From: Oscillospiraceae bacterium
GTDB lineage: Bacteria > Bacillota > Clostridia > Oscillospirales > Oscillospiraceae
Direction: 5' to 3'
DNA: 64,000 nucleotides
NCBI GenBank assembly: GCA_015067495.1
Contig: SVMI01000009.1
Coordinates: forward strand, 1 to 64,000
A program made the position numbers and the translations under genes. Positions 1 to 64,000 of this stretch are shown one piece after another (position 1 is the first letter of the stretch; every line of letters starts with the position of its first letter). The notes under the pieces are model-generated. The model saw only the letters and a program-made list of their open reading frames with translations. It was not told the origin of the DNA and made no database searches.

Positions 1-75
1 ACTCATGTGCTTGTGAATGATCCCACAACGGGTTATGGCATCTTCGTTGAAAATATGTTAGATGCAGCGGCATAA
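1..75 (+). CDS. C-terminal tail of an unidentified protein (5' truncated by the window edge)
   Basis: Frame 1 is open from the window edge to a TAA at 73-75 and encodes 24 residues ending in FVENMLDAAA. The segment HVLVNDP resembles the 'VNDP' strand near the end of C39-like (papain-fold) peptidases, but 24 residues are too few to assign a family. The reading frame has ordinary codon use and stops just before a REP-like repeat. It could also be chance, because the start lies outside the window. Confidence 0.4.
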   Translation, partial: THVLVNDPTTGYGIFVENMLDAAA

Positions 76-77
76 AT

Positions 78-120
78 GTAGGGTCGATGCCTACATCGAC
101 CCGCGGGCGGTTAGCAACCG
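78..120. repeat. REP-like palindromic element (copy 1)
   Basis: Begins GTAGGG. It contains an inverted repeat GGGTCGATG / CATCGACCC (81-89, 94-102) and a second small hairpin CGGTT-AGC-AACCG (108-120). The GTAGGG lead and a GC-rich hairpin also occur in the two elements beside ackA, so I read them as one dispersed intergenic family. Confidence 0.55.
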
Positions 121-138
121 ACCGAATTCTAAATTAAA

Positions 139-172
139 AGAGCAAATCTGCCGGAAGCAGGTTTGCTCTTAC
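139..172 (-). terminator. Rho-independent terminator of the Xre gene
   Basis: The stem AAGAGCAAATCTGC pairs with GCAGGTTTGCTCTT around a CGGA loop, with one G-U pair. On the minus strand it is followed by a T-rich tail. It overlaps the stop codon of the Xre gene. Confidence 0.7.
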
Positions 173-387
173 TTATTGGTTAAAGGATTATCCGTTCTGC
201 CCAAAAGGTAATCAACCGAAACATTGTGAAAATCGGCAATCTTTGAAAGAGTCGTTGTGGGAATATCAATATCACCGCGCTCGTAATTGCTGTATACACG
301 TTGACTGCAGGATAAGATTTCGCCCATTTGCGCCTGCGTCAGATCCTTGTCCTCACGCAAATTTCGAATGCGAGGGTATAACGGCAT
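169..387 (-). CDS. Xre/Cro-CI-type helix-turn-helix transcriptional regulator
   Basis: This 72-residue protein is nearly all one HTH_3 domain (about residues 5-60). Its pattern, LREDKDLTQAQMGEIL followed by YSNYERGD and SKIADFHNVSVDYLLG, is typical of phage-type and chromosomal Xre repressors. It has no sensor or partner domain, so the signal is unknown. It is transcribed away from the lipoprotein gene at 535, and a perfect 7-bp inverted repeat sits in the shared intergenic region. The simple inference is that it represses itself and the lipoprotein. The gene lies in an AT-rich stretch and may be acquired. Confidence 0.85.
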   Translation of the reverse strand: MPLYPRIRNLREDKDLTQAQMGEILSCSQRVYSNYERGDIDIPTTTLSKIADFHNVSVDYLLGRTDNPLTNK

Positions 388-420
388 TTCATAAACACCA
401 CCTTGATTTGGTATGTATTT

Positions 421-449
421 ATTATATATAGAAAGTTTTTCACTATTGA
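421..449 (-). promoter_or_regulatory. Candidate promoter of the Xre gene
   Basis: Read on the minus strand there is a perfect -10 TATAAT (plus 421-426). A weak -35, TCAATA (plus 444-449), lies 17 bp upstream and overlaps the -35 of the divergent lipoprotein promoter. Confidence 0.45.
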
Positions 450-474
450 CTTTTAGCGAGAAATTCGCTAAGAT
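446..474 (+). promoter_or_regulatory. Promoter of the lipoprotein gene with an operator-like palindrome in its spacer
   Basis: TTGACT (446-451), a 17-bp spacer and TAAGAT (469-474). The inverted repeat TTAGCGA-N5-TCGCTAA (453-471) fills the spacer and touches the -10, an ideal place for a repressor such as the divergent Xre protein. Confidence 0.7.
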
Positions 475-534
475 ATAGGCGGAGCTACAGTATCAAAGTG
501 GCGGATTATTATCTAAATCTAAGGAGAGATAGAA

Positions 535-2292
535 GTGAAAAGAACTGTTGCAGTAATTATGTTGTGTTCTCTGATTGTGTGCTTGTGTTCCTGCAGCGCA
601 CCTTTGTTTGAAAGTCGTGACGCGATGAATGACTGTCTGGATGGTTTGTGGGTTACAAATGGCTCGGACGGCAACAATTATTTGTTTTTCCAAGACGGTC
701 AAATGTACCGCACGAGTGATGATTCTTTTGCAGATGAAATGGAATCCATCATGGATGCGATTTTGGAGGAAGAAGGACTTAATGGGTTGCTTCAGCTTGA
801 CTTTGAGGCAGCGTTGCAGTTGGTGTCGACTGACAATGTTCTTCGTCTGCGTAAAGAGAATATTGATTTTGATCAAAAAAGCGGAAAGGTCGTTTTGGAC
901 AAGGGACAATCTTTTGAGCGCCATATCATCATTGGTGATGGTACATTGACGGAACGTTACGCCAGTCAAAACTACGGCGGAGATGTGTATAAAAAATTGT
1001 CTGAGCAGGTGGATTTCTCGGACGCGCATTTTGAGGAGGTTTTCACTAAGGCAAAAGAGAATTATGAAATTCCCACGTCTATGCTTTGGACAAGTATTGA
1101 AGAATATGCTGCTTTTATAAAAGCCAACAAGCCTGAAATTGGTGGCTGGATACTAACCTCCAATAAAGACAATACGATTGTATATGAGGATAATGGACTG
1201 GTTCCACAGATTGATGGTTTTTTTGCGATTACAGACAAGGATGTTATTTTTAATAGTCGGACTACGCTTTATAGCAACTGGAAACCGTCCTTCTTTGTTA
1301 ATTACAATCCGTTTGAACATGGCAGAATCACTGTTTTGGATACAGACAACATGTCATTAGATGTTAAACTGTTATGTCAATATATTGCCTATGCACTTAA
1401 AGGTTTTCCTGGCGCAATGGATGCCACAGAACTTCATGAGATGCTTGTATCGGAAGAAGGCGTCATAGATAATGGTAAGCTTTTTGTCGAAAAGGAGTTT
1501 AACGGAATCCATTATCAGTTTGAAGCAGGGACAAACGGAACGTGGGCGAATATTTCTGCTGCTGTAGTAGATGAAACGATTACGCTTGCGGATTGTCTGC
1601 AGCATGGACAAGAAAATCCGGGTGATTCGCCCACACTCCCCGAAGAAGAAACAGCAACTGTACCTCCTGCAACCGAGGTGGTGACAACACCTCGGTGCGA
1701 GCATGCTTTTAACCAGGCTACCTGTACATTGCCCAAGACTTGTACGATATGTGGACAAACAGAAGGGGAAGCGCTGGGACACAGTTACAGTGCTGCGACC
1801 TGCACCAGTCCTAAAACTTGTTCAGCATGCGGAGAGACCAATGGCAGTGCGGCGGGGCATCAATGGAAAGAGGCGACCTGTACGTCACCTGCCATTTGTA
1901 CGGCATGCCGAAAAGAATCCGGCGAACCCAATGGTCACACAATGAGAGCAACAAAATGTATAGATTGTGATCATTCTGATTTTAGTGCTTTTGCTAAGAA
2001 TTATTCAGAAGTGGGGGCATATGATCATAAGACCGGTGCGGATTTAGAAGTGACCAATGTTTCAATCAGTCAATCAGGAACATTGACCTTTACGTTCATG
2101 GAAAAGACATATGCCGTCAATCTGGAACAAAAGAGCTTTGACGCATATGATGCATACTTTAACGGCTATAGAAACGGCGTTTTGGAGCCGGATCTGGAAG
2201 CAAGTGTGAGATTGCTGGGAGACAGATACGTATTTCATTTCAAATGGGTACTTTTGGACGGTTATCGACTGTATTTTTTCATAGATGGATAA
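535..2292 (+). CDS. Predicted lipoprotein with Cys/His zinc-ribbon-like repeats
   Basis: 585 residues from a GTG start placed by AAGGAGAGA about 6 nt upstream. Residues 1-19 are a hydrophobic signal and the lipobox LCSC puts the lipidated Cys at 20. The long middle region matches no family I recognise. From about residue 387 to 480 come three imperfect repeats of the type ATCTxPKTCxxCGxTxGxxxGH plus a shorter CIDCDH unit. Such repeats occur in clostridial surface proteins and look able to bind metal, though function is unproven. Third positions are AT-richer than in most of the window. It is divergent from Xre and probably regulated by it, and ends at a strong terminator. It is expected at the outer face of the membrane. 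Confidence 0.75.
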   Translation: MKRTVAVIMLCSLIVCLCSCSAPLFESRDAMNDCLDGLWVTNGSDGNNYLFFQDGQMYRTSDDSFADEMESIMDAILEEEGLNGLLQLDFEAALQLVSTDNVLRLRKENIDFDQKSGKVVLDKGQSFERHIIIGDGTLTERYASQNYGGDVYKKLSEQVDFSDAHFEEVFTKAKENYEIPTSMLWTSIEEYAAFIKANKPEIGGWILTSNKDNTIVYEDNGLVPQIDGFFAITDKDVIFNSRTTLYSNWKPSFFVNYNPFEHGRITVLDTDNMSLDVKLLCQYIAYALKGFPGAMDATELHEMLVSEEGVIDNGKLFVEKEFNGIHYQFEAGTNGTWANISAAVVDETITLADCLQHGQENPGDSPTLPEEETATVPPATEVVTTPRCEHAFNQATCTLPKTCTICGQTEGEALGHSYSAATCTSPKTCSACGETNGSAAGHQWKEATCTSPAICTACRKESGEPNGHTMRATKCIDCDHSDFSAFAKNYSEVGAYDHKTGADLEVTNVSISQSGTLTFTFMEKTYAVNLEQKSFDAYDAYFNGYRNGVLEPDLEASVRLLGDRYVFHFKWVLLDGYRLYFFIDG

Positions 2293-2304
2293 CAGAATCA
2301 TAAG

Positions 2305-2339
2305 AAAAACAGGGCGACAAAGCGTCGCCCTGTTTTTGT
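2305..2339 (+). terminator. Terminator of the lipoprotein gene
   Basis: Perfect 10-bp stem ACAGGGCGAC / GTCGCCCTGT with a 5-nt loop, followed by TTTTT. Confidence 0.9.
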
Positions 2340-2365
2340 TTATTCCGTTTATAAACGGAATAAAC
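2338..2365. promoter_or_regulatory. Perfect 28-bp palindrome upstream of the AEC transporter gene
   Basis: 14-bp half GTTTATTCCGTTTA followed directly by its exact reverse complement. It has no T-tract of its own and ends 14 bp before the -35 of the next promoter. This fits a dimeric regulator site better than a terminator. Confidence 0.6.
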
Positions 2366-2379
2366 AGTGCTTGATGGTA

Positions 2380-2408
2380 TTGCTTTTTGCGGAAGCGTTC
2401 TGTATAAT
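2380..2408 (+). promoter_or_regulatory. Promoter of the AEC transporter gene
   Basis: TTGCTT (2380-2385), 17-bp spacer, perfect TATAAT (2403-2408); the gene starts at 2441 behind a GAGGGAGAG ribosome-binding site. Confidence 0.75.
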
Positions 2409-2440
2409 GAAAGCAATCATCGCAGAGGGAGAGAGAAAGT

Positions 2441-3382
2441 ATGGCAGTCTTTACAGCAACGCTCAGTCAGACGGCGTTTTTGTTTTCCTTTATTGTGATC
2501 GGCTATATTCTGTCCCGGTGGAAGTTTGTGCCCGACAATGCGCAGGTGGTGCTGTCGAAGCTTGAAAACTGCGTGTTTATTCCGGCACTGGTGCTGAACA
2601 CTTTTATCAGCAATTTCACCGCCCAGAAGATCGGCACGGCATCGGAGCTGCTTTTGACCAGCCTGCTATTGGCATTCATTGCCATTGGGTTGTCCCTTGT
2701 ATGCGTGCGTTTTTGCAGCAAGGATCCCTATGAACGGAAGATTTTTACATACGGTCTGTGCTTTTCCAACTTCGGCTTCATGGGAAACGCGGTGGTGAGT
2801 GCGCTGTTCCCGGAAATTTTCATGGAGTATCTGATCTTCACATTGCCCCTTTGGACGCTCATCTACCTTTGGGGCGTGCCGACGCTGCTGATCGGTGATG
2901 CCGGCAAGCAAACCCTGAAGCAGCGGCTGAAGAATTTTGTCAATCCCATGCTGATCTGCACCCTGCTGGGCATGGTGATCGGCTTGCTGAACCTTCCGAT
3001 CCCCTCGTTCCTCGGTGCGACGATCTCTGCCGCAGGCGACTGCATGTCGCCCGTTGCGATGCTGCTGACGGGCATGACCATCGCCCAGTTTAACCTGAAA
3101 GAGGTGCTGCGTGGAAAGGGTGTCTATCTGGTCACAGTGCTGCGGCTGCTGGTGTTTCCGCTGCTGTTTCTGGGCGCGATGCTTCTGATCCCCATGGGCA
3201 AGACCTTTGCCACCTGCGCGCTGTGTTCGTTGGCAATGCCGCTGGGGCTGAATACCATCATTGTTCCCAGTGCCTTGGGCAAGGATACCAAGGTGGCATC
3301 CGGCATGGCACTGGTATCTCACGTGCTGGCATGCGTGACGATCCCGCTGATCTTTGCGCTGTTTCAGCAGATCCTGAACTGA
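2441..3382 (+). CDS. AEC (auxin efflux carrier) family transporter
   Basis: 313 residues with about ten hydrophobic segments spread over the whole length, the usual size and layout of the AEC/bile-acid-arsenite superfamily (PF03547). Family features include the N-terminal LSKLENCVFIPALVLNTF helix and the repeated Gly/Pro-rich membrane segments such as GFMGNAVVSALFPE. Bacterial members export or import small organic acids such as malate or malonate. The substrate cannot be read from the sequence and no catabolic gene is adjacent. It is monocistronic, preceded by a clear promoter and a 28-bp palindrome, and closed by a bidirectional terminator shared with the convergent ktrA. Confidence 0.9.
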   Translation: MAVFTATLSQTAFLFSFIVIGYILSRWKFVPDNAQVVLSKLENCVFIPALVLNTFISNFTAQKIGTASELLLTSLLLAFIAIGLSLVCVRFCSKDPYERKIFTYGLCFSNFGFMGNAVVSALFPEIFMEYLIFTLPLWTLIYLWGVPTLLIGDAGKQTLKQRLKNFVNPMLICTLLGMVIGLLNLPIPSFLGATISAAGDCMSPVAMLLTGMTIAQFNLKEVLRGKGVYLVTVLRLLVFPLLFLGAMLLIPMGKTFATCALCSLAMPLGLNTIIVPSALGKDTKVASGMALVSHVLACVTIPLIFALFQQILN

Positions 3383-3386
3383 AAAA

Positions 3387-3418
3387 AGCTCCGAAGGATC
3401 ATCCTTCGGAGCTTTTGC
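3387..3418. terminator. Bidirectional terminator between the AEC gene and ktrA
   Basis: AGCTCCGAAGGAT / ATCCTTCGGAGCT (13-bp perfect arms), with an A-run on the left and a T-run on the right, so it can serve both convergent genes. Confidence 0.9.
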
Positions 3419-3419
3419 T

Positions 3420-4070
3420 TTAGATGCGGAAGCATTTCTGCAGGTCCTTGTATTTGCCCAGCACCAGAATGGTGTTGGAGGGATTGAAGCGGGTGTCGGG
3501 GGTGATGGTGAGGTTCAGCTTACCGTCTGCCTTGATGCCCATGATGTTGATGCCGTACTTGCGGCGGACGTCCACCTCGATGACCGTCTTGCCGATCCAG
3601 CTTTCGGGCAGATCCACCTCGAAAATGGCGTGATCATCATCCAGCTGGATATAGTCGAGGATATGATCGGAGCTGAAGCGGATGGCGACCCATTTTGCCA
3701 GCTCCTTTTCAGGATAGACTACCTCGTCAGCACCGTTACGCAGCAAAAACTTTGCCTGACCGTCCCGCTCCGCCCGGGAGACGATGAACTTGGCACCCAG
3801 CTCCCGCAGCAGGTAGGTACACTCCAGAGAAGCCTGAAAATCGTTGGCTATGGTCACGATGCACACATCAAAATTTTTGATGCCGAGGGAGGCAAGGAAC
3901 GCCTCGTTGGTGCAGTCGCCGATCTGACCGTTTGTGATATAGGGGAGGGCTTCTTCCAGACGGGCTTCGTCCTCGTCGATAGCGAGAACCTGATGGTCAA
4001 GGGCATAAAGCTCCTTGGCAATGTGCTTGCCGAAGCGGCCGAGACCGATGAGAAGAATCTGTTTTGTCAT
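3420..4070 (-). CDS. ktrA: Potassium uptake regulatory subunit KtrA/TrkA (RCK domain protein)
   Basis: 216 residues. An N-terminal Rossmann-type RCK_N domain starts at MTKQILLIGLGRFGKHIAKE and shows the GxGxxG nucleotide site; a C-terminal RCK_C (TrkA_C) domain covers roughly residues 135-216. This cytosolic ring-forming subunit binds nucleotides and gates the KtrB channel subunit. It lies 12 bp downstream of ktrB on the same strand, a two-gene operon. Single-RCK length fits Ktr rather than the double-length TrkA of Proteobacteria. Confidence 0.93.
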   Translation of the reverse strand: MTKQILLIGLGRFGKHIAKELYALDHQVLAIDEDEARLEEALPYITNGQIGDCTNEAFLASLGIKNFDVCIVTIANDFQASLECTYLLRELGAKFIVSRAERDGQAKFLLRNGADEVVYPEKELAKWVAIRFSSDHILDYIQLDDDHAIFEVDLPESWIGKTVIEVDVRRKYGINIMGIKADGKLNLTITPDTRFNPSNTILVLGKYKDLQKCFRI

Positions 4071-4082
4071 AATGTTAACTCC

Positions 4083-5420
4083 TTAACCAACAGTAATATG
4101 ATCGAGAGGGAGCTTGCCCAGCTGCTTTTTTGCGCCGGACAAGGCTGCGTATACGAGGGTCAGACCGCCCACGCGTCCGAGGTACATCAGCACGATCAGG
4201 ATCAGCTTGGAAGTGACACTCAAACCGGCGGTAATGCCTAAGGTAGAGCCGACAGTTGCCACAGCGGAAGCGGTTTCAAACAGACAGGTCAGCAGGGGAA
4301 GGGACTCGATCCGGCTGATGACCATGGCAGCACCGACAAAGAGGGTGATATACATAAAGAAAATGGTCAGTGCGCTGGAGACCACCTCGTGGGCGATGCG
4401 GCGACCGAAGAATTGGGTGGAATCCCGCTTGCGGAAGACTGCATAGACACAGCCGATGAGTACGGCAAAGGTGGTTGTTTTCATACCGCCCGCGGTGGAG
4501 CCGGGAGAGCCGCCGATGAGCATCAGGAAGATCGTTGCCATCTTGCCGGAATCGCTCATGGAATTCAGATCCACTGTGCAGAAGCCGGCTGTTCGCGGTG
4601 CAACGGACTGGAACAGCGAAGCCCAGATGCGCTGACCGATGGGCAGATGGGAAAATTCGAGGAAAAAGAAACCGATGGCAGGGATCAGGATCAAAAGTCC
4701 TGAGGTGACAAGGATCACCTTGCTCTGCATGCGGTAGCGCCGCAGATGGATGCCATGGGTGCGGATATCGTCCCATGTCAGAAAGCCGAGACCGCCAACA
4801 ACGATCAGCAGTATGATCACCACATTCACAAGGGGATCGCTGACATAAGCGGTCAGGGAAGGGGCAGAGGTATAGCCGCCGAACAGATCGATACCCGCAT
4901 TGCAAAAGGCGGAGACGGATGTGAAAACAGACAGCCAGATGCCGTGTCCCCAACCGAAATCCCGGATCATGGCGGGTGCAAGCAGCACAGCACCAATGGC
5001 TTCAATCACAAATGTCATGATCAGCAGAAAAACGGTCAGCTGAACGATACCGCCCATTTTGTGCGCTGCGACAGCCTCCTGCATGGTGCTGCGCTGGAAC
5101 AGTCCGACCTTTTTGCCGGAGATGATGGCAAAGGATGCGCCGACAGTCACAATACCCAAACCACCGATCTGAATCAGAAGCAGGATGACTGCATGACCGA
5201 AGGTCGACCAGTATGCGCCGGTATCACGCACCACAAGACCGGTGACGCAGACCGATGTGGTGGAAGTGAAAAGAGCATCCACAAAGGGGGTGACCGCACC
5301 GGCAGCGGAGGAGATCGGCAGCATCAAAAGGATTGTTCCGATCAAAATCAAGCCCGCAAAGCCCAGCACCATGATTTGGGGCGCATTCAGGCGAAAACGG
5401 GTTTTTTGGTGGTCTTTCAA
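4083..5420 (-). CDS. ktrB: Potassium uptake channel subunit KtrB/TrkH
   Basis: Integral membrane K+ translocating subunit of the Trk/Ktr/HKT superfamily, with several pore-loop repeats (for example TSVCVTGLVV, SAFCNAGIDLFG, RTAGFCTVDLN and ASAVATVGSTLG) that carry the selectivity-filter glycines. I place the start at a TTG at 5420 (protein LKDHQKTRF...), because AAAGGAG lies about 9 nt upstream; a longer frame reaches an ATG at 5492 but has no comparable ribosome-binding site. This gives 445 residues, normal for KtrB. It is followed directly by ktrA. Confidence 0.93.
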   Translation of the reverse strand: MKDHQKTRFRLNAPQIMVLGFAGLILIGTILLMLPISSAAGAVTPFVDALFTSTTSVCVTGLVVRDTGAYWSTFGHAVILLLIQIGGLGIVTVGASFAIISGKKVGLFQRSTMQEAVAAHKMGGIVQLTVFLLIMTFVIEAIGAVLLAPAMIRDFGWGHGIWLSVFTSVSAFCNAGIDLFGGYTSAPSLTAYVSDPLVNVVIILLIVVGGLGFLTWDDIRTHGIHLRRYRMQSKVILVTSGLLILIPAIGFFFLEFSHLPIGQRIWASLFQSVAPRTAGFCTVDLNSMSDSGKMATIFLMLIGGSPGSTAGGMKTTTFAVLIGCVYAVFRKRDSTQFFGRRIAHEVVSSALTIFFMYITLFVGAAMVISRIESLPLLTCLFETASAVATVGSTLGITAGLSVTSKLILIVLMYLGRVGGLTLVYAALSGAKKQLGKLPLDHITVG

Positions 5421-5546
5421 GGGCGGTACACTCCTTTCAGGCAGCAGGACTTGGCGGACAGCGATCATGAAACGATAAAGAAAAGCGCACACAGTATTGT
5501 GCGCGCTTTATTATATCACGATACTTGCCAAAATGCAAGGATTTGA

Positions 5547-6695
5547 TCATTTTGGGAAATAGATGCGGCGGTCTTCCGTGATGCCGGCGGGGAAGACCTC
5601 ATCGGTTGCAAACAGACCGTAAAGATCGTCACAGCGCCGCTCCAAAGCTTGGTAGGGGTGGTCGACTTTTTCACCCGTATGGGGAAAAAGACCTGTTTCC
5701 CGCGCTGCTTTCAGGGCAGCAATACCCCGCTGGCTGAAGCCGAGGACGCGCGCGTACGGAGCAGGCTCACGCATTTGGGCGGCAGTGATACCAAGGTAAG
5801 CGCACATCACCATCCGATCCAACCGCGTGCGGGTATAGCGTTTGGATTTGGTGGCAGTGAGGATCTGTTCGAGCGTGGCTTCGGTGTGTACTGCGTGCAT
5901 CAGCTTGCGCCACAGACCCTCAGAGCCATAGGGGAGTGCTTCGAAATCTGTATCCGACATGGTGCGAAGACGCGACAAAATCGCGCGTTCACCGGCTTCG
6001 AGAGTGTGGACAGCTGCATCTTCAAATGTGGCATGTGCTTCCGTTGGAATACACGATTTCCAATCCTGCGCGCTCATGATCAGGGATCTGACCGCTGTGG
6101 CAGAAGGGTTTTCCTGATCAGGCAAGGTGTCATGATAGCTTCCCTCGCGGACAATGGGCAGAGGAGATATGGGGCTTTTCTGAGAAAGGATCGCCTTGCA
6201 GTATTCCACTGCCAGAATGTCGTTTGGCTTTTCCAACAGCGCAGCATCCGATCCCATCTTCACAAGCGCTGCCTGACGGGCAGCAGGGAAGGATTTCCCA
6301 CTGTCCAGTTCCTGACGCAGAAAGGCGGAAAACGGCTCACTCAGCAGTGCCTGTGCTGTTTCCAGAAGACGATCGGCACTGCCGGTTTCGCTTCCGAAGC
6401 ACAAATTGTCGCAGAAGCCGGAAAGAATGCGGACACCACCCCCGGCAAAGCCCTCGGCTGAGGACAGCGCATAGGTCACCGGCAGCTCCAGCACCAGATC
6501 CGCGCCGCAGTCGATGGCGGCTTTGGCGCGAAGGGACTTGTCAAAAATCGCCGGCATGCCGCGCTGCACATAGTTGCCGCTCATCAGACAGACGATTACG
6601 GCATCGTCACCGCAAAGGCGGCGTATCATGCGAAATTGCTTCTGATGTCCGATGTGAAAAGGGTTATATTCACAAATGATGCCGACGGTTTTCAA
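5547..6695 (-). CDS. tmcAL: tRNA(Met) cytidine acetate ligase TmcAL
   Basis: 382 residues. The N-terminus GIICEYNPFHIGH carries the HxGH nucleotidyltransferase signature of the TmcAL/YlbM family (formerly DUF795), followed by the MSGNYVQRG and DLVLELP blocks. The enzyme uses ATP and acetate to make N4-acetylcytidine at the wobble base of elongator tRNA-Met. The start is a TTG at 6695 behind AAAGGAGGG. It is divergent from ackA, an arrangement common in clostridia. Confidence 0.92.
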   Translation of the reverse strand: MKTVGIICEYNPFHIGHQKQFRMIRRLCGDDAVIVCLMSGNYVQRGMPAIFDKSLRAKAAIDCGADLVLELPVTYALSSAEGFAGGGVRILSGFCDNLCFGSETGSADRLLETAQALLSEPFSAFLRQELDSGKSFPAARQAALVKMGSDAALLEKPNDILAVEYCKAILSQKSPISPLPIVREGSYHDTLPDQENPSATAVRSLIMSAQDWKSCIPTEAHATFEDAAVHTLEAGERAILSRLRTMSDTDFEALPYGSEGLWRKLMHAVHTEATLEQILTATKSKRYTRTRLDRMVMCAYLGITAAQMREPAPYARVLGFSQRGIAALKAARETGLFPHTGEKVDHPYQALERRCDDLYGLFATDEVFPAGITEDRRIYFPK

Positions 6696-6733
6696 AAAAA
6701 TCCCTCCTTTTCCAAAAAAGTTTGTTTCAGGGC

Positions 6734-6762
6734 TTGAGAAATCGTTTCAAATGAGGTACAAT
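6734..6762 (+). promoter_or_regulatory. Promoter of ackA
   Basis: TTGAGA (6734-6739), 17-bp spacer, TACAAT (6757-6762). AGGAGG precedes the ATG at 6832. Confidence 0.65.
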
Positions 6763-6831
6763 AGTTCCAGCTATGTGTATCATACCACAGTTTATCCCAA
6801 AAGAGAATATTTTTTTTAGGAGGCTATTCCA

Positions 6832-8022
6832 ATGAATGTTTTGATCATCAATGCCGGCAGCTCGAGCCTTAAGTATCAGCTGATGAACCCCGAGACCGGC
6901 GAAGTTTCCGCAAAGGGTCTGTGCGAGCGTATCGGCATTGACGGCCGCCTGAACCACAAGGTCGGCGACAACAAGGTCGTTAAGGACATCCCCATGCCCA
7001 CCCATTCCGAGGCGATCGCAGCTACTCTGGAGATCCTGCAGGATGCCGAGCACGGCGTCATCAAGAGCGTTGACGAGATCGACGCTGTCGGTCACCGCGT
7101 GCTGCACGGCGGTATGGAATTCTTTGATTCTTGCATTATCGACGACGAGGTCATCAAAGCCATCGAGAAGTGCATCCCTCTGGGCCCCCTGCACAACCCC
7201 GCAAACCTGATGGGTATTCGTGCATGTCAGGCTGTTATGCCCAAGACCCCCCAGGTCGCTGTGTTTGACACCGCTTTCCACATGACCATGCCTCCCAAGG
7301 CTTACCGCTACGCCATTCCCACTGAGTACTACGAGAACGACTCCATCCGCCGCTACGGCTTCCATGGCACTTCCCACAAGTATGTTGCCAAGCGCACTGC
7401 TGAGCTGGTTGGCAAGAAGGAATTCAAGATGGTCAACTGCCATCTGGGCAACGGCTCTTCCATGTCCGCCGTCAAGGACGGCAAGTGCCAGGATACCACC
7501 ATGGGTCTGACCCCTCTGGCTGGTGTTCCTATGGGTACCCGCTCCGGCGACATCGACGCAGCTGTTGTGCAGTTCATCTGCAACAAGTACGGTATGAGCG
7601 TTGACGAGTGCCTGAACATGCTCAACAAGAAGTCCGGCATGCTGGCAATCTCCGGCGTTTCCTCCGACTTCCGTGATCTGGAAGACGGCGCAAAGAACGG
7701 CAATGCTGATTGCGCTCTGGCTCGTGAGAAGTTCTGCTACGAGGTCGCCAAGTACGTTGGCGCATACGCAGCTGCTCTGAACGGCATTGATGTTCTGACC
7801 TTCACCGCCGGTGTCGGCGAGAACGACGGCGGCGTCCGTGCCTGCGTCTGTGAGTATCTGGCATTCATGGGCGTCAAGATCGACCCCGAGCTGAACAGCA
7901 AGCGCGGCAAGGAAATGAAGATCTCCACCCCCGACTCCAAGGTCGAGGTTTGGGTCGTTCCCACCAATGAAGAGCTGATGATCGCTCAGGATACCGCTGA
8001 GCTGGTCAGCGCCGCAAAGTAA
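6832..8022 (+). CDS. ackA: Acetate kinase
   Basis: 396 residues, full family length. It interconverts acetyl phosphate + ADP and acetate + ATP, the substrate-level phosphorylation step of acetate-forming fermentation. It shows the N-terminal signature VLIINAGSSSLKY, the YGFHGTSHKYV and CHLGNGSS motifs of the ASKHA fold, MGLTPLAGVPMGTRSGDID and the late FTAGVGEN phosphate-binding loop. Codon use is strongly biased to C-ending codons, as expected for high expression. No phosphotransacetylase gene is adjacent; it must lie elsewhere. The gene is monocistronic and followed by REP-like elements and a hairpin. Confidence 0.98.
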   Translation: MNVLIINAGSSSLKYQLMNPETGEVSAKGLCERIGIDGRLNHKVGDNKVVKDIPMPTHSEAIAATLEILQDAEHGVIKSVDEIDAVGHRVLHGGMEFFDSCIIDDEVIKAIEKCIPLGPLHNPANLMGIRACQAVMPKTPQVAVFDTAFHMTMPPKAYRYAIPTEYYENDSIRRYGFHGTSHKYVAKRTAELVGKKEFKMVNCHLGNGSSMSAVKDGKCQDTTMGLTPLAGVPMGTRSGDIDAAVVQFICNKYGMSVDECLNMLNKKSGMLAISGVSSDFRDLEDGAKNGNADCALAREKFCYEVAKYVGAYAAALNGIDVLTFTAGVGENDGGVRACVCEYLAFMGVKIDPELNSKRGKEMKISTPDSKVEVWVVPTNEELMIAQDTAELVSAAK

Positions 8023-8032
8023 TAAACCTAAC

Positions 8033-8056
8033 GTAGGGCGGGGGCTTGCCCCCGCC
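8033..8056. repeat. REP-like palindromic element (copy 2)
   Basis: Begins GTAGGGCGGG, with a stem GGCGGGGGC / GCCCCCGCC around TT. It forms an inverted pair with the element at 8133-8156. Confidence 0.7.
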
Positions 8057-8078
8057 ACTAGGTCTGAAGCAGAAAAAT

Positions 8079-8115
8079 CCGCGGATAGTATTGCCTATCT
8101 GCGGGTTTAGTTTTA
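8079..8115 (+). terminator. Hairpin after ackA
   Basis: Stem CCGCGGATAG / CTATCTGCGG with one mismatch and a 6-nt loop, then GTTTAGTTTT. A plausible ackA terminator; its loop also holds the -35 of the pepT promoter. Confidence 0.6.
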
Positions 8116-8119
8116 TAAT
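8091..8119 (+). promoter_or_regulatory. Promoter of pepT
   Basis: TTGCCT (8091-8096), 17-bp spacer, perfect TATAAT (8114-8119). The -35 lies in the loop of the preceding hairpin. Confidence 0.65.
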
Positions 8120-8132
8120 AAGTGAAAATAAT

Positions 8133-8156
8133 GGCGGGAGCAAGCGCCCGCCCTAC
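8133..8156. repeat. REP-like palindromic element (copy 3) in the pepT leader
   Basis: Ends CCCGCCCTAC, the reverse complement of the start of copy 2. It lies between the pepT promoter and its ribosome-binding site, so it would be part of the mRNA leader. Confidence 0.7.
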
Positions 8157-8181
8157 AATGGAATTCAAAAGGAGAAAACAC

Positions 8182-9390
8182 ATGACCACTGTAACCGAAC
8201 GATTTTTGAAATATGTATCCTTTGACACCATGTCCGATGAATTTTCGGAAACCTGCCCGTCCTCCGAAAAACAGAAGCTGTTGGGCGCGTATCTTGTGGA
8301 AGAAATGAAGGCGATGGGCATCAGTGATGCCTATATGGACGAGCATGGCTACGTTTACGGAACAGTACCCGGTGACCCCAAGCTGCCTACCATCGGTCTG
8401 ATTGCCCACATGGATACCTCCCCGGATGCCTCAGGCGCGAATATCAAGGCAAGGATCGTAGAATATACCGGCGAAGACATCTGCCTGAATGAACAGGAGC
8501 AGATCTACCTGCGGGAAACGGACTATCCCAGTCTGAAAAATCACAAGGGCAAGCATCTGATCGTCACCGACGGAACGACCCTTTTGGGTGCGGATGACAA
8601 AGCGGGCATCGCGGAAATCATGACCGCTGCGGAATTTTTGATGACTGCCCGCATGAGCCATGGGACTTTGAAGATCGGCTTTACGCCGGACGAGGAGATC
8701 GGCAGGGGTGCGGATCTCTTTGATGTCAAGGGCTTTGGCGCGGACTTTGCCTACACCGCCGACGGCGGTGCCATCGGGGAGATCGAGTACGAAAACTTCA
8801 ACGCAGCGGGCGCGAAGGTGGTATTCCATGGGCTGAATATCCATCCCGGCTCTGCCAAGGATAAGATGGTGAACTCCCAGTATATCGCCATGGAATTTCA
8901 GAGTCTGCTGCCTGCTGCCCAAAAGCCGGAGCATACGTCCGGCTATGAAGGCTTTATCCATTTGACGGATATGCAGGGCGAGGTGGAGCAGTCTGTGCTG
9001 CGCTACATCATCCGTGATCACGATATGGCAAAGTTTGAGGAAAAGAAAGGGGTCATGACCGCCGCTGCCGATTTTATCAATGCCAAGTACGGCGCAGGCA
9101 CCTGCGAGCTGACCATCAAGGACAGCTATTTCAACATGCGCAAGTGCATCGAACCCTGCATGCACATCGTTGAGCGTGCCAAGAAGGCGATGCGGGCGGT
9201 GGGTATGGAGGCAGTGGAAGTACCCATTCGCGGCGGTACGGACGGCGCGCGGCTTTCTTATGAGGGTCTGCCGTGTCCCAATCTGTGTACCGGCGGCGAA
9301 AACTACCACGGACGGTTTGAATATATCCCCGTTGAGGATATGGAGCTGTGCGTGAAGATGCTGGTCAATATTTTGACGGCTGCAGAATAA
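8182..9390 (+). CDS. pepT: Peptidase T (M20B tripeptide aminopeptidase)
   Basis: 402 residues from the ATG at 8182, chosen because AAAGGAG lies 7-8 nt upstream; an in-frame ATG at 8122 falls inside the REP-like repeat and has no such site. It is a zinc exopeptidase that removes the N-terminal residue of tripeptides in the cytosol. Metal-site motifs are present in order: IAHMDTSPD (His, Asp), LLGADDKAGIAEIM (bridging Asp), PDEEIGRG (Glu pair), YTADGG (Asp) and NYHGRFEYIP (His). The dimerisation 'lid' lies between. Single gene between a promoter and a bidirectional terminator. Confidence 0.96.
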   Translation: MTTVTERFLKYVSFDTMSDEFSETCPSSEKQKLLGAYLVEEMKAMGISDAYMDEHGYVYGTVPGDPKLPTIGLIAHMDTSPDASGANIKARIVEYTGEDICLNEQEQIYLRETDYPSLKNHKGKHLIVTDGTTLLGADDKAGIAEIMTAAEFLMTARMSHGTLKIGFTPDEEIGRGADLFDVKGFGADFAYTADGGAIGEIEYENFNAAGAKVVFHGLNIHPGSAKDKMVNSQYIAMEFQSLLPAAQKPEHTSGYEGFIHLTDMQGEVEQSVLRYIIRDHDMAKFEEKKGVMTAAADFINAKYGAGTCELTIKDSYFNMRKCIEPCMHIVERAKKAMRAVGMEAVEVPIRGGTDGARLSYEGLPCPNLCTGGENYHGRFEYIPVEDMELCVKMLVNILTAAE

Positions 9391-9396
9391 AAGAAG

Positions 9397-9430
9397 AACG
9401 GGCTGCTCAAATGAGCAGCCCGTTCATGTC
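9397..9430. terminator. Bidirectional terminator between pepT and the Cys-rich gene
   Basis: AACGGGCTGCTCA / TGAGCAGCCCGTT, 13-bp perfect arms with a 2-nt gap, between two convergent genes. Confidence 0.85.
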
Positions 9431-9436
9431 TTTCAA

Positions 9437-9748
9437 TCAGCCTTCGAAATCCGTGGGATCTGCAACAGCCTCTTCGGCAGCTTCTGCTTCCGCAGGAGCT
9501 TCCTCGATCGCTTCTGCATCGCAGGGGCAATCAGACTCGCAGTCACATTCGCACTCACAGTTGTCGCAATCGCCTTCGCAATCGCACTCGCAGTCGCAAT
9601 CGCAGCAGCAATCACAGCTGCACAGACCACCAAAGGTCTTCTTAAACCATGCAACAATACGGTCGCCGTACTTGACGATCACAAAAACAAGACCGGCAAC
9701 AGCGGCAAGCGCAACGAGAATCTTCCAAATAACATTCCATGCCTTCAT
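9437..9748 (-). CDS. Small membrane-anchored Cys/Asp/Glu-rich protein, function unknown
   Basis: 103 residues. Residues about 6-26 form one transmembrane helix (VIWKILVALAAVAGLVFVIV), followed by a basic segment ending in WFKKTFG. From about residue 42 comes a tract with 16 cysteines in some 35 residues, mostly CD and CE dipeptides (for example CDCECDCEGDC), then a Glu/Ala-rich tail. The ATG has a clear AAGGAGG site and a TTGCAT-N17-TATACT promoter, so it looks like a real, expressed gene despite its low complexity. Metal binding or thiol chemistry at the membrane is possible inference only. The basic segment suggests the Cys tract is cytosolic by the positive-inside rule. I recognise no family. 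Confidence 0.75.
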   Translation of the reverse strand: MKAWNVIWKILVALAAVAGLVFVIVKYGDRIVAWFKKTFGGLCSCDCCCDCDCECDCEGDCDNCECECDCESDCPCDAEAIEEAPAEAEAAEEAVADPTDFEG

Positions 9749-9783
9749 AATAAGTTCCTCCTTATATGGAATTTTCCTCTTTC

Positions 9784-9812
9784 AGTATAACCAATCCTGC
9801 GGCAAAATGCAA
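9784..9812 (-). promoter_or_regulatory. Promoter of the Cys-rich gene
   Basis: On the minus strand TTGCAT (plus 9807-9812), 17-bp spacer, TATACT (plus 9784-9789), followed by AAGGAGG before the ATG at 9748. Confidence 0.7.
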
Positions 9813-9838
9813 TCATTAATTTTGCGATTTTTGCCGGA

Positions 9839-10633
9839 TTATACATACCCGTACATGCCGCGGATGCTGACCTCGCCGGATTGTACAGCTTCAACGTGTT
9901 CGTCGTCGAATTGGACGACCAATGCGCCCTGATCATCTACATCCAGTGCCACTCCGTGACGAATCTCGTCACCGCGTAAAAGACTGATGGATTGACCAAT
10001 CGTGATACAATCAGCGCGATATTGGGAAAGAAAGGCGGCAGGGTTCGTCAGATCGCGGTTCATCCGTTCAAAGGATCGGAGCATCGCAGCTGCAACCGCT
10101 GCGCGGTCGACGGTTTTTTCGACACAAAGCTGCAAGGAAGTTGCCATATCACGTAGTTCTACGGGAAAATCCTCGCTTTTTTGGCAGCAGTTGATGCCGA
10201 CACCGACCACTGCATAATCGACACAGCCGCTTTTATCAAGAGCAAGCTCCGTCAGAATGCCGCCCAGCTTGCGGCGTCCGACCACAAGGTCGTTGGTCCA
10301 CTTGATACCGGGGCGCAGACCTACTGCTTCCTCAATGGCATCCGCGGTGGCAACGGCAACGGCGCAGGTCAGGTGTATCAGCTGCTGGGCAGGACACTGT
10401 GGGCGCAGAATGACACTCATATAGATGCCGTTGCCGGCAGGGGAGTGGAATGACCTTCCCATGCGTCCGCGACCGCCGGTTTGCATATCAGCAAGCAGGA
10501 CGGTACCCTCTGGCGCACCTTCGGAAGCCATTTTCTTTGCGGCGGTGTTGGTGGAGTCGATGGTGTCAAAACAGTGAAGATATTCCCGCCAGGGATGGCT
10601 GGCGGGAATATGAGAAAAAACAGTATTGTACAT
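9839..10633 (-). CDS. birA: Biotin--[acetyl-CoA-carboxylase] ligase, monofunctional
   Basis: 264 residues. It attaches biotin to the biotin carboxyl carrier protein through biotinyl-5'-AMP. Signature blocks are FDTIDSTNTAAKKM, the ATP/biotin loop TGGRGRMGRSFHSP, and KWTNDLVVGRRKLGGILTE with the catalytic Lys; a short C-terminal SH3-like domain follows. The N-terminal DNA-binding domain of bifunctional BirA is absent, so it should not act as a repressor. Its ATG lies 2 bp after the stop of the upstream gene at 10636, suggesting co-transcription, although no strong ribosome-binding site is seen. Confidence 0.92.
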   Translation of the reverse strand: MYNTVFSHIPASHPWREYLHCFDTIDSTNTAAKKMASEGAPEGTVLLADMQTGGRGRMGRSFHSPAGNGIYMSVILRPQCPAQQLIHLTCAVAVATADAIEEAVGLRPGIKWTNDLVVGRRKLGGILTELALDKSGCVDYAVVGVGINCCQKSEDFPVELRDMATSLQLCVEKTVDRAAVAAAMLRSFERMNRDLTNPAAFLSQYRADCITIGQSISLLRGDEIRHGVALDVDDQGALVVQFDDEHVEAVQSGEVSIRGMYGYV

Positions 10634-10635
10634 AA

Positions 10636-12051
10636 TCAGTCAATGTCACGAATGACTTCTTCAGGGGGATTGTCCAAAACCTCGGGATGCGCCAGCAGAC
10701 GGCGATAGTACTTAAAGAAGGTTGCGTAGTAATAACCGTCTACGATACGCTCGTCGAGAACGAACTTCACGTCGATATATTTCTTCTGCAGGAGCGTACC
10801 ATCCTCCTGTACCTCAATGGCTTTGCGCTTGCAGCCGAAGGCACCGAAGGCAGGAATGTTGCCGAAGTCGTACAGATGGTGGTAGATGGGTCTGATACCA
10901 AGGCTGCCCATGGAGGTGAAGAACAGACTTCCGTGGAAGGGACTCAGCTCCAGCAGGAACTTGGGAAGGCAGCCGAAATAGTCCAGCAGCTTCAGCAGCC
11001 AAACGACAAATTTCAGCACGACGCCGGGAATCAGGTTAAAGTACTGGATCAGATTATCGATGCCGGAATCCAGCTCCTGACTCTTCTTAACTTCCTCGAC
11101 GGCGGCATTGAGCTTATGGTAAACGTCAATCGCGGTGTCATAGGGGGTCAGGTGAACCTTAATAGAGGTGTCGGGAGACTCAAGGGTCATATCCTTCTTG
11201 ACAACCATGCAGTACTGTATGTCATTTCCGCGGGAATATACCTTCTGACCGGAAATGAAACGGTTCAGCTGAGGATACTTGGCAACGCCACGGACGTATG
11301 CTGCCAGCAAAACGTGCGTGATACCGAAATCGGTCAGACCCTCGCGGCGCTTCTGGCGGATGTAGCGGTCAATATGGGAGATCTCAAAGGATTCCTCAAA
11401 CAGATTGGAGCAGGTGTTGCGTTCCACTTGGAAGTACGCGGTGATCTGTGCCATGGGAGCGAGGGTGCGGATCTTACGTCCGTCGTTGCGATCGCCCCAA
11501 GTGGGATGATACTGTCCGTCAGAATGCACGCGAATGGCAAAGACCAGCAGCAGGCAGCCGGCAAACAGCAAGATGTCCGGCAGAGAAGCCATCAGCATAA
11601 CGCTGCGCTGATCGCCGGCAATGCTGTAATAGTACGCGATCGCTGCCAGCGGTGCTGCAAACATGGGAAGCAGCAGCCATGCGTAGCGGAGCTTGCCGCT
11701 TGTAATGGTGGTATACAGCACGCACAAGAAGAAAATGCAAATGATATAAAGACTCATCTCAAAGGGTCCGGCGATCAGCACGTGCGGACGAACGGCAAAG
11801 TAAAGACCCATCAGCCATACGGGGATGGCGGTCTTGTAGAACATCTCCTTGCCGTTGATGAGTGCGATAAGCACGAAAAGCAGGGTGGCTGCTACTGGCA
11901 GAACGATTTGACTCCACACTTCCTGCGAATAACCGATCCCTTTCACACCGGTAATCACAATGCGGGCCACTGCCGAGCCGACCATGCAAAGTGCCATCAG
12001 CCATGTCAGCACGTTTTTACGGCTGACGAAAAAATGAACTCTTCTTTCCAT
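10636..12051 (-). CDS. Multi-spanning membrane protein with a C-terminal 2-oxoacid dehydrogenase acyltransferase (E2/CAT)-like domain
   Basis: 471 residues from the ATG at 12051. About six hydrophobic segments fill residues 10-190; the rest resembles the catalytic trimer domain of E2 acyltransferases and chloramphenicol acetyltransferase (for example FEISHIDRYIRQKRREGLTDFGITHVLLAAYVR in two blocks). The E2 active-site pattern DHRxxDG appears as LDERIVDG, so the catalytic His is replaced by Glu. The protein may therefore be non-catalytic or work differently. A perfect promoter ends only 9 bp before this ATG and no ribosome-binding site is visible, so the message may be leaderless; an ATG at 12060 and upstream codons are less likely starts. 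It is probably co-transcribed with birA. Confidence 0.75.
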   Translation of the reverse strand: MERRVHFFVSRKNVLTWLMALCMVGSAVARIVITGVKGIGYSQEVWSQIVLPVAATLLFVLIALINGKEMFYKTAIPVWLMGLYFAVRPHVLIAGPFEMSLYIICIFFLCVLYTTITSGKLRYAWLLLPMFAAPLAAIAYYYSIAGDQRSVMLMASLPDILLFAGCLLLVFAIRVHSDGQYHPTWGDRNDGRKIRTLAPMAQITAYFQVERNTCSNLFEESFEISHIDRYIRQKRREGLTDFGITHVLLAAYVRGVAKYPQLNRFISGQKVYSRGNDIQYCMVVKKDMTLESPDTSIKVHLTPYDTAIDVYHKLNAAVEEVKKSQELDSGIDNLIQYFNLIPGVVLKFVVWLLKLLDYFGCLPKFLLELSPFHGSLFFTSMGSLGIRPIYHHLYDFGNIPAFGAFGCKRKAIEVQEDGTLLQKKYIDVKFVLDERIVDGYYYATFFKYYRRLLAHPEVLDNPPEEVIRDID

Positions 12052-12060
12052 AACAGTCAT

Positions 12061-12089
12061 ATTATAACAAAAATCGACACGCTTGGCAA
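12061..12089 (-). promoter_or_regulatory. Promoter abutting the start of the E2-like membrane protein gene
   Basis: On the minus strand TTGCCA (plus 12084-12089), 17-bp spacer, perfect TATAAT (plus 12061-12066). The in-frame ATG at 12051 begins 10 nt after the -10. Confidence 0.75.
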
Positions 12090-12120
12090 GATTTTTTTGT
12101 GGCGTTCCCATAAAGCGGCG

Positions 12121-12146
12121 AAACGCCCTGCGCTTGCAGGGCGTTT
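12121..12146 (-). terminator. Hairpin after the homocysteine methyltransferase-family gene
   Basis: AAACGCCCTGC / GCAGGGCGTTT with a GCTT loop (11-bp perfect stem). On the minus strand the downstream T-tract is poor, so termination may be incomplete. Confidence 0.6.
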
Positions 12147-13021
12147 TAAGCTTCAACAACTGACTTGACAGCAGCGATGTGATCGGGGGTCGTGCCGCAG
12201 CAGCCACCCAGCAGGGTCGCGCCGTTTCGCTTGCATTCAAGCACTGTTTGCGCGAAATCTTCGGGACTCATGGAGTATTCCGCAATGCCCTGCCCATTAA
12301 TGACGGGACTTCCTGCGTTGGGCTTGCACAAGATTGGAATGCGGATGTCACGGGTGAGCTTGCGCACAAGATACGGGGTCATCATATCTGCCGCGACGCA
12401 GTTAAAGCCGACGGCTGCCGCACCGCTTTGCTGCAGGTCTTTCAGAACGGGAACGGCATCCTGACCGCAGAAGAGAGAGGCATCGGCGGTCATGACAAAG
12501 CTGTACATCACAGCACCCGCACCCTCTAGCTCGGCGGCTGTGAGAATGGCTTCCGCTTCCTGCGGGTACATCAGAGTTTCGGCGATCAGCAGGTCTGCGC
12601 CGCCATCGATAAGACCGCGGATCTGCCGGCGGTAGTTTTCGAGCAGAAGATCGAAATTGCCGGGATCGTTGCTTTCACAGAAGGCGGCAAGTGTCGTCAG
12701 ATCGCCTGCGATCAGACAGTCCGGCGCGGCAGTACGGGACAGCGAGATCAGCTGTCCGTTGATTTTTTCGGTTTGGTCTGCGAGACCGACACGCTCCAGC
12801 GCGATGGGCTGCGCCTGAAAGGTGGGGGCATATAAGATCTGGCTGCCTGCGGCGGCATAGCGACGCTGCAGAGCAAGCAGGACATCGGGATGCTCCAGCA
12901 CCCATTGCTCTGTGCAGCAGCCACGGGGCATGCCTGCCTTTTGCAAATTCGAGCCGGTGGCACCGTCCAGATAGCGCACACCCTGCGCGATCTTCTCATG
13001 AAGCTGTTGTTTCGTAAGCAT
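12146..13021 (-). CDS. Homocysteine S-methyltransferase family protein
   Basis: 291 residues, a single (beta/alpha)8 barrel like the N-terminal module of cobalamin-dependent methionine synthase. It begins RYLDGATGSNLQKAG. The three zinc Cys are visible: one in VGFNCVA and two in LLGGCCGTTPDHI. The family moves a methyl group from a donor such as methylcobalamin or S-methylmethionine to homocysteine. The donor here is not evident; other MetH modules may be encoded elsewhere. GGGAGG precedes the ATG. The gene is divergent from the M29 peptidase gene. Confidence 0.88.
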   Translation of the reverse strand: MLTKQQLHEKIAQGVRYLDGATGSNLQKAGMPRGCCTEQWVLEHPDVLLALQRRYAAAGSQILYAPTFQAQPIALERVGLADQTEKINGQLISLSRTAAPDCLIAGDLTTLAAFCESNDPGNFDLLLENYRRQIRGLIDGGADLLIAETLMYPQEAEAILTAAELEGAGAVMYSFVMTADASLFCGQDAVPVLKDLQQSGAAAVGFNCVAADMMTPYLVRKLTRDIRIPILCKPNAGSPVINGQGIAEYSMSPEDFAQTVLECKRNGATLLGGCCGTTPDHIAAVKSVVEA

Positions 13022-13079
13022 AGGAAACCTCCCAAAGGGGTTGTGCCGTTATTATAAGCCAAAATGGGAAATAATGCAA

Positions 13080-13108
13080 TTGACCTTTTGGAAAAAAACT
13101 GTTACCAT
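13080..13108 (+). promoter_or_regulatory. Promoter of the M29 aminopeptidase gene
   Basis: TTGACC (13080-13085), 17-bp spacer, TACCAT (13103-13108). Confidence 0.55.
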
Positions 13109-13138
13109 AGTAAAAAATCGGAAAAGGAGAAGAAAACC

Positions 13139-14362
13139 ATGAAAAAATCCGTTTTAAGAGAATATGCAAAGCTGATCGTCCGCTGCGGCGCAAATGTGCA
13201 GAAGGGGCAGGAGGTCATGATCTACGCAGATCTCGATCAGCCTGAATTTGTGCAGATGGTCGTGGAGGAAGCCTACAAGGCGAAGGCGAGCAAGGTCATT
13301 GTGGAGTGGGATTATCAGCCGCTGGGCAAGATCCATGTCCGCCATCAGTCCGTCAAGACCCTCGGTACAGTGTCCGAGTGGCAGAAGGCACGCCGCCAGC
13401 ACATGGTGGATACTGTGCCTGCACGCATCCATCTGATCTCCGAAGATCCCGACGGTCTGAAGGGTATGAACATGAAAAAGGTGGCAGCTGCCAGTAAGCT
13501 GCGCTATCCCATCCTGAAGCCCTATGCTGACCAGCTGGAGGGCAAGCAGCAGTGGACCATCGCCGCCGTTCCCGGCAAGGCATGGGCAAAGAAGGTCTTC
13601 CCGGGTCTTCGCACCAGCGTCGCGGTAGAAAAGCTGTGGGAAGCGATCCTCTTTACCTCCCGTGTAACGGATGATCCCCTGAAGGCATGGGAAGAACACA
13701 ATGCCAACATCAAGGCACGCTGTGACTACCTCAACAGCCTTGGCATCGAGTCGCTGCACTACACCGCCGACAACGGCACTGACCTGACTGTGGGCATGAT
13801 CCCGGAAGCCATCTTCTGCGGCGGCGGTGAGACCAGCCGCATGGGCATTTTCTTCAACCCCAACATCCCCACGGAGGAGTGCTTCATCTCTCCCATGAAG
13901 GGCAAGGCAGAGGGCATCGTCTACTCCACCAAGCCTCTTTCCTATCAGGGTCAGCTGATCGAGAACTTCTCCATCCGCTTTGAAAAGGGAAAAGCCGTGG
14001 AAGCCAGGGCGGAGAAGGGAGAGGAGCTGCTCAATACCATGATCTCCATGGATGAAGGCGCAGCGTATCTCGGCGAATGCGCTCTCGTTCCCGAAGCAAG
14101 CCCCATCGCCGAAAGCGGTATTCTGTTTTATAACACGCTGTTTGATGAGAATGCGTCCTGCCATCTGGCTCTGGGCATGGGCTATGCCGATACCATCAGG
14201 GATCATCACAGCAAGTCCATCGAGGAGTGCCGTCAGCTGGGCATCAACGACTCCATGATCCATGAGGACTTCATGATCGGCTGCGCCACCATGAAGATCG
14301 ATGCCATTTGCCGTGACGGCAGCACGGTGACCATTTTTGAAAACGGCAACTGGGCTTTTTAA
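13139..14362 (+). CDS. M29-family aminopeptidase (AmpS/PepS type)
   Basis: 407 residues from the ATG at 13139, chosen because AAAAGGAGAAG precedes it; an upstream in-frame ATG at 13064 has no such site and would overlap the promoter. M29 enzymes are dinuclear metallo-aminopeptidases of the cytosol. Family motifs are GGGETSRMG, PTEECF (Glu ligands), ENASCHLALGMGYAD (His ligand) and HEDFMIGC (Asp ligand) near the C-terminus. It probably serves peptide turnover together with the other peptidases in the window. Single gene. Confidence 0.93.
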   Translation: MKKSVLREYAKLIVRCGANVQKGQEVMIYADLDQPEFVQMVVEEAYKAKASKVIVEWDYQPLGKIHVRHQSVKTLGTVSEWQKARRQHMVDTVPARIHLISEDPDGLKGMNMKKVAAASKLRYPILKPYADQLEGKQQWTIAAVPGKAWAKKVFPGLRTSVAVEKLWEAILFTSRVTDDPLKAWEEHNANIKARCDYLNSLGIESLHYTADNGTDLTVGMIPEAIFCGGGETSRMGIFFNPNIPTEECFISPMKGKAEGIVYSTKPLSYQGQLIENFSIRFEKGKAVEARAEKGEELLNTMISMDEGAAYLGECALVPEASPIAESGILFYNTLFDENASCHLALGMGYADTIRDHHSKSIEECRQLGINDSMIHEDFMIGCATMKIDAICRDGSTVTIFENGNWAF

Positions 14363-14390
14363 GAAATCTCGAAAAAAAGAAAAAAAGTAC

Positions 14391-14419
14391 TTGCATTTAT
14401 CGAGCAGATGTGCTATGAT
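14391..14419 (+). promoter_or_regulatory. Promoter of rpmE
   Basis: TTGCAT (14391-14396), 17-bp spacer, TATGAT (14414-14419). Confidence 0.7.
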
Positions 14420-14441
14420 ACTCGAGCGATTGTGATTGCTG

Positions 14442-14459
14442 GGGCAATTATGCCCTTTT
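14442..14459 (+). promoter_or_regulatory. Small hairpin plus T-run in the rpmE leader
   Basis: GGGCA-ATTA-TGCCC followed by TTTT, ending about 14 nt before the ribosome-binding site. It could be a weak attenuator or an L31 leader structure; the stem is only 5 bp. Confidence 0.35.
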
Positions 14460-14484
14460 AACTAATGAGAAAGAGGTGAACGAA

Positions 14485-14685
14485 ATGAAGGAAGGTATCC
14501 ATCCCAACTACGAACAGACTACCATTCGCTGTGCTTGTGGTAATGTCTTTACGACTGGCTCCACCAAGAAGGACATCCGTGTTGAGATCTGCTCCAAGTG
14601 CCACCCTTTCTATACCGGCAAGCAGAAGCTGGTTGACACCGGTGGACGTGTTGATCGCTTCAACAAGCGTTTTGGCCTGAAGTAA
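14485..14685 (+). CDS. rpmE: 50S ribosomal protein L31
   Basis: 66 residues from the ATG at 14485, with AGAGGTG upstream; an ATG 9 nt earlier lies within the ribosome-binding region. It begins [12 protein letters not shown] and carries the zinc-type (C+) L31 cysteines in CACGN and [10 protein letters not shown], ending [14 protein letters not shown]. It sits on the large subunit at the central protuberance bridging to 30S. Single gene with its own promoter and a strong terminator. Confidence 0.97.
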
Positions 14686-14693
14686 GAACCTCA

Positions 14694-14727
14694 AATCCGC
14701 ACTGCGTTTGCGCAGTGCGGATTTTTT
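14694..14727 (+). terminator. Terminator of rpmE
   Basis: AATCCGCACTGCG / CGCAGTGCGGATT around TTTG, then TTTTTT. Confidence 0.92.
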
Positions 14728-14759
14728 GCTTTTTTTACAGAAAATAACAAAGAAATAGA

Positions 14760-14789
14760 TTGCTACTTTGCCGCACTTTGTGTTATAAT
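14760..14789 (+). promoter_or_regulatory. Promoter of the MFS transporter gene
   Basis: TTGCTA (14760-14765), 18-bp spacer, perfect TATAAT (14784-14789). It may drive the long rightward gene block that follows. Confidence 0.65.
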
Positions 14790-14848
14790 AAACGATAATG
14801 GGTGTATTGTGTCCATCTTTGTGACAATCAGAAATCGAGGTACATAAA

Positions 14849-16123
14849 ATGGCGTCTTCACAGAAAGCATTTCACAGCCGTTATCATTGGGTGATCGCTG
14901 TGGTTGTCTTTTTACAGATGATCGTCTTTGGCGGTATTATCAACAGCTACAGTATTTATCTGATCCCGATCACCGAAGGGTTAGGTATCAGCAGAGGGCT
15001 TTACTCAGTCAGTATGGTGGCGCAAACGGTTACTGTGATGTTCAGTACCATGGCAACGACTTATCTTTTCCGCCGTATTGGCTATCGCAAGACGGTTTGC
15101 GGCTCTCTGATCGTTTTGGGCGCATCGATGCTGCTGTCCGCTGTGTGCAAGGAAGCGTACCTATATATCTTCAGCAAGATCCTGTTCGGCATCGGCTACG
15201 GTGCCTGCCATACGGCAGGTGCGGCATGGATCGTCAAGGCATGGTTTCACAAGCATCACGGCACTGTGTTAGGCGTTGTAACCATGGGTACAGGTCTTGG
15301 CGGAAGCCTTTTCTCTGTTTTCCTGACGGACGTTATGGAAAAACTGGACTGGCGCTGGGCGCATATCGTTTCCGCAGGCTTGCTGGTGGCGGTGATGCTG
15401 CTGATGCTGGTATTTTTGCGTGATCAGCCCGAGCTGATCGGTTTGAAGCCCTACGGCGATGATTTGGAGCATGCCAAGGAACACCGCCATAAGAGAAAAG
15501 AGAAGACATGGCCCGGCATTTCTGCTGCGCAGACCAGGCGGCATCCTGCCTTCTGGATGATGGCGGGCTGTGTTCTGGTGGTCTGCATCTGCGTCACCGG
15601 CGGATCGGCAGTACTGGTGCCGCATCTGCAGGATAAGGGCTATAGCGCAATGGAGGCGGCGCAGTTTCAAAGCGTGTATATGTTTGCACTGGCGGTGACC
15701 AAGCTGATCTGCGGCTGGGTCAGTGAAAAGATCGGCGGTAAGGCTTTGGGTGCCATCTGTGTTGCTTCTGCGGCTGCCGGTTTGTGGCTGCTGACGGATC
15801 TGTCCAGCCCCGCCGTGACGTATATTACGGTGATCATTTTCTCGGTGGCACTGACGATGACCTCAGTAACGGTTCCGCTTCTGTGCGAGTCGGTATTCGG
15901 TACGGAGACCAGTGCAGGTGTACTGGGTACGATCTTGGGTATCTCGTCTCTCGGAAGTGTTTTCTCTTCACCGATCACCAATATATGCCATGATGCCACC
16001 GGCAGCTATGATCCGGTGTTTCGGATTTCGGTAGCGGTCACGCTGGTGATGCTCGTTGTGCTGTTTGTAATTTTCCGGATGTTTGGCAAGATCGAGAAGG
16101 AATACCGCAAGAGTGCCGCATGA
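14849..16123 (+). CDS. MFS transporter, oxalate/formate antiporter-like (OFA)
   Basis: 424 residues with 12 predicted membrane helices. The loop 2-3 region (TYLFRRIGYRKTV) and GTGLGGSLFSVFLTD fit the monocarboxylate/OFA branch of the major facilitator superfamily. OFA members exchange or take up small carboxylates; the actual substrate is not evident. A central cytosolic loop rich in His/Lys/Glu (around residue 215) separates the two six-helix halves. hflX begins 27 bp downstream with no terminator, so the two are probably co-transcribed. Confidence 0.85.
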   Translation: MASSQKAFHSRYHWVIAVVVFLQMIVFGGIINSYSIYLIPITEGLGISRGLYSVSMVAQTVTVMFSTMATTYLFRRIGYRKTVCGSLIVLGASMLLSAVCKEAYLYIFSKILFGIGYGACHTAGAAWIVKAWFHKHHGTVLGVVTMGTGLGGSLFSVFLTDVMEKLDWRWAHIVSAGLLVAVMLLMLVFLRDQPELIGLKPYGDDLEHAKEHRHKRKEKTWPGISAAQTRRHPAFWMMAGCVLVVCICVTGGSAVLVPHLQDKGYSAMEAAQFQSVYMFALAVTKLICGWVSEKIGGKALGAICVASAAAGLWLLTDLSSPAVTYITVIIFSVALTMTSVTVPLLCESVFGTETSAGVLGTILGISSLGSVFSSPITNICHDATGSYDPVFRISVAVTLVMLVVLFVIFRMFGKIEKEYRKSAA

Positions 16124-16150
16124 TTTTCGTTCTATGACAATGGAGGAACG

Positions 16151-17416
16151 ATGGAAACAACTTTTGAAACAAAACAAGAACGGGCAGTGCTGGTCGGCTT
16201 GAATGCCGACTGCTTCCGCCGTGATCAGATCGCGACGGATGAGACTCTTGAGGAGCTGGAAGCACTGCTGGAAACAGCCGGCGGCTTCTGCACGGGCAAG
16301 GTGCTGCAAAACCGCCATGCGCCGGATTCCCACAGCTTTATCGGTGAGGGTAAGGCACTGGAAGTGAAGATGCTGGTGGAAGTGACGGAATCGACCATGG
16401 TGGTCTTTGACAACGAGCTTTCGCCCGGCAATATCCGCGCGCTGGAGGAGATATTGGGCGTGACTGTTCTGGACAGAAGCGCGCTGATCCTTGATATTTT
16501 TGCCCAGCGTGCCAAGACCAGGGAAGGTCGCTTGCAGGTGGAGCTGGCACAGTATCAGTATCTTCTGCCGCGGCTTTCCGGCATGGGCAAGAGCCTGAGC
16601 CGTCAGGGCGGCGGCATCGGCACCCGGGGTCCCGGTGAAACGAAGCTTGAAACCGATCGCCGTCACATCCGGGAACGCATTTCCAGATTGCAGCATGAGC
16701 TGGATCAGGTGCGTCAGGTGCGTGCTGTGCAGCGGGAACGGAGAATGAAGAACTCTGTGCCTGTTGTTGCCATCGTCGGCTACACAAACGCAGGAAAATC
16801 AACCCTTTTGAATCATCTGACAGATGCGGGCATCCCCGCCAATAACCGTCTTTTCGACACATTGGATACCACGTCCCGTCAGTTGACGGTGTCGGATAAT
16901 CTGGATGTCATCCTGACCGACACGGTGGGCTTTATCGCAAAGCTGCCACACCATCTGGTGGATGCGTTCCACGCAACGCTGGAGGAGTTGGAGTTTGCAG
17001 ATCTTTTGCTGCACGTGATCGATGCTTCCGACGAAAACCGGCAGGAGCATATCGAGGTAGTGGACAAGCTGATCGCAAAGCTTGCAAAGCCCGGAACGCC
17101 TGTGCTGCAGTGCTACAATAAGGCGGATCTGGTGGACAGAACGGATATTCCCATCGGTGAGGATGTCGTTGCGATCTCTGCTGCCACCGGCATGGGCATG
17201 GACAAGCTGCTTGCTGCCATCGAAAAGGCACTGGGTCACAGCCGCCATCACATTGTTGTGACGCTGCCGTACTCCATGGGCGGTATGGTCGATACCCTGC
17301 ACAGCAATGCGCAGGTGATGCGCGTGGATTACACGGGAGAAGGCATTGTGGTGGAGACCGTCGTCGATCCGATCCTCTACGGTCGCTTGCGGGATTATAT
17401 AACGAAGGAGTGCTGA
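16151..17416 (+). CDS. hflX: GTPase HflX
   Basis: 421 residues. The N-terminal HflX domain is followed by the glycine-rich linker RQGGGIGTRGPGETKLE and a coiled segment, then a TRAFAC GTPase domain with G1 GYTNAGKST, G3 DTVGFI and G4 NKAD. HflX binds 50S/70S ribosomes and splits stalled ribosomes under stress. Start ATG with TGGAGG upstream. It is the first gene of a tight rightward run, and yigZ starts 3 bp after its stop. Confidence 0.95.
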   Translation: METTFETKQERAVLVGLNADCFRRDQIATDETLEELEALLETAGGFCTGKVLQNRHAPDSHSFIGEGKALEVKMLVEVTESTMVVFDNELSPGNIRALEEILGVTVLDRSALILDIFAQRAKTREGRLQVELAQYQYLLPRLSGMGKSLSRQGGGIGTRGPGETKLETDRRHIRERISRLQHELDQVRQVRAVQRERRMKNSVPVVAIVGYTNAGKSTLLNHLTDAGIPANNRLFDTLDTTSRQLTVSDNLDVILTDTVGFIAKLPHHLVDAFHATLEELEFADLLLHVIDASDENRQEHIEVVDKLIAKLAKPGTPVLQCYNKADLVDRTDIPIGEDVVAISAATGMGMDKLLAAIEKALGHSRHHIVVTLPYSMGGMVDTLHSNAQVMRVDYTGEGIVVETVVDPILYGRLRDYITKEC

Positions 17417-17419
17417 GCG

Positions 17420-18052
17420 TTGGACGAATATCTGGTGCCGAGCGGCTTCGGTGAAGACGAATTTACGGAGAAAAAGTCCCGTTTTATCGGCAGGATCTGG
17501 CCTGTGGAGTCGGAAGAAGAGGCACTCGCCAAGATCCAAGAGATGGAAAAGGTTTATAAAGACGCTGCCCATAATTGTTGGGCGTACATCATCCGCGGCG
17601 GCGTGTCCCGGTTTTCTGACAACGGCGAACCCGGCGGTACGGCAGGCAATCCCATGATGCAGGTGCTGCAAAAGGAAGGGCTGAATAACGTTCTATGCGT
17701 TGTCACCCGCTATTTCGGCGGCATTTTGCTGGGTGCGGGCGGCTTGGTTCGTGCCTACACAAAGGGTGCAAAGATCGCCGTAAATGCCGCAGGAAAGTCC
17801 ATGAAGCGGGTATGGTCGGTGCTGTATGTGCCGTGTCCGTATAACTTTTATGAGCGCGTCAAGCTGGAGGTCGCCGCATTCGGAGGCATCATCCGCAACA
17901 CGGAATTTACATCGGAAGTAGAGCTGGAGATACTGGTTGCCGCACCGCAAAAACAGGCTTTTTTGGAACGGTTGACGGATATGAGCGCCGCGACCATTGA
18001 AGGCATGGAGACCGGACAGGAATACCGGGCATTTCCGATAGATGGGGAGTGA
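17420..18052 (+). CDS. YigZ/IMPACT family protein
   Basis: 210 residues starting at a TTG at 17420 with AAGGAG 10 nt upstream. The N-terminal UPF0029/Impact domain contains DNGEPGGTAGNPM and TRYFGGILLGAGGLVRAY; a C-terminal DUF1949 ferredoxin-like domain covers about residues 135-200. Homologues are related to eukaryotic IMPACT, which regulates Gcn2, but the bacterial role is unclear. Position between hflX and a dGTPase gene suggests co-expression rather than a defined pathway. Confidence 0.9.
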   Translation: MDEYLVPSGFGEDEFTEKKSRFIGRIWPVESEEEALAKIQEMEKVYKDAAHNCWAYIIRGGVSRFSDNGEPGGTAGNPMMQVLQKEGLNNVLCVVTRYFGGILLGAGGLVRAYTKGAKIAVNAAGKSMKRVWSVLYVPCPYNFYERVKLEVAAFGGIIRNTEFTSEVELEILVAAPQKQAFLERLTDMSAATIEGMETGQEYRAFPIDGE

Positions 18053-18057
18053 ACATA

Positions 18058-19071
18058 ATGACAGTACGGGAAGAACTGGAATATCAGGAACACCGCCGAC
18101 TCAATCCGCTGGCGGCATTTGCCGATCAAAGCAAGGGTCGCCCGATGCCGGAGGAGATGGATGCGGAGGAAGTCCGCACCTGCTATCAGCGGGATGTGGA
18201 CAAGATCATCCATTCCAAGGCATTTCGCCGCCTGATGCACAAGACACAGGTGTTTTTGCGTCCTGAGGGTGACCACTACCGCACGCGCATGACCCACACC
18301 ATCGAGGTGTCCCGCATTGCCCGCACCATCGTGCGCGCCTTGGCGTTGAATGAGGATCTGACAGAAGCCATTGCGTTGGGGCATGATCTTGGACATACGC
18401 CCTTCGGTCATGCCGGCGAGTCCGCACTGTCCGATTGTCTGGGCAAGCCCTTCAGCCACAATGAGCAGAGTCTTCGCGTGGTGGATGTTCTCGAGAAGAA
18501 CGGTCAGGGTCTGAACCTGAGCTATGAGGTTCGTATGGGCATCGTGGGTCACACGGGTCCTTACATTCCCGAAACGCTGGAGGGTCAGGTGGTTCGCCGC
18601 TCCGATCAGATCGCCTATGTCAATCATGACATCGATGACGCCATCCGTGCCGGTATCCTTTCCGGGGATGACATTCCGAGAGATATTGTGGAAATTCTGG
18701 GCAACAACCACAGCCAGCGGCTCAATACATTGGTGTGCGATATGATCAGTGTTTCCCGTGAGGCAGGTGCCATCTGTCTGTCGCCGACAGTGGAAAAAGC
18801 ATTGGCAGACCTGCGGGCATTCATGTTTGAGCGGGTCTATTACAACCCCGTTGCAAAGGGGGAGGAGAGCAAGGCGAAGAAAATGCTCGCCCGGCTTTAC
18901 GAATACTATATTGCCCACCCGGAGGCACTGCCGGAGGACTTCCAGCCGCAGCTTTCCTTTGACGGCATGGAGCGAACTGTTTGCGACTACATTGCCGGCA
19001 TGACCGACAAGTACGCGGTGGACAAGTATACCGAAATCTTCATTCCGATGGGCTGGAACGTCCGCGGATAA
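18058..19071 (+). CDS. dgt: Deoxyguanosinetriphosphate triphosphohydrolase-like HD protein
   Basis: 337 residues from the ATG at 18058, with GGGGAG 8 nt upstream; an in-frame GTG at 18049 overlaps the previous stop and is a weaker choice. The HD phosphohydrolase domain shows FRRLMHKTQVF, the first metal His in RMTHTIEVSRIARTI, and HDLGHTPFGHAGE with the HD pair. The family converts dNTPs (classically dGTP) to the nucleoside and triphosphate. Location just upstream of dnaG is common in clostridia. Confidence 0.93.
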   Translation: MTVREELEYQEHRRLNPLAAFADQSKGRPMPEEMDAEEVRTCYQRDVDKIIHSKAFRRLMHKTQVFLRPEGDHYRTRMTHTIEVSRIARTIVRALALNEDLTEAIALGHDLGHTPFGHAGESALSDCLGKPFSHNEQSLRVVDVLEKNGQGLNLSYEVRMGIVGHTGPYIPETLEGQVVRRSDQIAYVNHDIDDAIRAGILSGDDIPRDIVEILGNNHSQRLNTLVCDMISVSREAGAICLSPTVEKALADLRAFMFERVYYNPVAKGEESKAKKMLARLYEYYIAHPEALPEDFQPQLSFDGMERTVCDYIAGMTDKYAVDKYTEIFIPMGWNVRG

Positions 19072-19101
19072 TGTAAATTACAGCGAAAGGAGGCGGTAAC
19101 C

Positions 19102-20856
19102 ATGGCATTTCCGCCCGCATTTATTGATGAATTGGTCGCCCGTAATCCCATAGAGGATGTGGTTGGGCAGTATGTGAGCCTGCGTCGTGCAGGTGCGAAT
19201 ATGTTTGGACTTTGCCCGTTCCATGGGGAGAAGACCGCCTCGTTCTCAGTTGCCCCCGACAAGGGTATTTACTACTGCTTCGGCTGCCACAAGGGCGGCG
19301 GCGTCATCAACTTCCAGATGGAAGTGGAGGGACTCAGTTACCCCGATGCAGTCCGGGCACTGGCAAAGCGTGCCGGCATGCAAGTGCCGGAGGATGAGCA
19401 GTATCAGTCCCGTTATCGCCAGCAGGAGCGTCTATGGGCACTTCACAAGGAAGCGGCGCGGTTTTTCCATGCCCAGCTCTATGCGCCCGTGGGCAAGGCT
19501 GCACTGGAATACGCCTTGGGCAGAGGTATGTCCAAGTCCATTCTGACCACCTTCGGTGTGGGCTATGCCCCCGATGGCTGGGATCATCTGGTTCGCGCCA
19601 TGAAGGCGAAGGGCTACACCGATCAGGAGCTGATCGACGCGGGGCTTGTGACAGTGTCCCAGAAGGACAATAGGAAAATTTTTGACCGCTTCCGTGATCG
19701 GCTGATGTTCCCCATCATCGACGTGCGTGGCAACGTCATCGGCTTTGGCGGTCGTATTATCAAAAAGGATTCCGAGGCGGCAAAGTACCTCAACTCTCCC
19801 GAAACGCTGATCTTCAACAAGCGGAAAAATCTTTTCGGCTTGAATTTGGCGAAAAAGAGCAAGCAGGGCTTTTTGATCCTTGTGGAGGGCAATATCGACG
19901 TTGTGGCACTGCATCAGTACGGCTTTGACAACGCCATTGCATCTTTGGGTACGAGCCTTACGGAGGAGCAGGCGGCATTGATGAACCGTTACGCGGATCA
20001 GGTGGTACTCATCTACGACAGCGATAATGCAGGTCAGAACGCCACAAAGCGTGCCATCCCAATCCTTGAAAAGGCAGGTCTGCAGGTCAAGGTGCTGCAG
20101 ATCAAGGACGCAAAAGACCCTGATGAATTTTTGAAAAAGTTCGGTGCGGACAGATTTAAGCTCCTTTTGGAGGATTCGTCCAACCGTGTGGAATACCAGC
20201 TCAATGCCATCGCGAAAAAGTACGATCTGCGCATTGATGATGAAAAGGTAAAATATCTGCAGGAATCTGCGGATCTGATCGCATCCCTTCCCAGCGCGGT
20301 GCAGCGCGAGGTCTACGGTGCACGTGTGGCGGAGCATGCGGGCATCAGTGGGGATGCCATGAAGCTGGAGATCGGCAGAGCGTTCAAGCGCAGACAAAGC
20401 CGGGAGAAGAAAAAGCAGGAGAAGATCGATCTGTCGCCTGCGCAGAATCTGCAGCCCAAAAGCCGCACGATCCGCTATGACAACATGAAGTCTGCCATGG
20501 CAGAGGAGAGCGTGCTGGCGATGGCATTCCGGGATCCGTCGCTGCTGGATCATGCCGGCGCGCTGAGGGCGGAGTTCTTCTCCTCGGAGCTGTTGGGACG
20601 TGTTTACCGGCAGCTGGTGCTGCGCCATACCCAAAATCTTGAGGTTTCGCCGGCGGTACTGGAAGAGCTGTCTGCTGAAGAAATGTCCCACATTGTGGGC
20701 ATTACCCAACGGCTGCAGGGACCTGCCGGCGAGCAGGCATTTGCAGATTGCGTGCGTATCATCTGTGCAGAGCATCAGGCGGCATCTGTCAGCTCGGAGG
20801 ATGATCTGCTTGCACTGCAGAACAGACTGAAGGAAAGAAAAGGAATGAAAGAATGA
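19102..20856 (+). CDS. dnaG: DNA primase
   Basis: 584 residues. It makes the RNA primers for lagging-strand synthesis. The N-terminal CHC2 zinc finger shows CPFHGEKTASF and YYCFGCHKGG; the catalytic core has the RFRDRLMFPI block and the TOPRIM motif with LVEGNIDVV and YDSDNAGQNA; a C-terminal helicase-binding region covers about residues 440-584. A GGAGG precedes the ATG. Its stop overlaps the next start (ATGA), forming the classical dnaG-sigma macromolecular synthesis operon. Confidence 0.97.
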   Translation: MAFPPAFIDELVARNPIEDVVGQYVSLRRAGANMFGLCPFHGEKTASFSVAPDKGIYYCFGCHKGGGVINFQMEVEGLSYPDAVRALAKRAGMQVPEDEQYQSRYRQQERLWALHKEAARFFHAQLYAPVGKAALEYALGRGMSKSILTTFGVGYAPDGWDHLVRAMKAKGYTDQELIDAGLVTVSQKDNRKIFDRFRDRLMFPIIDVRGNVIGFGGRIIKKDSEAAKYLNSPETLIFNKRKNLFGLNLAKKSKQGFLILVEGNIDVVALHQYGFDNAIASLGTSLTEEQAALMNRYADQVVLIYDSDNAGQNATKRAIPILEKAGLQVKVLQIKDAKDPDEFLKKFGADRFKLLLEDSSNRVEYQLNAIAKKYDLRIDDEKVKYLQESADLIASLPSAVQREVYGARVAEHAGISGDAMKLEIGRAFKRRQSREKKKQEKIDLSPAQNLQPKSRTIRYDNMKSAMAEESVLAMAFRDPSLLDHAGALRAEFFSSELLGRVYRQLVLRHTQNLEVSPAVLEELSAEEMSHIVGITQRLQGPAGEQAFADCVRIICAEHQAASVSSEDDLLALQNRLKERKGMKE

Positions 20857-21719
20857 CCGATTTGCCTACCAAGGAAAAAGCGGCACCGATCAATGCGGGT
20901 GATGCTGATGTACGGCAGTATCTGAGTGAAATACGGCGTTATCCCCGTCTGGAGCCTCAGCAGGAGCTGGAGCTTGCAAAGCGCTGCGCCCAAGGCGATG
21001 AGGACGCCATCCGTCAGCTGGTCAATTCCAATCTGCGGCTGGTGGTTTCCGTGGCACGGGAATACGCAGGCCGCGGTGTGCCGCTGCAGGACCTCATTCA
21101 GGAGGGAAGTATCGGACTGCTGGCTGCGGCAAGAAAATATGATTATACACTTGAATTTCGTTTTTCTACTTACGCAACGAAATGGATCCGGCAGGGGGTG
21201 ACCCGCTGCCTGAAGAACCACGCCAATCTGATCCGTGTACCGACACACACCGCTGAGCGTATTCGCAAAATCGTACAAACCCGCACAGCACTTTGGCAGG
21301 AAAACGGCGAGGAGCCGACAGATGAGCTGCTGGCTGCCACATGTGAGATTTCCGTGGAGAAGCTGCAGCAGCTGCGCGCGCTTTATCCGGAGATCCGCTC
21401 GCTGGATGCTTCCGTCGGTGAGGATGATGTTCCCATGGGTGCTGTGGTGGAGGATCTGCAGACACCGCAGCCATTTGAAACGCTGGTTCGTGAGGAATTG
21501 ACGCGAACGATCAACGGTCTGCTGCAGATGCTCACGCCCCGCCAGCAAGAGGTTTTGGTGCTGCGTTTCGGTATGCACGACGGCATCTGCTATTCCTTCG
21601 AGCAGATCGGAAAAAGCCTCGACATCTCCAAGGAACGGGCGCGGCAAATTACGCAGGAAGCCATCGAAAAATTACAAAAGCTGGGCGCAAGCATGGGGCT
21701 GGAGGATTTTTTGGAATGA
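20853..21719 (+). CDS. RNA polymerase sigma factor, RpoD-related (sigma-70 family), short form
   Basis: 288 residues. Region 1.2 is DADVRQYLSEIRRYP; region 2 holds NLRLVVSVAREYAGRGVPLQ, DLIQEGSIGLLAA and FSTYATKWIRQGVTR; region 3 contains IRVPTHTAERI; region 4 has LTPRQQEVLVLRFGM and the helix-turn-helix SLDISKERARQITQEAIEKL. Synteny after dnaG is that of the primary sigma factor, but region 1.1 is missing and the TRCLKNHANLI segment differs from the usual TRAIADQARTI, so it may be the housekeeping factor in reduced form or a group 2 factor. ATGA overlaps join it to dnaG and to the next gene. Confidence 0.85.
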   Translation: MTDLPTKEKAAPINAGDADVRQYLSEIRRYPRLEPQQELELAKRCAQGDEDAIRQLVNSNLRLVVSVAREYAGRGVPLQDLIQEGSIGLLAAARKYDYTLEFRFSTYATKWIRQGVTRCLKNHANLIRVPTHTAERIRKIVQTRTALWQENGEEPTDELLAATCEISVEKLQQLRALYPEIRSLDASVGEDDVPMGAVVEDLQTPQPFETLVREELTRTINGLLQMLTPRQQEVLVLRFGMHDGICYSFEQIGKSLDISKERARQITQEAIEKLQKLGASMGLEDFLE

Positions 21720-22753
21720 ATCAACTGGAATTTACATTTGAAAGATCGGACTGGGAGCAGATGATCGATCGGATCCCTGCAGGCGGCACGCTGGATGCAG
21801 TCCGATTCCTGACTGTGACGGAATCGCAGGATGAGCAGGAGCTGGAAGCGACGCTTGCACAGCTGGATGAGAAGGATGTGCTGCTGGATATTTCCAAGCT
21901 GGAGAATTTTGCCGGCTCTGCCGATACGGCGGTGCGCCTGCGTTTCGAAAAGCAGCTGGTTTCCGAAGGAAGGCTGCCTGACGGACTGGAGGAAAACGAC
22001 CCCCTGCGGCTGTATCTGGAGGAGATCGCGGCACTGCCTGCCTGCGGTGATCCGCAGCTGCTTGCGCAACGCTATCTGGAGGGGGATGAGTCAGTTGTTC
22101 CGCAGCTGACCAATCGGATGCTGGCTTCCGTGGCGGAGCAGGCATTCTCGCTTGCAGGGCGCGGTGTACTGCTGCTTGATCTGCTGCAGGAGGGAGGACT
22201 CGGTCTGTGGGAGGCGATCCTTTCCTATCAGGGCGGTGATTTTGAGCGACATTGCAGCCGTTGTATTCAAAGAACGCTCCACAAGACATTGGTGCTGCAT
22301 TCCCGGGAATTTGGTGTGGGTCAGCGGATGCGTCAAATGATGGAGGACTACCGGGCGGTGGATGAGCGTCTGCTTGGCGACCTTGGTCGCATTCCCACTG
22401 TCCCCGAGATCGCGCAGGAGCTGCATTTGACGGTGGAGGCAACGGCAACGGTTGCTGAAATGGTTGAGATCGCCCGCCGGGTGAACATGGCAAAGCAAGA
22501 GCCGGAGCCGGAGGAAGAGGAAATTGCCGAAACCCAGTCGGTGGAAGACACCGCCTATTTCCAGATGCGCCAGCGGATCGGAGATCTGCTCAGCACGCTG
22601 GATGAATTGGACGCGAAGATTTTGTCCTCGCGCTTTGGACTGGAGTCAGGGTTGCCCCTGAGCGCGGCAGAAACCGGCAAAAAGCTGGGCTTGACCCCGG
22701 ATGAAGTGACTGCACGGGAGGCAGCTGCCCTTCAAAAGCTGCGCAATCAGTAA
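21716..22753 (+). CDS. Divergent sigma-70-like protein, tandem to the RpoD-like gene
   Basis: 345 residues. About 95 N-terminal residues have no clear match; then NDPLRLYLEEIAALP resembles region 1.2, RGVLLLDLLQEGGLGLWEAIL a weakened region 2, LGRIPTVPEIAQELHL a region 3-like segment, and LDELDAKILSSRFGL with LGLTPDEVTAREAAAL a region 4. The -10 recognition part, normally YATxWIRQ, is replaced by HCSRCIQRTLHKTL, so promoter melting ability is doubtful. It overlaps the preceding sigma gene by ATGA, implying coupled translation. It may be a co-sigma, an anti-sigma-like partner or a diverged alternative factor. No frameshift or stop breaks the frame. Confidence 0.75.
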   Translation: MNQLEFTFERSDWEQMIDRIPAGGTLDAVRFLTVTESQDEQELEATLAQLDEKDVLLDISKLENFAGSADTAVRLRFEKQLVSEGRLPDGLEENDPLRLYLEEIAALPACGDPQLLAQRYLEGDESVVPQLTNRMLASVAEQAFSLAGRGVLLLDLLQEGGLGLWEAILSYQGGDFERHCSRCIQRTLHKTLVLHSREFGVGQRMRQMMEDYRAVDERLLGDLGRIPTVPEIAQELHLTVEATATVAEMVEIARRVNMAKQEPEPEEEEIAETQSVEDTAYFQMRQRIGDLLSTLDELDAKILSSRFGLESGLPLSAAETGKKLGLTPDEVTAREAAALQKLRNQ

Positions 22754-22768
22754 AGAGAGGTAAAGATT

Positions 22769-23449
22769 ATGGCAAAGACTGTTTCCATCGCCATCGACGG
22801 CCCTGCCGGCGCGGGCAAGAGTACCATCGCCCGGGCTATTGCAAAGGAGCTTGGCTACTATTATGTGGATACCGGTGCGATCTATCGTACTGTGGCATAT
22901 TTCATGGATCTGCTTGGCATCAGTCCCAAGGATGTGGACGGTGTGGAGCGTTACATCGATGAGCTGACCATCAACATCGAATACGATGACGAGGGCGTTC
23001 AGCACATGATCATGAATGGCATGGACGTCAGCAACGATATTCGCACACAGGATATTTCCCAGAAGGCATCGTTGATCTCCGCTCATGCGGTGGTACGGGA
23101 TGTGCTGCTGGATATGCAGCGGGATGTCGCCAAGGCGCACAATGTGGTCATGGACGGACGCGACATCGGAACGGTCGTTCTGCCCAAGGCGCAGGTCAAG
23201 ATTTTCCTGACGGCATCCGCGGAAGTCCGCGCCAAGCGCCGCACGGACGAGCTGATCGCCAAGGGACAGAAGGCAAACTATGAACAGATCCTCAAGGAGA
23301 TCCAGCAGCGGGATTATCAGGACTCCCATCGCGCCATCGCGCCGCTGAAGATGGCAAAGGATTCCGTCAAGGTGGATACCTCTGATATGACCATCGACGA
23401 GGTGATCGCAGCCATCCGTGCCATCGTTGCGGAAAAGGTGGGCGCATGA
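22769..23449 (+). CDS. cmk: Cytidylate kinase
   Basis: 226 residues. It phosphorylates CMP and dCMP with ATP. The P-loop IDGPAGAGKSTIA is near the N-terminus, followed by YYVDTGAIYRTVAYF, the CMP-binding VMDGRDIGTVVLP, and the lid segment EVRAKRRTDEL. Length is standard. GAGAGG precedes the ATG. Its stop overlaps the start of ispH-rpsA (ATGA); the order cmk-ispH-rpsA is conserved in Clostridia. Confidence 0.97.
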   Translation: MAKTVSIAIDGPAGAGKSTIARAIAKELGYYYVDTGAIYRTVAYFMDLLGISPKDVDGVERYIDELTINIEYDDEGVQHMIMNGMDVSNDIRTQDISQKASLISAHAVVRDVLLDMQRDVAKAHNVVMDGRDIGTVVLPKAQVKIFLTASAEVRAKRRTDELIAKGQKANYEQILKEIQQRDYQDSHRAIAPLKMAKDSVKVDTSDMTIDEVIAAIRAIVAEKVGA

Positions 23450-25437
23450 GCATTCGTGTAGCGGAAAGTGCCGGCTTTTGCTTCGGCGTCAACCGCGCCG
23501 TAGAAACGGTGGAGAAGGCGGCAGGGCAGGGAAGTCGGGTGGTGACCCTCGGTCCGATCATCCACAACCGTCATGTCGTGGAGCATTTTGATAAAATGGG
23601 CGTGTCGGTCATTGACAGCCCGGAGCAGGCACAGCCGGGCATGACGGTCATCATCCGTTCTCACGGCGTATCAAGAGCGGTCTGCGAAGCCCTTGAAAAG
23701 CGGGGCGTACAGATCGTGGATGCCACTTGTCCCTTTGTCAAGCGGATCCATGGAATTGTTGAAAAGGCAGAGCTATCCGGTCAGCTTCCCATCATTATCG
23801 GCACCCGCACCCACCCGGAGGTGGAGGGAATTGCGGGCTGGTGCAGTAATTGCCGGGTCTTTGAAACTCCCGAGGAGCTGGAAAACTGGGCACTCAGTGG
23901 TGAAATTTCGTGCGATTTGCCCATATGCATGGTCAGTCAGACCACCTCCACAGAAGCATTATGGAAAAAAAGTGTCCAAATCGCAAAAAAACAGTTTACT
24001 AACGTAAAAATATTTGATACAATATGCAGAGCAACAGAATTTCGGCAGAGGGAAGCGGCGGATTTAAGCGCTTCCAGTCAGGCTATGGTGGTTGTTGGCG
24101 ACGCGAAAAGCTCCAACACCGGTCGTCTGGCGATGATCTGTCGGGAACACTGTCAGAAGGTGGTGCTGGTGGACAATGCGTCCGAACTGCAGCCTGAACT
24201 GTTTGACGGTGTTACAAATGTCGGAATCACTGCCGGTGCTTCTACACCGGCGTGGATAATAAAGGAGGTCAATAAGACTATGAGCGAAATTATCAATGCT
24301 GATGCTGTGCAGGAGGAAAACTTCGAGCAACTCCTCGAGCAGTCCATCAAGACTTTAAATACAGGAGATAAGGTCATTGGTACCGTTACCGCTATTGGCA
24401 ACACCGAGATCCAGGTCGATCTGGGAACCAAGCACGCCGGCTACATTCCCTACGACGAAGTCAGCGCCGATCCTTCTGTGAAGCCTGAGGACATTCTCCA
24501 TGTAGGCGACGAGATCGAAGTGTTCGTCGTCCGCGTCAACGATCAGGAAGGCACTGTGCAGCTTTCCAAGAAGAAGCTGGACGGCCTGAAGATTTGGGAC
24601 GACATCGCTTCTTATGTAGAGGACAAGACCACTGTTGAGGGTGTTGTCACCGAAGAGAACAAGGGTGGTCTGGTTGTTACCATCAAGGGCATCCGCGTCT
24701 TCATCCCCGCTTCCCAGTCCGGCGTTGCCAAGGGTGGCGACATGTCCGCTATGCTGGGTCAGACCGTGCAGCTGAAGATCACGGAAGTCAACCGCGCACG
24801 CCGCCGTGTTATCGGCTCTATCCGCGCTGTCAACTCTGAGAACCGCAAGGCTTCTCAGGAGAAGCTGTGGGCAGAGATCGAAGAGGGCAAGAAGTATCAC
24901 GGTGTCGTGAAGTCCCTGACTTCTTACGGCGCATTCGTTGATATCGGTGGTGTCGACGGCATGGTTCACGTTTCCGAGCTGAGCTGGAACCGCATCAAGA
25001 CCCCCGCAGAGGTTGTCAGTGTTGGCGATGAGATCGACGTTTACGTCATCTCCTTCGACGCTGAAAAGCGCAAGATCTCTCTGGGCTACAAGACCGCTGA
25101 GATGAACCCCTGGAATCAGTTCATGACCGGCTACAATGTCGGTGATGTCGTGGATGTCAAGATCGTCAAGATGATGACCTTCGGCGCATTCGCAGAGATC
25201 ATTCCCGGTGTTGACGGTCTGATCCACATCTCCCAGATCGCTGACCGCCGCATCGCAAAGCCCGAGGACGTTCTGGCTGAGGGTCAGGTCGTTCAGGCTA
25301 AGATCACCGATGTGGACGCAGAGAACAAGCGCATCTCCCTGTCCATCCGCGCCCTGATCGAGCCTGCTGCAGAAGAAACTGCAGAAGAGGTCGTTGAAGA
25401 GGCTGCAGAGGAAGTCGCTGAAGAAGCTGCTGAATAA
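23446..25437 (+). CDS. ispH-rpsA: Fused 4-hydroxy-3-methylbut-2-enyl diphosphate reductase / ribosomal protein S1
   Basis: 663 residues. Residues 1 to about 278 are IspH, the [4Fe-4S] enzyme making IPP and DMAPP in the last MEP-pathway step; cluster Cys are in AGFCFGV, DATCPFV and DTICRAT. From residue 279 (MSEIINADAV) come four S1 RNA-binding repeats: GDKVIGTVTAIG, TVEGVVTEENKGG, YHGVVKSLTSYGAFVDIG and VVDVKIVKMMTFGAFAEI, then a Glu-rich tail. Such fusions are known in Clostridia. Here the junction keeps an AAAGGAGG and an in-frame ATG at 24280, and an AT-rich promoter-like stretch lies inside the ispH part, so S1 may also be made alone (385 residues). Confidence 0.95.
   Translation: MSIRVAESAGFCFGVNRAVETVEKAAGQGSRVVTLGPIIHNRHVVEHFDKMGVSVIDSPEQAQPGMTVIIRSHGVSRAVCEALEKRGVQIVDATCPFVKRIHGIVEKAELSGQLPIIIGTRTHPEVEGIAGWCSNCRVFETPEELENWALSGEISCDLPICMVSQTTSTEALWKKSVQIAKKQFTNVKIFDTICRATEFRQREAADLSASSQAMVVVGDAKSSNTGRLAMICREHCQKVVLVDNASELQPELFDGVTNVGITAGASTPAWIIKEVNKTMSEIINADAVQEENFEQLLEQSIKTLNTGDKVIGTVTAIGNTEIQVDLGTKHAGYIPYDEVSADPSVKPEDILHVGDEIEVFVVRVNDQEGTVQLSKKKLDGLKIWDDIASYVEDKTTVEGVVTEENKGGLVVTIKGIRVFIPASQSGVAKGGDMSAMLGQTVQLKITEVNRARRRVIGSIRAVNSENRKASQEKLWAEIEEGKKYHGVVKSLTSYGAFVDIGGVDGMVHVSELSWNRIKTPAEVVSVGDEIDVYVISFDAEKRKISLGYKTAEMNPWNQFMTGYNVGDVVDVKIVKMMTFGAFAEIIPGVDGLIHISQIADRRIAKPEDVLAEGQVVQAKITDVDAENKRISLSIRALIEPAAEETAEEVVEEAAEEVAEEAAE
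23995..24023 (+). promoter_or_regulatory. Candidate internal promoter for the S1 part of ispH-rpsA
   Basis: TTTACT (23995-24000), exactly 17 bp, TACAAT (24018-24023), inside the ispH coding part. The surrounding codons switch to AAA, ATA, ACA and AGA, unlike the AAG/ATC/CGC use on both sides. Confidence 0.6.
24261..24282 (+). promoter_or_regulatory. Internal ribosome-binding site and ATG of the S1 part
   Basis: AAAGGAGG (24261-24268), 11 nt, then an in-frame ATG at 24280 that begins the S1 N-terminus MSEIIN. This is one of the strongest Shine-Dalgarno sites in the window. Confidence 0.75.
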
Positions 25438-25448
25438 TTGAAACCTAC

Positions 25449-25480
25449 ATACCGGGACCGACATTTGCCGGTCCCGGTAT
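25449..25480 (+). terminator. Hairpin after ispH-rpsA
   Basis: ATACCGGGACCG / CGGTCCCGGTAT, 12-bp perfect stem with an 8-nt loop. The downstream tract is not T-rich, so it may be a partial terminator or a 3'-end stabiliser. Confidence 0.6.
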
Positions 25481-25501
25481 CGTGCATTCTGGAGGATTAT
25501 T

Positions 25502-25783
25502 ATGGTTAAACACATTGTTCTTTACACTCTCAAGGAAGGCATCAACAAGCCGGAAGCGGTGGAGATCATTCGATCTGTGCTGGAGCCGCTGGTCGGTAAG
25601 ATCCCCGGTCTGCTGCATCTGGAGATCCGTCAGGCGTTCTCCGGCATGGACTGCGCACTGTATTCCGAATTTGAAAGCCGTGAGGCACTGGAAAACTATG
25701 CAAAGCATCCGCTGCATCTGGAGGCAAAGGAGCATTTCTGGAGCTTCCTCGACACCCGTGTTGCCGCGGATTACGATTTCTGA
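25502..25783 (+). CDS. Dabb (stress-responsive A/B barrel) family protein
   Basis: 93 residues, one ferredoxin-like alpha/beta barrel. It begins MVKHIVLYTLKEG, contains the family pattern IPGLLHLEIRQ, and ends ALENYAKHPLHLEAKEHFW, which carries the conserved Y..HP.H segment. Dabb proteins form dimers and have varied, mostly unknown roles. GGAGG lies upstream of the ATG. It begins a small rightward group with the ACT and PFL-family genes (9-10 bp gaps). Confidence 0.88.
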   Translation: MVKHIVLYTLKEGINKPEAVEIIRSVLEPLVGKIPGLLHLEIRQAFSGMDCALYSEFESREALENYAKHPLHLEAKEHFWSFLDTRVAADYDF

Positions 25784-25792
25784 GGTGAGAGT

Positions 25793-26062
25793 ATGAAGGC
25801 GATTGTTACAGTTGTGGGAAAAGATCAGGTCGGCATCATTGCCGGCGTTTGCATGAAGCTTGCAGATTACAATGTGAATGTTCTGGACATCAGCCAGACC
25901 GTCATGTCGGGCTATTTTACCATGATGATGGTTGCGGACGTGTCCGCTTGTAATGTGCCGCTGGCACAGCTTTGCACCGATATGGAAGAGCACGGCAAGA
26001 CCAAAGGACTTTCCATCCGTGTGCAGCGGGAGGATATTTTTGAGGCAATGCACCGCGTTTGA
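25793..26062 (+). CDS. ACT domain-containing protein (UPF0237 type)
   Basis: 89 residues, a single ACT fold. It starts MKAIVTVVGKDQVGIIAGVC, the ligand-binding loop pattern of stand-alone ACT proteins, followed by YNVNVLDISQTVMSGYFTM. ACT domains bind small molecules, often amino acids, and regulate partners. It lies 10 bp before the PFL-family gene, a pairing widespread in bacteria that suggests it regulates or binds that protein. Confidence 0.92.
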   Translation: MKAIVTVVGKDQVGIIAGVCMKLADYNVNVLDISQTVMSGYFTMMMVADVSACNVPLAQLCTDMEEHGKTKGLSIRVQREDIFEAMHRV

Positions 26063-26071
26063 GGAAATGAT

Positions 26072-27430
26072 ATGCTGAATACAAAAGATATTTTACAGAC
26101 CCTCGATATGATCGACAAGCGGCATCTTGACATCCGCACGATCACCATGGGCATCAGTTTGCTGGATTGCTGCGATACCGATCTGCAGCGCTGCTGTGAT
26201 AAGATCTATCACAAGATCACCCGCTGCGCCAAGGATCTGGTCAGGGTCGGCGAGGAAATCGAGAAGGAATTTGGCATTCCCATTGTCAACAAGCGCATTT
26301 CCGTCACGCCAATCGCATTGGTTGCAGGCTCCTGCGAGGCGGAGTCTTACGTTGAGATCGCAAAGACCCTTGATGCCGCAGCAAAGAAGTGCGGTGTCAA
26401 TTTCATCGGCGGTTTTTCCGCCTTGGTGCAGAAGGGTGCAACAAGCGGCGACCTGAAGCTGATCCGCTCGATCCCCGAGGCGATGAAATGCACGGAACGT
26501 GTCTGCGCCAGTGTCAATGTCGGCTCGACTAAGGCGGGCATTAACATGGATGCCGTTGCGGAAATGGGTCGTGTGATCAAGAAAACCGCTGAGCTGACCG
26601 CAGAGAATGACGGTTTGGGCTGTGCCAAGCTGGTGGTTTTTGCAAATGCGGTGGAGGACAACCCCTTCATGGCAGGTGCGTTCCACGGGGTCGGCGAGCC
26701 GGAATGCGTTTTGAATGTGGGCGTTTCGGGACCCGGCGTTGTGTACCATGCGCTGCAGAGCGTGAAGGGGCAGCCCTTTGATGTGGTGGCAGAGACCGTC
26801 AAGAAGACGGCGTTCCGCATCACCCGTATGGGTCAGCTGGTGGGTCAGGAGGCATCCCGCAGACTGGGTGTGCCCTTCGGTATCGTTGATCTGTCCCTTG
26901 CACCCACACCGGCAGTTGGCGACAGCGTTGCCCGGATTCTGGAAGAAATGGGTCTGGAGGTCTGCGGCACCCACGGCACGACCGCCGCGCTGGCACTTCT
27001 GAATGACGCGGTCAAAAAGGGCGGTGTTATGGCAAGTAATCATGTGGGCGGTCTGTCCGGCGCGTTTATTCCCGTGTCGGAGGACGAGGGCATGATCGCT
27101 GCCGCACAGAGCGGTACGCTGACCCTTTCCAAGCTGGAAGCCATGACCTGTGTCTGCTCCGTTGGCTTGGATATGATCGCCGTTCCCGGCGATACCAGTG
27201 CCGAAACCATTTCTGCCATCATTGCGGATGAGGCTGCCATCGGCATGGTCAATTTCAAGACCACCGCCGTGCGTATCATTCCTGCGCCCGGCAAGACAGT
27301 CGGAGACATGGTGGAGATGGGCGGATTGCTCGGCAGTGCGCCTGTGATGCCTGTGCATGGAGAGTCTGCGGCTGACTTCATCGCAAGAGGCGGACGGATC
27401 CCCGCGCCGATCCAAAGCCTGAAAAACTAA
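26072..27430 (+). CDS. PFL-family protein (UPF0210/DUF711)
   Basis: 452 residues, the full length of the UPF0210 family, whose structures resemble the pyruvate formate-lyase/ribonucleotide reductase barrel. Recognisable segments include [19 protein letters not shown]-like [28 protein letters not shown] and [21 protein letters not shown] see no glycyl-radical motif and no function is established. It is paired with an upstream ACT-domain gene, as usual for the family, and ends at a strong bidirectional terminator. Confidence 0.93.
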
Positions 27431-27434
27431 AAGT

Positions 27435-27464
27435 ATCCCCATAGGAAGCGATTCCTATGGGGAT
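27435..27464. terminator. Bidirectional terminator between the PFL-family gene and cysK
   Basis: ATCCCCATAGGAA / TTCCTATGGGGAT (13-bp perfect) with a GCGA loop between convergent genes. Confidence 0.88.
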
Positions 27465-27468
27465 TTCG

Positions 27469-28377
27469 TTATCCAAAGATGCCGGTGGAAAGGTAGCGGC
27501 TGCCGCTGTCGGGAAGAAGAACAACGATGGTCTTGCCCTTGTTTTCCGGGCGGTCTGCCAGCTCATAAGCGGCCTGCAGCGCAGCGCCGGAGGAGATGCC
27601 CACTAAGATTCCCTGCTCCCTGGCAAACGCCTTTGTCCGTGTATAGGCATCCTCGTCGGAAACGGGAATGATCTCGTCAACAAGGGACAGCTCCAGCAGG
27701 GGAGGGATGAAGCCTGCGCCAATGCCCTGAATCTTATGCGAACCTGCTTTGCCGCCGGTCAGCACCGCGGAGCTTGCCGGTTCAACACCTACAATACGTA
27801 CAGCGGGGTTCTTTTCTTTGAGATATTTTGCAGTTCCCGTGATCGTACCGCCTGTTCCGATGCCGGCGACGAACAGATCGATTTGTCCGTCGGTATCCTG
27901 CCAAAGCTCCGGGGCGGTGGTTTCATAATGAGCTTTGATGTTGGCAGGATTGGAAAACTGACCAGGAATGTAGGCGTTTCCTGCTTCTTTTGCCAGCTTT
28001 TCAGCCAATGCAATAGCGCCGGACATTCCCTCTGCTGCCGGCGACAGCACCACCTTCGCGCCGTAGGCAGCCATCAGCTGTCGGCGTTCAAGGCTCATAT
28101 TTTCTGGCATCACGATGGTGATGGCATACCCTTGCGCCGCGGCGATGGCGCACAAGCCGATGCCTGTGTTGCCGGAGGTTGCTTCGATGATCTGCGTATT
28201 TTTAGTCAGCAGACCCTGTGTTTTGGCATCCTCGATCATAAAATAGGCGGCACGGTCTTTCACTGAGCCGCCGGGGTTCATGCACTCCATTTTACACAGA
28301 ATCCGGCAGGTCGGGTGGGGAATTTTAAGTAACGGCGTATTGCCGATCATATCCGGCATGGTATTTTTTACAGACAC
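27469..28377 (-). CDS. cysK: Cysteine synthase A (O-acetylserine sulfhydrylase)
   Basis: 302 residues from a GTG at 28377, chosen because AAAGGAG lies about 9 nt upstream; a longer frame reaches further without such a site. It makes cysteine from O-acetylserine and sulfide using PLP. The PLP Lys is in NPGGSVKDRAAY, the substrate loop is EATSGNTGIGL, the phosphate-binding loop is GIGTGGTITGTAKYL, and LLPDSGSRYLST closes the site. It is divergent from cysE, the gene making its substrate. It looks somewhat AT-richer at its promoter end. Confidence 0.96.
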   Translation of the reverse strand: MSVKNTMPDMIGNTPLLKIPHPTCRILCKMECMNPGGSVKDRAAYFMIEDAKTQGLLTKNTQIIEATSGNTGIGLCAIAAAQGYAITIVMPENMSLERRQLMAAYGAKVVLSPAAEGMSGAIALAEKLAKEAGNAYIPGQFSNPANIKAHYETTAPELWQDTDGQIDLFVAGIGTGGTITGTAKYLKEKNPAVRIVGVEPASSAVLTGGKAGSHKIQGIGAGFIPPLLELSLVDEIIPVSDEDAYTRTKAFAREQGILVGISSGAALQAAYELADRPENKGKTIVVLLPDSGSRYLSTGIFG

Positions 28378-28390
28378 GGTAAAAAACTCC

Positions 28391-28419
28391 TTTCCATTTG
28401 CATACTTTCGTGCTATACT
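28391..28419 (+). promoter_or_regulatory. Candidate promoter of cysE
   Basis: TTTCCA (28391-28396), 17-bp spacer, TATACT (28414-28419), in the 80-bp cysK/cysE intergenic region, which is AT-rich. Confidence 0.5.
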
Positions 28420-28457
28420 GATATACAATCAAAATTGATCGCAGGGGGCGATGAAGC

Positions 28458-29267
28458 ATGAAGGAACTGACGATGTTGCTTTGGGAGGATTTTCAGCAGC
28501 TGCGCCGGATGGACGGCATCCACTGGGGAGAGCTGCCGGATCACGAGGGTGTGAAGAAGCTGGTCAAGCATCTGCACCGACTGGTCTATTTCCGCGGCAC
28601 ACAGCAGGAGCTGGGACAGATGATCCGAAAGTCCTATGACCTGTTGATGAGCCAGCTGGAGAAGGTGTGTCCTGACGAGGACACGGATCGCATTTGCATG
28701 GATTTTTTAGAAAAGATCCCTGCTGTCCGCGGCAAGATCGAAAAGGATCTGCTGGCAGCTTTTGAGGGTGACCCCGCTGCCACCGGCTACGACGAGATCG
28801 TTCTGGCGTATCCCGGACTTTATGCGATCACAGTTTACCGCCTTGCCCATGAATTATACAAGCTGAATGTGCCGCTGATCCCCAGATCCATGACGGAGCT
28901 GGCACACAGCACCACGGGCATCGATATTCACCCCGGTGCGACCATCGGTGAGTATTTCTTTATCGACCACGGCACAGGTATTGTTATCGGTCAGACCACG
29001 ATCATCGGCGATCACGTCAAGCTCTATCAGGGCGTGACTCTCGGCGGTCTTTCCACCCGGGGCGGTCAGAAGCTCTCCGGCGCAAAGCGCCATCCCACCA
29101 TCGAGGATTCTGTTACTATCTATGCCGGCGCGACCATTCTGGGTGGCGAAACGGTGATCGGACGGGGATGCGTCATCGGCGCAAATGCCTTTGTGACCAG
29201 CTCGATTCCTGCGGATACCACCGTGACCATGAAGCAGCCGGAGCTGCAGCTGAAAAAGCATCAATAG
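28458..29267 (+). CDS. cysE: Serine O-acetyltransferase
   Basis: 269 residues. An alpha-helical N-terminal part is followed by a left-handed beta-helix of hexapeptide repeats from about residue 155 (IHPGATIGEYFFIDHGTGIVIGQ, written here in pieces: IDIHPGATIGEYFF and IDHGTGIVIGQT). The active-site His is in DHGTG and the acetyl-CoA site is in GGLSTRGGQKLSGAKRHP. It transfers acetyl from acetyl-CoA to serine, feeding CysK. The N-terminus is longer than in short EpsC-type enzymes. No T-box or SAM motif is seen in the leader. Confidence 0.93.
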   Translation: MKELTMLLWEDFQQLRRMDGIHWGELPDHEGVKKLVKHLHRLVYFRGTQQELGQMIRKSYDLLMSQLEKVCPDEDTDRICMDFLEKIPAVRGKIEKDLLAAFEGDPAATGYDEIVLAYPGLYAITVYRLAHELYKLNVPLIPRSMTELAHSTTGIDIHPGATIGEYFFIDHGTGIVIGQTTIIGDHVKLYQGVTLGGLSTRGGQKLSGAKRHPTIEDSVTIYAGATILGGETVIGRGCVIGANAFVTSSIPADTTVTMKQPELQLKKHQ

Positions 29268-29277
29268 GAATGAGGGA

Positions 29278-29306
29278 ATGGACCTGCATTGTGCAGGTCC
29301 ATTTTG
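29278..29306. terminator. Terminator between cysE and tex
   Basis: ATGGACCTGCA / TGCAGGTCCAT with a 3-nt loop, then TTTTGTGTT; located between convergent genes. Confidence 0.85.
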
Positions 29307-29308
29307 TG

Positions 29309-31444
29309 TTATTTTGCCTGCTTCATGCTCAGGCTGATGCGGTGGCGTTCCTGATCGACGCTCAGCACCACAACCTTGACCACGTCGCCCACCTTCAGAA
29401 CCTCACTGGGGTGCTTCAGGCGGCGGTTGCACACCTCGGAAATGTGGACAAGTCCGTCCTGATGGACACCGATGTCCACAAAAACGCCAAAATCGATGAC
29501 ATTTCTGACTGTCCCGGTCAAAACCATGCCGGGCAGCAGATCCTTCATCTCCAGAACATCCTTTCGGAGGATCGGCGCAGGCAAATCGCTGCGGGGGTCA
29601 CGACCGGGCTTGGACAGCTCTTTGGCAATATCGATCAGCGTCGGCTCGCCAATAGCGCATTCTGCGGCAGCTTTGGCTGTGCCGTAGGCTTCAAGACGCT
29701 GGGGAAGGTCGGAAAGATCGCCGGTCTTGGTCAGATCGAACAGCGACAGCAGCTGCTTGGCGGCATCGTAGGACTCGGGATGGACGCCGGTGTTGTCCAG
29801 CAGCTCCTTGCTTTCCGGCACGCGCAGGAAGCCGGCGCATTGCTGATATGCCTTTGGTCCCAACTTCGGCACTTTTTTCAGCTGTGTGCGGCTGGTAAAA
29901 GGACCGTTTTCTTCACGGAAAGCGACGATATTCTTCGAGGTGGTGGCATTTAAGCCGGATACCTGCTCCAGCAGGCTTCTGGATGCGGTGTTGACGTCTA
30001 CACCAACTGCATTGACGCAGTCCTCCACCACGCCGCCCAGCGCGGCGTCCAGCTCCTTCTGGGGACAATCGTGCTGGTACTGACCCACACCGATCGCCTT
30101 CGGATCAATCTTGACAAGCTCCGCAAGGGGGTCCTGCAGACGGCGGGCGATGGACACGGCAGAACGCAGATTGACATCAAATTCAGGAAATTCCTCAGCC
30201 GCAAGGGGAGAGGCGGAGTAGACGGATGCACCGGCTTCATTGACGATCATATAGCTGGCATCCGGGAACGAGCGCAGCAGCTCCACGGTCATGGCTTCCG
30301 TTTCCCGGGATGCGGTGCCGTTGCCGATGGCAATGTGGATGACCTTGTGCTTGCGCATCAAGCCGGACAGAATGGCGATGGCTTCCTGCTTTTTCTTTTC
30401 GTTGAAGGTGGGGTAGACCACGGCGGTGTCCAGCACCTTGCCGGTGGCATCCACCACAGCGACCTTACAGCCGTTGCGGTAGCCGGGGTCAAGACCCATG
30501 GTGACAAAGCCCTTGACCGGCGGCTGCATCAGCAGAGGCTTCAGGTTCAGCGCAAAGTTGCGGATCGCGCCGTTGTAGGCACGTTCAGACAGATCAGAGC
30601 GGATCTCACGCTGGATGGAGGGGAAGATCAGACGCTCATAAGCATCCTCTGCCGCGGCACGGACAAAGGTGGAAACAAAGGCGGTGGGCTTCAGAGCCGC
30701 ACGGCAGACCAGCGCAGCACCGTCGTTTCCGGGGAGCGTCACGTTGGGCTTGAGAATGCCTTCCTTTTCACCACGGTTGATGGCGAGGATCTGGTGGTCA
30801 AGCAGCCGTGAGATCGGCTGGGAAAAATCATAGTAAAGGCGGTAAACAGTATCGGTTTCCGGGGCGTCTGCCTTGCAGGTGAACACACCCTTGCGCATCA
30901 CAAGAGCGCGCAGCTTCTTGCGGATGTCGGCATCATCGGAAAGATTTTCCGCGATGATGTCCGATGCGCCGGCTAACGCATCCTCGACAGTAAAGACCTC
31001 TTTTTCGGGATCGATATAGGCTTCTGCCAAAGCAGCAGGGTCTTGTCCGTCCTGCGCGAAAATTGCATCCGCAAGAGGCTGCAGTCCCTTTTCACGGGCG
31101 ATGGAAGCGCGGGTGCGGCGCTTTTGTTTGTAGGGGCGGTACAGATCCTCCACCTCTGCCAAGGTGGCGGCATTGTCGATGGCTTCGGACAGCTCCTCGG
31201 TCAGTTTGCCTTGATTTTCAATGGATTTTTTGACCTCATCACGGCGTTCCTGCAGATTGCGCAGGTAGGTCAGACGGGTCTCAAGGGCGCGCAGAGTGGT
31301 GTCATCCATCGCGCCGTGAGCCTCCTTACGGTAGCGGGCGATGAAGGGGATGGTGTTGCCCTCGTCGATCAGGTCGAGGACGTTTTGGATGTATTCGAGT
31401 TTTTGTCCCAGTTCTTCGGACAGAATTTCAGCTATGGAACGCAT
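29309..31444 (-). CDS. tex: Tex family RNA-binding transcription accessory protein
   Basis: 711 residues. Order: N-terminal helical Tex region, the YqgF-like RNase H fold domain with TMGLDPGYRNGCKVAVVD, helix-hairpin-helix pair (VNTASRSLLEQVSGLN and FTSRTQLKKVPKLGPKAY), and a C-terminal S1 domain from about residue 640 (LTGTVRNVIDFGVFVDIG). Tex proteins bind nucleic acid and interact with transcription and RNA turnover. AAAGGAG precedes the ATG. Single gene, read leftward. Confidence 0.96.
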   Translation of the reverse strand: MRSIAEILSEELGQKLEYIQNVLDLIDEGNTIPFIARYRKEAHGAMDDTTLRALETRLTYLRNLQERRDEVKKSIENQGKLTEELSEAIDNAATLAEVEDLYRPYKQKRRTRASIAREKGLQPLADAIFAQDGQDPAALAEAYIDPEKEVFTVEDALAGASDIIAENLSDDADIRKKLRALVMRKGVFTCKADAPETDTVYRLYYDFSQPISRLLDHQILAINRGEKEGILKPNVTLPGNDGAALVCRAALKPTAFVSTFVRAAAEDAYERLIFPSIQREIRSDLSERAYNGAIRNFALNLKPLLMQPPVKGFVTMGLDPGYRNGCKVAVVDATGKVLDTAVVYPTFNEKKKQEAIAILSGLMRKHKVIHIAIGNGTASRETEAMTVELLRSFPDASYMIVNEAGASVYSASPLAAEEFPEFDVNLRSAVSIARRLQDPLAELVKIDPKAIGVGQYQHDCPQKELDAALGGVVEDCVNAVGVDVNTASRSLLEQVSGLNATTSKNIVAFREENGPFTSRTQLKKVPKLGPKAYQQCAGFLRVPESKELLDNTGVHPESYDAAKQLLSLFDLTKTGDLSDLPQRLEAYGTAKAAAECAIGEPTLIDIAKELSKPGRDPRSDLPAPILRKDVLEMKDLLPGMVLTGTVRNVIDFGVFVDIGVHQDGLVHISEVCNRRLKHPSEVLKVGDVVKVVVLSVDQERHRISLSMKQAK

Positions 31445-31506
31445 GGGATTCTCCTTTGATCGTTAATGAGTGCATTATACCACAAAAATCCCAAAATGAA
31501 AAGAAA

Positions 31507-31532
31507 AACTTGGGTCGGTGACGACCCAAGTT
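31507..31532 (-). terminator. Terminator of ftsH
   Basis: AACTTGGGTCG / CGACCCAAGTT with a GTGA loop. On the minus strand it is followed by TTTTTCTTTT. Confidence 0.9.
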
Positions 31533-31539
31533 TTGCCGG

Positions 31540-33432
31540 TTATTCTTCTGCAGGTGCTTCGGCTTTTTCCTCAGTTTTGGGCGGATCAATGAACGCCATC
31601 AGCTCCTCGCCGGTGATGGTTTCCTTGGTCAGCAGGTAAGCGGAGATCTCATCCAGCAGCTCCCGGTTTTTGCGCAGGATATCCATAGAAGTATCGAAGC
31701 TTTCCCTGAGGATCTTCTGCACAGTGGAATCGATGATGGCAGCGGTAGCAGGGGAGCAGTCCAGCTGCGCATGATCCTCCAGATACTGGTTGGTGATGCT
31801 GGCAGGTGCCATCAGACCCAGCTCCTCGCTCATGCCGTAGAGGGCGACCATGTTCCGCGCCAGTGCGGTTGCACGCTGGATGTCGTTGGCAGCGCCGGTG
31901 GTCATGGTGCCGAAGACCAGCTGCTCCGCAGCACGACCGCCCAGCAGGGAGCGCAGCTTCACCAGAAGCTCTTCCTTGGTGGAGAGGAATTTCTCCTCCT
32001 CGGGCAGGTAAAGGGTGTAGCCCAGCGCGCCTTCCGTATGGGGAACGATGGTGATCTTGGAAACGGGGGTGTCATGCTTTTCAAGGGCAGAGATCAGAGC
32101 ATGACCCACCTCGTGATAGGCGACCATGCGCTTTTCCGTTTCGCTGAGGACGGTGTTTTTCTTTTCCGTACCTGCGATGACGGTTTCAAAGGAGACCAGC
32201 AGATCTTCCTGATTGACAGCCTGACGACCGTTACGCACGGCGCGCAGAGCAGCCTCGTTAACGAGGTTTGCAAGGTCAGCACCAACAGCACCGGCAGTTG
32301 CCTGAGCGATCTTTCGAAGATCCACATCCTCAGCCAGCTTGATCTTCCGGGTGTGAACCTTGAGGGTGTCCAATCTGCCCTGCAGGTTGGGACGGTCAAC
32401 GACGATCCTGCGGTCAAAACGACCGGCACGGAGCAGTGCCTTGTCAAGAATTTCCGGTCGGTTGGTGGCGGCGAGGATCACGACGCCCTTGGAGGAGTCA
32501 AAGCCATCCAGCTCGCCCAGTAGCTGATTGAGGGTCTGATCGTTATTGCCGAAACGGGAGTCACGGCTGCGACCGACAGCATCGATCTCGTCGATGAAAA
32601 CGATAGAGGGCGCGACCTTGGTCGCCTGCTGGAACAGATCACGGACACGGCTCGCGCCGACACCCACGAACATCTCCTCGAAGTCAGAGCCGGAGATGGA
32701 GAAGAAGGGGACACCCGCTTCGCCGGCAACCGCCTTGGCAAGCAGTGTCTTGCCCGTACCGGGAGAGCCTACCAGCAGCGCGCCCTTGGGCATCTTTGCG
32801 CCGATGTCGGTGTACTTCTTAGGATTGTGCAGGAAGTCAATGATCTCCTGCAGGGATTCCTTCGCCTCGTCCTGACCGGCAACGTCCTTGAAGGTGACGC
32901 CGGTCTCTTTTTCCATATACATCTTTGCCTTGCTGCTGCCGAAGCCGCCCATCATGCCTTCGCCGCTCATACGCTTGGTGATCATGCGCATGGTGAAGAA
33001 CAGCACGCCGATCATCAGGGCATAGTAGAGGATCATGATGATGGTGGAATTGTCCTCCACGATCTCCTGATTGACCTTCACGCCCATTTCATCGAGCCGC
33101 TCGGCAAGAGCCATCTTGTCGCCGCCGGCAGGTAGACCTGTGAAGCACGCCTTCTGTTGATTTGCGGGCTTGGCAGCCTCCTCCTTAGTCAGGTAGAGGA
33201 TGCGGTCATACTGCAGCTCTACCTCAGCCAGCTTACCCTCTTCCATTGCACTCAGGAAGTCGGAGTAGGTGGTCTGCGTGTATTGACTGCCGGCGATCGC
33301 ATTATAGACAACACTGATGAGCAGCACGATTGCCACAGCAATGATCAGCGTGAGGAAAATTCCGCCCTTCGGCTTCTTCTCATTCCCGGGCTTGTTACCG
33401 CCGTTTTGCGGGGTGTTGGGTTTTTGTTCCAT
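31540..33432 (-). CDS. ftsH: ATP-dependent zinc metalloprotease FtsH
   Basis: 630 residues. Two membrane helices (about 26-46 and 132-150) flank an extracytoplasmic segment; then come the AAA+ domain (Walker A GSPGTGKT, Walker [15 protein letters not shown] with [11 protein letters not shown]) and the M41 protease domain with zinc motif HEVGH. It degrades membrane and regulatory proteins as a hexamer. The Walker A has Ser where most FtsH have Pro (GPPGTGKT). The tail is acidic. GGAGG precedes the ATG. Single leftward gene. Confidence 0.97.
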
Positions 33433-33467
33433 TTTTTGCCTCCTTGGGCTTTATATGATTTGACTGT

Positions 33468-33496
33468 ATCATATCACAGTTCTTCCGCCTTCGCAA
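33468..33496 (-). promoter_or_regulatory. Promoter of ftsH
   Basis: On the minus strand TTGCGA (plus 33491-33496), 17-bp spacer, TATGAT (plus 33468-33473). Confidence 0.6.
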
Positions 33497-33566
33497 TCGG
33501 TGTTTTCTTATTATGCCGTAAATTTTCTGTAAACTTGCTGTTTTGGACGAAAGATTAAAAAATCTG

Positions 33567-33595
33567 TTGTGGAAATGATGATCTTCTGCTATAAT
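33567..33595 (+). promoter_or_regulatory. Promoter of rlmB
   Basis: TTGTGG (33567-33572), 17-bp spacer, perfect TATAAT (33590-33595). Confidence 0.65.
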
Positions 33596-33633
33596 GTCAA
33601 TAACTATGTTTATATGACTTGGAGATGAGAAAC

Positions 33634-34443
33634 ATGAATGACAAACGGAATTTTGGACGGGGCGACAGAAGAAATGACAGACGTGCTGCTCCTGCACCCG
33701 TTGAAGAGGTGGAAGGTCAGCTGGAGGGCAGAAACGCTCTGACGGAAGCCCTGCGCAGCGGTCGCACCATCGACAAGGTGTTTATCGCGGCAGGCGAGAC
33801 CGACCGCGGCCTGCAGCGTCTTGCGGCGGAAGCAAAGGAAGCCGGCGCGGTTGTTGTTCCCGTGGATCGCCGCAAGCTGGATGCCATGAGCTTTACCAAG
33901 GCGCATCAGGGCGTCATCACGCTTGCTGCTGCCCATGAATACTGCTCCATCGATGATATTCTGGAGGAGGCCGCTTCCCGCGGCGAAAATGCGCTGATCG
34001 TCATCTGTGACGAATTGACCGACCCCCATAATCTGGGAGCGATCATGCGTTCTGCAGAGTGCGCGGGCGCTCACGGCGTGATCATTCCGAAGCGTCGCAG
34101 CGTCGGCTTGACGGCAACGGTTGCCAAGGCATCCGCCGGTGCGGTAGAGTACATGAAGGTCGCCCGGGTGACCAACATCAACAGTGCCATCGCTGAGCTG
34201 AAGGAGAAGGGCGTCTGGATTTTCGGTACAGCCGCGGAAGGCTCGATCCCCATGTACAAGGCAGACCTGACCGGTCCTGCTGCCATCGTCATCGGCAATG
34301 AGGGCGACGGCATGAGTCCGCTGGTGCGCAAAAACTGTGATGTGACTGTAAGCATTCCGATGCGGGGACGGATCTCGTCGCTGAATGCATCTGCTGCCGC
34401 GTCGATCCTGCTTTATGAGGCTGTCCGTCAACGGATCGGATAA
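33634..34443 (+). CDS. rlmB: 23S rRNA 2'-O-ribose methyltransferase, RlmB/TrmH family
   Basis: 269 residues from the ATG at 33634 (GGAG 9 nt upstream; an in-frame TTG at 33619 overlaps that site). A basic N-terminal extension precedes the substrate-binding domain (VEGQLEGRNALTEALR). The SPOUT knot shows motif 1 LTDPHNLGAIMRSAE, motif 2 IGNEGDGMSPLVRK and motif 3 IPMRGRISSLNASAAASI. Homologues methylate G2251 of 23S rRNA; a different target in the same family is possible. The P-type-ATPase-like gene follows after 15 bp. Confidence 0.92.
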   Translation: MNDKRNFGRGDRRNDRRAAPAPVEEVEGQLEGRNALTEALRSGRTIDKVFIAAGETDRGLQRLAAEAKEAGAVVVPVDRRKLDAMSFTKAHQGVITLAAAHEYCSIDDILEEAASRGENALIVICDELTDPHNLGAIMRSAECAGAHGVIIPKRRSVGLTATVAKASAGAVEYMKVARVTNINSAIAELKEKGVWIFGTAAEGSIPMYKADLTGPAAIVIGNEGDGMSPLVRKNCDVTVSIPMRGRISSLNASAAASILLYEAVRQRIG

Positions 34444-34458
34444 TTGGAGGAAAGCTGC

Positions 34459-36498
34459 ATGGATGAAATGCAAAAAGACGGCTCTGAACTGGAGCTGGAG
34501 GACATCCTGAAGGAGTTTGGTGCGCCGGAACAATCGGAAAAAGATGCAGACGACGATATTCTGCTTTGGGATGAAGAGCCGGAGCAGGAGAGAGCACTTA
34601 ACCAGCCGGTAACGCAGGATACCGTCCGTTTGGATGATATTACCCGGGTGATCAGGCAGCAGCCGAAGGCATCGGACGAGACCATTCGATTCACGCCCGT
34701 GTCAGAGGTGGAGGAAGAAGAGCCGCCTTACATCATTTTACCCCCTGAACCGAAAACAGAACCCTATTCGGAGGAGTGGGAGCCGGAATATGAGCAGCCG
34801 ATCTCCGACTACGTTCCCCTTGAGCCGATCCAGTTCAAGCCCAGATCCCGCATGCTGGAGCTGAAGAAAAAGCTGGTGGAAGGGCCGGAAAAGCTGTACT
34901 ATGAGCTTCTGGAGAAGGGCTTTGGCAAGCTGCGAATGGCAATTATTGCCAACGGCATCGTAGCGATCCTTTCAGCTGCAGCTACGGGCTGCTATGCCAT
35001 GGGACTCATCCCGGAGGATCGGATGCGTTTTCTGGTGTTCGGACAATTTCTGGCGTTGCTGCTGTCGGCACTCTTTGGCAGCTATCAGCTGATCGAGGGC
35101 GTCGGTGATCTGATCAAGCGTCGCTTCTCACCGAACACATTGCTGCTGTTCAGCTTTATTGCCTGCATTGCCGATGGCGTTCTGTGCCTGAATCAGGTGC
35201 GGATGCCCTGCTGCGCGCCGTTCAGCTTGAATGTCACCATGTCCCTGTGGAGTGCTTATCAGCGGCGCAATACCGATTTGGGACAGATGGATACTCTGCG
35301 CAAGGCGGCAAGACTTGACAGCATCGTGCTGCACGAGGATTATTATCAGGGAATGCCCGGATTTTTGCGGGGTGAGGGTCAGGTGGAGGACTTTATGGAG
35401 TCCTACCGGGAACCCTCTGTGCCGGAAAAGACTCTGAATAGCTATGCGTTGGTCGCGCTGTTTGTGTCGGTTTTGATCGGTGTTGTTGCCGCAGTGCGTA
35501 CAGATATGGTGTCAGGACTGCAGTTCTTTGGCGCGGCACTGCTGGTTGCGATGCCGGCAACGGCGTACATTACCATCTCCCGCCCGATGGCACTGCTGGA
35601 GCGCCGCCTTCATCGGTTGGGAACTGTTCTTTGCGGCTGGCGCGGTGTGACGGGACTCAACGCAAAAGCGGTGTTCCCGTTGAGTGATACCGACTTGGTT
35701 CCTGGCACAGCTGCCAAGCTGAACGGACTGAAGTTTTACGGCAGCCGCAACCCGGATCAGGTGGTGGCATACAGTACGGCAGTGATCGTTGCGGACGGCG
35801 GCGTGATCGCGCCGTTGTTCAGCCAGCTGCTGGAGAGCCGCAACGGCTACCATTATGAGGTGGAGACCCTTCGCGCCTATCCCAACGGCGGCATCGGCGG
35901 TGTGGTCAATGGGGAAGCGGTGCTGGTTGGCTCGCTGACCTTCATGCGGGATATGGGCGTTGAAATGCCGGAAGGCGTCAAGGTCAAGCAGGCGATCTAT
36001 GTCGCCGTGGACGGTGTGCTGAACGGCGTTTTCGCCATCGCCTACAGCAAGCTGCGCTCCACTTCCGCAGGTCTGTCGACACTATGCTCCTACCGCAAGC
36101 TGTACCCGCTGCTGACAGCGGTGGACTTTATCCTGACGGATGAGTTTATCCGCAAGAAGTTCGGCGCGAATACGAAGCGCATCCTTTTCCCGGAACGCAA
36201 GGTACGCAAGGAACTGGGAGCGGTAGTGCCGGATGTTGAAAATCTGGGATTGGCACTGACCACACGGGAAGGTCTTGCCGGTGCTGCTTACGCCGTGACA
36301 GGCGCAAGAGCGTTGCGCACTGCTACGGTGCTGGGTGTCACGGTGCATATGATTGCGGGCATTCTGGGACTGCTGTCGATGCTTGTGCTGACATTGGTGG
36401 ATGCCGGTTATCTGCTCACGCCGGGCAACCTGCTGCTGTTTGAGCTGATTTGGATGATTCCGGGTCTTTTGATCACGGAATGGACAAGATCCATCTGA
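34459..36498 (+). CDS. P-type ATPase-like membrane protein lacking the catalytic motifs (pseudoenzyme)
   Basis: 679 residues from the ATG at 34459 (GGAGG 8 nt upstream). An acidic, Pro-rich cytosolic N-terminus (1 to about 150) is followed by membrane helices near 157-180, 190-210, 225-245, 320-340 and 345-375, a large cytosolic part, and two C-terminal helices (about 622-674). The layout and blocks match P1B metal ATPases: ALLVAMPATAYITISRP sits where the CPC helix is expected and GEAVLVGSLTFMRDMGV resembles the N-domain. But the phosphorylation motif DKTGT is replaced by FPLSDTDLVPG, CPC by AMP, and no GDGxND hinge is seen. Pumping by the usual mechanism is therefore unlikely. The frame is intact. 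Role unknown. Confidence 0.7.
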   Translation: MDEMQKDGSELELEDILKEFGAPEQSEKDADDDILLWDEEPEQERALNQPVTQDTVRLDDITRVIRQQPKASDETIRFTPVSEVEEEEPPYIILPPEPKTEPYSEEWEPEYEQPISDYVPLEPIQFKPRSRMLELKKKLVEGPEKLYYELLEKGFGKLRMAIIANGIVAILSAAATGCYAMGLIPEDRMRFLVFGQFLALLLSALFGSYQLIEGVGDLIKRRFSPNTLLLFSFIACIADGVLCLNQVRMPCCAPFSLNVTMSLWSAYQRRNTDLGQMDTLRKAARLDSIVLHEDYYQGMPGFLRGEGQVEDFMESYREPSVPEKTLNSYALVALFVSVLIGVVAAVRTDMVSGLQFFGAALLVAMPATAYITISRPMALLERRLHRLGTVLCGWRGVTGLNAKAVFPLSDTDLVPGTAAKLNGLKFYGSRNPDQVVAYSTAVIVADGGVIAPLFSQLLESRNGYHYEVETLRAYPNGGIGGVVNGEAVLVGSLTFMRDMGVEMPEGVKVKQAIYVAVDGVLNGVFAIAYSKLRSTSAGLSTLCSYRKLYPLLTAVDFILTDEFIRKKFGANTKRILFPERKVRKELGAVVPDVENLGLALTTREGLAGAAYAVTGARALRTATVLGVTVHMIAGILGLLSMLVLTLVDAGYLLTPGNLLLFELIWMIPGLLITEWTRSI

Positions 36499-36606
36499 TT
36501 TTGGCTGTGTTGCTGGCGGAACACAAACATTTTTGTGTGTTTTGCACAGAAGAACAATCGTCTATATGCCATTTTAACGAATTTTACATTTTGACGAAAA
36601 AATACA

Positions 36607-36635
36607 TTGAAATGTGATTGCTTTTCATGTATAAT
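36607..36635 (+). promoter_or_regulatory. Promoter of the EF-G-like gene
   Basis: TTGAAA (36607-36612), 17-bp spacer, perfect TATAAT (36630-36635). The roughly 110-bp stretch before it, after the ATPase-like gene, is AT-rich and holds no gene I can see. Confidence 0.7.
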
Positions 36636-36670
36636 GTACCCTAGTGGTGTTTAACGCCTATTGAAGGAGA

Positions 36671-36686
36671 GGGAGGGAAACCTTCC
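36671..36686 (+). promoter_or_regulatory. GAAA-tetraloop hairpin in the EF-G-like leader
   Basis: GGGAGG-GAAA-CCTTCC (one G-U pair) lies between two Shine-Dalgarno-like AAGGAG sequences (36664-36669 and 36690-36695). It could tune initiation at the ATG at 36708. Confidence 0.4.
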
Positions 36687-36707
36687 TGAAAGGAGATTTT
36701 ACTTTTT

Positions 36708-38711
36708 ATGTACAATGCTAGTTCTATTCGCAATATCTGCCTGCTGGGTCACAGCGGCAGCGGCAAGTCCGCTCTGGCAGAAAGCCTGCTTTACATGACC
36801 GGTGCGATCGACCGTATGGGCAAGAACGCAGACGGCAACACTGTTGCTGACTACGATCCCGAAGAGATCCGCCGCAATATTTCCATTTCCACTTCCGTGA
36901 TCCCCGTTGAGTACAGCAAGTGCAAGATCAACGTTCTGGATACCCCCGGCGCATTCGACTTCTCCGGCGCTGTCGCTGAAGCTCTGCGCGCTGCTGATGC
37001 TGCCATTCTGGTCGCTTCCGCGAAGGACGGCATCACTGTCGGTTTTGAAAAGGCATGGAAGTACTGTGAACAGCGCAAGATGCCCCGCTTCATCTACATC
37101 TCCAAGCTGGATGAGGACAACTCCGACTTCAACGCAACGCTGAATGCAATGCGTGAAAAGTACGGCACCAAGATCGCTCCCATCGTCGTTCCTCTGTTTG
37201 ACGGCGGTAAGAAGGTCAGCGGTCTGATTGATGTGCTGCCCCGCAAGGCTTACGGTATTCAGAATTTCAAGAGAACGGATATTGCTCTGCCTGCAGAAAA
37301 GGAAGCTGTCGTTGACGAGTTCACCGAGGCTCTGAAGGAAGCTGTTGCTGAGACCGATGAGGCTCTGATGGACAAGTTCTTCGACGGTGAAGACTTCACC
37401 TATGAAGAGATGGTCACCGGCCTGAAGCAGGGCGTTGCTGACCTGAGCGTGGTTCCCGTTGTCTGTGGTTCTGCTACCTCCTGTCTGGGTACGCTGACCC
37501 TGCTTGACAATGTCATCAGCCTGATCCCCGCTCCTCAGGTCGCTGAGGGTGGTGCTTTCGTTTGGAAGACCGTTTCCGATCAGTACGGCAAGTACTCCTA
37601 CATCAAGGTTCTGGGTGGCGAGATCACCTCTGATACCGTTCTGGTCAATGCCCGTACCGGCGAGACCGAAAAGCTGGGCCGTCTGTACACCATGTGCGGC
37701 AAGAAGGCTACCGAAGTCAAGGTTCTGACTGCCGGCGACATCGGCGCCATCGGCAAGATGGACAAGGTCAAGACCGGCGACACCCTGTGTGATCCCAAGA
37801 AGGTCGAGGCTCTGGAGCCTATCGTTTACGCACCCGCTTGCTACTCTCAGGCAATCGCTCCCAAGGTCAAGGGTCAGGAAGAAAAGATCGCTGCAGGTCT
37901 TGGCCGTCTGAACGAAGAAGATCCTTCCTTCAGCTTGGTCAACAATGCTGAGACCCATCAGCTGGTTATCTCCGGCACCGGCGATCAGCAGCTGGACGTT
38001 CTGGTCGCAAAGCTGAAGAGCCGCTTTGGCGTTGATGCAGAGCTGAGTCCCGCAAAGGTCGCCTTCCGCGAGAAGATCAAGAAGACCGTTCAGGCCCACG
38101 GCCGTCACAAGAAGCAGACCGGCGGCAGCGGTCAGTTCGGTGACGTTTGGGTTCGTTTCGAGCCTCAGGATGAGCAGGACGATCTGATCTTCGATGTCGA
38201 AGTCGTCGGCGGCGCAGTTCCCAAGAACTTCAACCCCGCTGTTGAAAAGGGTATTCAGGAAGCGATCCAGAAGGGTCCTCTGGCAGGCTATCCCATGGTC
38301 GGTCTGAAGGCTGTTCTGTACGATGGCTCTTACCACCCCGTTGACTCCAACGAAATGGCATTTAAGCTGGCTGCGATCCTTGCCTTCAAGGAAGCAATGC
38401 CTAACGCAATGCCCACTCTGCTCGAGCCTGTTGGCGCACTGGCTGTCACCGTTCCCGAGGATTACGTCGGCGACGTTATGGGCGACCTGAGCAAGCGTCG
38501 CGGCCGCCCCATGGGCATGAACCCCGACTCTGACGGCAACACCGTTGTTGAGGCAGAAGTTCCCATGGCCGAAATGAGCAGCTACGCCATTGACCTGCGC
38601 GCAATGACGCAGGCTCGCGGTTCCTTCACTCTGGAATTTGTCCGTTACGAGGAAGTTCCGAAGGCCAACCAGCAGAAGATCATTGACGATGCCAAGAAGA
38701 ACGAAGAGTAA
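36708..38711 (+). CDS. EF-G-like translational GTPase (FusA paralogue)
   Basis: 667 residues with EF-G domain order: GTPase domain (G1 GHSGSGKS, G3 DTPGAFDF, G4-like SKLDEDN instead of NKxD), domain II, domains III-V including GRHKKQTGGSGQFGDVWVR and DLSKRRGRPMGM. This is the EF-G II/'elongation factor G-like' subfamily, shorter than canonical EF-G and with a changed switch I. Its exact role is unsettled; it is unlikely to be the main translocase. Codon bias is strong, suggesting high expression. Single gene with its own promoter and terminator. Confidence 0.92.
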   Translation: MYNASSIRNICLLGHSGSGKSALAESLLYMTGAIDRMGKNADGNTVADYDPEEIRRNISISTSVIPVEYSKCKINVLDTPGAFDFSGAVAEALRAADAAILVASAKDGITVGFEKAWKYCEQRKMPRFIYISKLDEDNSDFNATLNAMREKYGTKIAPIVVPLFDGGKKVSGLIDVLPRKAYGIQNFKRTDIALPAEKEAVVDEFTEALKEAVAETDEALMDKFFDGEDFTYEEMVTGLKQGVADLSVVPVVCGSATSCLGTLTLLDNVISLIPAPQVAEGGAFVWKTVSDQYGKYSYIKVLGGEITSDTVLVNARTGETEKLGRLYTMCGKKATEVKVLTAGDIGAIGKMDKVKTGDTLCDPKKVEALEPIVYAPACYSQAIAPKVKGQEEKIAAGLGRLNEEDPSFSLVNNAETHQLVISGTGDQQLDVLVAKLKSRFGVDAELSPAKVAFREKIKKTVQAHGRHKKQTGGSGQFGDVWVRFEPQDEQDDLIFDVEVVGGAVPKNFNPAVEKGIQEAIQKGPLAGYPMVGLKAVLYDGSYHPVDSNEMAFKLAAILAFKEAMPNAMPTLLEPVGALAVTVPEDYVGDVMGDLSKRRGRPMGMNPDSDGNTVVEAEVPMAEMSSYAIDLRAMTQARGSFTLEFVRYEEVPKANQQKIIDDAKKNEE

Positions 38712-38721
38712 TTCAAAAATC

Positions 38722-38754
38722 AATGCCGGCAGCATTTCGCTGCCGGCATTTTCT
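38722..38754 (+). terminator. Terminator of the EF-G-like gene
   Basis: AATGCCGGCAGC / GCTGCCGGCATT with a 5-nt loop, then TTCT. Confidence 0.85.
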
Positions 38755-38764
38755 ATACAAAAAC

Positions 38765-38789
38765 CGCCCGGCTGAATTTCAGCCGGGCG
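38765..38789 (-). terminator. Terminator of the eda-kdgK-DUF1292 operon
   Basis: CGCCCGGCTGA / TCAGCCGGGCG with a 3-nt loop. On the minus strand it is followed by a short GTTTT tail. Confidence 0.75.
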
Positions 38790-38801
38790 ATTGGAATTTT
38801 A

Positions 38802-39086
38802 TTAGTCTTCGAAGGTCAGGACGTCCTTGTAACGCTCCTTGAAGATGCCGTAGACGGCATCGAGAACGGCCTCGTCGGTGACGGCAATGTAGTTCTCGGT
38901 CTCCTCGTCAACAGGCTCGACCTCGAGGATGACGATCTCATTGGCGTCTTCCACAGCGGGCATCAGGCAAAGGTACTCCTTGCCGCCGTACTCGATGCAA
39001 TCGAGATACTCAAATTCCACATCGGCACCGTTTTCGTCGGTCAGTACCAGAATGTTCTGCTCTTCCTGCAGGATTTCTTCAGCCAT
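38802..39086 (-). CDS. DUF1292 family protein
   Basis: 94 residues from the ATG at 39086, preceded by AAGGAGG; an upstream extension to 39155 has no ribosome-binding site and overlaps kdgK. The protein is very acidic. Segments such as VLTDENGADVEFEYLDCIEY and YGGKEYLCLMPA fit DUF1292, a small Firmicutes family of unknown function (YrzB-like). It is the last gene of the eda-kdgK unit, 13 bp after kdgK; whether it has any link to sugar metabolism is unknown. Confidence 0.88.
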   Translation of the reverse strand: MAEEILQEEQNILVLTDENGADVEFEYLDCIEYGGKEYLCLMPAVEDANEIVILEVEPVDEETENYIAVTDEAVLDAVYGIFKERYKDVLTFED

Positions 39087-39099
39087 TATTATTTCCTCC

Positions 39100-40128
39100 T
39101 TATCTCTGGATGCGGCCGGATGCGTCGCCGCCGGCGAGCTTCTCGACCTCAGCAACAGTGACCATGTTGTAGTCGCCTTCGATGGAATGCTTCAGTGCGG
39201 ATGCAGCCACTGCAAATTCAACAGCAGCCTGCGTGGACTTACCGTTCAGGATGGAGTAAATCAGACCGCCGCCGAAGCTGTCACCGCCGCCAACGCGGTC
39301 GATGATGTGCAGATCGTACTTCTTGGAGAAGCAGTACTCGTCATTTGCCACGTTATAGAGCATTGCGCTCCAGCCGTTGTCAAATGCGGAGTGAGATTCG
39401 CGCAGGGTGATGGCAACCATTTCAAAGCCAAACTTGTCAGCCAGCTGCTTGGCAACGGACTTGTAGCCTTCATGATTCAGCTCACCTGCGTAGATGTCGG
39501 TTGCTTCAGCCTCGATGCCGAAGACGTCCTTTGCGTCCTCTTCGTTGGAGATGCACACATCCACATACTGGCACAGCTCGGTCATGGCTTCACGAGCCTG
39601 TGCGCGGGTCCACAGCTTGCCACGGTAGTTCAGGTCGCAGGAGATCTTCAGACCGTGAGCCTTTGCGGCGATACATGCCTGCTTGCAGATCTCAACCAGA
39701 TGACCGCCCAGTGCGGGGGTAATGCCGGTGAAGTGGAACCATTCAGCACCTTCAAAGATGGCATCCCAGTCGAAATCCTCGGGAACTGCCTTGGCGATGG
39801 CGGAGTTGGCACGGTCATAGATGCAGACAGAGCCGCGCTGGGAAGCACCCTTTTCGTTGAAGTAGATGCCCAGACGGTCGCCGCCGCGGACGATCTTGCC
39901 GGTGTCAACGCCGTAACGGCGCAGGCTGTTCAGAGCGGACTGACCGATGGCGTGTGCGGGCAGCTTAGTGACGTAAGCCACGTCCATGCCGTAGTTTGCC
40001 AGAGAAACGGCAACATTTGCTTCGCCGCCGCCGAAGGTAAACTCTACATGGTCACACTGGACAAAGCGTTCATAGTTGTAGGGCTGCAGGCGGAGCATCA
40101 GCTCGCCGAAGGTGATAATCTTAGCCAT
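39100..40128 (-). CDS. kdgK: 2-keto-3-deoxygluconate kinase (PfkB-family sugar kinase)
   Basis: 342 residues, ribokinase/PfkB fold. It begins KIITFGELMLRLQP and carries the N-terminal GGGEANVAVSLANYG signature and the C-terminal anion-hole motif DRVGGGDSFGGGL with the catalytic Asp. It phosphorylates KDG to KDPG, which the adjacent aldolase cleaves, so substrate assignment rests on the family and the eda neighbour. Other PfkB substrates are possible. Middle gene of a three-gene leftward operon. Confidence 0.9.
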   Translation of the reverse strand: MAKIITFGELMLRLQPYNYERFVQCDHVEFTFGGGEANVAVSLANYGMDVAYVTKLPAHAIGQSALNSLRRYGVDTGKIVRGGDRLGIYFNEKGASQRGSVCIYDRANSAIAKAVPEDFDWDAIFEGAEWFHFTGITPALGGHLVEICKQACIAAKAHGLKISCDLNYRGKLWTRAQAREAMTELCQYVDVCISNEEDAKDVFGIEAEATDIYAGELNHEGYKSVAKQLADKFGFEMVAITLRESHSAFDNGWSAMLYNVANDEYCFSKKYDLHIIDRVGGGDSFGGGLIYSILNGKSTQAAVEFAVAASALKHSIEGDYNMVTVAEVEKLAGGDASGRIQR

Positions 40129-40155
40129 TGTTATGCTTCCTTTCTTTGTATCAAA

Positions 40156-40782
40156 TCAACCGAAGGCAGCCTGACGGGCCTCGGCGCAGAGCTTGGTGAT
40201 CTTGTCGAAATTGCCGGCTGCGATGTCAGCCTTGGGGCAGACCCAGCTGCCGCCGACAGCATGGATAAAGGGTGCGTCGATGTATTCACGGATGTTTGCA
40301 GCATTGACACCGCCGGTGGGCAGGAACTTCACGCCGCCAAAGGGCGCGGACAGGTTCTTCATGGCGTTCAGACCGCCGTAGACGTTGGCAGGGAAGAACT
40401 TGACGACCTTCAGACCCATGTTGACCGCTGCGGTGATCTCGGTGGGGGTGACGCAGCCGGGAGTGACAGCAATGCCGTTTTCGATGCACCAGCCAACGAC
40501 CTGAGCGTCGAAGCCGGGGGAGACGATGAACTTTGCACCCATTTCAACAGCCTTCTTGCACTGCTCCAAATTCAGAACGGTGCCGGCACCGACCAGCATG
40601 TCGGGGCAGTTGTCGGCGACAGCCTTGATGGCGTCGGGGGCAGCAGCGGTGCGGAAGGTGATCTCCATGACATCAATGCCGCCTGCCAGCATGGCGTTGG
40701 CAGTGGGGATCGCATCCTTGGCATCGTCGATCACGACAACGGGGACAACGCCTGCAGCTGCGAGTCTTGCTAATACATCCAT
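40156..40782 (-). CDS. eda: KDPG / 2-keto-4-hydroxyglutarate aldolase
   Basis: 208 residues, class I aldolase barrel. Motifs are GIDVMEITFRT, VGAGTVLNLEQCKKAVEMGA and the Schiff-base Lys in VVKFFPANVYGG. It splits KDPG into pyruvate and glyceraldehyde 3-phosphate, the last step of uronate and Entner-Doudoroff type routes. It is the first gene of the operon with kdgK, behind a consensus promoter and an operator-like inverted repeat. No transport or uronate isomerase genes lie nearby. Confidence 0.95.
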   Translation of the reverse strand: MDVLARLAAAGVVPVVVIDDAKDAIPTANAMLAGGIDVMEITFRTAAAPDAIKAVADNCPDMLVGAGTVLNLEQCKKAVEMGAKFIVSPGFDAQVVGWCIENGIAVTPGCVTPTEITAAVNMGLKVVKFFPANVYGGLNAMKNLSAPFGGVKFLPTGGVNAANIREYIDAPFIHAVGGSWVCPKADIAAGNFDKITKLCAEARQAAFG

Positions 40783-40833
40783 AATTCAATTACCTCCTGT
40801 GACTTGGAAAAGTCAAATTCAAAGAATTTTCAG

Positions 40834-40894
40834 GGCATCACAAAATGCCACAATTTGCTATTGTAATTATAGATACTTTTTGTGTTTCTGTCAA
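40834..40894 (-). promoter_or_regulatory. Consensus promoter of eda-kdgK with operator-like repeat at the start site
   Basis: On the minus strand TTGACA (plus 40889-40894), 17-bp spacer, TATAAT (plus 40866-40871), a perfect sigma-A promoter. Downstream, GGCAT-N6-ATGCC (plus 40834-40849) lies about 17 bp past the -10, where a repressor would block elongation or start. Confidence 0.75.
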
Positions 40895-40937
40895 TCTTAA
40901 AAACACCCGAAAGTGCGGCGAAATCCCATGGATAAAA

Positions 40938-40974
40938 AAGCCTGCCGTAAGCATTGCTTATGGCAGGCTTTTGA
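40938..40974 (-). terminator. Terminator of the small unknown gene at 40978
   Basis: AAGCCTGCCGTAAGCA / TGCTTATGGCAGGCTT (one G-U pair), with an A-run on the left that reads as T-run on the minus strand. Confidence 0.85.
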
Positions 40975-40977
40975 ATA

Positions 40978-41337
40978 TTATTCCTTGCTGCGGATTTCCT
41001 CAGGTACCAGCTCGGCGGGGATGATCTCCAAATAAAAGCTGATACAGATATCCTCAGGACAGCCGTCATCATCCACTGCTGTTGTCCACACATTGATGTT
41101 GCAGACCTCACCGGGGAATACATCATGCAATTCACCGCTTTCCCGGTTTTTGAAACGCACACCGATCTCCTCACCGTTTTCATTGAAAATGCTGTCCTCA
41201 ACGGAAAGGTGCAGACTCCAGAGCTTGCGCAGCGGGATGATCTCTTCCGGCGCGCCGCCGGCATCCACATATCCGTGACCTCCGAAATGCTCAAAGGTTC
41301 GATTGCTGATACGAAGATAGAAGCGGGATTGTGCCAT
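40978..41337 (-). CDS. Hypothetical protein
   Basis: 119 residues, no signal peptide or membrane segment. It begins MAQSRFYLRISNRTFEHFGG and is rich in beta-strand-like segments such as GVRFKNRESGELH and CNINVWTTAVDDDG, with an acidic end. I do not recognise a family. It has an AGGAGG-like site, a consensus promoter with 18-bp spacing and its own terminator, so it is likely a real, separately expressed cytosolic protein. It lies just downstream of spo0A; no functional link can be claimed. Confidence 0.75.
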   Translation of the reverse strand: MAQSRFYLRISNRTFEHFGGHGYVDAGGAPEEIIPLRKLWSLHLSVEDSIFNENGEEIGVRFKNRESGELHDVFPGEVCNINVWTTAVDDDGCPEDICISFYLEIIPAELVPEEIRSKE

Positions 41338-41369
41338 GACAGATTCCTCCTGTTGTTTCTGATACCTAT

Positions 41370-41399
41370 ATTATAACAAACAGGGCAGGAGCGTGTCAA
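41370..41399 (-). promoter_or_regulatory. Promoter of the small unknown gene
   Basis: On the minus strand TTGACA (plus 41394-41399), 18-bp spacer, TATAAT (plus 41370-41375). Confidence 0.75.
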
Positions 41400-41411
41400 G
41401 TCATCGTACGA

Positions 41412-42191
41412 TCAGTAGCTGGCGACCTCAGCGGATTTCAGCTGCAGCTGAAGCTTGTCCGCAATGAGGGCGATGAACTCCGAATTGGTGGGCTTGCCCT
41501 TGGTATTACTGACAGTATAGCCAAAGAACCGCTGCAGGGTATCCAAATCACCGCGATCCCATGCCACTTCGATAGCGTGGCGGATGGCACGCTCCACGCG
41601 GCTGGGTGTCGTGCCGTAGGTCTTGGCAACCTGCGGATAGAGTACCTTGGTGATGGCATTGATCACATCCATATCATTGACCGCAATAATGATTGCCTCG
41701 CGAAGATATTGGTAGCCCTTGATGTGGGCAGGAACACCGATCTCATGAATGATGCCGGTGACCATGGTCTCAATGCTGTTCTTGTCCGGGCGGCGGATAG
41801 GAATGACCCGCTGGTTCTCCCCACCGCGGAATTCTTCCAGACGCTCAACGATGGCAGATACGTCGCAGGGCTTGAGCATCAGATAGCGAGTGCCAAGGGC
41901 TGCGGCTGCCGATGCAACGTAATCCGTGACAAAGCCGGAGGTTGCCAATGTAACAGGCTTTTTATCCATACCTGCAATGGATTTCAGAACACCGATGCCA
42001 TCCTTCTTGGAAAGCATCAGATCCAATACCAGAACATCAGGGCGTTTTTCCTGAATCATACGAACGGCTTGTTCTCCGTCGGAAGCCGTTCCGATGACGT
42101 GAAAGCCGTCTGCGTGCCCCAGCGCAGCGACGAGTGACGAGCAAAAGTCCTCTGCGCCGTCAGCGATCAAAACTGTTGTGCGGTTATCCAT
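41412..42191 (-). CDS. spo0A: Sporulation master regulator Spo0A
   Basis: 259 residues. The receiver domain (about 1-120) has the phospho-acceptor Asp in [13 protein letters not shown], the switch Ser in TLATSGF and the Lys in MLKPCD. The DNA-binding domain (about 150-259) contains [19 protein letters not shown] and the recognition part [17 protein letters not shown], both diagnostic of Spo0A. The first acidic pocket reads ADGAEDF where many homologues have a DD pair, so one Mg-binding acid seems moved or replaced. Two 0A-box-like sites lie upstream. Its presence implies endospore formation. Confidence 0.97.
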
Positions 42192-42313
42192 AATTACCTC
42201 TCCTGTCAGATTGAATTTTGTTCCCCTGAAAATTCACGACAGTGCGTGAGCCGTGCGACAAGTATAATTTAGCATAATGCATCGCTTTTTGCAAGGAGAA
42301 ATCAAAACAATCG

Positions 42314-42342
42314 TTCGACAATAAGCGACGAATTTCGACAAT
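42314..42342 (-). promoter_or_regulatory. Two 0A-box-like sites upstream of spo0A
   Basis: ATTGTCGAA occurs twice on the minus strand (plus TTCGACAAT at 42314-42322 and 42334-42342), 20 bp apart. This matches the core TTGTCGAA bound by phosphorylated Spo0A and suggests autoregulation and possible control of the divergent peptidase gene. Confidence 0.65.
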
Positions 42343-42414
42343 CGGAAGGAAAAAAGCATTTTTTCCATGAGAAATGCTGTCATTGCCTGCACAAGCGCAT
42401 AAATCGGAAATGAC

Positions 42415-42444
42415 TTGACGCGCACCATGAAAATGGTGTAGAAT
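42415..42444 (+). promoter_or_regulatory. Promoter of the M3 oligoendopeptidase gene
   Basis: TTGACG (42415-42420), 18-bp spacer, TAGAAT (42439-42444); GGAGG precedes the ATG at 42477. Confidence 0.6.
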
Positions 42445-42476
42445 AAGGACAACTGTTTATATAGGAGGAACATATT

Positions 42477-44231
42477 ATGAATGAAGTATGGAATCTTGAT
42501 CCGATTTACAAGGGCTTTGATGATCCGGCATTTGAAGCGGACATTTCGCTGAGCAAAGAAAAGCTGCAGGAATTTTCCGCTTTTACAGCAGAGCTTGCCA
42601 ACTGCGACGCGCTGACAGGTCTTCGTAAGGGGATCGCGCTTCTGGAGCAGATCGAGGAGCTTGTTAATAAGCTGGGTCTTTTCGCGTCACTGCGGCAGTC
42701 TGCCAACAGCCGGGATGCGGAAGCCGCTTCCCAGATGGGTCGCCTGATGGCGCTTTACAGCGCGATGGCAGCGCCGAATGCTGCCTTCCGTGAGTGGGTT
42801 TCCAAGCTGCCGAACCTGATGGAGCTGGTGGAGTCTGATGCGGAGCTGAAGGAATACAGCTTCATGTTCGGTAAGATCGCTGACTCCAGCCGTTATCAGC
42901 TGCCCGGCCGCGGTGAGGAGATCATGGCGCGGATGCGCCTTTCCGGCGGCAGCGCATGGAGTGATCTGCAGGGCTACCTGACCAGCACCGTTCCCGTTGA
43001 ATACAACGGCACCACGACCAATCTGTCCACCATTCGCAATCTTGCGTATGATGCAGATCCTGCCGTCCGTAAGGCCGCTTACGAGGCGGAGCTTGCCTGC
43101 TATGAGCGCATCAAGGATTCGGTGGCATTTGCGCTGAACTCCATCAAGCTGGAGACCATTTCCGACTGCCAGCTGCGCGGCTATGACTCTCCGCTTGCAA
43201 GAACCCTGAAGCATTCCGATATGAAGCGCGAAACGCTGGATGCGATGCTGGCGGCGATGGATGAATACTGCCCCAAGTTCTGGCAGTACCTGAAGGCAAA
43301 GGCAAAGGCTCTGGGTCACGAAAACGGTCTTCCGTGGTACGATCTGTTCGCGCCCATGGGCAAGGCATCCTCCAAGTTTACAACGGAAGAGGCAAAGGCA
43401 TATTTGGTTAAGCAGTTCTCCACCTTCGATCAGGAGTTGACCGATATGGTGGCGGAGGCATTTGACAATGCGTGGATCGATTTCTATCCCCGTGACGGCA
43501 AGGCAGGCGGCGCGTTCTGTGCCGGCGCGGAGTGCCTTGGCGAGAGCCGCATTCTGACCAACTACGACGGTCAGCTGGGCGACGTGGTCACGCTGGCGCA
43601 TGAGCTGGGTCATGCTTTCCACAATCTGTGCATCAAGGGTCACAAGCCCCTGAATAAGGATTATTCCATGCCCGTTGCGGAAACCGCGTCCACCTTTAAC
43701 GAGTGCATCGTTATGGCGGCTGCCATCAAGAGTGCCGCGTCCGATGATGAGCGCCTTGCCCTGATCGAATCCCAGCTGCAGGATGCGACGCAGATCATCT
43801 GCGATATCTACTCCCGCTTCCGTTTCGAGGCGATGGTCTTCGAAAACCGGGAGGAGAAGTTCATGAATGCGGACATGCTGTGTCAGTTCATGACCGAGGC
43901 GCAGAAGCAGTCCTACGGCGACGGTCTGGATCACAGCTGCATGCATCCTTACATGTGGGTGTGCAAGGGTCACTACTACGGACCGACCTTCTACAACTTC
44001 CCCTATGCCTTCGGCGGTCTGTTCGCCCGCGGTCTGTACGCACAGTATCTTGCCGAGGGTGAGAGCTTCGTTCCAAAGTACAAGAAGCTGCTGTATACAA
44101 CCTCCGTTGCGACTGTCGAGGATACCGCTAAGGTTGCAGACATCGACCTGACGGATAAGAACTTCTGGCGCGCAGCACTGCAGACGATCGCGGATGAGAT
44201 CGATCTGTTCTGCCAGCTGGTTGAGAAATAA
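42477..44231 (+). CDS. M3-family oligoendopeptidase (PepF-like)
   Basis: 584 residues, the usual length. It is a cytosolic zinc metallopeptidase that cuts medium-size peptides. The zinc motif is LAHELGHAFH with the third ligand in ETASTFNE; the N-terminal helical part and FYPRDGKAGGAFC, just before the active site, also fit M3B. It is followed after 10 bp by an M18 aminopeptidase gene, so the two probably form a peptide-degradation operon. Confidence 0.95.
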   Translation: MNEVWNLDPIYKGFDDPAFEADISLSKEKLQEFSAFTAELANCDALTGLRKGIALLEQIEELVNKLGLFASLRQSANSRDAEAASQMGRLMALYSAMAAPNAAFREWVSKLPNLMELVESDAELKEYSFMFGKIADSSRYQLPGRGEEIMARMRLSGGSAWSDLQGYLTSTVPVEYNGTTTNLSTIRNLAYDADPAVRKAAYEAELACYERIKDSVAFALNSIKLETISDCQLRGYDSPLARTLKHSDMKRETLDAMLAAMDEYCPKFWQYLKAKAKALGHENGLPWYDLFAPMGKASSKFTTEEAKAYLVKQFSTFDQELTDMVAEAFDNAWIDFYPRDGKAGGAFCAGAECLGESRILTNYDGQLGDVVTLAHELGHAFHNLCIKGHKPLNKDYSMPVAETASTFNECIVMAAAIKSAASDDERLALIESQLQDATQIICDIYSRFRFEAMVFENREEKFMNADMLCQFMTEAQKQSYGDGLDHSCMHPYMWVCKGHYYGPTFYNFPYAFGGLFARGLYAQYLAEGESFVPKYKKLLYTTSVATVEDTAKVADIDLTDKNFWRAALQTIADEIDLFCQLVEK

Positions 44232-44241
44232 AGGTGACGTT

Positions 44242-45522
44242 ATGAAAAAGCAAACCAAAAACCTGATGGCATTTCTGGATGCCTCGGTGAGTGTCTACCA
44301 TGCTGCGGATTACATTGCAAAGCAGCTGCAAAAGGCAGGCTATCAGCGGCTGTCGGAGGGGGAAAAGTGGACACTTTCTCCCGGCGGTAAGTATTACCTG
44401 ATCCGCGGCGGCACGGCGGTGCTGGCATTCCGTGTGCCGGCGGGGGAGACCAAGGGCTTCCTGATGTCCGCAAGCCACTCTGACCGCCCCACCTTTAAGG
44501 TCAAGGAAAATGCGGAGCTACGGGGAAAATACACCCGCCTTTCCACAGAAAAATACGGCGGTATGCTCATTGCGCCGTGGTTGGATCGCCCGCTGTCCAT
44601 CGCGGGTCGTGTGATGGTGGAAACAGAAAACGGCATCGAAAGCCGACTTGTAAATATCGACCGCGATCTGCTGATGATACCCAATGTTGCCATCCACATG
44701 AACCGGCAGGCGAATGACGGCTATAAATGGAATCCCGCGGTGGATACACTGCCGCTTTTGGGCGGTGCGGACGCAGCAGGCAAGCTGAATGCCTTGCTGG
44801 AAGAAACGGCAGGGGGGAAGATCCTCGGTCATGATCTTTATCTGTATGTGCGGGAGAAGGCGACTGTCTGGGGCATTGATGAGGAGTATATTTCCTCTGC
44901 AGCACTGGATGATCTGGAATGCGCTTGGAGTTGTACCCAAGGCTTCCTGAATGCCAAAGAGAGCGGCAGTATCCCGGTGCTGTGCATCTTTGACAGCGAG
45001 GAAGTGGGTTCTTCCTCTGTTCAGGGCGCGGCGTCCAAGCTGCTGGAAGCGACCATCACAAGAATTTGTCAGGCATTGGCACTGGATGAACAGGTGATGC
45101 TTGCCAATTCCTTCATGATCTCTGCGGACAATGCCCATGCCATTCACCCCAATCATCCCGAATATGCCGATGCCAACAACGCGCCGGTGGTCAATGGCGG
45201 TGTCGTGCTGAAGTTTAATGCCAACCTGCGATATAGTACTGACGGCGTGTCTGCGGCGATCTTCCGTTCGGTCTGCGCAAAGGCAGATGCAAAGGTACAG
45301 ACCTACTGCAACCGCGCCGACATTCCCGGCGGCTCGACCCTCGGAAATATCTCCCTTTCTCATGTTTCCATTCCCACGGCGGATATTGGTTTGCCGCAGC
45401 TGGCGATGCATTCCTGCTATGAAACCGCAGGCGTGCAGGATGCGATGGATCTGGAAAAGATCATGGCGACCTATTATGGCGGTACCCTCACTGTGGACGG
45501 AGAGAATTATTATTTCGCTTAA
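44242..45522 (+). CDS. M18-family aminopeptidase
   Basis: 426 residues from the ATG at 44242 (AAGGTGA upstream). An upstream in-frame extension overlaps the previous gene. It is a dodecameric dinuclear zinc enzyme removing N-terminal, often acidic, residues. Metal motifs are SASHSDRP, the bridging Asp in LLGGADAAG, CIFDSEEVGSSS (Glu/Asp) and ADNAHAIHPN, with a C-terminal His in AMHSCYE. Ends at a hairpin terminator just before the tRNA promoter. Confidence 0.95.
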   Translation: MKKQTKNLMAFLDASVSVYHAADYIAKQLQKAGYQRLSEGEKWTLSPGGKYYLIRGGTAVLAFRVPAGETKGFLMSASHSDRPTFKVKENAELRGKYTRLSTEKYGGMLIAPWLDRPLSIAGRVMVETENGIESRLVNIDRDLLMIPNVAIHMNRQANDGYKWNPAVDTLPLLGGADAAGKLNALLEETAGGKILGHDLYLYVREKATVWGIDEEYISSAALDDLECAWSCTQGFLNAKESGSIPVLCIFDSEEVGSSSVQGAASKLLEATITRICQALALDEQVMLANSFMISADNAHAIHPNHPEYADANNAPVVNGGVVLKFNANLRYSTDGVSAAIFRSVCAKADAKVQTYCNRADIPGGSTLGNISLSHVSIPTADIGLPQLAMHSCYETAGVQDAMDLEKIMATYYGGTLTVDGENYYFA

Positions 45523-45529
45523 AAACGAT

Positions 45530-45562
45530 GTGCCTGCTGCAGTTTGCGGCAGGCACGTTTCG
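45530..45562 (+). terminator. Terminator of the M18 peptidase gene
   Basis: GTGCCTGC / GCAGGCAC (45530-45537, 45549-45556) with an 11-nt interior, then GTTTCG; moderate strength. Confidence 0.7.
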
Positions 45563-45581
45563 TAAATTTGGTAAACAAGAC

Positions 45582-45609
45582 TTGACAAATGGGGAATATG
45601 TGCTATAAT
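45582..45609 (+). promoter_or_regulatory. Promoter of tRNA-Val
   Basis: TTGACA (45582-45587), 16-bp spacer, TATAAT (45604-45609): both hexamers are perfect consensus. Confidence 0.85.
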
Positions 45610-45624
45610 CTTAGCTGTTCACAC

Positions 45625-45701
45625 GGAGGCTTAGCTCAGCTGGTTAGAGCGCATGCTTCACACGCATGAGGTCACAGGTTCGAGTCCCGTAGTCTCCACC
45701 A
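45625..45701 (+). tRNA. tRNA-Val (anticodon CAC), CCA encoded
   Basis: 77 nt. The acceptor stem GGAGGCT / AGTCTCC has one G-U pair, the D arm is GCTC / GAGC, the anticodon stem CATGC / GCATG encloses loop TTCACAC (anticodon CAC, reading GTG), and the T loop is TTCGAGT. The T stem ACAGG / CCCGT has an A-C mismatch at its third pair. The 3' CCA is encoded. It has a consensus promoter and a strong terminator 5 bp downstream, followed by repeats of its own 3' end. Confidence 0.95.
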
Positions 45702-45705
45702 AAAA

Positions 45706-45734
45706 GACACCACCCAATGGGTGGTGTCTTTTTT
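45706..45734 (+). terminator. Terminator of tRNA-Val
   Basis: GACACCACCC-AAT-GGGTGGTGTC, 10-bp perfect stem, then TTTTTT. The left arm sequence recurs in the hairpin at 46075-46105. Confidence 0.93.
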
Positions 45735-45763
45735 GGTGGAGAAATAAGGAAGGGACTCGAACC
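45734..45763 (-). repeat. Inverted, diverged copy of the tRNA-Val 3' end
   Basis: TGGTGGAGA (45734-45742) and GGGACTCGAACC (45752-45763) are exact reverse complements of the 3' terminus and T arm of the tRNA. The 9 bp between them differ. Confidence 0.7.
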
Positions 45764-45772
45764 GATTTAGAT

Positions 45773-45850
45773 GCAATATGCCGGTGGCATATTGCTGCCA
45801 CCAGTTCAAAAACTGGTGGCTACTTTAATTTTTGCCGCATGGGGCAAAAA
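45773..45850. repeat. Three consecutive perfect hairpins between the inverted tRNA-end and the tandem array
   Basis: GCAATATGCC-GGT-GGCATATTGC (45773-45795), GCCACCAGTT-CAAA-AACTGGTGGC (45797-45820) and TTTTTGCC / GGCAAAAA (45829-45836, 45843-45850). No gene is evident; each looks like a structured or terminator-like element. Confidence 0.7.
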
Positions 45851-46074
45851 TGCAAATCGAGTCCCGTAGTCTCCAGCGCCGCAAGGCGCAAAAGGAGACG
45901 GAGAGCAAAGGGAAGTGCAAATCGAGTCCCGTAGTCTCCAGCGCCGCAAGGCGCAAAAGGAGATGGAGAGTAAAGGGAAGTGCAAATCGAGTCCCGTAGT
46001 CTCCAGCGCCGCAAGGCGCAAAAGGAGACGGAGAGCAAAGGGAAGTGCAAATCGAGTCCCGTAGTCTCCAGCGC
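45851..46074 (+). repeat. 65-bp tandem array carrying tRNA-Val 3'-end sequence (three full units plus a partial fourth)
   Basis: Units start at 45851, 45916, 45981 and 46046, an exact 65-bp period. Each unit contains the 19-bp core TCGAGTCCCGTAGTCTCCA, identical to tRNA-Val 45680-45698, including the C that makes the tRNA T-stem mismatch. After the core an inner stem GCGCC / GGCGC closed by GCAA is nested in an outer stem GTCTCC / GGAGAC; unit 2 has GGAGAT, a G-U change that keeps the pairing. All three minus-strand frames stay open through it only because the repeat lacks stops; I do not call these coding. Confidence 0.95.
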
Positions 46075-46105
46075 AAATGACACCACCCATCGGATGGTGT
46101 CATTT
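46075..46105. terminator. Terminator closing the tRNA-repeat region, shared with sfsA
   Basis: AAATGACACCACCC / GGATGGTGTCATTT with one mismatch and an ATC loop. Its GACACCACCC arm is the same as in the tRNA terminator, so the repeat region lies between two related hairpins. It abuts the sfsA stop. Confidence 0.8.
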
Positions 46106-46106
46106 G

Positions 46107-46781
46107 TTACAGCATCACTTCCACAAAATCCTTTATGGTCATAGAGTCCTCTGTCACGTCACAATCCACAGCCAAAATGCTTACGCCGGCAGCGGCGGCG
46201 TCACGGAGGGCTTTGCCGAAATCGGGATCGGTGGCATCGTTGGGGTGAAGATAGGCTACATCCGTCATTTGGATGACAAACAGAACATACGCGCCGTAGC
46301 CTTCCTTGACGGCTTCCGCCAATCCCCGCAGGTGCTTGACACCCCGAAGGGTAGGGGCATCCGGGAAGGCGCAGATGCCGTCCTTTTCAAGGGTGACACC
46401 CTTGACCTCCAGAAAGCACTGCCGTCCGTCGATAGTGAAAGAAAAATCAAAGCGGGAATCCTTGTGAAATACCTCTGACCGCAGATCGGTGATCGTACCC
46501 AGTCCGCCGCCTCGCAGCCATTCGTCAGCAGCTTTGTTAGGGGCTTGGGAGTCCATGTTGATCAGGCGGTCTCCTTTCCAAACTGCGATCAGATCATACC
46601 TTGTCTTTCGGTTGGGGTTTGCGGCAATTTCGCAGTACACCCGTGCGCCGGGGGCTAAAAGCTCTTTGCAACGCCCGGTGTTTTTGACATGGCATACGAC
46701 CTCCTCGCCGCCGATCTCCACATGGGCGATAAAGCGGTTGGGTCGATGCAAAAAACGTCCTTCAACGACAGAAATAGTCAA
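46107..46781 (-). CDS. sfsA: SfsA family DNA/RNA nuclease-like protein
   Basis: 224 residues. Family blocks are VCHVKNTGRCKELL, RKTRYDLIAVW, DFSFTIDGRQCFLEVKGVTLE (given here in part as CFLEVKGVTLE) and FPDAPTLRGVKHLRGL; the EVKG element resembles the restriction-endonuclease-like metal site. It was named for sugar fermentation stimulation in E. coli, but the biochemical role is unsettled. The likely start is a TTG at 46781, though AGGAGG ends only 3-4 nt before it, which is unusually close; the true start may differ by a few codons. Confidence 0.9.
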   Translation of the reverse strand: MTISVVEGRFLHRPNRFIAHVEIGGEEVVCHVKNTGRCKELLAPGARVYCEIAANPNRKTRYDLIAVWKGDRLINMDSQAPNKAADEWLRGGGLGTITDLRSEVFHKDSRFDFSFTIDGRQCFLEVKGVTLEKDGICAFPDAPTLRGVKHLRGLAEAVKEGYGAYVLFVIQMTDVAYLHPNDATDPDFGKALRDAAAAGVSILAVDCDVTEDSMTIKDFVEVML

Positions 46782-46882
46782 TCACCTCCTGAAAGCTTTT
46801 CTTATAAAATAGCAGATATTCTACGCAGAAGCAAGAAAAAAGACCGAAAACGAGGCTATCAAAAAAGATAAAATAATACAAT

Positions 46883-46910
46883 TGTCAATTACAAGGACAT
46901 GCACTACAAT
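46883..46910 (+). promoter_or_regulatory. Promoter of the gene at 46958
   Basis: TTGTCA (46883-46888), 16-bp spacer, TACAAT (46905-46910). Confidence 0.55.
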
Positions 46911-46957
46911 AGAAGTGGTGAAATCACCAATGATTTGATCGTGAAAGGAATGATTTT

Positions 46958-47755
46958 ATGGCAACTTTACGTGATAAGATCTGGCTTTGGGGACAAATTC
47001 CCGGTGGACATCATAGCCCCGATTACTACAAGCTTTCACTGATTCCAAAGGAAAACAAAATGACTCCCACAGAGGGCTTGGAGTTTTTTGGGATCGACAA
47101 GCTTTGCCGTGTCAAATTGGGCAAGGAGCCAGGCTATTCCTTTTTTGATGATCCGTGGCTGGGCGAGCCTGCCAAGCAGATCTGTCTGTCCCTGATCGGT
47201 GCGGGCAGCGCTGTTCCGAAGGACGATATGGATGCGATTTTGACCCTTGCCAAGGATGATCCTCGCATCGTCAGCGCGGTCATGGATGATTTTTACGGTT
47301 CTGAGCGCATGGAGGTATTTACACCTGAGGTTCTGCGCGGTTACCGGGAACGACTGCATACTGCTCTTGACCGTCCGCTGGAACTGTGGTCTGTTATTTA
47401 CGAGCATGATCTTGACAAGCCCATGCAGTCCCGTGCCGTGGAATTCGATCTGACAACTTTCTGGACATGGTACGGCAACTCTTATCCCCAGCGTGATGAG
47501 CACATCAAACAGCTGCGTGAGAAGTTTATTGGCGACGGTCGCCTGATGCTGGGCGTTTATCTGTACGATTACGGCAACAGGTGTCAGCTTTCTGATGATA
47601 TGATGCGCCTGCAGCTGGATTACGTCGGGGAGAAGTTGGCTTCCGGCGAAATCGAGGGTGCAATCCTTTGCTCCAACTGCGTTGCTGACATCGGGCTGGC
47701 TTCTGTGCCGATCACGCTGGATTGGTTAGATCAGCTGGAAAAGATGAAATGTTGA
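46958..47755 (+). CDS. Uncharacterised protein, possibly a TIM-barrel fold
   Basis: 265 residues, no signal peptide or membrane helix. It starts MATLRDKIWLWGQIPGGHH; aromatic-rich strands such as ELWSVIYEHDL and FDLTTFWTWYGNSY and the late GAILCSNCVADIG alternate with predicted helices, reminiscent of (beta/alpha)8 sugar-processing proteins, but no catalytic motif can be named. GAAAGGAATG precedes the ATG. It lies upstream of the MsmK-malQ-glgP carbohydrate genes, which is only weak support for a sugar role. Confidence 0.7.
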   Translation: MATLRDKIWLWGQIPGGHHSPDYYKLSLIPKENKMTPTEGLEFFGIDKLCRVKLGKEPGYSFFDDPWLGEPAKQICLSLIGAGSAVPKDDMDAILTLAKDDPRIVSAVMDDFYGSERMEVFTPEVLRGYRERLHTALDRPLELWSVIYEHDLDKPMQSRAVEFDLTTFWTWYGNSYPQRDEHIKQLREKFIGDGRLMLGVYLYDYGNRCQLSDDMMRLQLDYVGEKLASGEIEGAILCSNCVADIGLASVPITLDWLDQLEKMKC

Positions 47756-47806
47756 TTTTCGTCAAAATCACTAAAAACGGATACCAAAAACTGTTAGAAC
47801 CTACCA

Positions 47807-47835
47807 TTGAAGCAGCTTGACAGATGTGATATAAT
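47807..47835 (+). promoter_or_regulatory. Promoter of the msmK transcript
   Basis: TTGAAG (47807-47812), 17-bp spacer, perfect TATAAT (47830-47835). The leader to the msmK ATG is then about 175 nt. Confidence 0.65.
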
Positions 47836-47848
47836 TTCCATATCTAGG

Positions 47849-47989
47849 TGAACTATGCCTACTCCACAAAATAGTCATCGTTCACCCAAAAAGGAGGAAA
47901 ACAACCGCAGGCTCGCGGTGCGGCAGTGTGGAGACCTGTCGCAATACAGATGTCACATTTTACGGGCATCTGTGAGAGCATGTACGAGG
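47849..47989 (+). promoter_or_regulatory. Long structured leader of msmK
   Basis: The 261-bp gap before msmK holds GGTGAAC ... GTTCACC (arms about 26 nt apart), an isolated AAGGAGG (about 47890) with no usable start after it, and ACAGATG ... CATCTGT (47947-47973). I recognise no known riboswitch. The features suggest an RNA leader that could respond to sugar state. Confidence 0.4.
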
Positions 47990-47996
47990 AGTCGTC

Positions 47997-48035
47997 ATGC
48001 TTAGAGTCAGTACATTATGGCAAACGTATCTCTGA
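47997..48035 (+). CDS. Short upstream ORF overlapping the msmK start
   Basis: ATG at 47997 with GAGGAG 5 nt upstream, 12 codons ([12 protein letters not shown]) and a TGA ending at 48035. It overlaps the first 19 nt of msmK in another frame. msmK itself has no visible ribosome-binding site, so ribosomes finishing or crossing this ORF may start msmK by coupling. It is too short for homology; existence as a peptide is unproven. Confidence 0.45.
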
Positions 48036-49213
48036 GAAACATCAAGAAGGTCTATCCCTTCAACGGCGACGATGCCAAGAAGGCAAAGAAGGCCAAGAAG
48101 GGCGAGGAGCAGGAAGAGAAGAAGGTCAACCTGCAGATCACTGACAAGGGCGTTGTCGCTGTTCAGGAATTCAACCTCGAGATCGCTGACAAGGAATTTA
48201 TCGTTCTTGTCGGTCCTTCCGGCTGTGGCAAGACCACCACTCTGCGTATGATCGCAGGTCTGGAAGAGATCACCGAAGGTGAGCTGTACATCGGCGACCG
48301 TCTGGTCAACGAGGTCGCACCTAAGGATCGCGATATCGCAATGGTCTTCCAGAACTATGCTCTGTATCCCCACATGACTGTTTATGATAACATGGCGTTC
48401 GGTCTGAAGCTGCGCCACACTCCCAAGCCCGAGATCGACAAGGCTGTCAAGCAGGCTGCTGAGATTCTGGACATCACCCAGTACCTGGGCCGTAAGCCCA
48501 AGGCTCTGTCCGGCGGTCAGCGTCAGCGTGTTGCAATCGGTCGTGCGATCGTCCGTAACCCCAAGGTCATGCTGATGGACGAGCCTCTGTCCAACCTGGA
48601 CGCCAAGCTGCGTAACCAGATGCGTGCTGAGATCATCAAGCTGCGCAGCCGCATCGATACCACCTTCATCTACGTTACCCACGACCAGACCGAGGCTATG
48701 ACTCTGGGCGATCGTATCGTCATCATGAAGGATGGCTTCATCCAGCAGATCGGCACTCCTCAGGAAGTGTTCAACCACCCCTACAACCTGTTCGTCGCAG
48801 GCTTCATCGGCTCTCCCCAGATGAACTTCTTCGATGCAGAGCTGATCAAGCAGAACGGCAAGTATGCTGTCAAGCTGGCTGATCTGGTCGTCGAGCTGGC
48901 TGATGAAAAGCAGGCTGCACTGGAAGCCAACAACGTTGCTGAGCAGAGCATCACTCTGGGCGTCCGTCCTGAGCACATCTCTCTGGACGACAACGGCGTT
49001 GCAGCAGAAGTTGACGTCGCTGAAATGATGGGTTCTTCCGTCCACCTGCACGTCACCTCCATGGGTCGCGATGTTGTCATGGTCGTTTCCACCATGAACA
49101 TGACCGGCGCAGAGGTTTCCGCTCTGACCACCGGTGCCAACATCAAGTATGCCTTCGGTGGCAATATCTGCCATGTCTTCAGCAAGGAGACCGGCGTCAA
49201 TCTGGAAGCTTAA
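48017..49213 (+). CDS. msmK: Multiple-sugar ABC transporter ATP-binding protein (MsmK/MsmX/UgpC type)
   Basis: 398 residues. The nucleotide-binding domain shows Walker [10 protein letters not shown], signature [14 protein letters not shown], Walker [16 protein letters not shown] and the H-loop [11 protein letters not shown]; a C-terminal TOBE/MalK-like regulatory domain follows from about residue 270. Such ATPases energise several CUT1 sugar importers and are often encoded alone, as here. Residues about 15-40 are a Lys/Glu-rich insertion ([16 protein letters not shown]) between the first strands, absent from the Bacillus MsmX pattern. An upstream in-frame stop at 48002 fixes the start at 48017. 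Confidence 0.95.
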
Positions 49214-49226
49214 TCCAATATCCCCA

Positions 49227-49256
49227 CGGGCCTGCCATCCGGCAGGTCCGTTTTTT
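49227..49256 (+). terminator. Terminator of msmK
   Basis: CGGGCCTGCC-ATCC-GGCAGGTCCG (one G-U pair) then TTTTTT. Confidence 0.9.
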
Positions 49257-49297
49257 ATTTTTCCTTTTGGAAATACTGACTTTAAGGCTGCTTTTAC

Positions 49298-49326
49298 TTG
49301 ACAAAACGGCCGAAAAGTATTATTCT
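49298..49326 (+). promoter_or_regulatory. Promoter of malQ-glgP
   Basis: TTGACA (49298-49303), 17-bp spacer, TATTCT (49321-49326). Confidence 0.7.
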
Positions 49327-49411
49327 CATAGGGTATGGATTTTTGAAAATGGGGCAGCGATCGCCACCTTTTCAATGACCCGTGTTTTTTATTTTGGAAG
49401 GAGTTCAGGCG

Positions 49412-50899
49412 ATGCGTGAAAGCGGTGTTCTAATGCACATCACATCACTGCCCGGCAGCTACGGCGTGGGTACGATGGGAAAGCAGGCCTTTGCGTTTGT
49501 TGATTTTCTCCATGCTGCCGGACAACGTTACTGGCAGATTCTTCCGCTGACACCTACCGGATATGGTGATTCTCCTTATCAGTCCTGCTCTGCCTATGCA
49601 GGCAACCACTACCTGATCGATCTGGATACATTGGTGGAGGATGACTTGCTTACCTATGACGAGCTTAATAGCGTCGACTGGGGATGGCGAGCCGATAAGG
49701 TGGATTTCGGCATTCAGTACCGAAATCGACTGCGTGTGCTGCGCCTTGCATATGCGCGATTTGAAGAAAACCCTGAATTTGAGCAGTTCATCGCACAAAA
49801 TGACCACTGGCTGTCTGATTTTTCGCTTTACATGGCACTCAAAGACCGTTTTAACGGTCAGCCGTGGTACGAGTGGGAGGAAGGGCTGAAATTCCGTCAC
49901 CCTGATGCGATGAAGAAAGCGGCGGCGGAGCTTTACAGCGAGAGAAGATTCTACTGCTTTGTGCAGTATCTGTTTTTCAAACAGTGGACGAAGCTGCGGG
50001 CATACGCCCATGAGAACGGCGTGAAGATCATCGGTGACGTTCCGATCTACGTTCCTTACGATTCTGTGGAAGTGTGGAGCGCGCCTCACTGGTTCCAGCT
50101 GGATTCGGATATGAAGCCTACTGCTGTGGCAGGCTGCCCGCCGGATGCATTTTCAGAAGACGGTCAGCTTTGGGGCAATCCGCTTTATCGTTGGGATGAT
50201 ATGAAGAAGGACGGCTACAGCTGGTGGCTGAACAGATTGGCAGCGGCAGGGAAGTGGTATGATGTGATCCGGCTGGATCACTTCCGCGGCTTTGAAGCCT
50301 ACTGGTCTGTTCCCTACGGCGATACCACCGCCAAAAACGGAAAGTGGATCAAAGGCCCTGATATGGACTTTATCGATACGGTGAAGCGTACGCTGCCGCA
50401 GCTGAAGATGATCGCTGAGGATTTGGGCTTCCTGACACAGGAAGTGCTGGATCTGCGTGATGGCAGCGGCTTTCCGGGCATGAAGGTACTCGGCTTTGCC
50501 TTCGACTCCCGGGAGCCTTCGGAGTATCTTCCCCATACGTATCCTGTTAATTCTGTGTGCTACACCGGCACCCATGACAATATGACCACCCGTCAGTGGT
50601 TCGAAACGGCATCTGCCGATGCCGTCGCCTATGCCAAGGAATACATGGCACTCAATGAGCGCGAAGGACTCATCTGGGGCGTGATCCGCACCGCAATGTC
50701 CAGCGTTTCGGAGCTTTGCATCATCCCGATGCAGGATCTTTTGAATCTGGGTGCTGAAGCGCGTATGAATTTCCCCGGCACCATGAGCGATGCCAACTGG
50801 ACGTGGCGCGCATACAATGGCTATACAGACCAAGATCTGACGAAAAAACTATTCCACCTGACCGCCCTGTACGGCCGTCTTGGTGAGCAATATCCCTGA
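49412..50899 (+). CDS. malQ: 4-alpha-glucanotransferase (amylomaltase, GH77)
   Basis: 495 residues from the ATG at 49412 (GGAAGGAG 8 nt upstream). It disproportionates maltodextrins, giving chains for phosphorolysis and free glucose. GH77 motifs: SLPGSYGVGTMG, YGDSPYQSCSAYAGN, the nucleophile region VIRLDHFRGFEAYW, the acid/base AEDLGFLT, and YTGTHDNMTTRQW with the third acid. glgP starts 19 bp after its stop, a classic maltodextrin/glycogen pair. Confidence 0.96.
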   Translation: MRESGVLMHITSLPGSYGVGTMGKQAFAFVDFLHAAGQRYWQILPLTPTGYGDSPYQSCSAYAGNHYLIDLDTLVEDDLLTYDELNSVDWGWRADKVDFGIQYRNRLRVLRLAYARFEENPEFEQFIAQNDHWLSDFSLYMALKDRFNGQPWYEWEEGLKFRHPDAMKKAAAELYSERRFYCFVQYLFFKQWTKLRAYAHENGVKIIGDVPIYVPYDSVEVWSAPHWFQLDSDMKPTAVAGCPPDAFSEDGQLWGNPLYRWDDMKKDGYSWWLNRLAAAGKWYDVIRLDHFRGFEAYWSVPYGDTTAKNGKWIKGPDMDFIDTVKRTLPQLKMIAEDLGFLTQEVLDLRDGSGFPGMKVLGFAFDSREPSEYLPHTYPVNSVCYTGTHDNMTTRQWFETASADAVAYAKEYMALNEREGLIWGVIRTAMSSVSELCIIPMQDLLNLGAEARMNFPGTMSDANWTWRAYNGYTDQDLTKKLFHLTALYGRLGEQYP

Positions 50900-50918
50900 A
50901 AGAAATGGAGAGCAAGCA

Positions 50919-53252
50919 ATGAACGAAACCTGTCTGAACATCTTGAAGTGGACGGAAGCACAGCTGAAATATACCCACGACGTTTCTCTTACGGAAGCGA
51001 CCCCTCAGGAGCTGCATGAAGCACTGGCGCAGGTGGTGATGATGACCATCTCGGAGAACTGGAATCATTCCAAGCGCACCCGTATGCCCCAGCGTAAGGC
51101 TTATTATTTCTCTGCAGAATACCTGATCGGTCGTCTTGTTTACAGCAATCTTTACAATCTGGGCATTCTGGATGAGATGAAGAAGCTCTTTGCGGAGCGC
51201 GGCGTGGATCTGTCCTGTTTGGAGGAGATCGAGGATGCGGCACTTGGTAACGGCGGTCTTGGCCGTTTGGCAGCCTGCTTCCTTGACAGCGCAGCCAGCT
51301 GCAATATCCCGCTGTCCGGCTACGGACTGCGTTACCGCTTCGGACTTTTTAAGCAGAGCTTTGATGGAAACGGCTCCCAGTGCGAGGCTGCGGACGACTG
51401 GACAAAGTTCGGTGATCCGTGGGCATACCGCCGCTATAACCACACGGTTAAGGTCAAATTTGCAGACCACACGGTGCTGGCTGTGCCCTATGACGTTCCC
51501 GTCATCGGCTACGGCACAAAAAACATCAATACCCTGCGTCTGTGGCAGTGTGAGGCAGAGGAGGAGCTTGACTTCAACGCCTTCAACGATCAGGACTATC
51601 TGCGCGCTTTGGCACAGAAGAACAAGGCGGAGGACATCACCCGCGTTCTGTATCCCAACGATTCCACTTGGGAAGGCAAGCGCCTGCGTATCAAGCAGCA
51701 GTATTTCCTCTGCTCTGCATCCCTGCAGGATCTGATGCGCGTTTATAAGCTCACCCACGGCGAGGACTACAGCCGCTTTGCGGATTTCTTTGCAGTGCAG
51801 CTCAATGACACCCACCCGGCAATGTCGATTCCCGAGCTGATCCGCCTGCTGATGGCAGAGGGCATGGCTTTTGACAAGGCATTTGATATCGCACAGAAGA
51901 CCTTCTCCTACACCAACCACACCGTTATGGGTGAGGCACTGGAGAAGTGGAATCTGGATCTGCTGCGCAGTGTGGTGCCGGAGATCGTGGACATTATCCT
52001 GCGGATCGATCAGAAGCTGAAGGAGGAGCATCCCCAGCTGTTCATCGTCCGTGACAACACGGCGCATATGGCAAATCTGAGCGTTTACGTGGGCAGCTAT
52101 GTCAACGGCGTTGCGGAGATCCACAGCCAGATCCTCAAGGACGATCTGTTCCGTGACTGGTATGCGGTCTTCCCGGAACGCTTCCAGAACAAGACCAACG
52201 GTGTAACACCCCGTCGCTGGATGGGTCTGTGCAACCCGGAGCTGACGGAGCTGATCCGCAGCTATATCGGCGGCGATTTCCTCGGCGATCTGGATCGTCT
52301 GGCAGAGCTGAAGCCCCTGATCGACGATGAGATGGTCAGCCGCTTCAATGCCATCAAGCGTCAGAAGAAGGAACAGCTGTGCAAGGTCATCGCAAAGCGC
52401 GAGGGCGTGCAGCTTAACCCCGACTTTATCTTTGACGTGCAGGTCAAGCGTCTGCACGAGTATAAGCGACAGCTGATGAACGCACTGTCCGTTGTGGATA
52501 TCTACTTCCGCCTGAAGAACGGCGAGCTGCCGGACTTCCAGCCCACCGCCTTTATTTTCGGCGCGAAATCCGCGCCCGGCTATGCCCGTGCCAAGGCGAT
52601 CATCCGCTATATTAACCGCATCGCGAAGCTCATTAACAACGATCCCGATGTCAGCGACAAGCTGAAGGTCGTATTTGTGCAGAACTATAACTGCTCCTAT
52701 GCCGAGCATATCATCCCTGCCGCGGACGTTTCCGAGCAGATCTCTCCCGCCGGCACGGAAGCCTCCGGCACCGGCAACATGAAGCTGATGCTGAACGGTG
52801 CTGTGACCCTCGGTACGCTGGACGGCGCAAACGTTGAGATCGCCAAGGAAGCCGGTATCGAAAACGAGTATATCTTCGGCGCGACGGTGCAGGAGATCAA
52901 CAGCGGTAAGGATGCTTACAGCCCCCGGGCGATCTACGATCACCATCCCAATGTCCGCCGCGCACTGGATACGCTGATCGATGGCACAGTTCCCACGGAT
53001 TGCGATCAGCAGGAGCTGTACCACGCGATTTTGGACGGCACGAACTGGCACAGAGCAGACCACTACTATCTGCTGTGGGACTACCTGACCTATATCGATG
53101 CAAAGCTGCGCGTCAACCGGGACTATGCTGACCGCATGGCATTTGGTCGCAAGTGTCTGTGGAACATCGCCAGCGGCGCGAAATTCTCGTCCGACCGCAC
53201 CATCCGCCAGTATGCGGAAGAGATCTGGCACATCGAACCGACCAAGTATTGA
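50919..53252 (+). CDS. glgP: Glycogen/maltodextrin phosphorylase
   Basis: 777 residues from the ATG at 50919 (TGGAG upstream). It releases glucose 1-phosphate from alpha-1,4-glucans. Typical blocks are YYFSAEYLIGRLVYSNL, ALGNGGLGRLAACFLDS, QLNDTHPAMSIPEL, the GTGNMKLMLNGAVTLGTLDG segment with the PLP Lys, and VKRLHEYKRQL. Slightly short of the 800-830 residues of many enzymes but complete at both ends. It works with MalQ upstream; the product would pass to glycolysis through phosphoglucomutase encoded elsewhere. Confidence 0.97.
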   Translation: MNETCLNILKWTEAQLKYTHDVSLTEATPQELHEALAQVVMMTISENWNHSKRTRMPQRKAYYFSAEYLIGRLVYSNLYNLGILDEMKKLFAERGVDLSCLEEIEDAALGNGGLGRLAACFLDSAASCNIPLSGYGLRYRFGLFKQSFDGNGSQCEAADDWTKFGDPWAYRRYNHTVKVKFADHTVLAVPYDVPVIGYGTKNINTLRLWQCEAEEELDFNAFNDQDYLRALAQKNKAEDITRVLYPNDSTWEGKRLRIKQQYFLCSASLQDLMRVYKLTHGEDYSRFADFFAVQLNDTHPAMSIPELIRLLMAEGMAFDKAFDIAQKTFSYTNHTVMGEALEKWNLDLLRSVVPEIVDIILRIDQKLKEEHPQLFIVRDNTAHMANLSVYVGSYVNGVAEIHSQILKDDLFRDWYAVFPERFQNKTNGVTPRRWMGLCNPELTELIRSYIGGDFLGDLDRLAELKPLIDDEMVSRFNAIKRQKKEQLCKVIAKREGVQLNPDFIFDVQVKRLHEYKRQLMNALSVVDIYFRLKNGELPDFQPTAFIFGAKSAPGYARAKAIIRYINRIAKLINNDPDVSDKLKVVFVQNYNCSYAEHIIPAADVSEQISPAGTEASGTGNMKLMLNGAVTLGTLDGANVEIAKEAGIENEYIFGATVQEINSGKDAYSPRAIYDHHPNVRRALDTLIDGTVPTDCDQQELYHAILDGTNWHRADHYYLLWDYLTYIDAKLRVNRDYADRMAFGRKCLWNIASGAKFSSDRTIRQYAEEIWHIEPTKY

Positions 53253-53284
53253 TCTGTTTCCTGAATAAATAGAGGAGGAGCATC

Positions 53285-53974
53285 ATGGGTCCACAGCTTT
53301 ATGGTGTTGAGCATATACTTTATATCGTCATCAGTGCGGTGGTAGCTGCCGCTGCGCTGCTGCTTGCGAAGAAGTTTGCAAAGACAGAAGAGGCAAAGCA
53401 GGTTTTCCTGAAGTGCATTGCAGCTTTGCAGCTGGTATCGGTTATGGCAAACCGCTTGACACAGGTGTTTGTTGATGGTCAGGTGCTTTGGTATTATCTG
53501 ATCCCGGACAGCATTTGCGGTATGACGAGTGTCGTTTTCTCGTTGAGCATTCTACTGGGTAAAAAGGATAATGGTGTTACCCATGCCATGTGGCTGATCG
53601 GTCTGTTTGGCGGTCTGTCTACAGTTGCCTACGCCACGTTCCTTCATTACAATCCCACATTCTTCTGCCTGCCCACCATGTCCGGCTTGCTCCATCACAG
53701 CTTCAGTGCCATGCTGGCGGTGTCGCTGTTCTGGCTGAAGCAGATCAACGTTACCTACAAGAAGTGGTACTGGTCTGCCATCGGTTTCATGTTCTATGTG
53801 ACCGTAGGTGCGTTCCTGATGAACACCTTCGACATGAGCGATGCGATGCATATCGCAGAGCCGATCTTGTCAGACACACCCTTTACGATCTGGGTAATGG
53901 CACCGATCTATGCCGCGGTTTACGCGCTGATCCTGCTCGGCTTCGAGCTGGCAAGAAAACGGAAAAAGCAATAA
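53285..53974 (+). CDS. YwaF/TMEM164-like integral membrane protein
   Basis: 229 residues with six or seven hydrophobic helices. It starts with YGVEHILYIVISAVVAAAA; later segments include LLHHSFSAMLAVSLFWL and FLMNTFDMSDAMHIAEP, resembling the TIGR02206/YwaF family, whose function is not established. GGAGGAG precedes the ATG, 32 bp after glgP without a terminator between, so it is probably co-transcribed with malQ-glgP. Confidence 0.78.
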   Translation: MGPQLYGVEHILYIVISAVVAAAALLLAKKFAKTEEAKQVFLKCIAALQLVSVMANRLTQVFVDGQVLWYYLIPDSICGMTSVVFSLSILLGKKDNGVTHAMWLIGLFGGLSTVAYATFLHYNPTFFCLPTMSGLLHHSFSAMLAVSLFWLKQINVTYKKWYWSAIGFMFYVTVGAFLMNTFDMSDAMHIAEPILSDTPFTIWVMAPIYAAVYALILLGFELARKRKKQ

Positions 53975-53978
53975 AATA

Positions 53979-54014
53979 AAGAGAGAACAAAACCGAGGTT
54001 TTGTTCTCTCTTTT
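53979..54014. terminator. Bidirectional terminator between the YwaF-like gene and pfp
   Basis: AAGAGAGAACAAAACC pairs with GGTTTTGTTCTCTCTT (16 bp; the innermost pairs must open), flanked by A- and T-rich runs. Confidence 0.9.
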
Positions 54015-54026
54015 GTTATGTGTTGA

Positions 54027-55685
54027 TCAGGCTTTTTCAAGAGCCAGTGTTCTGGTGGTCTGGTCGCAGACATCGCTGGGACCCCAGTACTGGATGGCAC
54101 CGGGATAGACGTAGCAGGTCTCGTTTGCCCACAGCTCTCTGTTTGCTGCGAAGAAGGTGAAGGGCTTGCCGTCCAGCTCCACAAGAGCCTTGCGGATGAC
54201 GGGCTTGTCGTGACCGTGGCGGCGCTCGATGTTCATCATCTTGGTGATGGGCATACCGCCGGCGACCCACTCTTCAGCGGGCTTAGAGAGATTGGAAACC
54301 TTGGACAGATAGCCGTTGAAGCCGTACTGGATCAGCATAAAGGCGTTGTAGCCGAGGCTGTAGCAGTAGTCAGCATCGAAGTTAGAGGGGAATGCACAGC
54401 GGCCTTCGTAGCCAAGGAAGTGGTGCAGGGGAGAGAACTTGCCCTTGTAGGTGCCGGCTGCCTTGCGGGCTGCCAGATTCTCCTTGACCATGGCGGAGAA
54501 CAGCTTCTCGGACTCGATCAGGCTGACCTGTACGTTGCCGTGGGGATCGCGCTCCAGGAACAGCTGCTGCTGGATCGCATCGGGCAGGATCTCAAAAACA
54601 GCCATGGAAGCGGGGGTCAGACCTGCCTTGATGAAGGCGTACTTGTCGCTCCAGCTGGGCAGCTCGTTGAACTTATCAGCCTTTTCGCCTGCCAGCAGCT
54701 CGTTGATCTCGGCGATCAGCACGGAGAACTCGGGAACGAACTCCACGATACCCTCGGGGATGATGGCAACACCGAAGTTCCAGCCCTTGGCAGCGCGGTT
54801 GGCAACAGAGTCAGCGATGTAGTCGGTGATCTGTGCCAAAGACATCTTCTTGGCTGCTACTTCCTCGCCGATCAGGCAGATGTTGGGCTGCGTCTGCAGA
54901 GCGGTCTCCAGGGCCACGTGAGAAGCGGAGCGACCCATGACCTTGACAAAGTGCCAGTACTTCTTGGCGGAGTTGGCATCGCGGCAGATGTTGCCCACGA
55001 TCTCAGCATAGGTCTTGGTAGCGGTGTCGAAGCCGAAGGAACACTCAATGTCCTCGTTCTTCAGGTCGCCGTCGATGGTCTTGGGGCAGCCGATGACCTG
55101 CACGCCTGCATTGTGGGCGGCAAAGTATTCAGCCAGAACAGCTGCGTTGGTGTTGGAGTCGTCGCCGCCGATGATGACCAGAGCGGTGATGCCGTGCTTT
55201 TTGCAGTTTTCTGCAACGATGGCAAACTGCTCTTCAGTCTCCAGCTTGGTACGGCCGGATCCGATGATGTCGAAGCCGCCGGTGTTGCGGTAAGCGTTGA
55301 TGTAAGCGTCGTCAAAGATGATGTAGTCGTCCTCGATCAGACCGCTGGGGCCGCCCTTGAAGCCGTAGAGGACGTTGTCGCTGTCGGTTGCCTTCAGGGC
55401 ATCGTACAGACCGCAGATGACGTTGTGACCGCCGGGTGCCTGACCGCCGGAGAGAATAACACCGACAACCTGTTTTTTGGTTTCAGAGGTGTTTGCGCCC
55501 TTCTGGAAGGTGATTTCGTTCTTGCCGTAGGTGTTGGGGAACAGAGCCTTGATCTTCTCCTGATCGGCAACACTTTCGGTTGCGCTGCCGTCTTTAACGC
55601 AGATCTCGGAAATACCGTTTCTGAGCATGCCGGGCAGCTTGGGCTGGTACTGGTATCTTGCCAGCTGAAGAGGGGATAATTTCAT
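54027..55685 (-). CDS. pfp: Pyrophosphate-dependent 6-phosphofructokinase
   Basis: 552 residues, the long (plant beta-like/'clade II') form. It phosphorylates fructose 6-phosphate reversibly with PPi in place of ATP. The PPi loop is [12 protein letters not shown], the catalytic region is [17 protein letters not shown] (Asp replacing the Gly of ATP enzymes), and [24 protein letters not shown] and [15 protein letters not shown] follow. This saves ATP, common in anaerobes. Located back to back with fba, the next glycolytic step. Confidence 0.96.
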
Positions 55686-55729
55686 GTTGATAACTCCTTG
55701 CTTTGGTCTTTTAATGAATTCTACGGGAC

Positions 55730-55758
55730 ATTATACTCCATTTTCCCCAAAAGGTAAA
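55730..55758 (-). promoter_or_regulatory. Promoter of pfp
   Basis: On the minus strand TTTACC (plus 55753-55758), 17-bp spacer, TATAAT (plus 55730-55735). Confidence 0.65.
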
Positions 55759-55845
55759 TAGCAAAATGCACAATTTTCTCAAATTTCCAAGGGGAATGGG
55801 ATAAAAATTTATGTTCAATAACATGGGAAGTTTTGAAGATTTTTA

Positions 55846-55873
55846 TTGAAAAAGTGAAATAATGTGTTATAAT
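55846..55873 (+). promoter_or_regulatory. Promoter of fba
   Basis: TTGAAA (55846-55851), 16-bp spacer, perfect TATAAT (55868-55873). Confidence 0.7.
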
Positions 55874-55925
55874 AGAATGCGAAAATCACAGGGCAACCTG
55901 TATAAGTAAGAAAGGATTGATTCCA

Positions 55926-56894
55926 ATGGCTCTTGTAACCACTACTGAAATGTTCAAGAAGGCTTACGACGGCGGTTATGCAGTCGGTGCTTTCAACGTC
56001 AACAACATGGAGATCGTTCAGGGTATCACCGAGGCCTGCCGCGAGGAGAATGCTCCCGTTATTCTGCAGGTTTCCAAGGGCGCCCGTCAGTATGCCAACC
56101 CCACTTACCTTGTGAAGCTGGTTGAGGCTGCTGTGATCGAATGCCCCAACATTCCCATCGCTCTGCATCTGGACCACGGCGACAGCTTCGAGACCTGCAA
56201 GTCCTGCATCGACGGCGGCTTCACCTCCGTCATGATCGACGCTTCTTCCAAGTCCTTCGAGGAGAACATCGCCATCACCAAGCAGGTTGTTGAGTATGCT
56301 CACGATCACGGTGTTGTTGTTGAAGCCGAGCTGGGCAGTCTGGCAGGCATCGAAGACGAAGTTAACGTCGCTGCTGAAGCTGCTTCCTACACCCGTCCCG
56401 AGGAAGTCGAGGAGTTCGTGACCCGCACCGGTTGTGACAGCCTCGCAATCGCCATCGGCACCTCCCACGGCGCATACAAGTTCACCCCCGAACAGTGCAC
56501 TGTCAACGAGCAGGGTATTCTGGTTCCTCCCGCACTGCGTTTCGACGTTCTCGAGGAAGTCACCAAGCGTCTGCCCGGTTTCCCCATCGTTCTGCACGGC
56601 TCTTCCTCCGTTCCTCAGGAGTATGTCGCTATGGTCAACGCCAACGGCGGCAAGATGCCCAATGCGATCGGTGTTCCCGAAGAGCAGCTGCGTAAGGCAG
56701 CAGCCCTTTCTGTCTGCAAGATCAACATCGACTCTGACCTGCGTCTTGCACTGACCGGCACTGTTCGTCAGTACTTCAACCAGCATCCCGATCACTTCGA
56801 CCCCCGTCAGTACCTGAAGCCCGCACGTGCCAACATCAAGGAGATCGTTCGCCACAAGCTGATCAACGTCCTTGGCTGCGCAGGCAAGGCTTAA
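55926..56894 (+). CDS. fba: Class II fructose-bisphosphate aldolase
   Basis: 322 residues from the ATG at 55926 (AAAGGA upstream; an in-frame TTG at 55917 is less likely). It cleaves fructose 1,6-bisphosphate with a zinc ion. Zinc His are in ALHLDHGDSFE and the GTSHGAYKF and VLHGSSSVP loops; the catalytic Asp is in LDHGD. Strong codon bias suggests high expression. Divergent from pfp. Confidence 0.97.
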   Translation: MALVTTTEMFKKAYDGGYAVGAFNVNNMEIVQGITEACREENAPVILQVSKGARQYANPTYLVKLVEAAVIECPNIPIALHLDHGDSFETCKSCIDGGFTSVMIDASSKSFEENIAITKQVVEYAHDHGVVVEAELGSLAGIEDEVNVAAEAASYTRPEEVEEFVTRTGCDSLAIAIGTSHGAYKFTPEQCTVNEQGILVPPALRFDVLEEVTKRLPGFPIVLHGSSSVPQEYVAMVNANGGKMPNAIGVPEEQLRKAAALSVCKINIDSDLRLALTGTVRQYFNQHPDHFDPRQYLKPARANIKEIVRHKLINVLGCAGKA

Positions 56895-56914
56895 TTCCTA
56901 CATTTCAGCAAATC

Positions 56915-56944
56915 GAACCTGCCGCATTGCGGCAGGTTCTTTTT
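56915..56944 (+). terminator. Terminator of fba
   Basis: GAACCTGCCGC / GCGGCAGGTTC with an ATT loop, then TTTTT. Confidence 0.92.
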
Positions 56945-57032
56945 AGAACAAAAAATCGAAAATAATGAAAAAAGTGCGTGCAATTTTGCCGGATGTGTGA
57001 TATACTGAAAAAAACACAGAAAGGAGCGGCGT

Positions 57033-58295
57033 ATGTATCAGCCATTAGCAGACCTGCTTCGTCCGCAGACGCTGGATGAGGTCTATGGACAGAGCCATAT
57101 TCTCGGCGAGGGTGCTATCCTGCGCCGCTTGATCGATTCGGGCAATATTCCCAATATGATCTTCTACGGCCCCAGCGGTACGGGCAAGACGACCGTTGCA
57201 AAAATCATCGCCCAGCAGACAAACCGAACGCTGTTTCAGCTGAATGCCACCACAGCATCCACGGCGGACATTAAGGAGATCGTGGCACAGCTGGATACCT
57301 TCCTTGCACCCAATGGCATCTTGCTGTATTTGGACGAGATCCAGTCCTTCAATAAAAAGCAGCAGCAATCCCTGCTGGAGTATATCGAAAACGGCAAGAT
57401 CACCCTGATCGCTTCCACTACAGAGAATCCCTATTTCTATGTTTTCAATGCGATCTTGAGCCGCTCCACCATCTTCGAATTTAAGCAGATCGATGCGCCT
57501 GCTGCGCTGCAGGCGATCAAGCGAGCGGTGAAGTTTTTGGAGGAACGCACCGCACTGACTGCTGAGCCGGAGGAGGGGGCACTTGAGTATATTGCTGGCT
57601 CCTGCGGCGGCGACATCCGCAAGGCGATGAATGCGGTGGAGGTGCTGTTCTCAGCCGGTCAGCCGGAGAACGGTGTGCTGAAGCTGACGCTGGAGGATGC
57701 CAAGGCTGTGAGCCAGAAGAGTGCGCTGCGCGCTGATCGCGACGGTGACAATTTCTATGATCTGCTGTCGGCGCTGCAGAAATCCATCCGTGGCTCTGAT
57801 CCTGACGCGGCGTGCCACTATCTGGCGCGGCTGCTGGAAGCGGGACAGATGCAGGGAGCATGCCGCAGGCTGATGGTGATTGCCTGCGAGGATGTGGGTC
57901 TTGCATACCCGCAGATCATTCCCATCGTCAAGTCCTGCGTGGATGCAGCACTGATGCTGGGTATGCCGGAAGCGCGCATCCCTCTGGGTGATGCGGCGGT
58001 GCTGATGGCGACCTCACCGAAGTCCAACAGCGGTCATATCGCCCTTGATGCCGCTCTTGCGGATGTACGCAACGGACTGGGACGTGGCTTCCCGCGGCAT
58101 TTGCAGAACGTCCATGCGGATACCTACACCATGGAGCGGGAGCAGGGCTACCGCTATCCCCATGACTATCCCGGTCATTGGGTGCAGCAGCAATACTTGC
58201 CGGATGACCTCGCCGGAAAGACCTACTACACCTACGGCGACAATAAGCTGGAGCAGGCTGCCAAGCAGTACTGGGATGCGCTGAAAAAGCGCTGA
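57033..58295 (+). CDS. rarA: Replication-associated recombination protein A (RarA/MgsA)
   Basis: 420 residues, AAA+ clamp-loader-like ATPase acting at stalled forks. Walker A is YGPSGTGKTTVAKI, Walker B is LLYLDEIQSFNKKQQ, sensor 1 is ASTTENPYF, followed by the RFC-like helical domain and the MgsA C-terminal tetramerisation domain ending in the DYPGHWVQQQYLPD block. AAAGGAGCGG precedes the ATG. DUF951 follows after 11 bp. Confidence 0.95.
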   Translation: MYQPLADLLRPQTLDEVYGQSHILGEGAILRRLIDSGNIPNMIFYGPSGTGKTTVAKIIAQQTNRTLFQLNATTASTADIKEIVAQLDTFLAPNGILLYLDEIQSFNKKQQQSLLEYIENGKITLIASTTENPYFYVFNAILSRSTIFEFKQIDAPAALQAIKRAVKFLEERTALTAEPEEGALEYIAGSCGGDIRKAMNAVEVLFSAGQPENGVLKLTLEDAKAVSQKSALRADRDGDNFYDLLSALQKSIRGSDPDAACHYLARLLEAGQMQGACRRLMVIACEDVGLAYPQIIPIVKSCVDAALMLGMPEARIPLGDAAVLMATSPKSNSGHIALDAALADVRNGLGRGFPRHLQNVHADTYTMEREQGYRYPHDYPGHWVQQQYLPDDLAGKTYYTYGDNKLEQAAKQYWDALKKR

Positions 58296-58306
58296 CGGGA
58301 GGCAGT

Positions 58307-58519
58307 ATGGATATTCGACTGAATGATATTCTCACCATGAAAAAAGAGCATCCCTGCGGCGAAAAACGTTGGCTTGTGCTGCGAACGGGCGCGGATTTCC
58401 GTCTGCGCTGTATGGGCTGCGGTCATGAGATCATGACACCCCGGTTCAAGGCAGAGAAAAATATTCGCAGCATTGAAAGAACAGAAAATCCCTCGACAGA
58501 TTCAAGCGGCAGCCGATAA
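58307..58519 (+). CDS. DUF951 family small protein
   Basis: 70 residues. Family pattern: DILTMKKEHPCGEKRWLVLRTGADFRLRC (seen as KKEHPCG and the CMGCGHEIMTPR end), with three Cys that suggest a small metal-binding fold. Found near recF, engD or rarA in many Firmicutes; function unknown. GGGAGG precedes the ATG. The terminator hairpin overlaps its last codons. Confidence 0.9.
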   Translation: MDIRLNDILTMKKEHPCGEKRWLVLRTGADFRLRCMGCGHEIMTPRFKAEKNIRSIERTENPSTDSSGSR

Positions 58520-58537
58520 ATTCGGCTGCCGCTTTTT
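58504..58537 (+). terminator. Terminator after DUF951
   Basis: AAGCGGCAGCCGA / TCGGCTGCCGCTT with a 5-nt loop, then TTTTTT; overlaps the stop codon. Confidence 0.92.
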
Positions 58538-58669
58538 TGCGTGAAGCTGCAATCCCGGACGAAATTGAAAAAGAGCGCACGCGACTTGTCGTGCGGGGTG
58601 GACGAGATTGCGACCGACTTTTTTGATCACCGCCGTTATACTGAAATCATCACGCAGGGAGGTGAGGGG

Positions 58670-59437
58670 ATGACGGTATATCTGGATGCGGTGGTGCTGC
58701 TGAATTTTCTGGTGGATGGGCTGCTGATGCTGGGAACAAACCGGCTGACGGGATATCCGCCCGGATGGAAGCGGGTGCTGCCTGCGGCGACAGTTGGCGG
58801 ATTGTATGCAGGGGTGTGTATGCTGCCGCATTTTCACGTGCTTGGCGGTATTTTCTTTCGGATCGTCATTCTTGCATTGATGTCGGTGATTGCCTTTGGA
58901 TGGAATTGGTCTGCTTTTCGAAGAGGAACGGTGTTTGTGCTTCTGAGCATGGCACTGGGCGGGATCATGCTGGGCTTCGACGGAAGCGGTTTCATCACCC
59001 TCCTGCTGGCAGCGGGGACGATTGCTCTGCTATGCCGGTTTGGGCTGAAGAACCCTGTGGGAGCGCAGCAGTATCAGCATGTAGAGCTTCAATGGAAGGG
59101 AAGAAGGCTGGAGCTGACAGCACTGATCGATACGGGAAACACACTGCGCGACCCGGTCAGTGGTGCGACGGTGTTGATTGCCGGAATGGACGTGGCGCAG
59201 CAGCTGAATATTCCACGGGCGTTTGTGGAGGATCCCATCGCAGGGGTGTGTGCCGGAACACTTTCAGGTGCGCGGCTGATTCCTTACCGCGCGGTGGGGT
59301 GTCCCAACGGTATGCTGCTGGCGGTTCGCTGTGAGCAGGTGAAATTGGATGGACGGACAGTCAGCTCCGTTGTGGCGTTTACGCCGGAGCGGCTGGGAAG
59401 CAAAAGTACATATCAGGTACTGGCAGGAGGGGTATAA
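58670..59437 (+). CDS. spoIIGA: Sigma-E processing peptidase SpoIIGA
   Basis: 255 residues from the ATG at 58670, behind GGGAGGTGAGGGG. Five membrane helices in residues 1-120 are followed by an aspartic-protease-like domain with the catalytic [11 protein letters not shown] and a pocket segment LIPYRAVGC. It cuts the pro-peptide of sigma-E in the sporulating mother cell. It ends 1 bp before sigE, the conserved pair. TTGTCG at about 58585 and TATACT at 58637-58642 could belong to a Spo0A-driven promoter, but the match is weak. Confidence 0.93.
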
Positions 59438-59438
59438 A

Positions 59439-60146
59439 ATGGAAAAACTGTGGGCTTTTTTAATGAAAATCGGGCTTGTTCCCCCGGGACAGGTCTACTA
59501 CATCGGCGGAAACGACATCCTGCCGCCGCCGCTGCGGGGAACAGAGGAGCAGGAGACGCTGGAAGCCCTTGAGGAAGGGGATCAGGCGGCAAAGCAAAAG
59601 CTGATCGAACACAATCTGCGCCTTGTGGTCTACATCGCCCGGCGTTTTGAAAACACGGGCATCAATCTGGAGGATCTCATTTCCATCGGTACGATCGGAC
59701 TGATCAAATCCATCAACACCTACCGCCGTGACAAGAACATCAAGCTGGCGACCTACGCATCCCGCTGTATTGAAAATGAGATACTGATGTACATCCGCAA
59801 AACATCTGCCCAAAAGGCGGAGGTGTCGCTGGATGAGCCGATCAACATGGATTATGACGGAAACGAGCTGCTGCTGTCTGACATTCTCGGGACAGATGAG
59901 GATCAGATCTACCGCCCCATGGAGGATGACGTGGATCTTTGCGTGCTGCGGCAGTCCCTTTCTGAGCTGCCGACCCGGGAACGGGAGATCATCTGCATGC
60001 GCTATGGGCTGAACGGATATCAGGAAATGACCCAGAAGGAAGTAGCACAGCTGCTGGGGATTTCCCAATCCTACATCTCCCGCCTTGAAAAGCGGATCAT
60101 GCTGCGGCTGCGAAAGGAATTTCTGCGCCAAACCACCTGCGCCTGA
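59439..60146 (+). CDS. sigE: Sporulation sigma factor SigE
   Basis: 235 residues from the ATG at 59439 (GGAGGGG upstream). An N-terminal pro-segment (about 20-25 residues, [14 protein letters not shown] just after) is followed by region 2 [31 protein letters not shown] and [20 protein letters not shown], and region 4 [16 protein letters not shown] with [20 protein letters not shown], diagnostic of sigma-E/K. It directs mother-cell genes after SpoIIGA cleavage. The usual downstream sigG is absent; rex follows. Confidence 0.95.
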
Positions 60147-60154
60147 AATAATCC

Positions 60155-60183
60155 TTGCAAATACAGCCATATTCTGCTATAAT
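60155..60183 (+). promoter_or_regulatory. Promoter of rex
   Basis: TTGCAA (60155-60160), 17-bp spacer, perfect TATAAT (60178-60183). Confidence 0.7.
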
Positions 60184-60219
60184 CGATACAAATTCATATC
60201 GATAACATTTTGTATCGAT
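60182..60219. promoter_or_regulatory. Long inverted repeat at the rex start site
   Basis: ATCGATACAAA (60182-60192) and TTTGTATCGAT (60209-60219) are exact 11-bp inverted arms, 16 bp apart, with ATATCGAT in the middle. They begin inside the -10 and end just before AAGGAGG, ideal for autorepression or an mRNA hairpin covering the start. Confidence 0.65.
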
Positions 60220-60234
60220 TAAGGAGGAGCGGGA

Positions 60235-60873
60235 ATGACACGCAAAGAGGTTTCCAAAGCAGTATTGAAGCGCCTGCCGGGTTACTTGGCATATCTGAAA
60301 ACGATCCAAGACAACGTGCATCCGTACATCTCCGCAACGGCACTTGCCAATGCACTGGGCATGGGCGAGGTGCAGGTGCGCAAGGATCTGGCAATGGTAT
60401 CTGACGGCGGACGTCCGAAGATCGGTTATCTGCGTGAGAGCCTGATCGATGATATTGAGCAGTTTTTGGGTTATGATAACACCACCGACGCCGTTCTGAT
60501 CGGTGCCGGCAAGCTGGGTCGTGCGCTTTGCGGCTACAGCGGCTTTGATGACTACGGTCTGAACATTCTGGCGGCATTCGATACAGAACCCGTGGCAGAG
60601 TTCACTGAGGAAGGCACGCCTATCTATCATATTGATCAGCTTCAGAGCTTCTGCAAGAGCAACAAGGTACTCATGGGCATTATTACCGTGCCTGCGCAGC
60701 ATGCACAGGAGGCATGTGACCAGTTGATCCGCTGCGGCATTAAAGCGGTGTGGTCCTTTGCAACCTCTCATCTTGACGTGCCGGATGGTATTCTGGTGCA
60801 GTATGAAAATATGGCAACGTCTTTGGCGGTGCTGAGCATGCACCTGCAGGCACAGATCAAGGAGAAAAAGTAA
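60235..60873 (+). CDS. rex: Redox-sensing transcriptional repressor Rex
   Basis: 212 residues. A winged-helix DNA-binding domain (1 to about 80, with YISATALANALGMGEVQVRKDL in two pieces: ISATALANALG and EVQVRKDL) is followed by a Rossmann NAD(H) domain with LIGAGKLGRALCGY and a C-terminal swapped helix. Rex senses NADH/NAD+ and represses fermentation and respiration genes when NADH is low. Strong AAGGAGGAG upstream. Expected targets include fermentative genes elsewhere; none with a clear site is seen in this window. Confidence 0.95.
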   Translation: MTRKEVSKAVLKRLPGYLAYLKTIQDNVHPYISATALANALGMGEVQVRKDLAMVSDGGRPKIGYLRESLIDDIEQFLGYDNTTDAVLIGAGKLGRALCGYSGFDDYGLNILAAFDTEPVAEFTEEGTPIYHIDQLQSFCKSNKVLMGIITVPAQHAQEACDQLIRCGIKAVWSFATSHLDVPDGILVQYENMATSLAVLSMHLQAQIKEKK

Positions 60874-60878
60874 AATTT

Positions 60879-60909
60879 GTGTCATCCCTTTTGGGGATGA
60901 CACTGTTTT
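60879..60909 (+). terminator. Terminator of rex
   Basis: GTGTCATCCC / GGGATGACAC with a 5-nt loop, then TGTTTTTG. Confidence 0.88.
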
Positions 60910-60924
60910 TGCATGGAGAATGGG

Positions 60925-61431
60925 ATGAAAAAGCAAGAGGAAAAGAACAATCCGATCGTGCGGCTGTTTTTTGTAGTGTATTGTGCATGTATGCTGTATC
61001 TGTTGTTTGTACGTGGACGTGCGGTGCAGAGCGAGCTGCCCTATTGGGAGCAGGTGCTGCAGAATTATAATCTGCGCCCCCTTCACACCATCCGCAATTA
61101 TTGGGATGTTTTGGCACGACCGGAGCATTATCTTGATAAGTGGGGCGCGATGGCGATCTACAGGGAGCAGGCAAAGGCTGCGATCGTCAATCTTGTGGGA
61201 AATGTGGTGCTGTTTATCCCGTTGGGCGTATTCCTGCCCATGTGCTTCCCCACGCTCAAAAAGTTTTGGAGCGTGATGCTGACAGCTTTGGGCGCGTTGC
61301 TCGCGGTCGAGATCGGGCAGCTGCTGTCGCTGCGTGGCAGCTGCGATGTGGATGATCTGATCCTGAACATGGCGGGTGTTTTGCTCGGCTTTGTATGCTG
61401 GAAGCTGGTCGCCGGTCGCAAACGCAAATAG
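60925..61431 (+). CDS. VanZ-family membrane protein
   Basis: 168 residues from the ATG at 60925 (GGAG 6 nt upstream; an in-frame ATG at 60913 lies in front of that site). About four membrane helices. VanZ-like marks are YLLFVRG, NLVGNVVLFIPLGVFLP and SCDVDDLILNMAGVLLGF. VanZ homologues give low-level teicoplanin resistance in enterococci, but most family members have no known function and resistance should not be assumed here. rsmF-like gene follows 21 bp later. Confidence 0.9.
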   Translation: MKKQEEKNNPIVRLFFVVYCACMLYLLFVRGRAVQSELPYWEQVLQNYNLRPLHTIRNYWDVLARPEHYLDKWGAMAIYREQAKAAIVNLVGNVVLFIPLGVFLPMCFPTLKKFWSVMLTALGALLAVEIGQLLSLRGSCDVDDLILNMAGVLLGFVCWKLVAGRKRK

Positions 61432-61452
61432 AAACAGAAAGGAGCAGTGCCG

Positions 61453-62748
61453 ATGCTGCCGCAGGATTTTTTATCACGTATGCAATCCCAGTTGGGAGCG
61501 GAATACGATGCGTTTCTGAATAGCTTGGAACGTCCCCGGGCGGTGGCGCTGCGCTTTAATCCCATGAAGGGTGCGCTGCCGCAGCTGCCTTTTGTGGGCG
61601 AAAACGTTCCGTGGGAGCCGATGGGCTATTATTACGACCCGGATGCACGTCCGGGTTTACATCCTTATCATGAAGCGGGCGTCTATTATCTGCAGGAGGC
61701 AAGCGCAATGTCTGCCGTTGCGCTGCTGGATCCTCAGCCGGGAGAACGTATCTGCGATCTGTGCGCCGCACCCGGCGGCAAGACAACACAGATCGCCGGC
61801 AGAATGCAGGGAGAAGGCTTCCTTCTTTGCAATGAGATCAACCCCAAGCGTGCCAAGATCCTCAGCCGTAACATCGAGCGGATGGGCGTTGCCAATGCGC
61901 TGGTGACCAATGAGCATCCCCAGAGGCTTGCGGATCGTCTGAATGGCTACTTCGACCGAGTGCTGATCGACGCGCCCTGCTCCGGCGAGGGTATGTTCCG
62001 CAAGGAAGAGGCTGCGGTGACTGACTGGAGCTTGGAAACGGTGGAGATGTGCGCCCGTCGGCAGGCGGAGATCCTTGACTCCGGCGCACAGCTGGTGCGC
62101 CCCGGCGGACGGCTTGTCTATTCCACCTGCACCTTTGCACCGCAGGAAAATGAGGAAGCGATCGACGCTTTTTTACAGCGTCATCCCGATTTTGAAACGG
62201 AATCTGTTTCCGCGCCGTGGTTTACGCCGGCGGGACAGGGACAATTTCGCATGTGGCCCCATAAACTATTAGGGGAGGGGCATTTCGGCGCGGTGCTGCG
62301 CCGCAAGGGAGAAGCGGAGCTTCCTGAAACGGAAGCATCAGGAGAGAAGCTGCCGAAGCTTTGGCTGGAATTTGCAAAATCGATGGGTATCGACCTGCCT
62401 GCGGGCAAAGCACTCACATTCGGAACGAGCCTTTACTGGGCAGCGTCGGATCAGCCCTCCATCAAGGGGCTGAAGGTTATGCGACCCGGATTGGAGCTGG
62501 GCGAGGTCAAGAAGGACAGATTCGAGCCTGCCCATGCGCTGGCACTGTGGCTGAGGGGAGCAAAGTGTACCCACGATTGTCCGTCAGATTCCAAGGAAAT
62601 CGAGGAGTATCTGTCGGGAAATGTGATTCCGGCATCTCAAAAGGGCTGGTGCCTTGTGACCGTGGATGGCTATTCCATCGGCTGGGGAAAGGGTGATGGC
62701 ACGCAGCTGAAGAACCATTATCCGAAGGGTCTGCGCCGTTATCGGTGA
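61453..62748 (+). CDS. rRNA cytosine-C5 methyltransferase (RsmB/RsmF, NOL1/NOP2/Sun family)
   Basis: 431 residues from the ATG at 61453 (AAAGGAG; a GTG at 61447 is too close to that site). The SAM-dependent methyltransferase core shows the SAM motif CDLCAAPGGKTTQIA, DAPCSGEGMFRKEE and STCTFAPQENE with the two catalytic Cys; a C-terminal RsmF/YebU-like PUA-type region covers about residues 300-431. The target base cannot be fixed from sequence; RsmF-like C1407 of 16S rRNA is a reasonable guess. Confidence 0.93.
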   Translation: MLPQDFLSRMQSQLGAEYDAFLNSLERPRAVALRFNPMKGALPQLPFVGENVPWEPMGYYYDPDARPGLHPYHEAGVYYLQEASAMSAVALLDPQPGERICDLCAAPGGKTTQIAGRMQGEGFLLCNEINPKRAKILSRNIERMGVANALVTNEHPQRLADRLNGYFDRVLIDAPCSGEGMFRKEEAAVTDWSLETVEMCARRQAEILDSGAQLVRPGGRLVYSTCTFAPQENEEAIDAFLQRHPDFETESVSAPWFTPAGQGQFRMWPHKLLGEGHFGAVLRRKGEAELPETEASGEKLPKLWLEFAKSMGIDLPAGKALTFGTSLYWAASDQPSIKGLKVMRPGLELGEVKKDRFEPAHALALWLRGAKCTHDCPSDSKEIEEYLSGNVIPASQKGWCLVTVDGYSIGWGKGDGTQLKNHYPKGLRRYR

Positions 62749-62756
62749 AATGGTAC

Positions 62757-62785
62757 TTTACATAAGATTGTTTTTGTGGTATAAT
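62757..62785 (+). promoter_or_regulatory. Promoter of murA
   Basis: TTTACA (62757-62762), 17-bp spacer, perfect TATAAT (62780-62785). Confidence 0.7.
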
Positions 62786-62831
62786 ACCTGAGCGAAGTTA
62801 TTACATCATTTTCTCAAGGAGAGGATCATCC

Positions 62832-64000
62832 TTGGCTCGATATGAAATTAAAGGTGGCATCCCGCTGCGTGGTAAGGTTACCATCAGTGGCGCCAAAAAT
62901 GCCGCCGTTGCGATTTTGCCGGCAGCTTTGCTGGTAAACGGCGTGTGCCGTATTGAAAATGTTCCGGATATTTCTGACGTCAGAATCCTGCTTTCCATTC
63001 TTGAGGATCTGGGCGTGACGGTGCAATGCCCTGAAAAGGGTGTTGTGGTGCTTGACAGCAGTAATGTCACCCGTACAGAGCCGAATGAGTCCATGGTCAA
63101 GCAGCTCCGCGCCAGCTACTACCTGATGGGTGCGCTGCTCAGCCGATTCCAAAAGGCGCATGTTGCGCTGCCGGGCGGCTGTAACTTTGCGGTGCGTCCC
63201 ATTGATCAGCACATCAAGGGCTTTGTGGCACTGGGCGCGGATGTGGAGGAAACGGAAGAATTTGTTTCTCTGAAGGCAGGCCCGAACGGACTGCGCGGCG
63301 GTCGTGTCAGTCTGGATATGGCGAGTGTCGGCGCGACGGTCAATATTATGATCGCGGCAACGTTGCTTCCGGGGCAGACGATCATTGAAAATGCAGCCAA
63401 AGAGCCGCATATCGTCGATTTGGCAAACTTCCTGAATACCATGGGCGCGCGCATTTCCGGCGCCGGTACGGATACTGTCAAGATCCACGGTGTGGAGCGT
63501 CTGCAGGGCGGTACTTATGTGATCATCCCCGACCAGATCGAGGCAGGCACCTACATGGCTGCAGCAGCTGCCACAGGCGGCGATCTGCTGGTGGAGAATG
63601 TCATTCCGAAGCATATGGAATGTATTACCTCGAAGCTTGCTGAAATGGGTGTTGAGATCATCAACTATGATGATGCGATCCGCGTCCGCGGCAACGGACG
63701 ACTGCGCCATACGACGGTAAAGACACTGCCGTATCCCGGCTTCCCCACGGATATGCAGGCGCAGATCTGCGTGTGTATGTCCATCGCTTCCGGTGTCAGC
63801 CGGCTGACGGAAAGTGTCTATGAAACCCGCTTTTTCGGTTACTGTACCGAGCTTGAGAGCATGGGCGCAGACATTCAGATCAGCGGAAAGACTGCGATCG
63901 TCACCGGCACAGAGTGCCTCTACGGCGCTACGGTAACTGCCCGGGATCTTCGTGCAGGTGCGGCGCTGATCATCGCAGGCCTTGCAGCTGAGGGTACCAC
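62832..64000 (+). CDS. murA: UDP-N-acetylglucosamine 1-carboxyvinyltransferase, 3' end beyond the window
   Basis: 389 codons are visible of about 420. The start is a TTG at 62832 with AAGGAGAGG about 10 nt upstream; no in-frame ATG is near. It adds enolpyruvate from PEP to UDP-GlcNAc, the first committed step of peptidoglycan synthesis. Visible motifs: ISGAKNAAVAILPAALL, the catalytic Cys in LPGGCNFAVRP (fosfomycin-sensitive type), IPDQIEAGTYM and PYPGFPTDMQAQ with the catalytic Asp, then DLRAGAALIIAGLAAEGT at the window edge. Confidence 0.96.
   Translation, partial: MARYEIKGGIPLRGKVTISGAKNAAVAILPAALLVNGVCRIENVPDISDVRILLSILEDLGVTVQCPEKGVVVLDSSNVTRTEPNESMVKQLRASYYLMGALLSRFQKAHVALPGGCNFAVRPIDQHIKGFVALGADVEETEEFVSLKAGPNGLRGGRVSLDMASVGATVNIMIAATLLPGQTIIENAAKEPHIVDLANFLNTMGARISGAGTDTVKIHGVERLQGGTYVIIPDQIEAGTYMAAAAATGGDLLVENVIPKHMECITSKLAEMGVEIINYDDAIRVRGNGRLRHTTVKTLPYPGFPTDMQAQICVCMSIASGVSRLTESVYETRFFGYCTELESMGADIQISGKTAIVTGTECLYGATVTARDLRAGAALIIAGLAAEGT

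Follow-up and report, generated by a model that had tools for sequence, protein, structure and literature searches.

The closest described systems are the tRNA-linked repeats (TLRs) of Escherichia coli, a group that includes the tyrT/tyrV repeats (Rfam RF00391, RtT) and the rrA/B/F sRNA genes. According to PMC8144298, these repeats were first seen in 1978 and were in 2021 still without known function. The same paper counts 22 of them at ten loci, one to five at each, and gives their 3' end as 18-19 bp identical to the 3' end of the upstream tRNA or rRNA. It also describes three TLRs behind rRNA operons that yield sRNAs between two terminators, and two small RNAs from trailers of stable RNA genes, RrB and 3'ETS-leuZ, of which RrB lies between two terminators. 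The locus analysed here resembles the E. coli TLRs of PMC8144298 in its place directly behind a tRNA (or 5S) gene, in its 18-19 bp copy of the 3' end, in a hairpin core common to different tRNAs, in the occurrence of tandem copies and in a position that is sometimes between two terminators. Like 3'ETS-leuZ and RrB, a putative RNA from the locus would come from the trailer of a stable RNA gene. The locus is very probably a TLR-type element. Its right end is locally amplified in tandem, and the TLR that carries this amplification is of a new sort, belonging to the order of its genome (Oscillospirales).

The locus lies between tRNA-Val(CAC) and sfsA in a 64,000-nt stretch of an Oscillospiraceae genome, referred to as the window. 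From left to right, the tRNA and a terminator are followed by an inverted copy of the tRNA 3' end, then by the hairpin core and last by a direct copy of the same 3' end. The features are as follows:

45625..45701, plus strand: tRNA-Val(CAC) gene, source of both arms (ARAGORN; Rfam RF00005, 65.5 bits)
45702..45734, plus strand: first terminator-like hairpin with a T run (from the sequence; GACACCACCC at 45706-45715)
45735..45763, plus strand: left arm, a partly diverged copy of the tRNA 3' end in inverted orientation (read from the sequence; base-paired to the first right arm in the predicted fold)
45764..45856, plus strand: class 1 core (covariance model match at 45750-45864, 119.5 bits, E 9.9e-29, from a model in which this copy is one of the 27)
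45773..45795, plus strand: core hairpin 1, with a CC-NGN-GG loop (fold, sequence and covariation)
45797..45820, plus strand: core hairpin 2 (fold, sequence and covariation)
45829..45850, plus strand: core hairpin 3 (fold, sequence and covariation)
45857..45875, plus strand: right arm, a direct 19-nt copy of the tRNA 3' end that starts in the T-loop (exact match count)
45851..46074, plus strand: 65-bp tandem array of the right end, made of right arm plus GCAA-loop hairpin (TRF)
46075..46106, plus strand: second terminator-like hairpin, sharing GACACCACCC with the first (from the sequence; GACACCACCC at 46079)

The 19-mer TCGAGTCCCGTAGTCTCCA is present in five exact copies in the window, one at 45680 within the tRNA and four at 45857, 45922, 45987 and 46052. 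The last four are spaced exactly 65 bp apart, as an earlier sequence-only reading of this DNA had described, and the repeat did not arise in any of 100 shuffles of the window. The array reported by TRF (45851-46074) has a period of 65, 3.4 copies and 97% matches; its units 1 and 3 are identical, and unit 2 bears two C-to-T changes. The same reading had described an inverted, diverged copy of the tRNA tail directly after the gene, three hairpins and a final hairpin that reuses tRNA-terminator sequence, and each was recovered at the positions listed above. The A-C mismatch that it placed in the T stem of tRNA-Val(CAC) is present as A51-C63 (read from the sequence), and left-arm positions 45752-45763 (GGGACTCGAACC) are the exact complement of tRNA positions 52-63. 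A single 65-nt unit folds with the GCAA-loop hairpin proposed for it (z -3.5; 1 of 200 shuffles equally good). The left arm, core and first right arm together form a closed multi-branch fold of -59.8 kcal/mol (z -9.0; 0 of 200 shuffles). The best-folding unit is left arm, core and right arm, not the 65-bp repeat. The array was dropped as the basic unit, since a genome search found it in one place only of its own genome and a wider query found a dispersed element. This one dispersed element comprises the three hairpins together with the inverted copy before them and the first direct copy after them; the 65-bp array is a local duplication or amplification of its right end, probably a recent one.

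The search with the window region found pieces behind other tRNAs, and a covariance model of the class 1 core (R1) was built from 27 aligned copies. In the three class 1 hairpins, 94.9% of cells are paired and 125 cells are changed on both sides, compared with 27.8 in shuffles and 18-24 in slid versions. The helices change almost only on both sides together, and this covariation of the core supports the idea of a structured element that the sequence-only reading had offered. R1 matched at least 50 of 61 sampled genomes of the genus (E up to 0.001), with up to 25 matches in one genome. The window's own genome holds 23 matches (E up to 0.1), three of which are antisense matches on other copies, and genomes G054 and G059 hold 21 and 14. 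Genome counts for R1, and for the second model R2 described below, are lower bounds, as stricter filters were applied and few candidates were scored per genome. It is the element, then, that recurs among relatives and at other tRNA genes, where the earlier reading had suggested searching for the 65-bp unit. The named relatives are Oscillospiraceae metagenome assemblies, mostly from goat, with one each from cattle and yak gut. Rfam gave no family for the core in the window or in 11 relatives at E 0.5.

From 246 aligned class 1 matches, the best 184 (36 bits and up) were retained, leaving 181 after repeats were removed; 18 of these come from other genera of the family, and part of the stretches that hold the 181 copies was taken from the strongest genus-wide R1 matches. 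Whole-element tandem copies are commoner in this set than right-end arrays, and four tandem copies each are found in stretches L207 and L229. A tandem array near the right end is present in 3 of the 181 copies, and the window's alone is built of right-arm units.

The distance to a tRNA or tmRNA gene upstream on the same strand is 40-60 nt for 114 of the 181 distinct class 1 copies, and the neighbours of these 114 comprise 28 tRNA kinds and tmRNA. No copy lies at 61-100 nt, 20 lie at 101-400 nt and 9 further away, and 38 have no called tRNA on the stretch (9 of these had less than 120 nt of upstream sequence). In sum, 67 copies are without a tRNA within 100 nt upstream on the stretch examined. 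Those looked at, which are part of that set, include second tandem copies, copies at contig ends and copies separated from the tRNA by an insertion. A tRNA on the opposite strand within 100 nt downstream was found for none of the 181. Because some other stretches were found with a query that contained a tRNA, stretches chosen by R1 alone were counted separately, and 66 of the 103 copies on them are adjacent to a tRNA.

Both arms follow the neighbouring gene. Among the 114 adjacent copies, the right arm matches its own tRNA exactly over a median of 19 nt, as against a mean of 5.5 nt for tRNAs of other identity, and the own tRNA is strictly the best match in 92. The inverted left arm matches over 13 nt (6.8 for other tRNAs), and here the own tRNA is strictly best in only 40 of the 114 because T-arms are alike. 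In 87 of 97 copies the first tRNA position matched by the right arm is T55 or C56, and in 76 of 112 the left match ends at 51-54. Across 1110 arm positions in 111 copies (three of the 114 were skipped), 973 equal the tRNA on both arms, 108 differ on the left arm only, 22 on the right arm only and 7 on both. The view that the repeats derive from this tRNA gene or were converted by it is upheld as far as the arms are concerned. The arms of tRNA-Val(CAC) copies follow the T-stem allele of their own species in most species, and the right arm of the copy in L007 keeps another T-stem allele. Another tRNA fits better by at least 3 nt for 11 of the 114 right arms, several of them by decay, and two Leu copies bear the right arm of their genome's other Leu isoacceptor, as recombination between tRNA loci would give. 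The right arm reaches CCA in 60 of the 114 copies, and the sequence that follows resembles the first terminator in 13 of these 60.

The cores are distributed in a different manner from the arms. For 29 of the 114 copies the nearest core belongs to the same genome (4.3 in shuffles, maximum 14), and for 15 it stands behind a tRNA of the same kind (4.3 in shuffles, maximum 13). In genome G021, the copies at His, Gly and Asp share cores that are 90-94% alike and differ in their arms, and in G002 the same holds for the copies at Ser, tmRNA, Gln and Arg (87-98% for the pairs listed). The arms are thus tied to the neighbouring tRNA, and one genome can have similar cores beside several of its tRNAs. 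Together with the recurrence behind 28 tRNA kinds and tmRNA, where the arms fit the respective gene, this supports a tRNA-templated mobile repeat, one of the options offered by the sequence-only reading.

A second core class emerged from weak R1 matches in other families (E about 1e-4), many of which lie close behind tRNAs and have matching arms and a shorter core. An origin of these matches by chance was rejected; they are largely a class 2 core, for which model R2 was built from 15 copies. In this class 38 cells are changed on both sides, as against 9.8 in shuffles, and the core has invariant unpaired bases. R2 matched at least 88 of 394 sampled genomes of the order, from 44 of 168 genera, and across the phylum at least 2 of 398 sampled genomes, both from the window's own family. 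The class 2 set consists of 61 matches, of which 54 are distinct and were used for adjacency: 38 follow a tRNA (15 kinds) at 65 nt or less, 10 at 66-400 nt and 1 at a greater distance, and 5 have no tRNA. The class 2 right arm matches over a median of 19 nt, and the own tRNA is strictly the best match in 30. Genomes G564, G407 and G336, which represent two genera, have class 2 copies at two slots of the same Gly-Arg-His-Gln-Lys tRNA operon, one following Arg and the other Gln, and operon slots common to two genera speak for long retention. Class 2 copies within tRNA operons have a short plain linker, and this weakens the idea that the left arm must have arisen from a long snap-back palindrome running through the terminator. 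Tandem class 2 copies are found in L135/L302. L087, L089 and L118 have yet another form of the core (AGGGCGTTAAG..GCCCGTGGGAGAGTC) that seems to be related to class 2; its right arm pairs with the left arm and is only partly a tRNA copy.

For a direct comparison with E. coli K-12, 13 stretches were taken and 45 tRNA/5S genes on 11 of them were examined. Close behind 12 of the 45 lies a repeat of the gene's final 19 nt, with at least 15 of 19 matching, and the cores of these 12 copies are much alike. Seven of the 12 carry an inverted left arm that matches at 9-10 of 10 nt; four of the seven are the similar lysT, W, Y and Z copies, and the match at another of them, tyrT, was reached by 19 of 500 shuffles. 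At lysV, lysQ and proK, inverted matches of 13, 13 and 9 nt lie elsewhere in the region. Among rRNA TLRs, rrnB only was taken, and the 15-of-19 rule did not flag rrfB. The elements described here differ from the E. coli repeats in that the right arm starts at 55-56 rather than at about 58-59, and in the presence of 28 tRNA kinds plus tmRNA and of two core classes. By covariance model their core is unrelated to the E. coli cores: against the 11 E. coli stretches R2 gave no match at E 10, and the best R1 match had E 0.68. RtT was not listed for the window or 11 relatives at E 0.5, its gathering score not being reached; as a positive control, it was found at the E. coli tyr, pro and lys loci and not at the arg locus. 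The right arm is a 3'-end copy with a median of 19 nt (19 nt in the window), and there are several loci with one to five copies; in the own genome 12 of the 44 tRNA genes and the tmRNA gene carry a copy of one class or the other. In these respects the new elements fall under the TLR definition, to which transcription with the tRNA or rRNA also belongs. They do not belong to the RtT sequence family. Their newness rests on Rfam and on a literature search in which TLRs by name were covered for E. coli only, and in which no direct precedent for tRNA-adjacent repeats of this kind was found.

A large independent set behind 28 tRNA kinds, with two covarying core classes, makes the TLR, so far a curiosity, comparable across genomes. 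Arms, core, boundaries and spread become statistically testable, and the T-loop emerges as the hinge. It is conceivable, though we would put it forward only as a conjecture, that TLRs are a general class of tRNA-targeted hairpin elements with at least two origins (gammaproteobacteria and the order of this genome), whose cores are unrelated, whose landing site is the universal T-loop and in which inverted and direct copies of the joined tRNA tail are rebuilt.

We propose that the core moves between tRNA loci by recombination or by replication template switching at the T-loop. As the T-loop sequence is nearly universal (TTCGA, often the palindrome TTCGAA), a copy that reaches a new tRNA could be joined to it in either orientation. 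The repeated arms would then be kept alike by slippage and conversion between them, which could also produce tandem arrays such as the 65-bp one, and the element may be carried as a largely neutral or semi-selfish trailer that is transcribed by read-through. Spread at the T-loop by recombination or template switching is a tentative proposal, favoured here over a trailer RNA, over attachment-site scars, for which the case is weak, and over spread by a transposase or reverse transcriptase, which is disfavoured. The combination of a TLR-type element, spread at the T-loop and a largely neutral trailer is, taken whole, probably the best explanation. Weighing against this explanation are the 67 copies that lack a tRNA within 100 nt upstream, the left arms, for which the own tRNA is strictly best in only 40 of 114, the 11 right arms that fit another tRNA better, and the likeness to the first terminator after only 13 of 60 right arms. 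The same operon slots in two genera speak a little against a purely neutral trailer, and together with the conserved unpaired core bases they point to a function or a recognising factor, which junk would not need.

Such a function is at the centre of a rather unlikely alternative, in which the element is a domain of the pre-tRNA trailer RNA. The left arm would pair with the 3' half of the tRNA or with the right arm, and the core, perhaps with a bound factor, would decide between folding and processing of the tRNA and release of the trailer as a small RNA. The strong covariation of both classes (125 against 27.8 and 38 against 9.8), the invariant unpaired bases of class 2 and the shared operon slots in G564, G407 and G336 fit this account, for which RrB, a processed sRNA from between the two rrnB terminators (PMC8144298), is a precedent. 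It is harder to reconcile with the patchy occurrence across species (under the stricter filters, 11 of the 61 sampled genomes of the genus lacked a class 1 match), with up to four tandem copies and with left-arm changes that are mostly uncompensated, 31 of the 108 left-only changes being GU-compatible and 3 changes being shared. Pair composition bears on both sides. In hairpin 1, counted in the 169 of 181 copies with at least 5 of 8 pairs, GU exceeds AC by 11 to 1 of 1351 cells, yet GU is rarer there than in tRNA acceptor stems (67 GU and 1 AC of 1330). T stems have 96 and 3 of 945, terminators 21 and 3 of 1026, and all helices of the model alignments together 79 and 48. This balance leans slightly towards a transcribed strand and is less RNA-like than that of tRNA stems.

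An origin as scars of integrative elements, in which the direct copies would be att sites left by integrases acting at the T-loop or the 3' end of the tRNA and the array would be serial att duplication, is improbable. Serial attachment-site duplication had been among the earlier suggestions, and the boundary in the T-loop does fit it; the inverted arm, the conserved and covarying core and the 28 tRNA kinds with their own copies are left unexplained. A serine recombinase gene (PF07508, PF13408) lies just upstream of four tRNA-less copies (L054, L101, L108 and L220), and one copy stands beside the end of a phage-like contig in tRNA-Lys (L285), both of which would suit such scars. Against them, the core pattern was found in only 2 viral contigs, and a class 2 copy had no match in phage and plasmid collections. 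With the window region as query, the matches listed from these collections (best 20 of 169 and best 20 of 176) were tRNA matches. By eye, the last codons of the L054 serine recombinase run through the tRNA-Arg-like GTGTACCA end. In L285 (9766-10130), the end of a viral contig that encodes an amidase (PF01520) carries a partial tRNA-Lys and a class 1 element.

REP/REPIN elements, which have RAYT transposases, are likewise short palindromic dispersed repeats, and a hairpin-rich dispersed repeat with an inverted copy might suggest that a Y1 transposase or a reverse transcriptase spreads it, in the manner of REPs or retro-elements. Unlike REP/REPIN, the elements here are tRNA-bound and have arms copied from the tRNA. 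Neither Y1 transposase (PF01797) nor reverse transcriptase (PF00078) was found in the window's genome (G000, 97% complete), in G054 or in G059; among the 61 genus genomes the former is present in 33 and the latter in 30. Both enzymes are therefore disfavoured as drivers, and spread of this sort is very improbable. A merely recent slippage or assembly artefact of the 65-bp unit, to which the nearly identical units and the single occurrence of the array, the sole one of its kind among 181 copies, could be attributed, is very improbable, as it would apply to the array at most, is ruled out for the element itself by recurrence in 50 of 61 genus genomes, and meets a second right-end array with a different short unit, seen by eye in L285.

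Another dispersed repeat was encountered beside these elements. Rfam Gut-1 (RF01706) matched at L095:1280-1354 and in L258, from the own genome, and has matches in 31 of 61 genus genomes, up to 30 in one, many of them as antisense neighbours. It looks like a dispersed palindromic repeat of the genus; one copy stands between tRNA-Gln and its class 1 element. Gut-1 RNA was set aside as part of the element system, as it looks like a separate repeat, and a literature search on Gut-1 returned nothing. Downstream of the array in the window, sfsA (PF03749; 46107-46781, minus strand) faces the array, and by eye sfsA is also next after tRNA-Val(CAC) in L012, L025 and L028. Across three separate species the gap between tRNA-Val and sfsA differs, being 230 with the element and 78 and 135 without it. 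A malK-I RNA (RF03069, 132.9 bits) at 47844-48022 directly precedes an ABC transporter ATPase-like ORF at 48017. Elsewhere in the window, short tandem arrays of the TCGCAA and GAAGAAGCTGCA types are present at 9519-9617 and 25366-25434.
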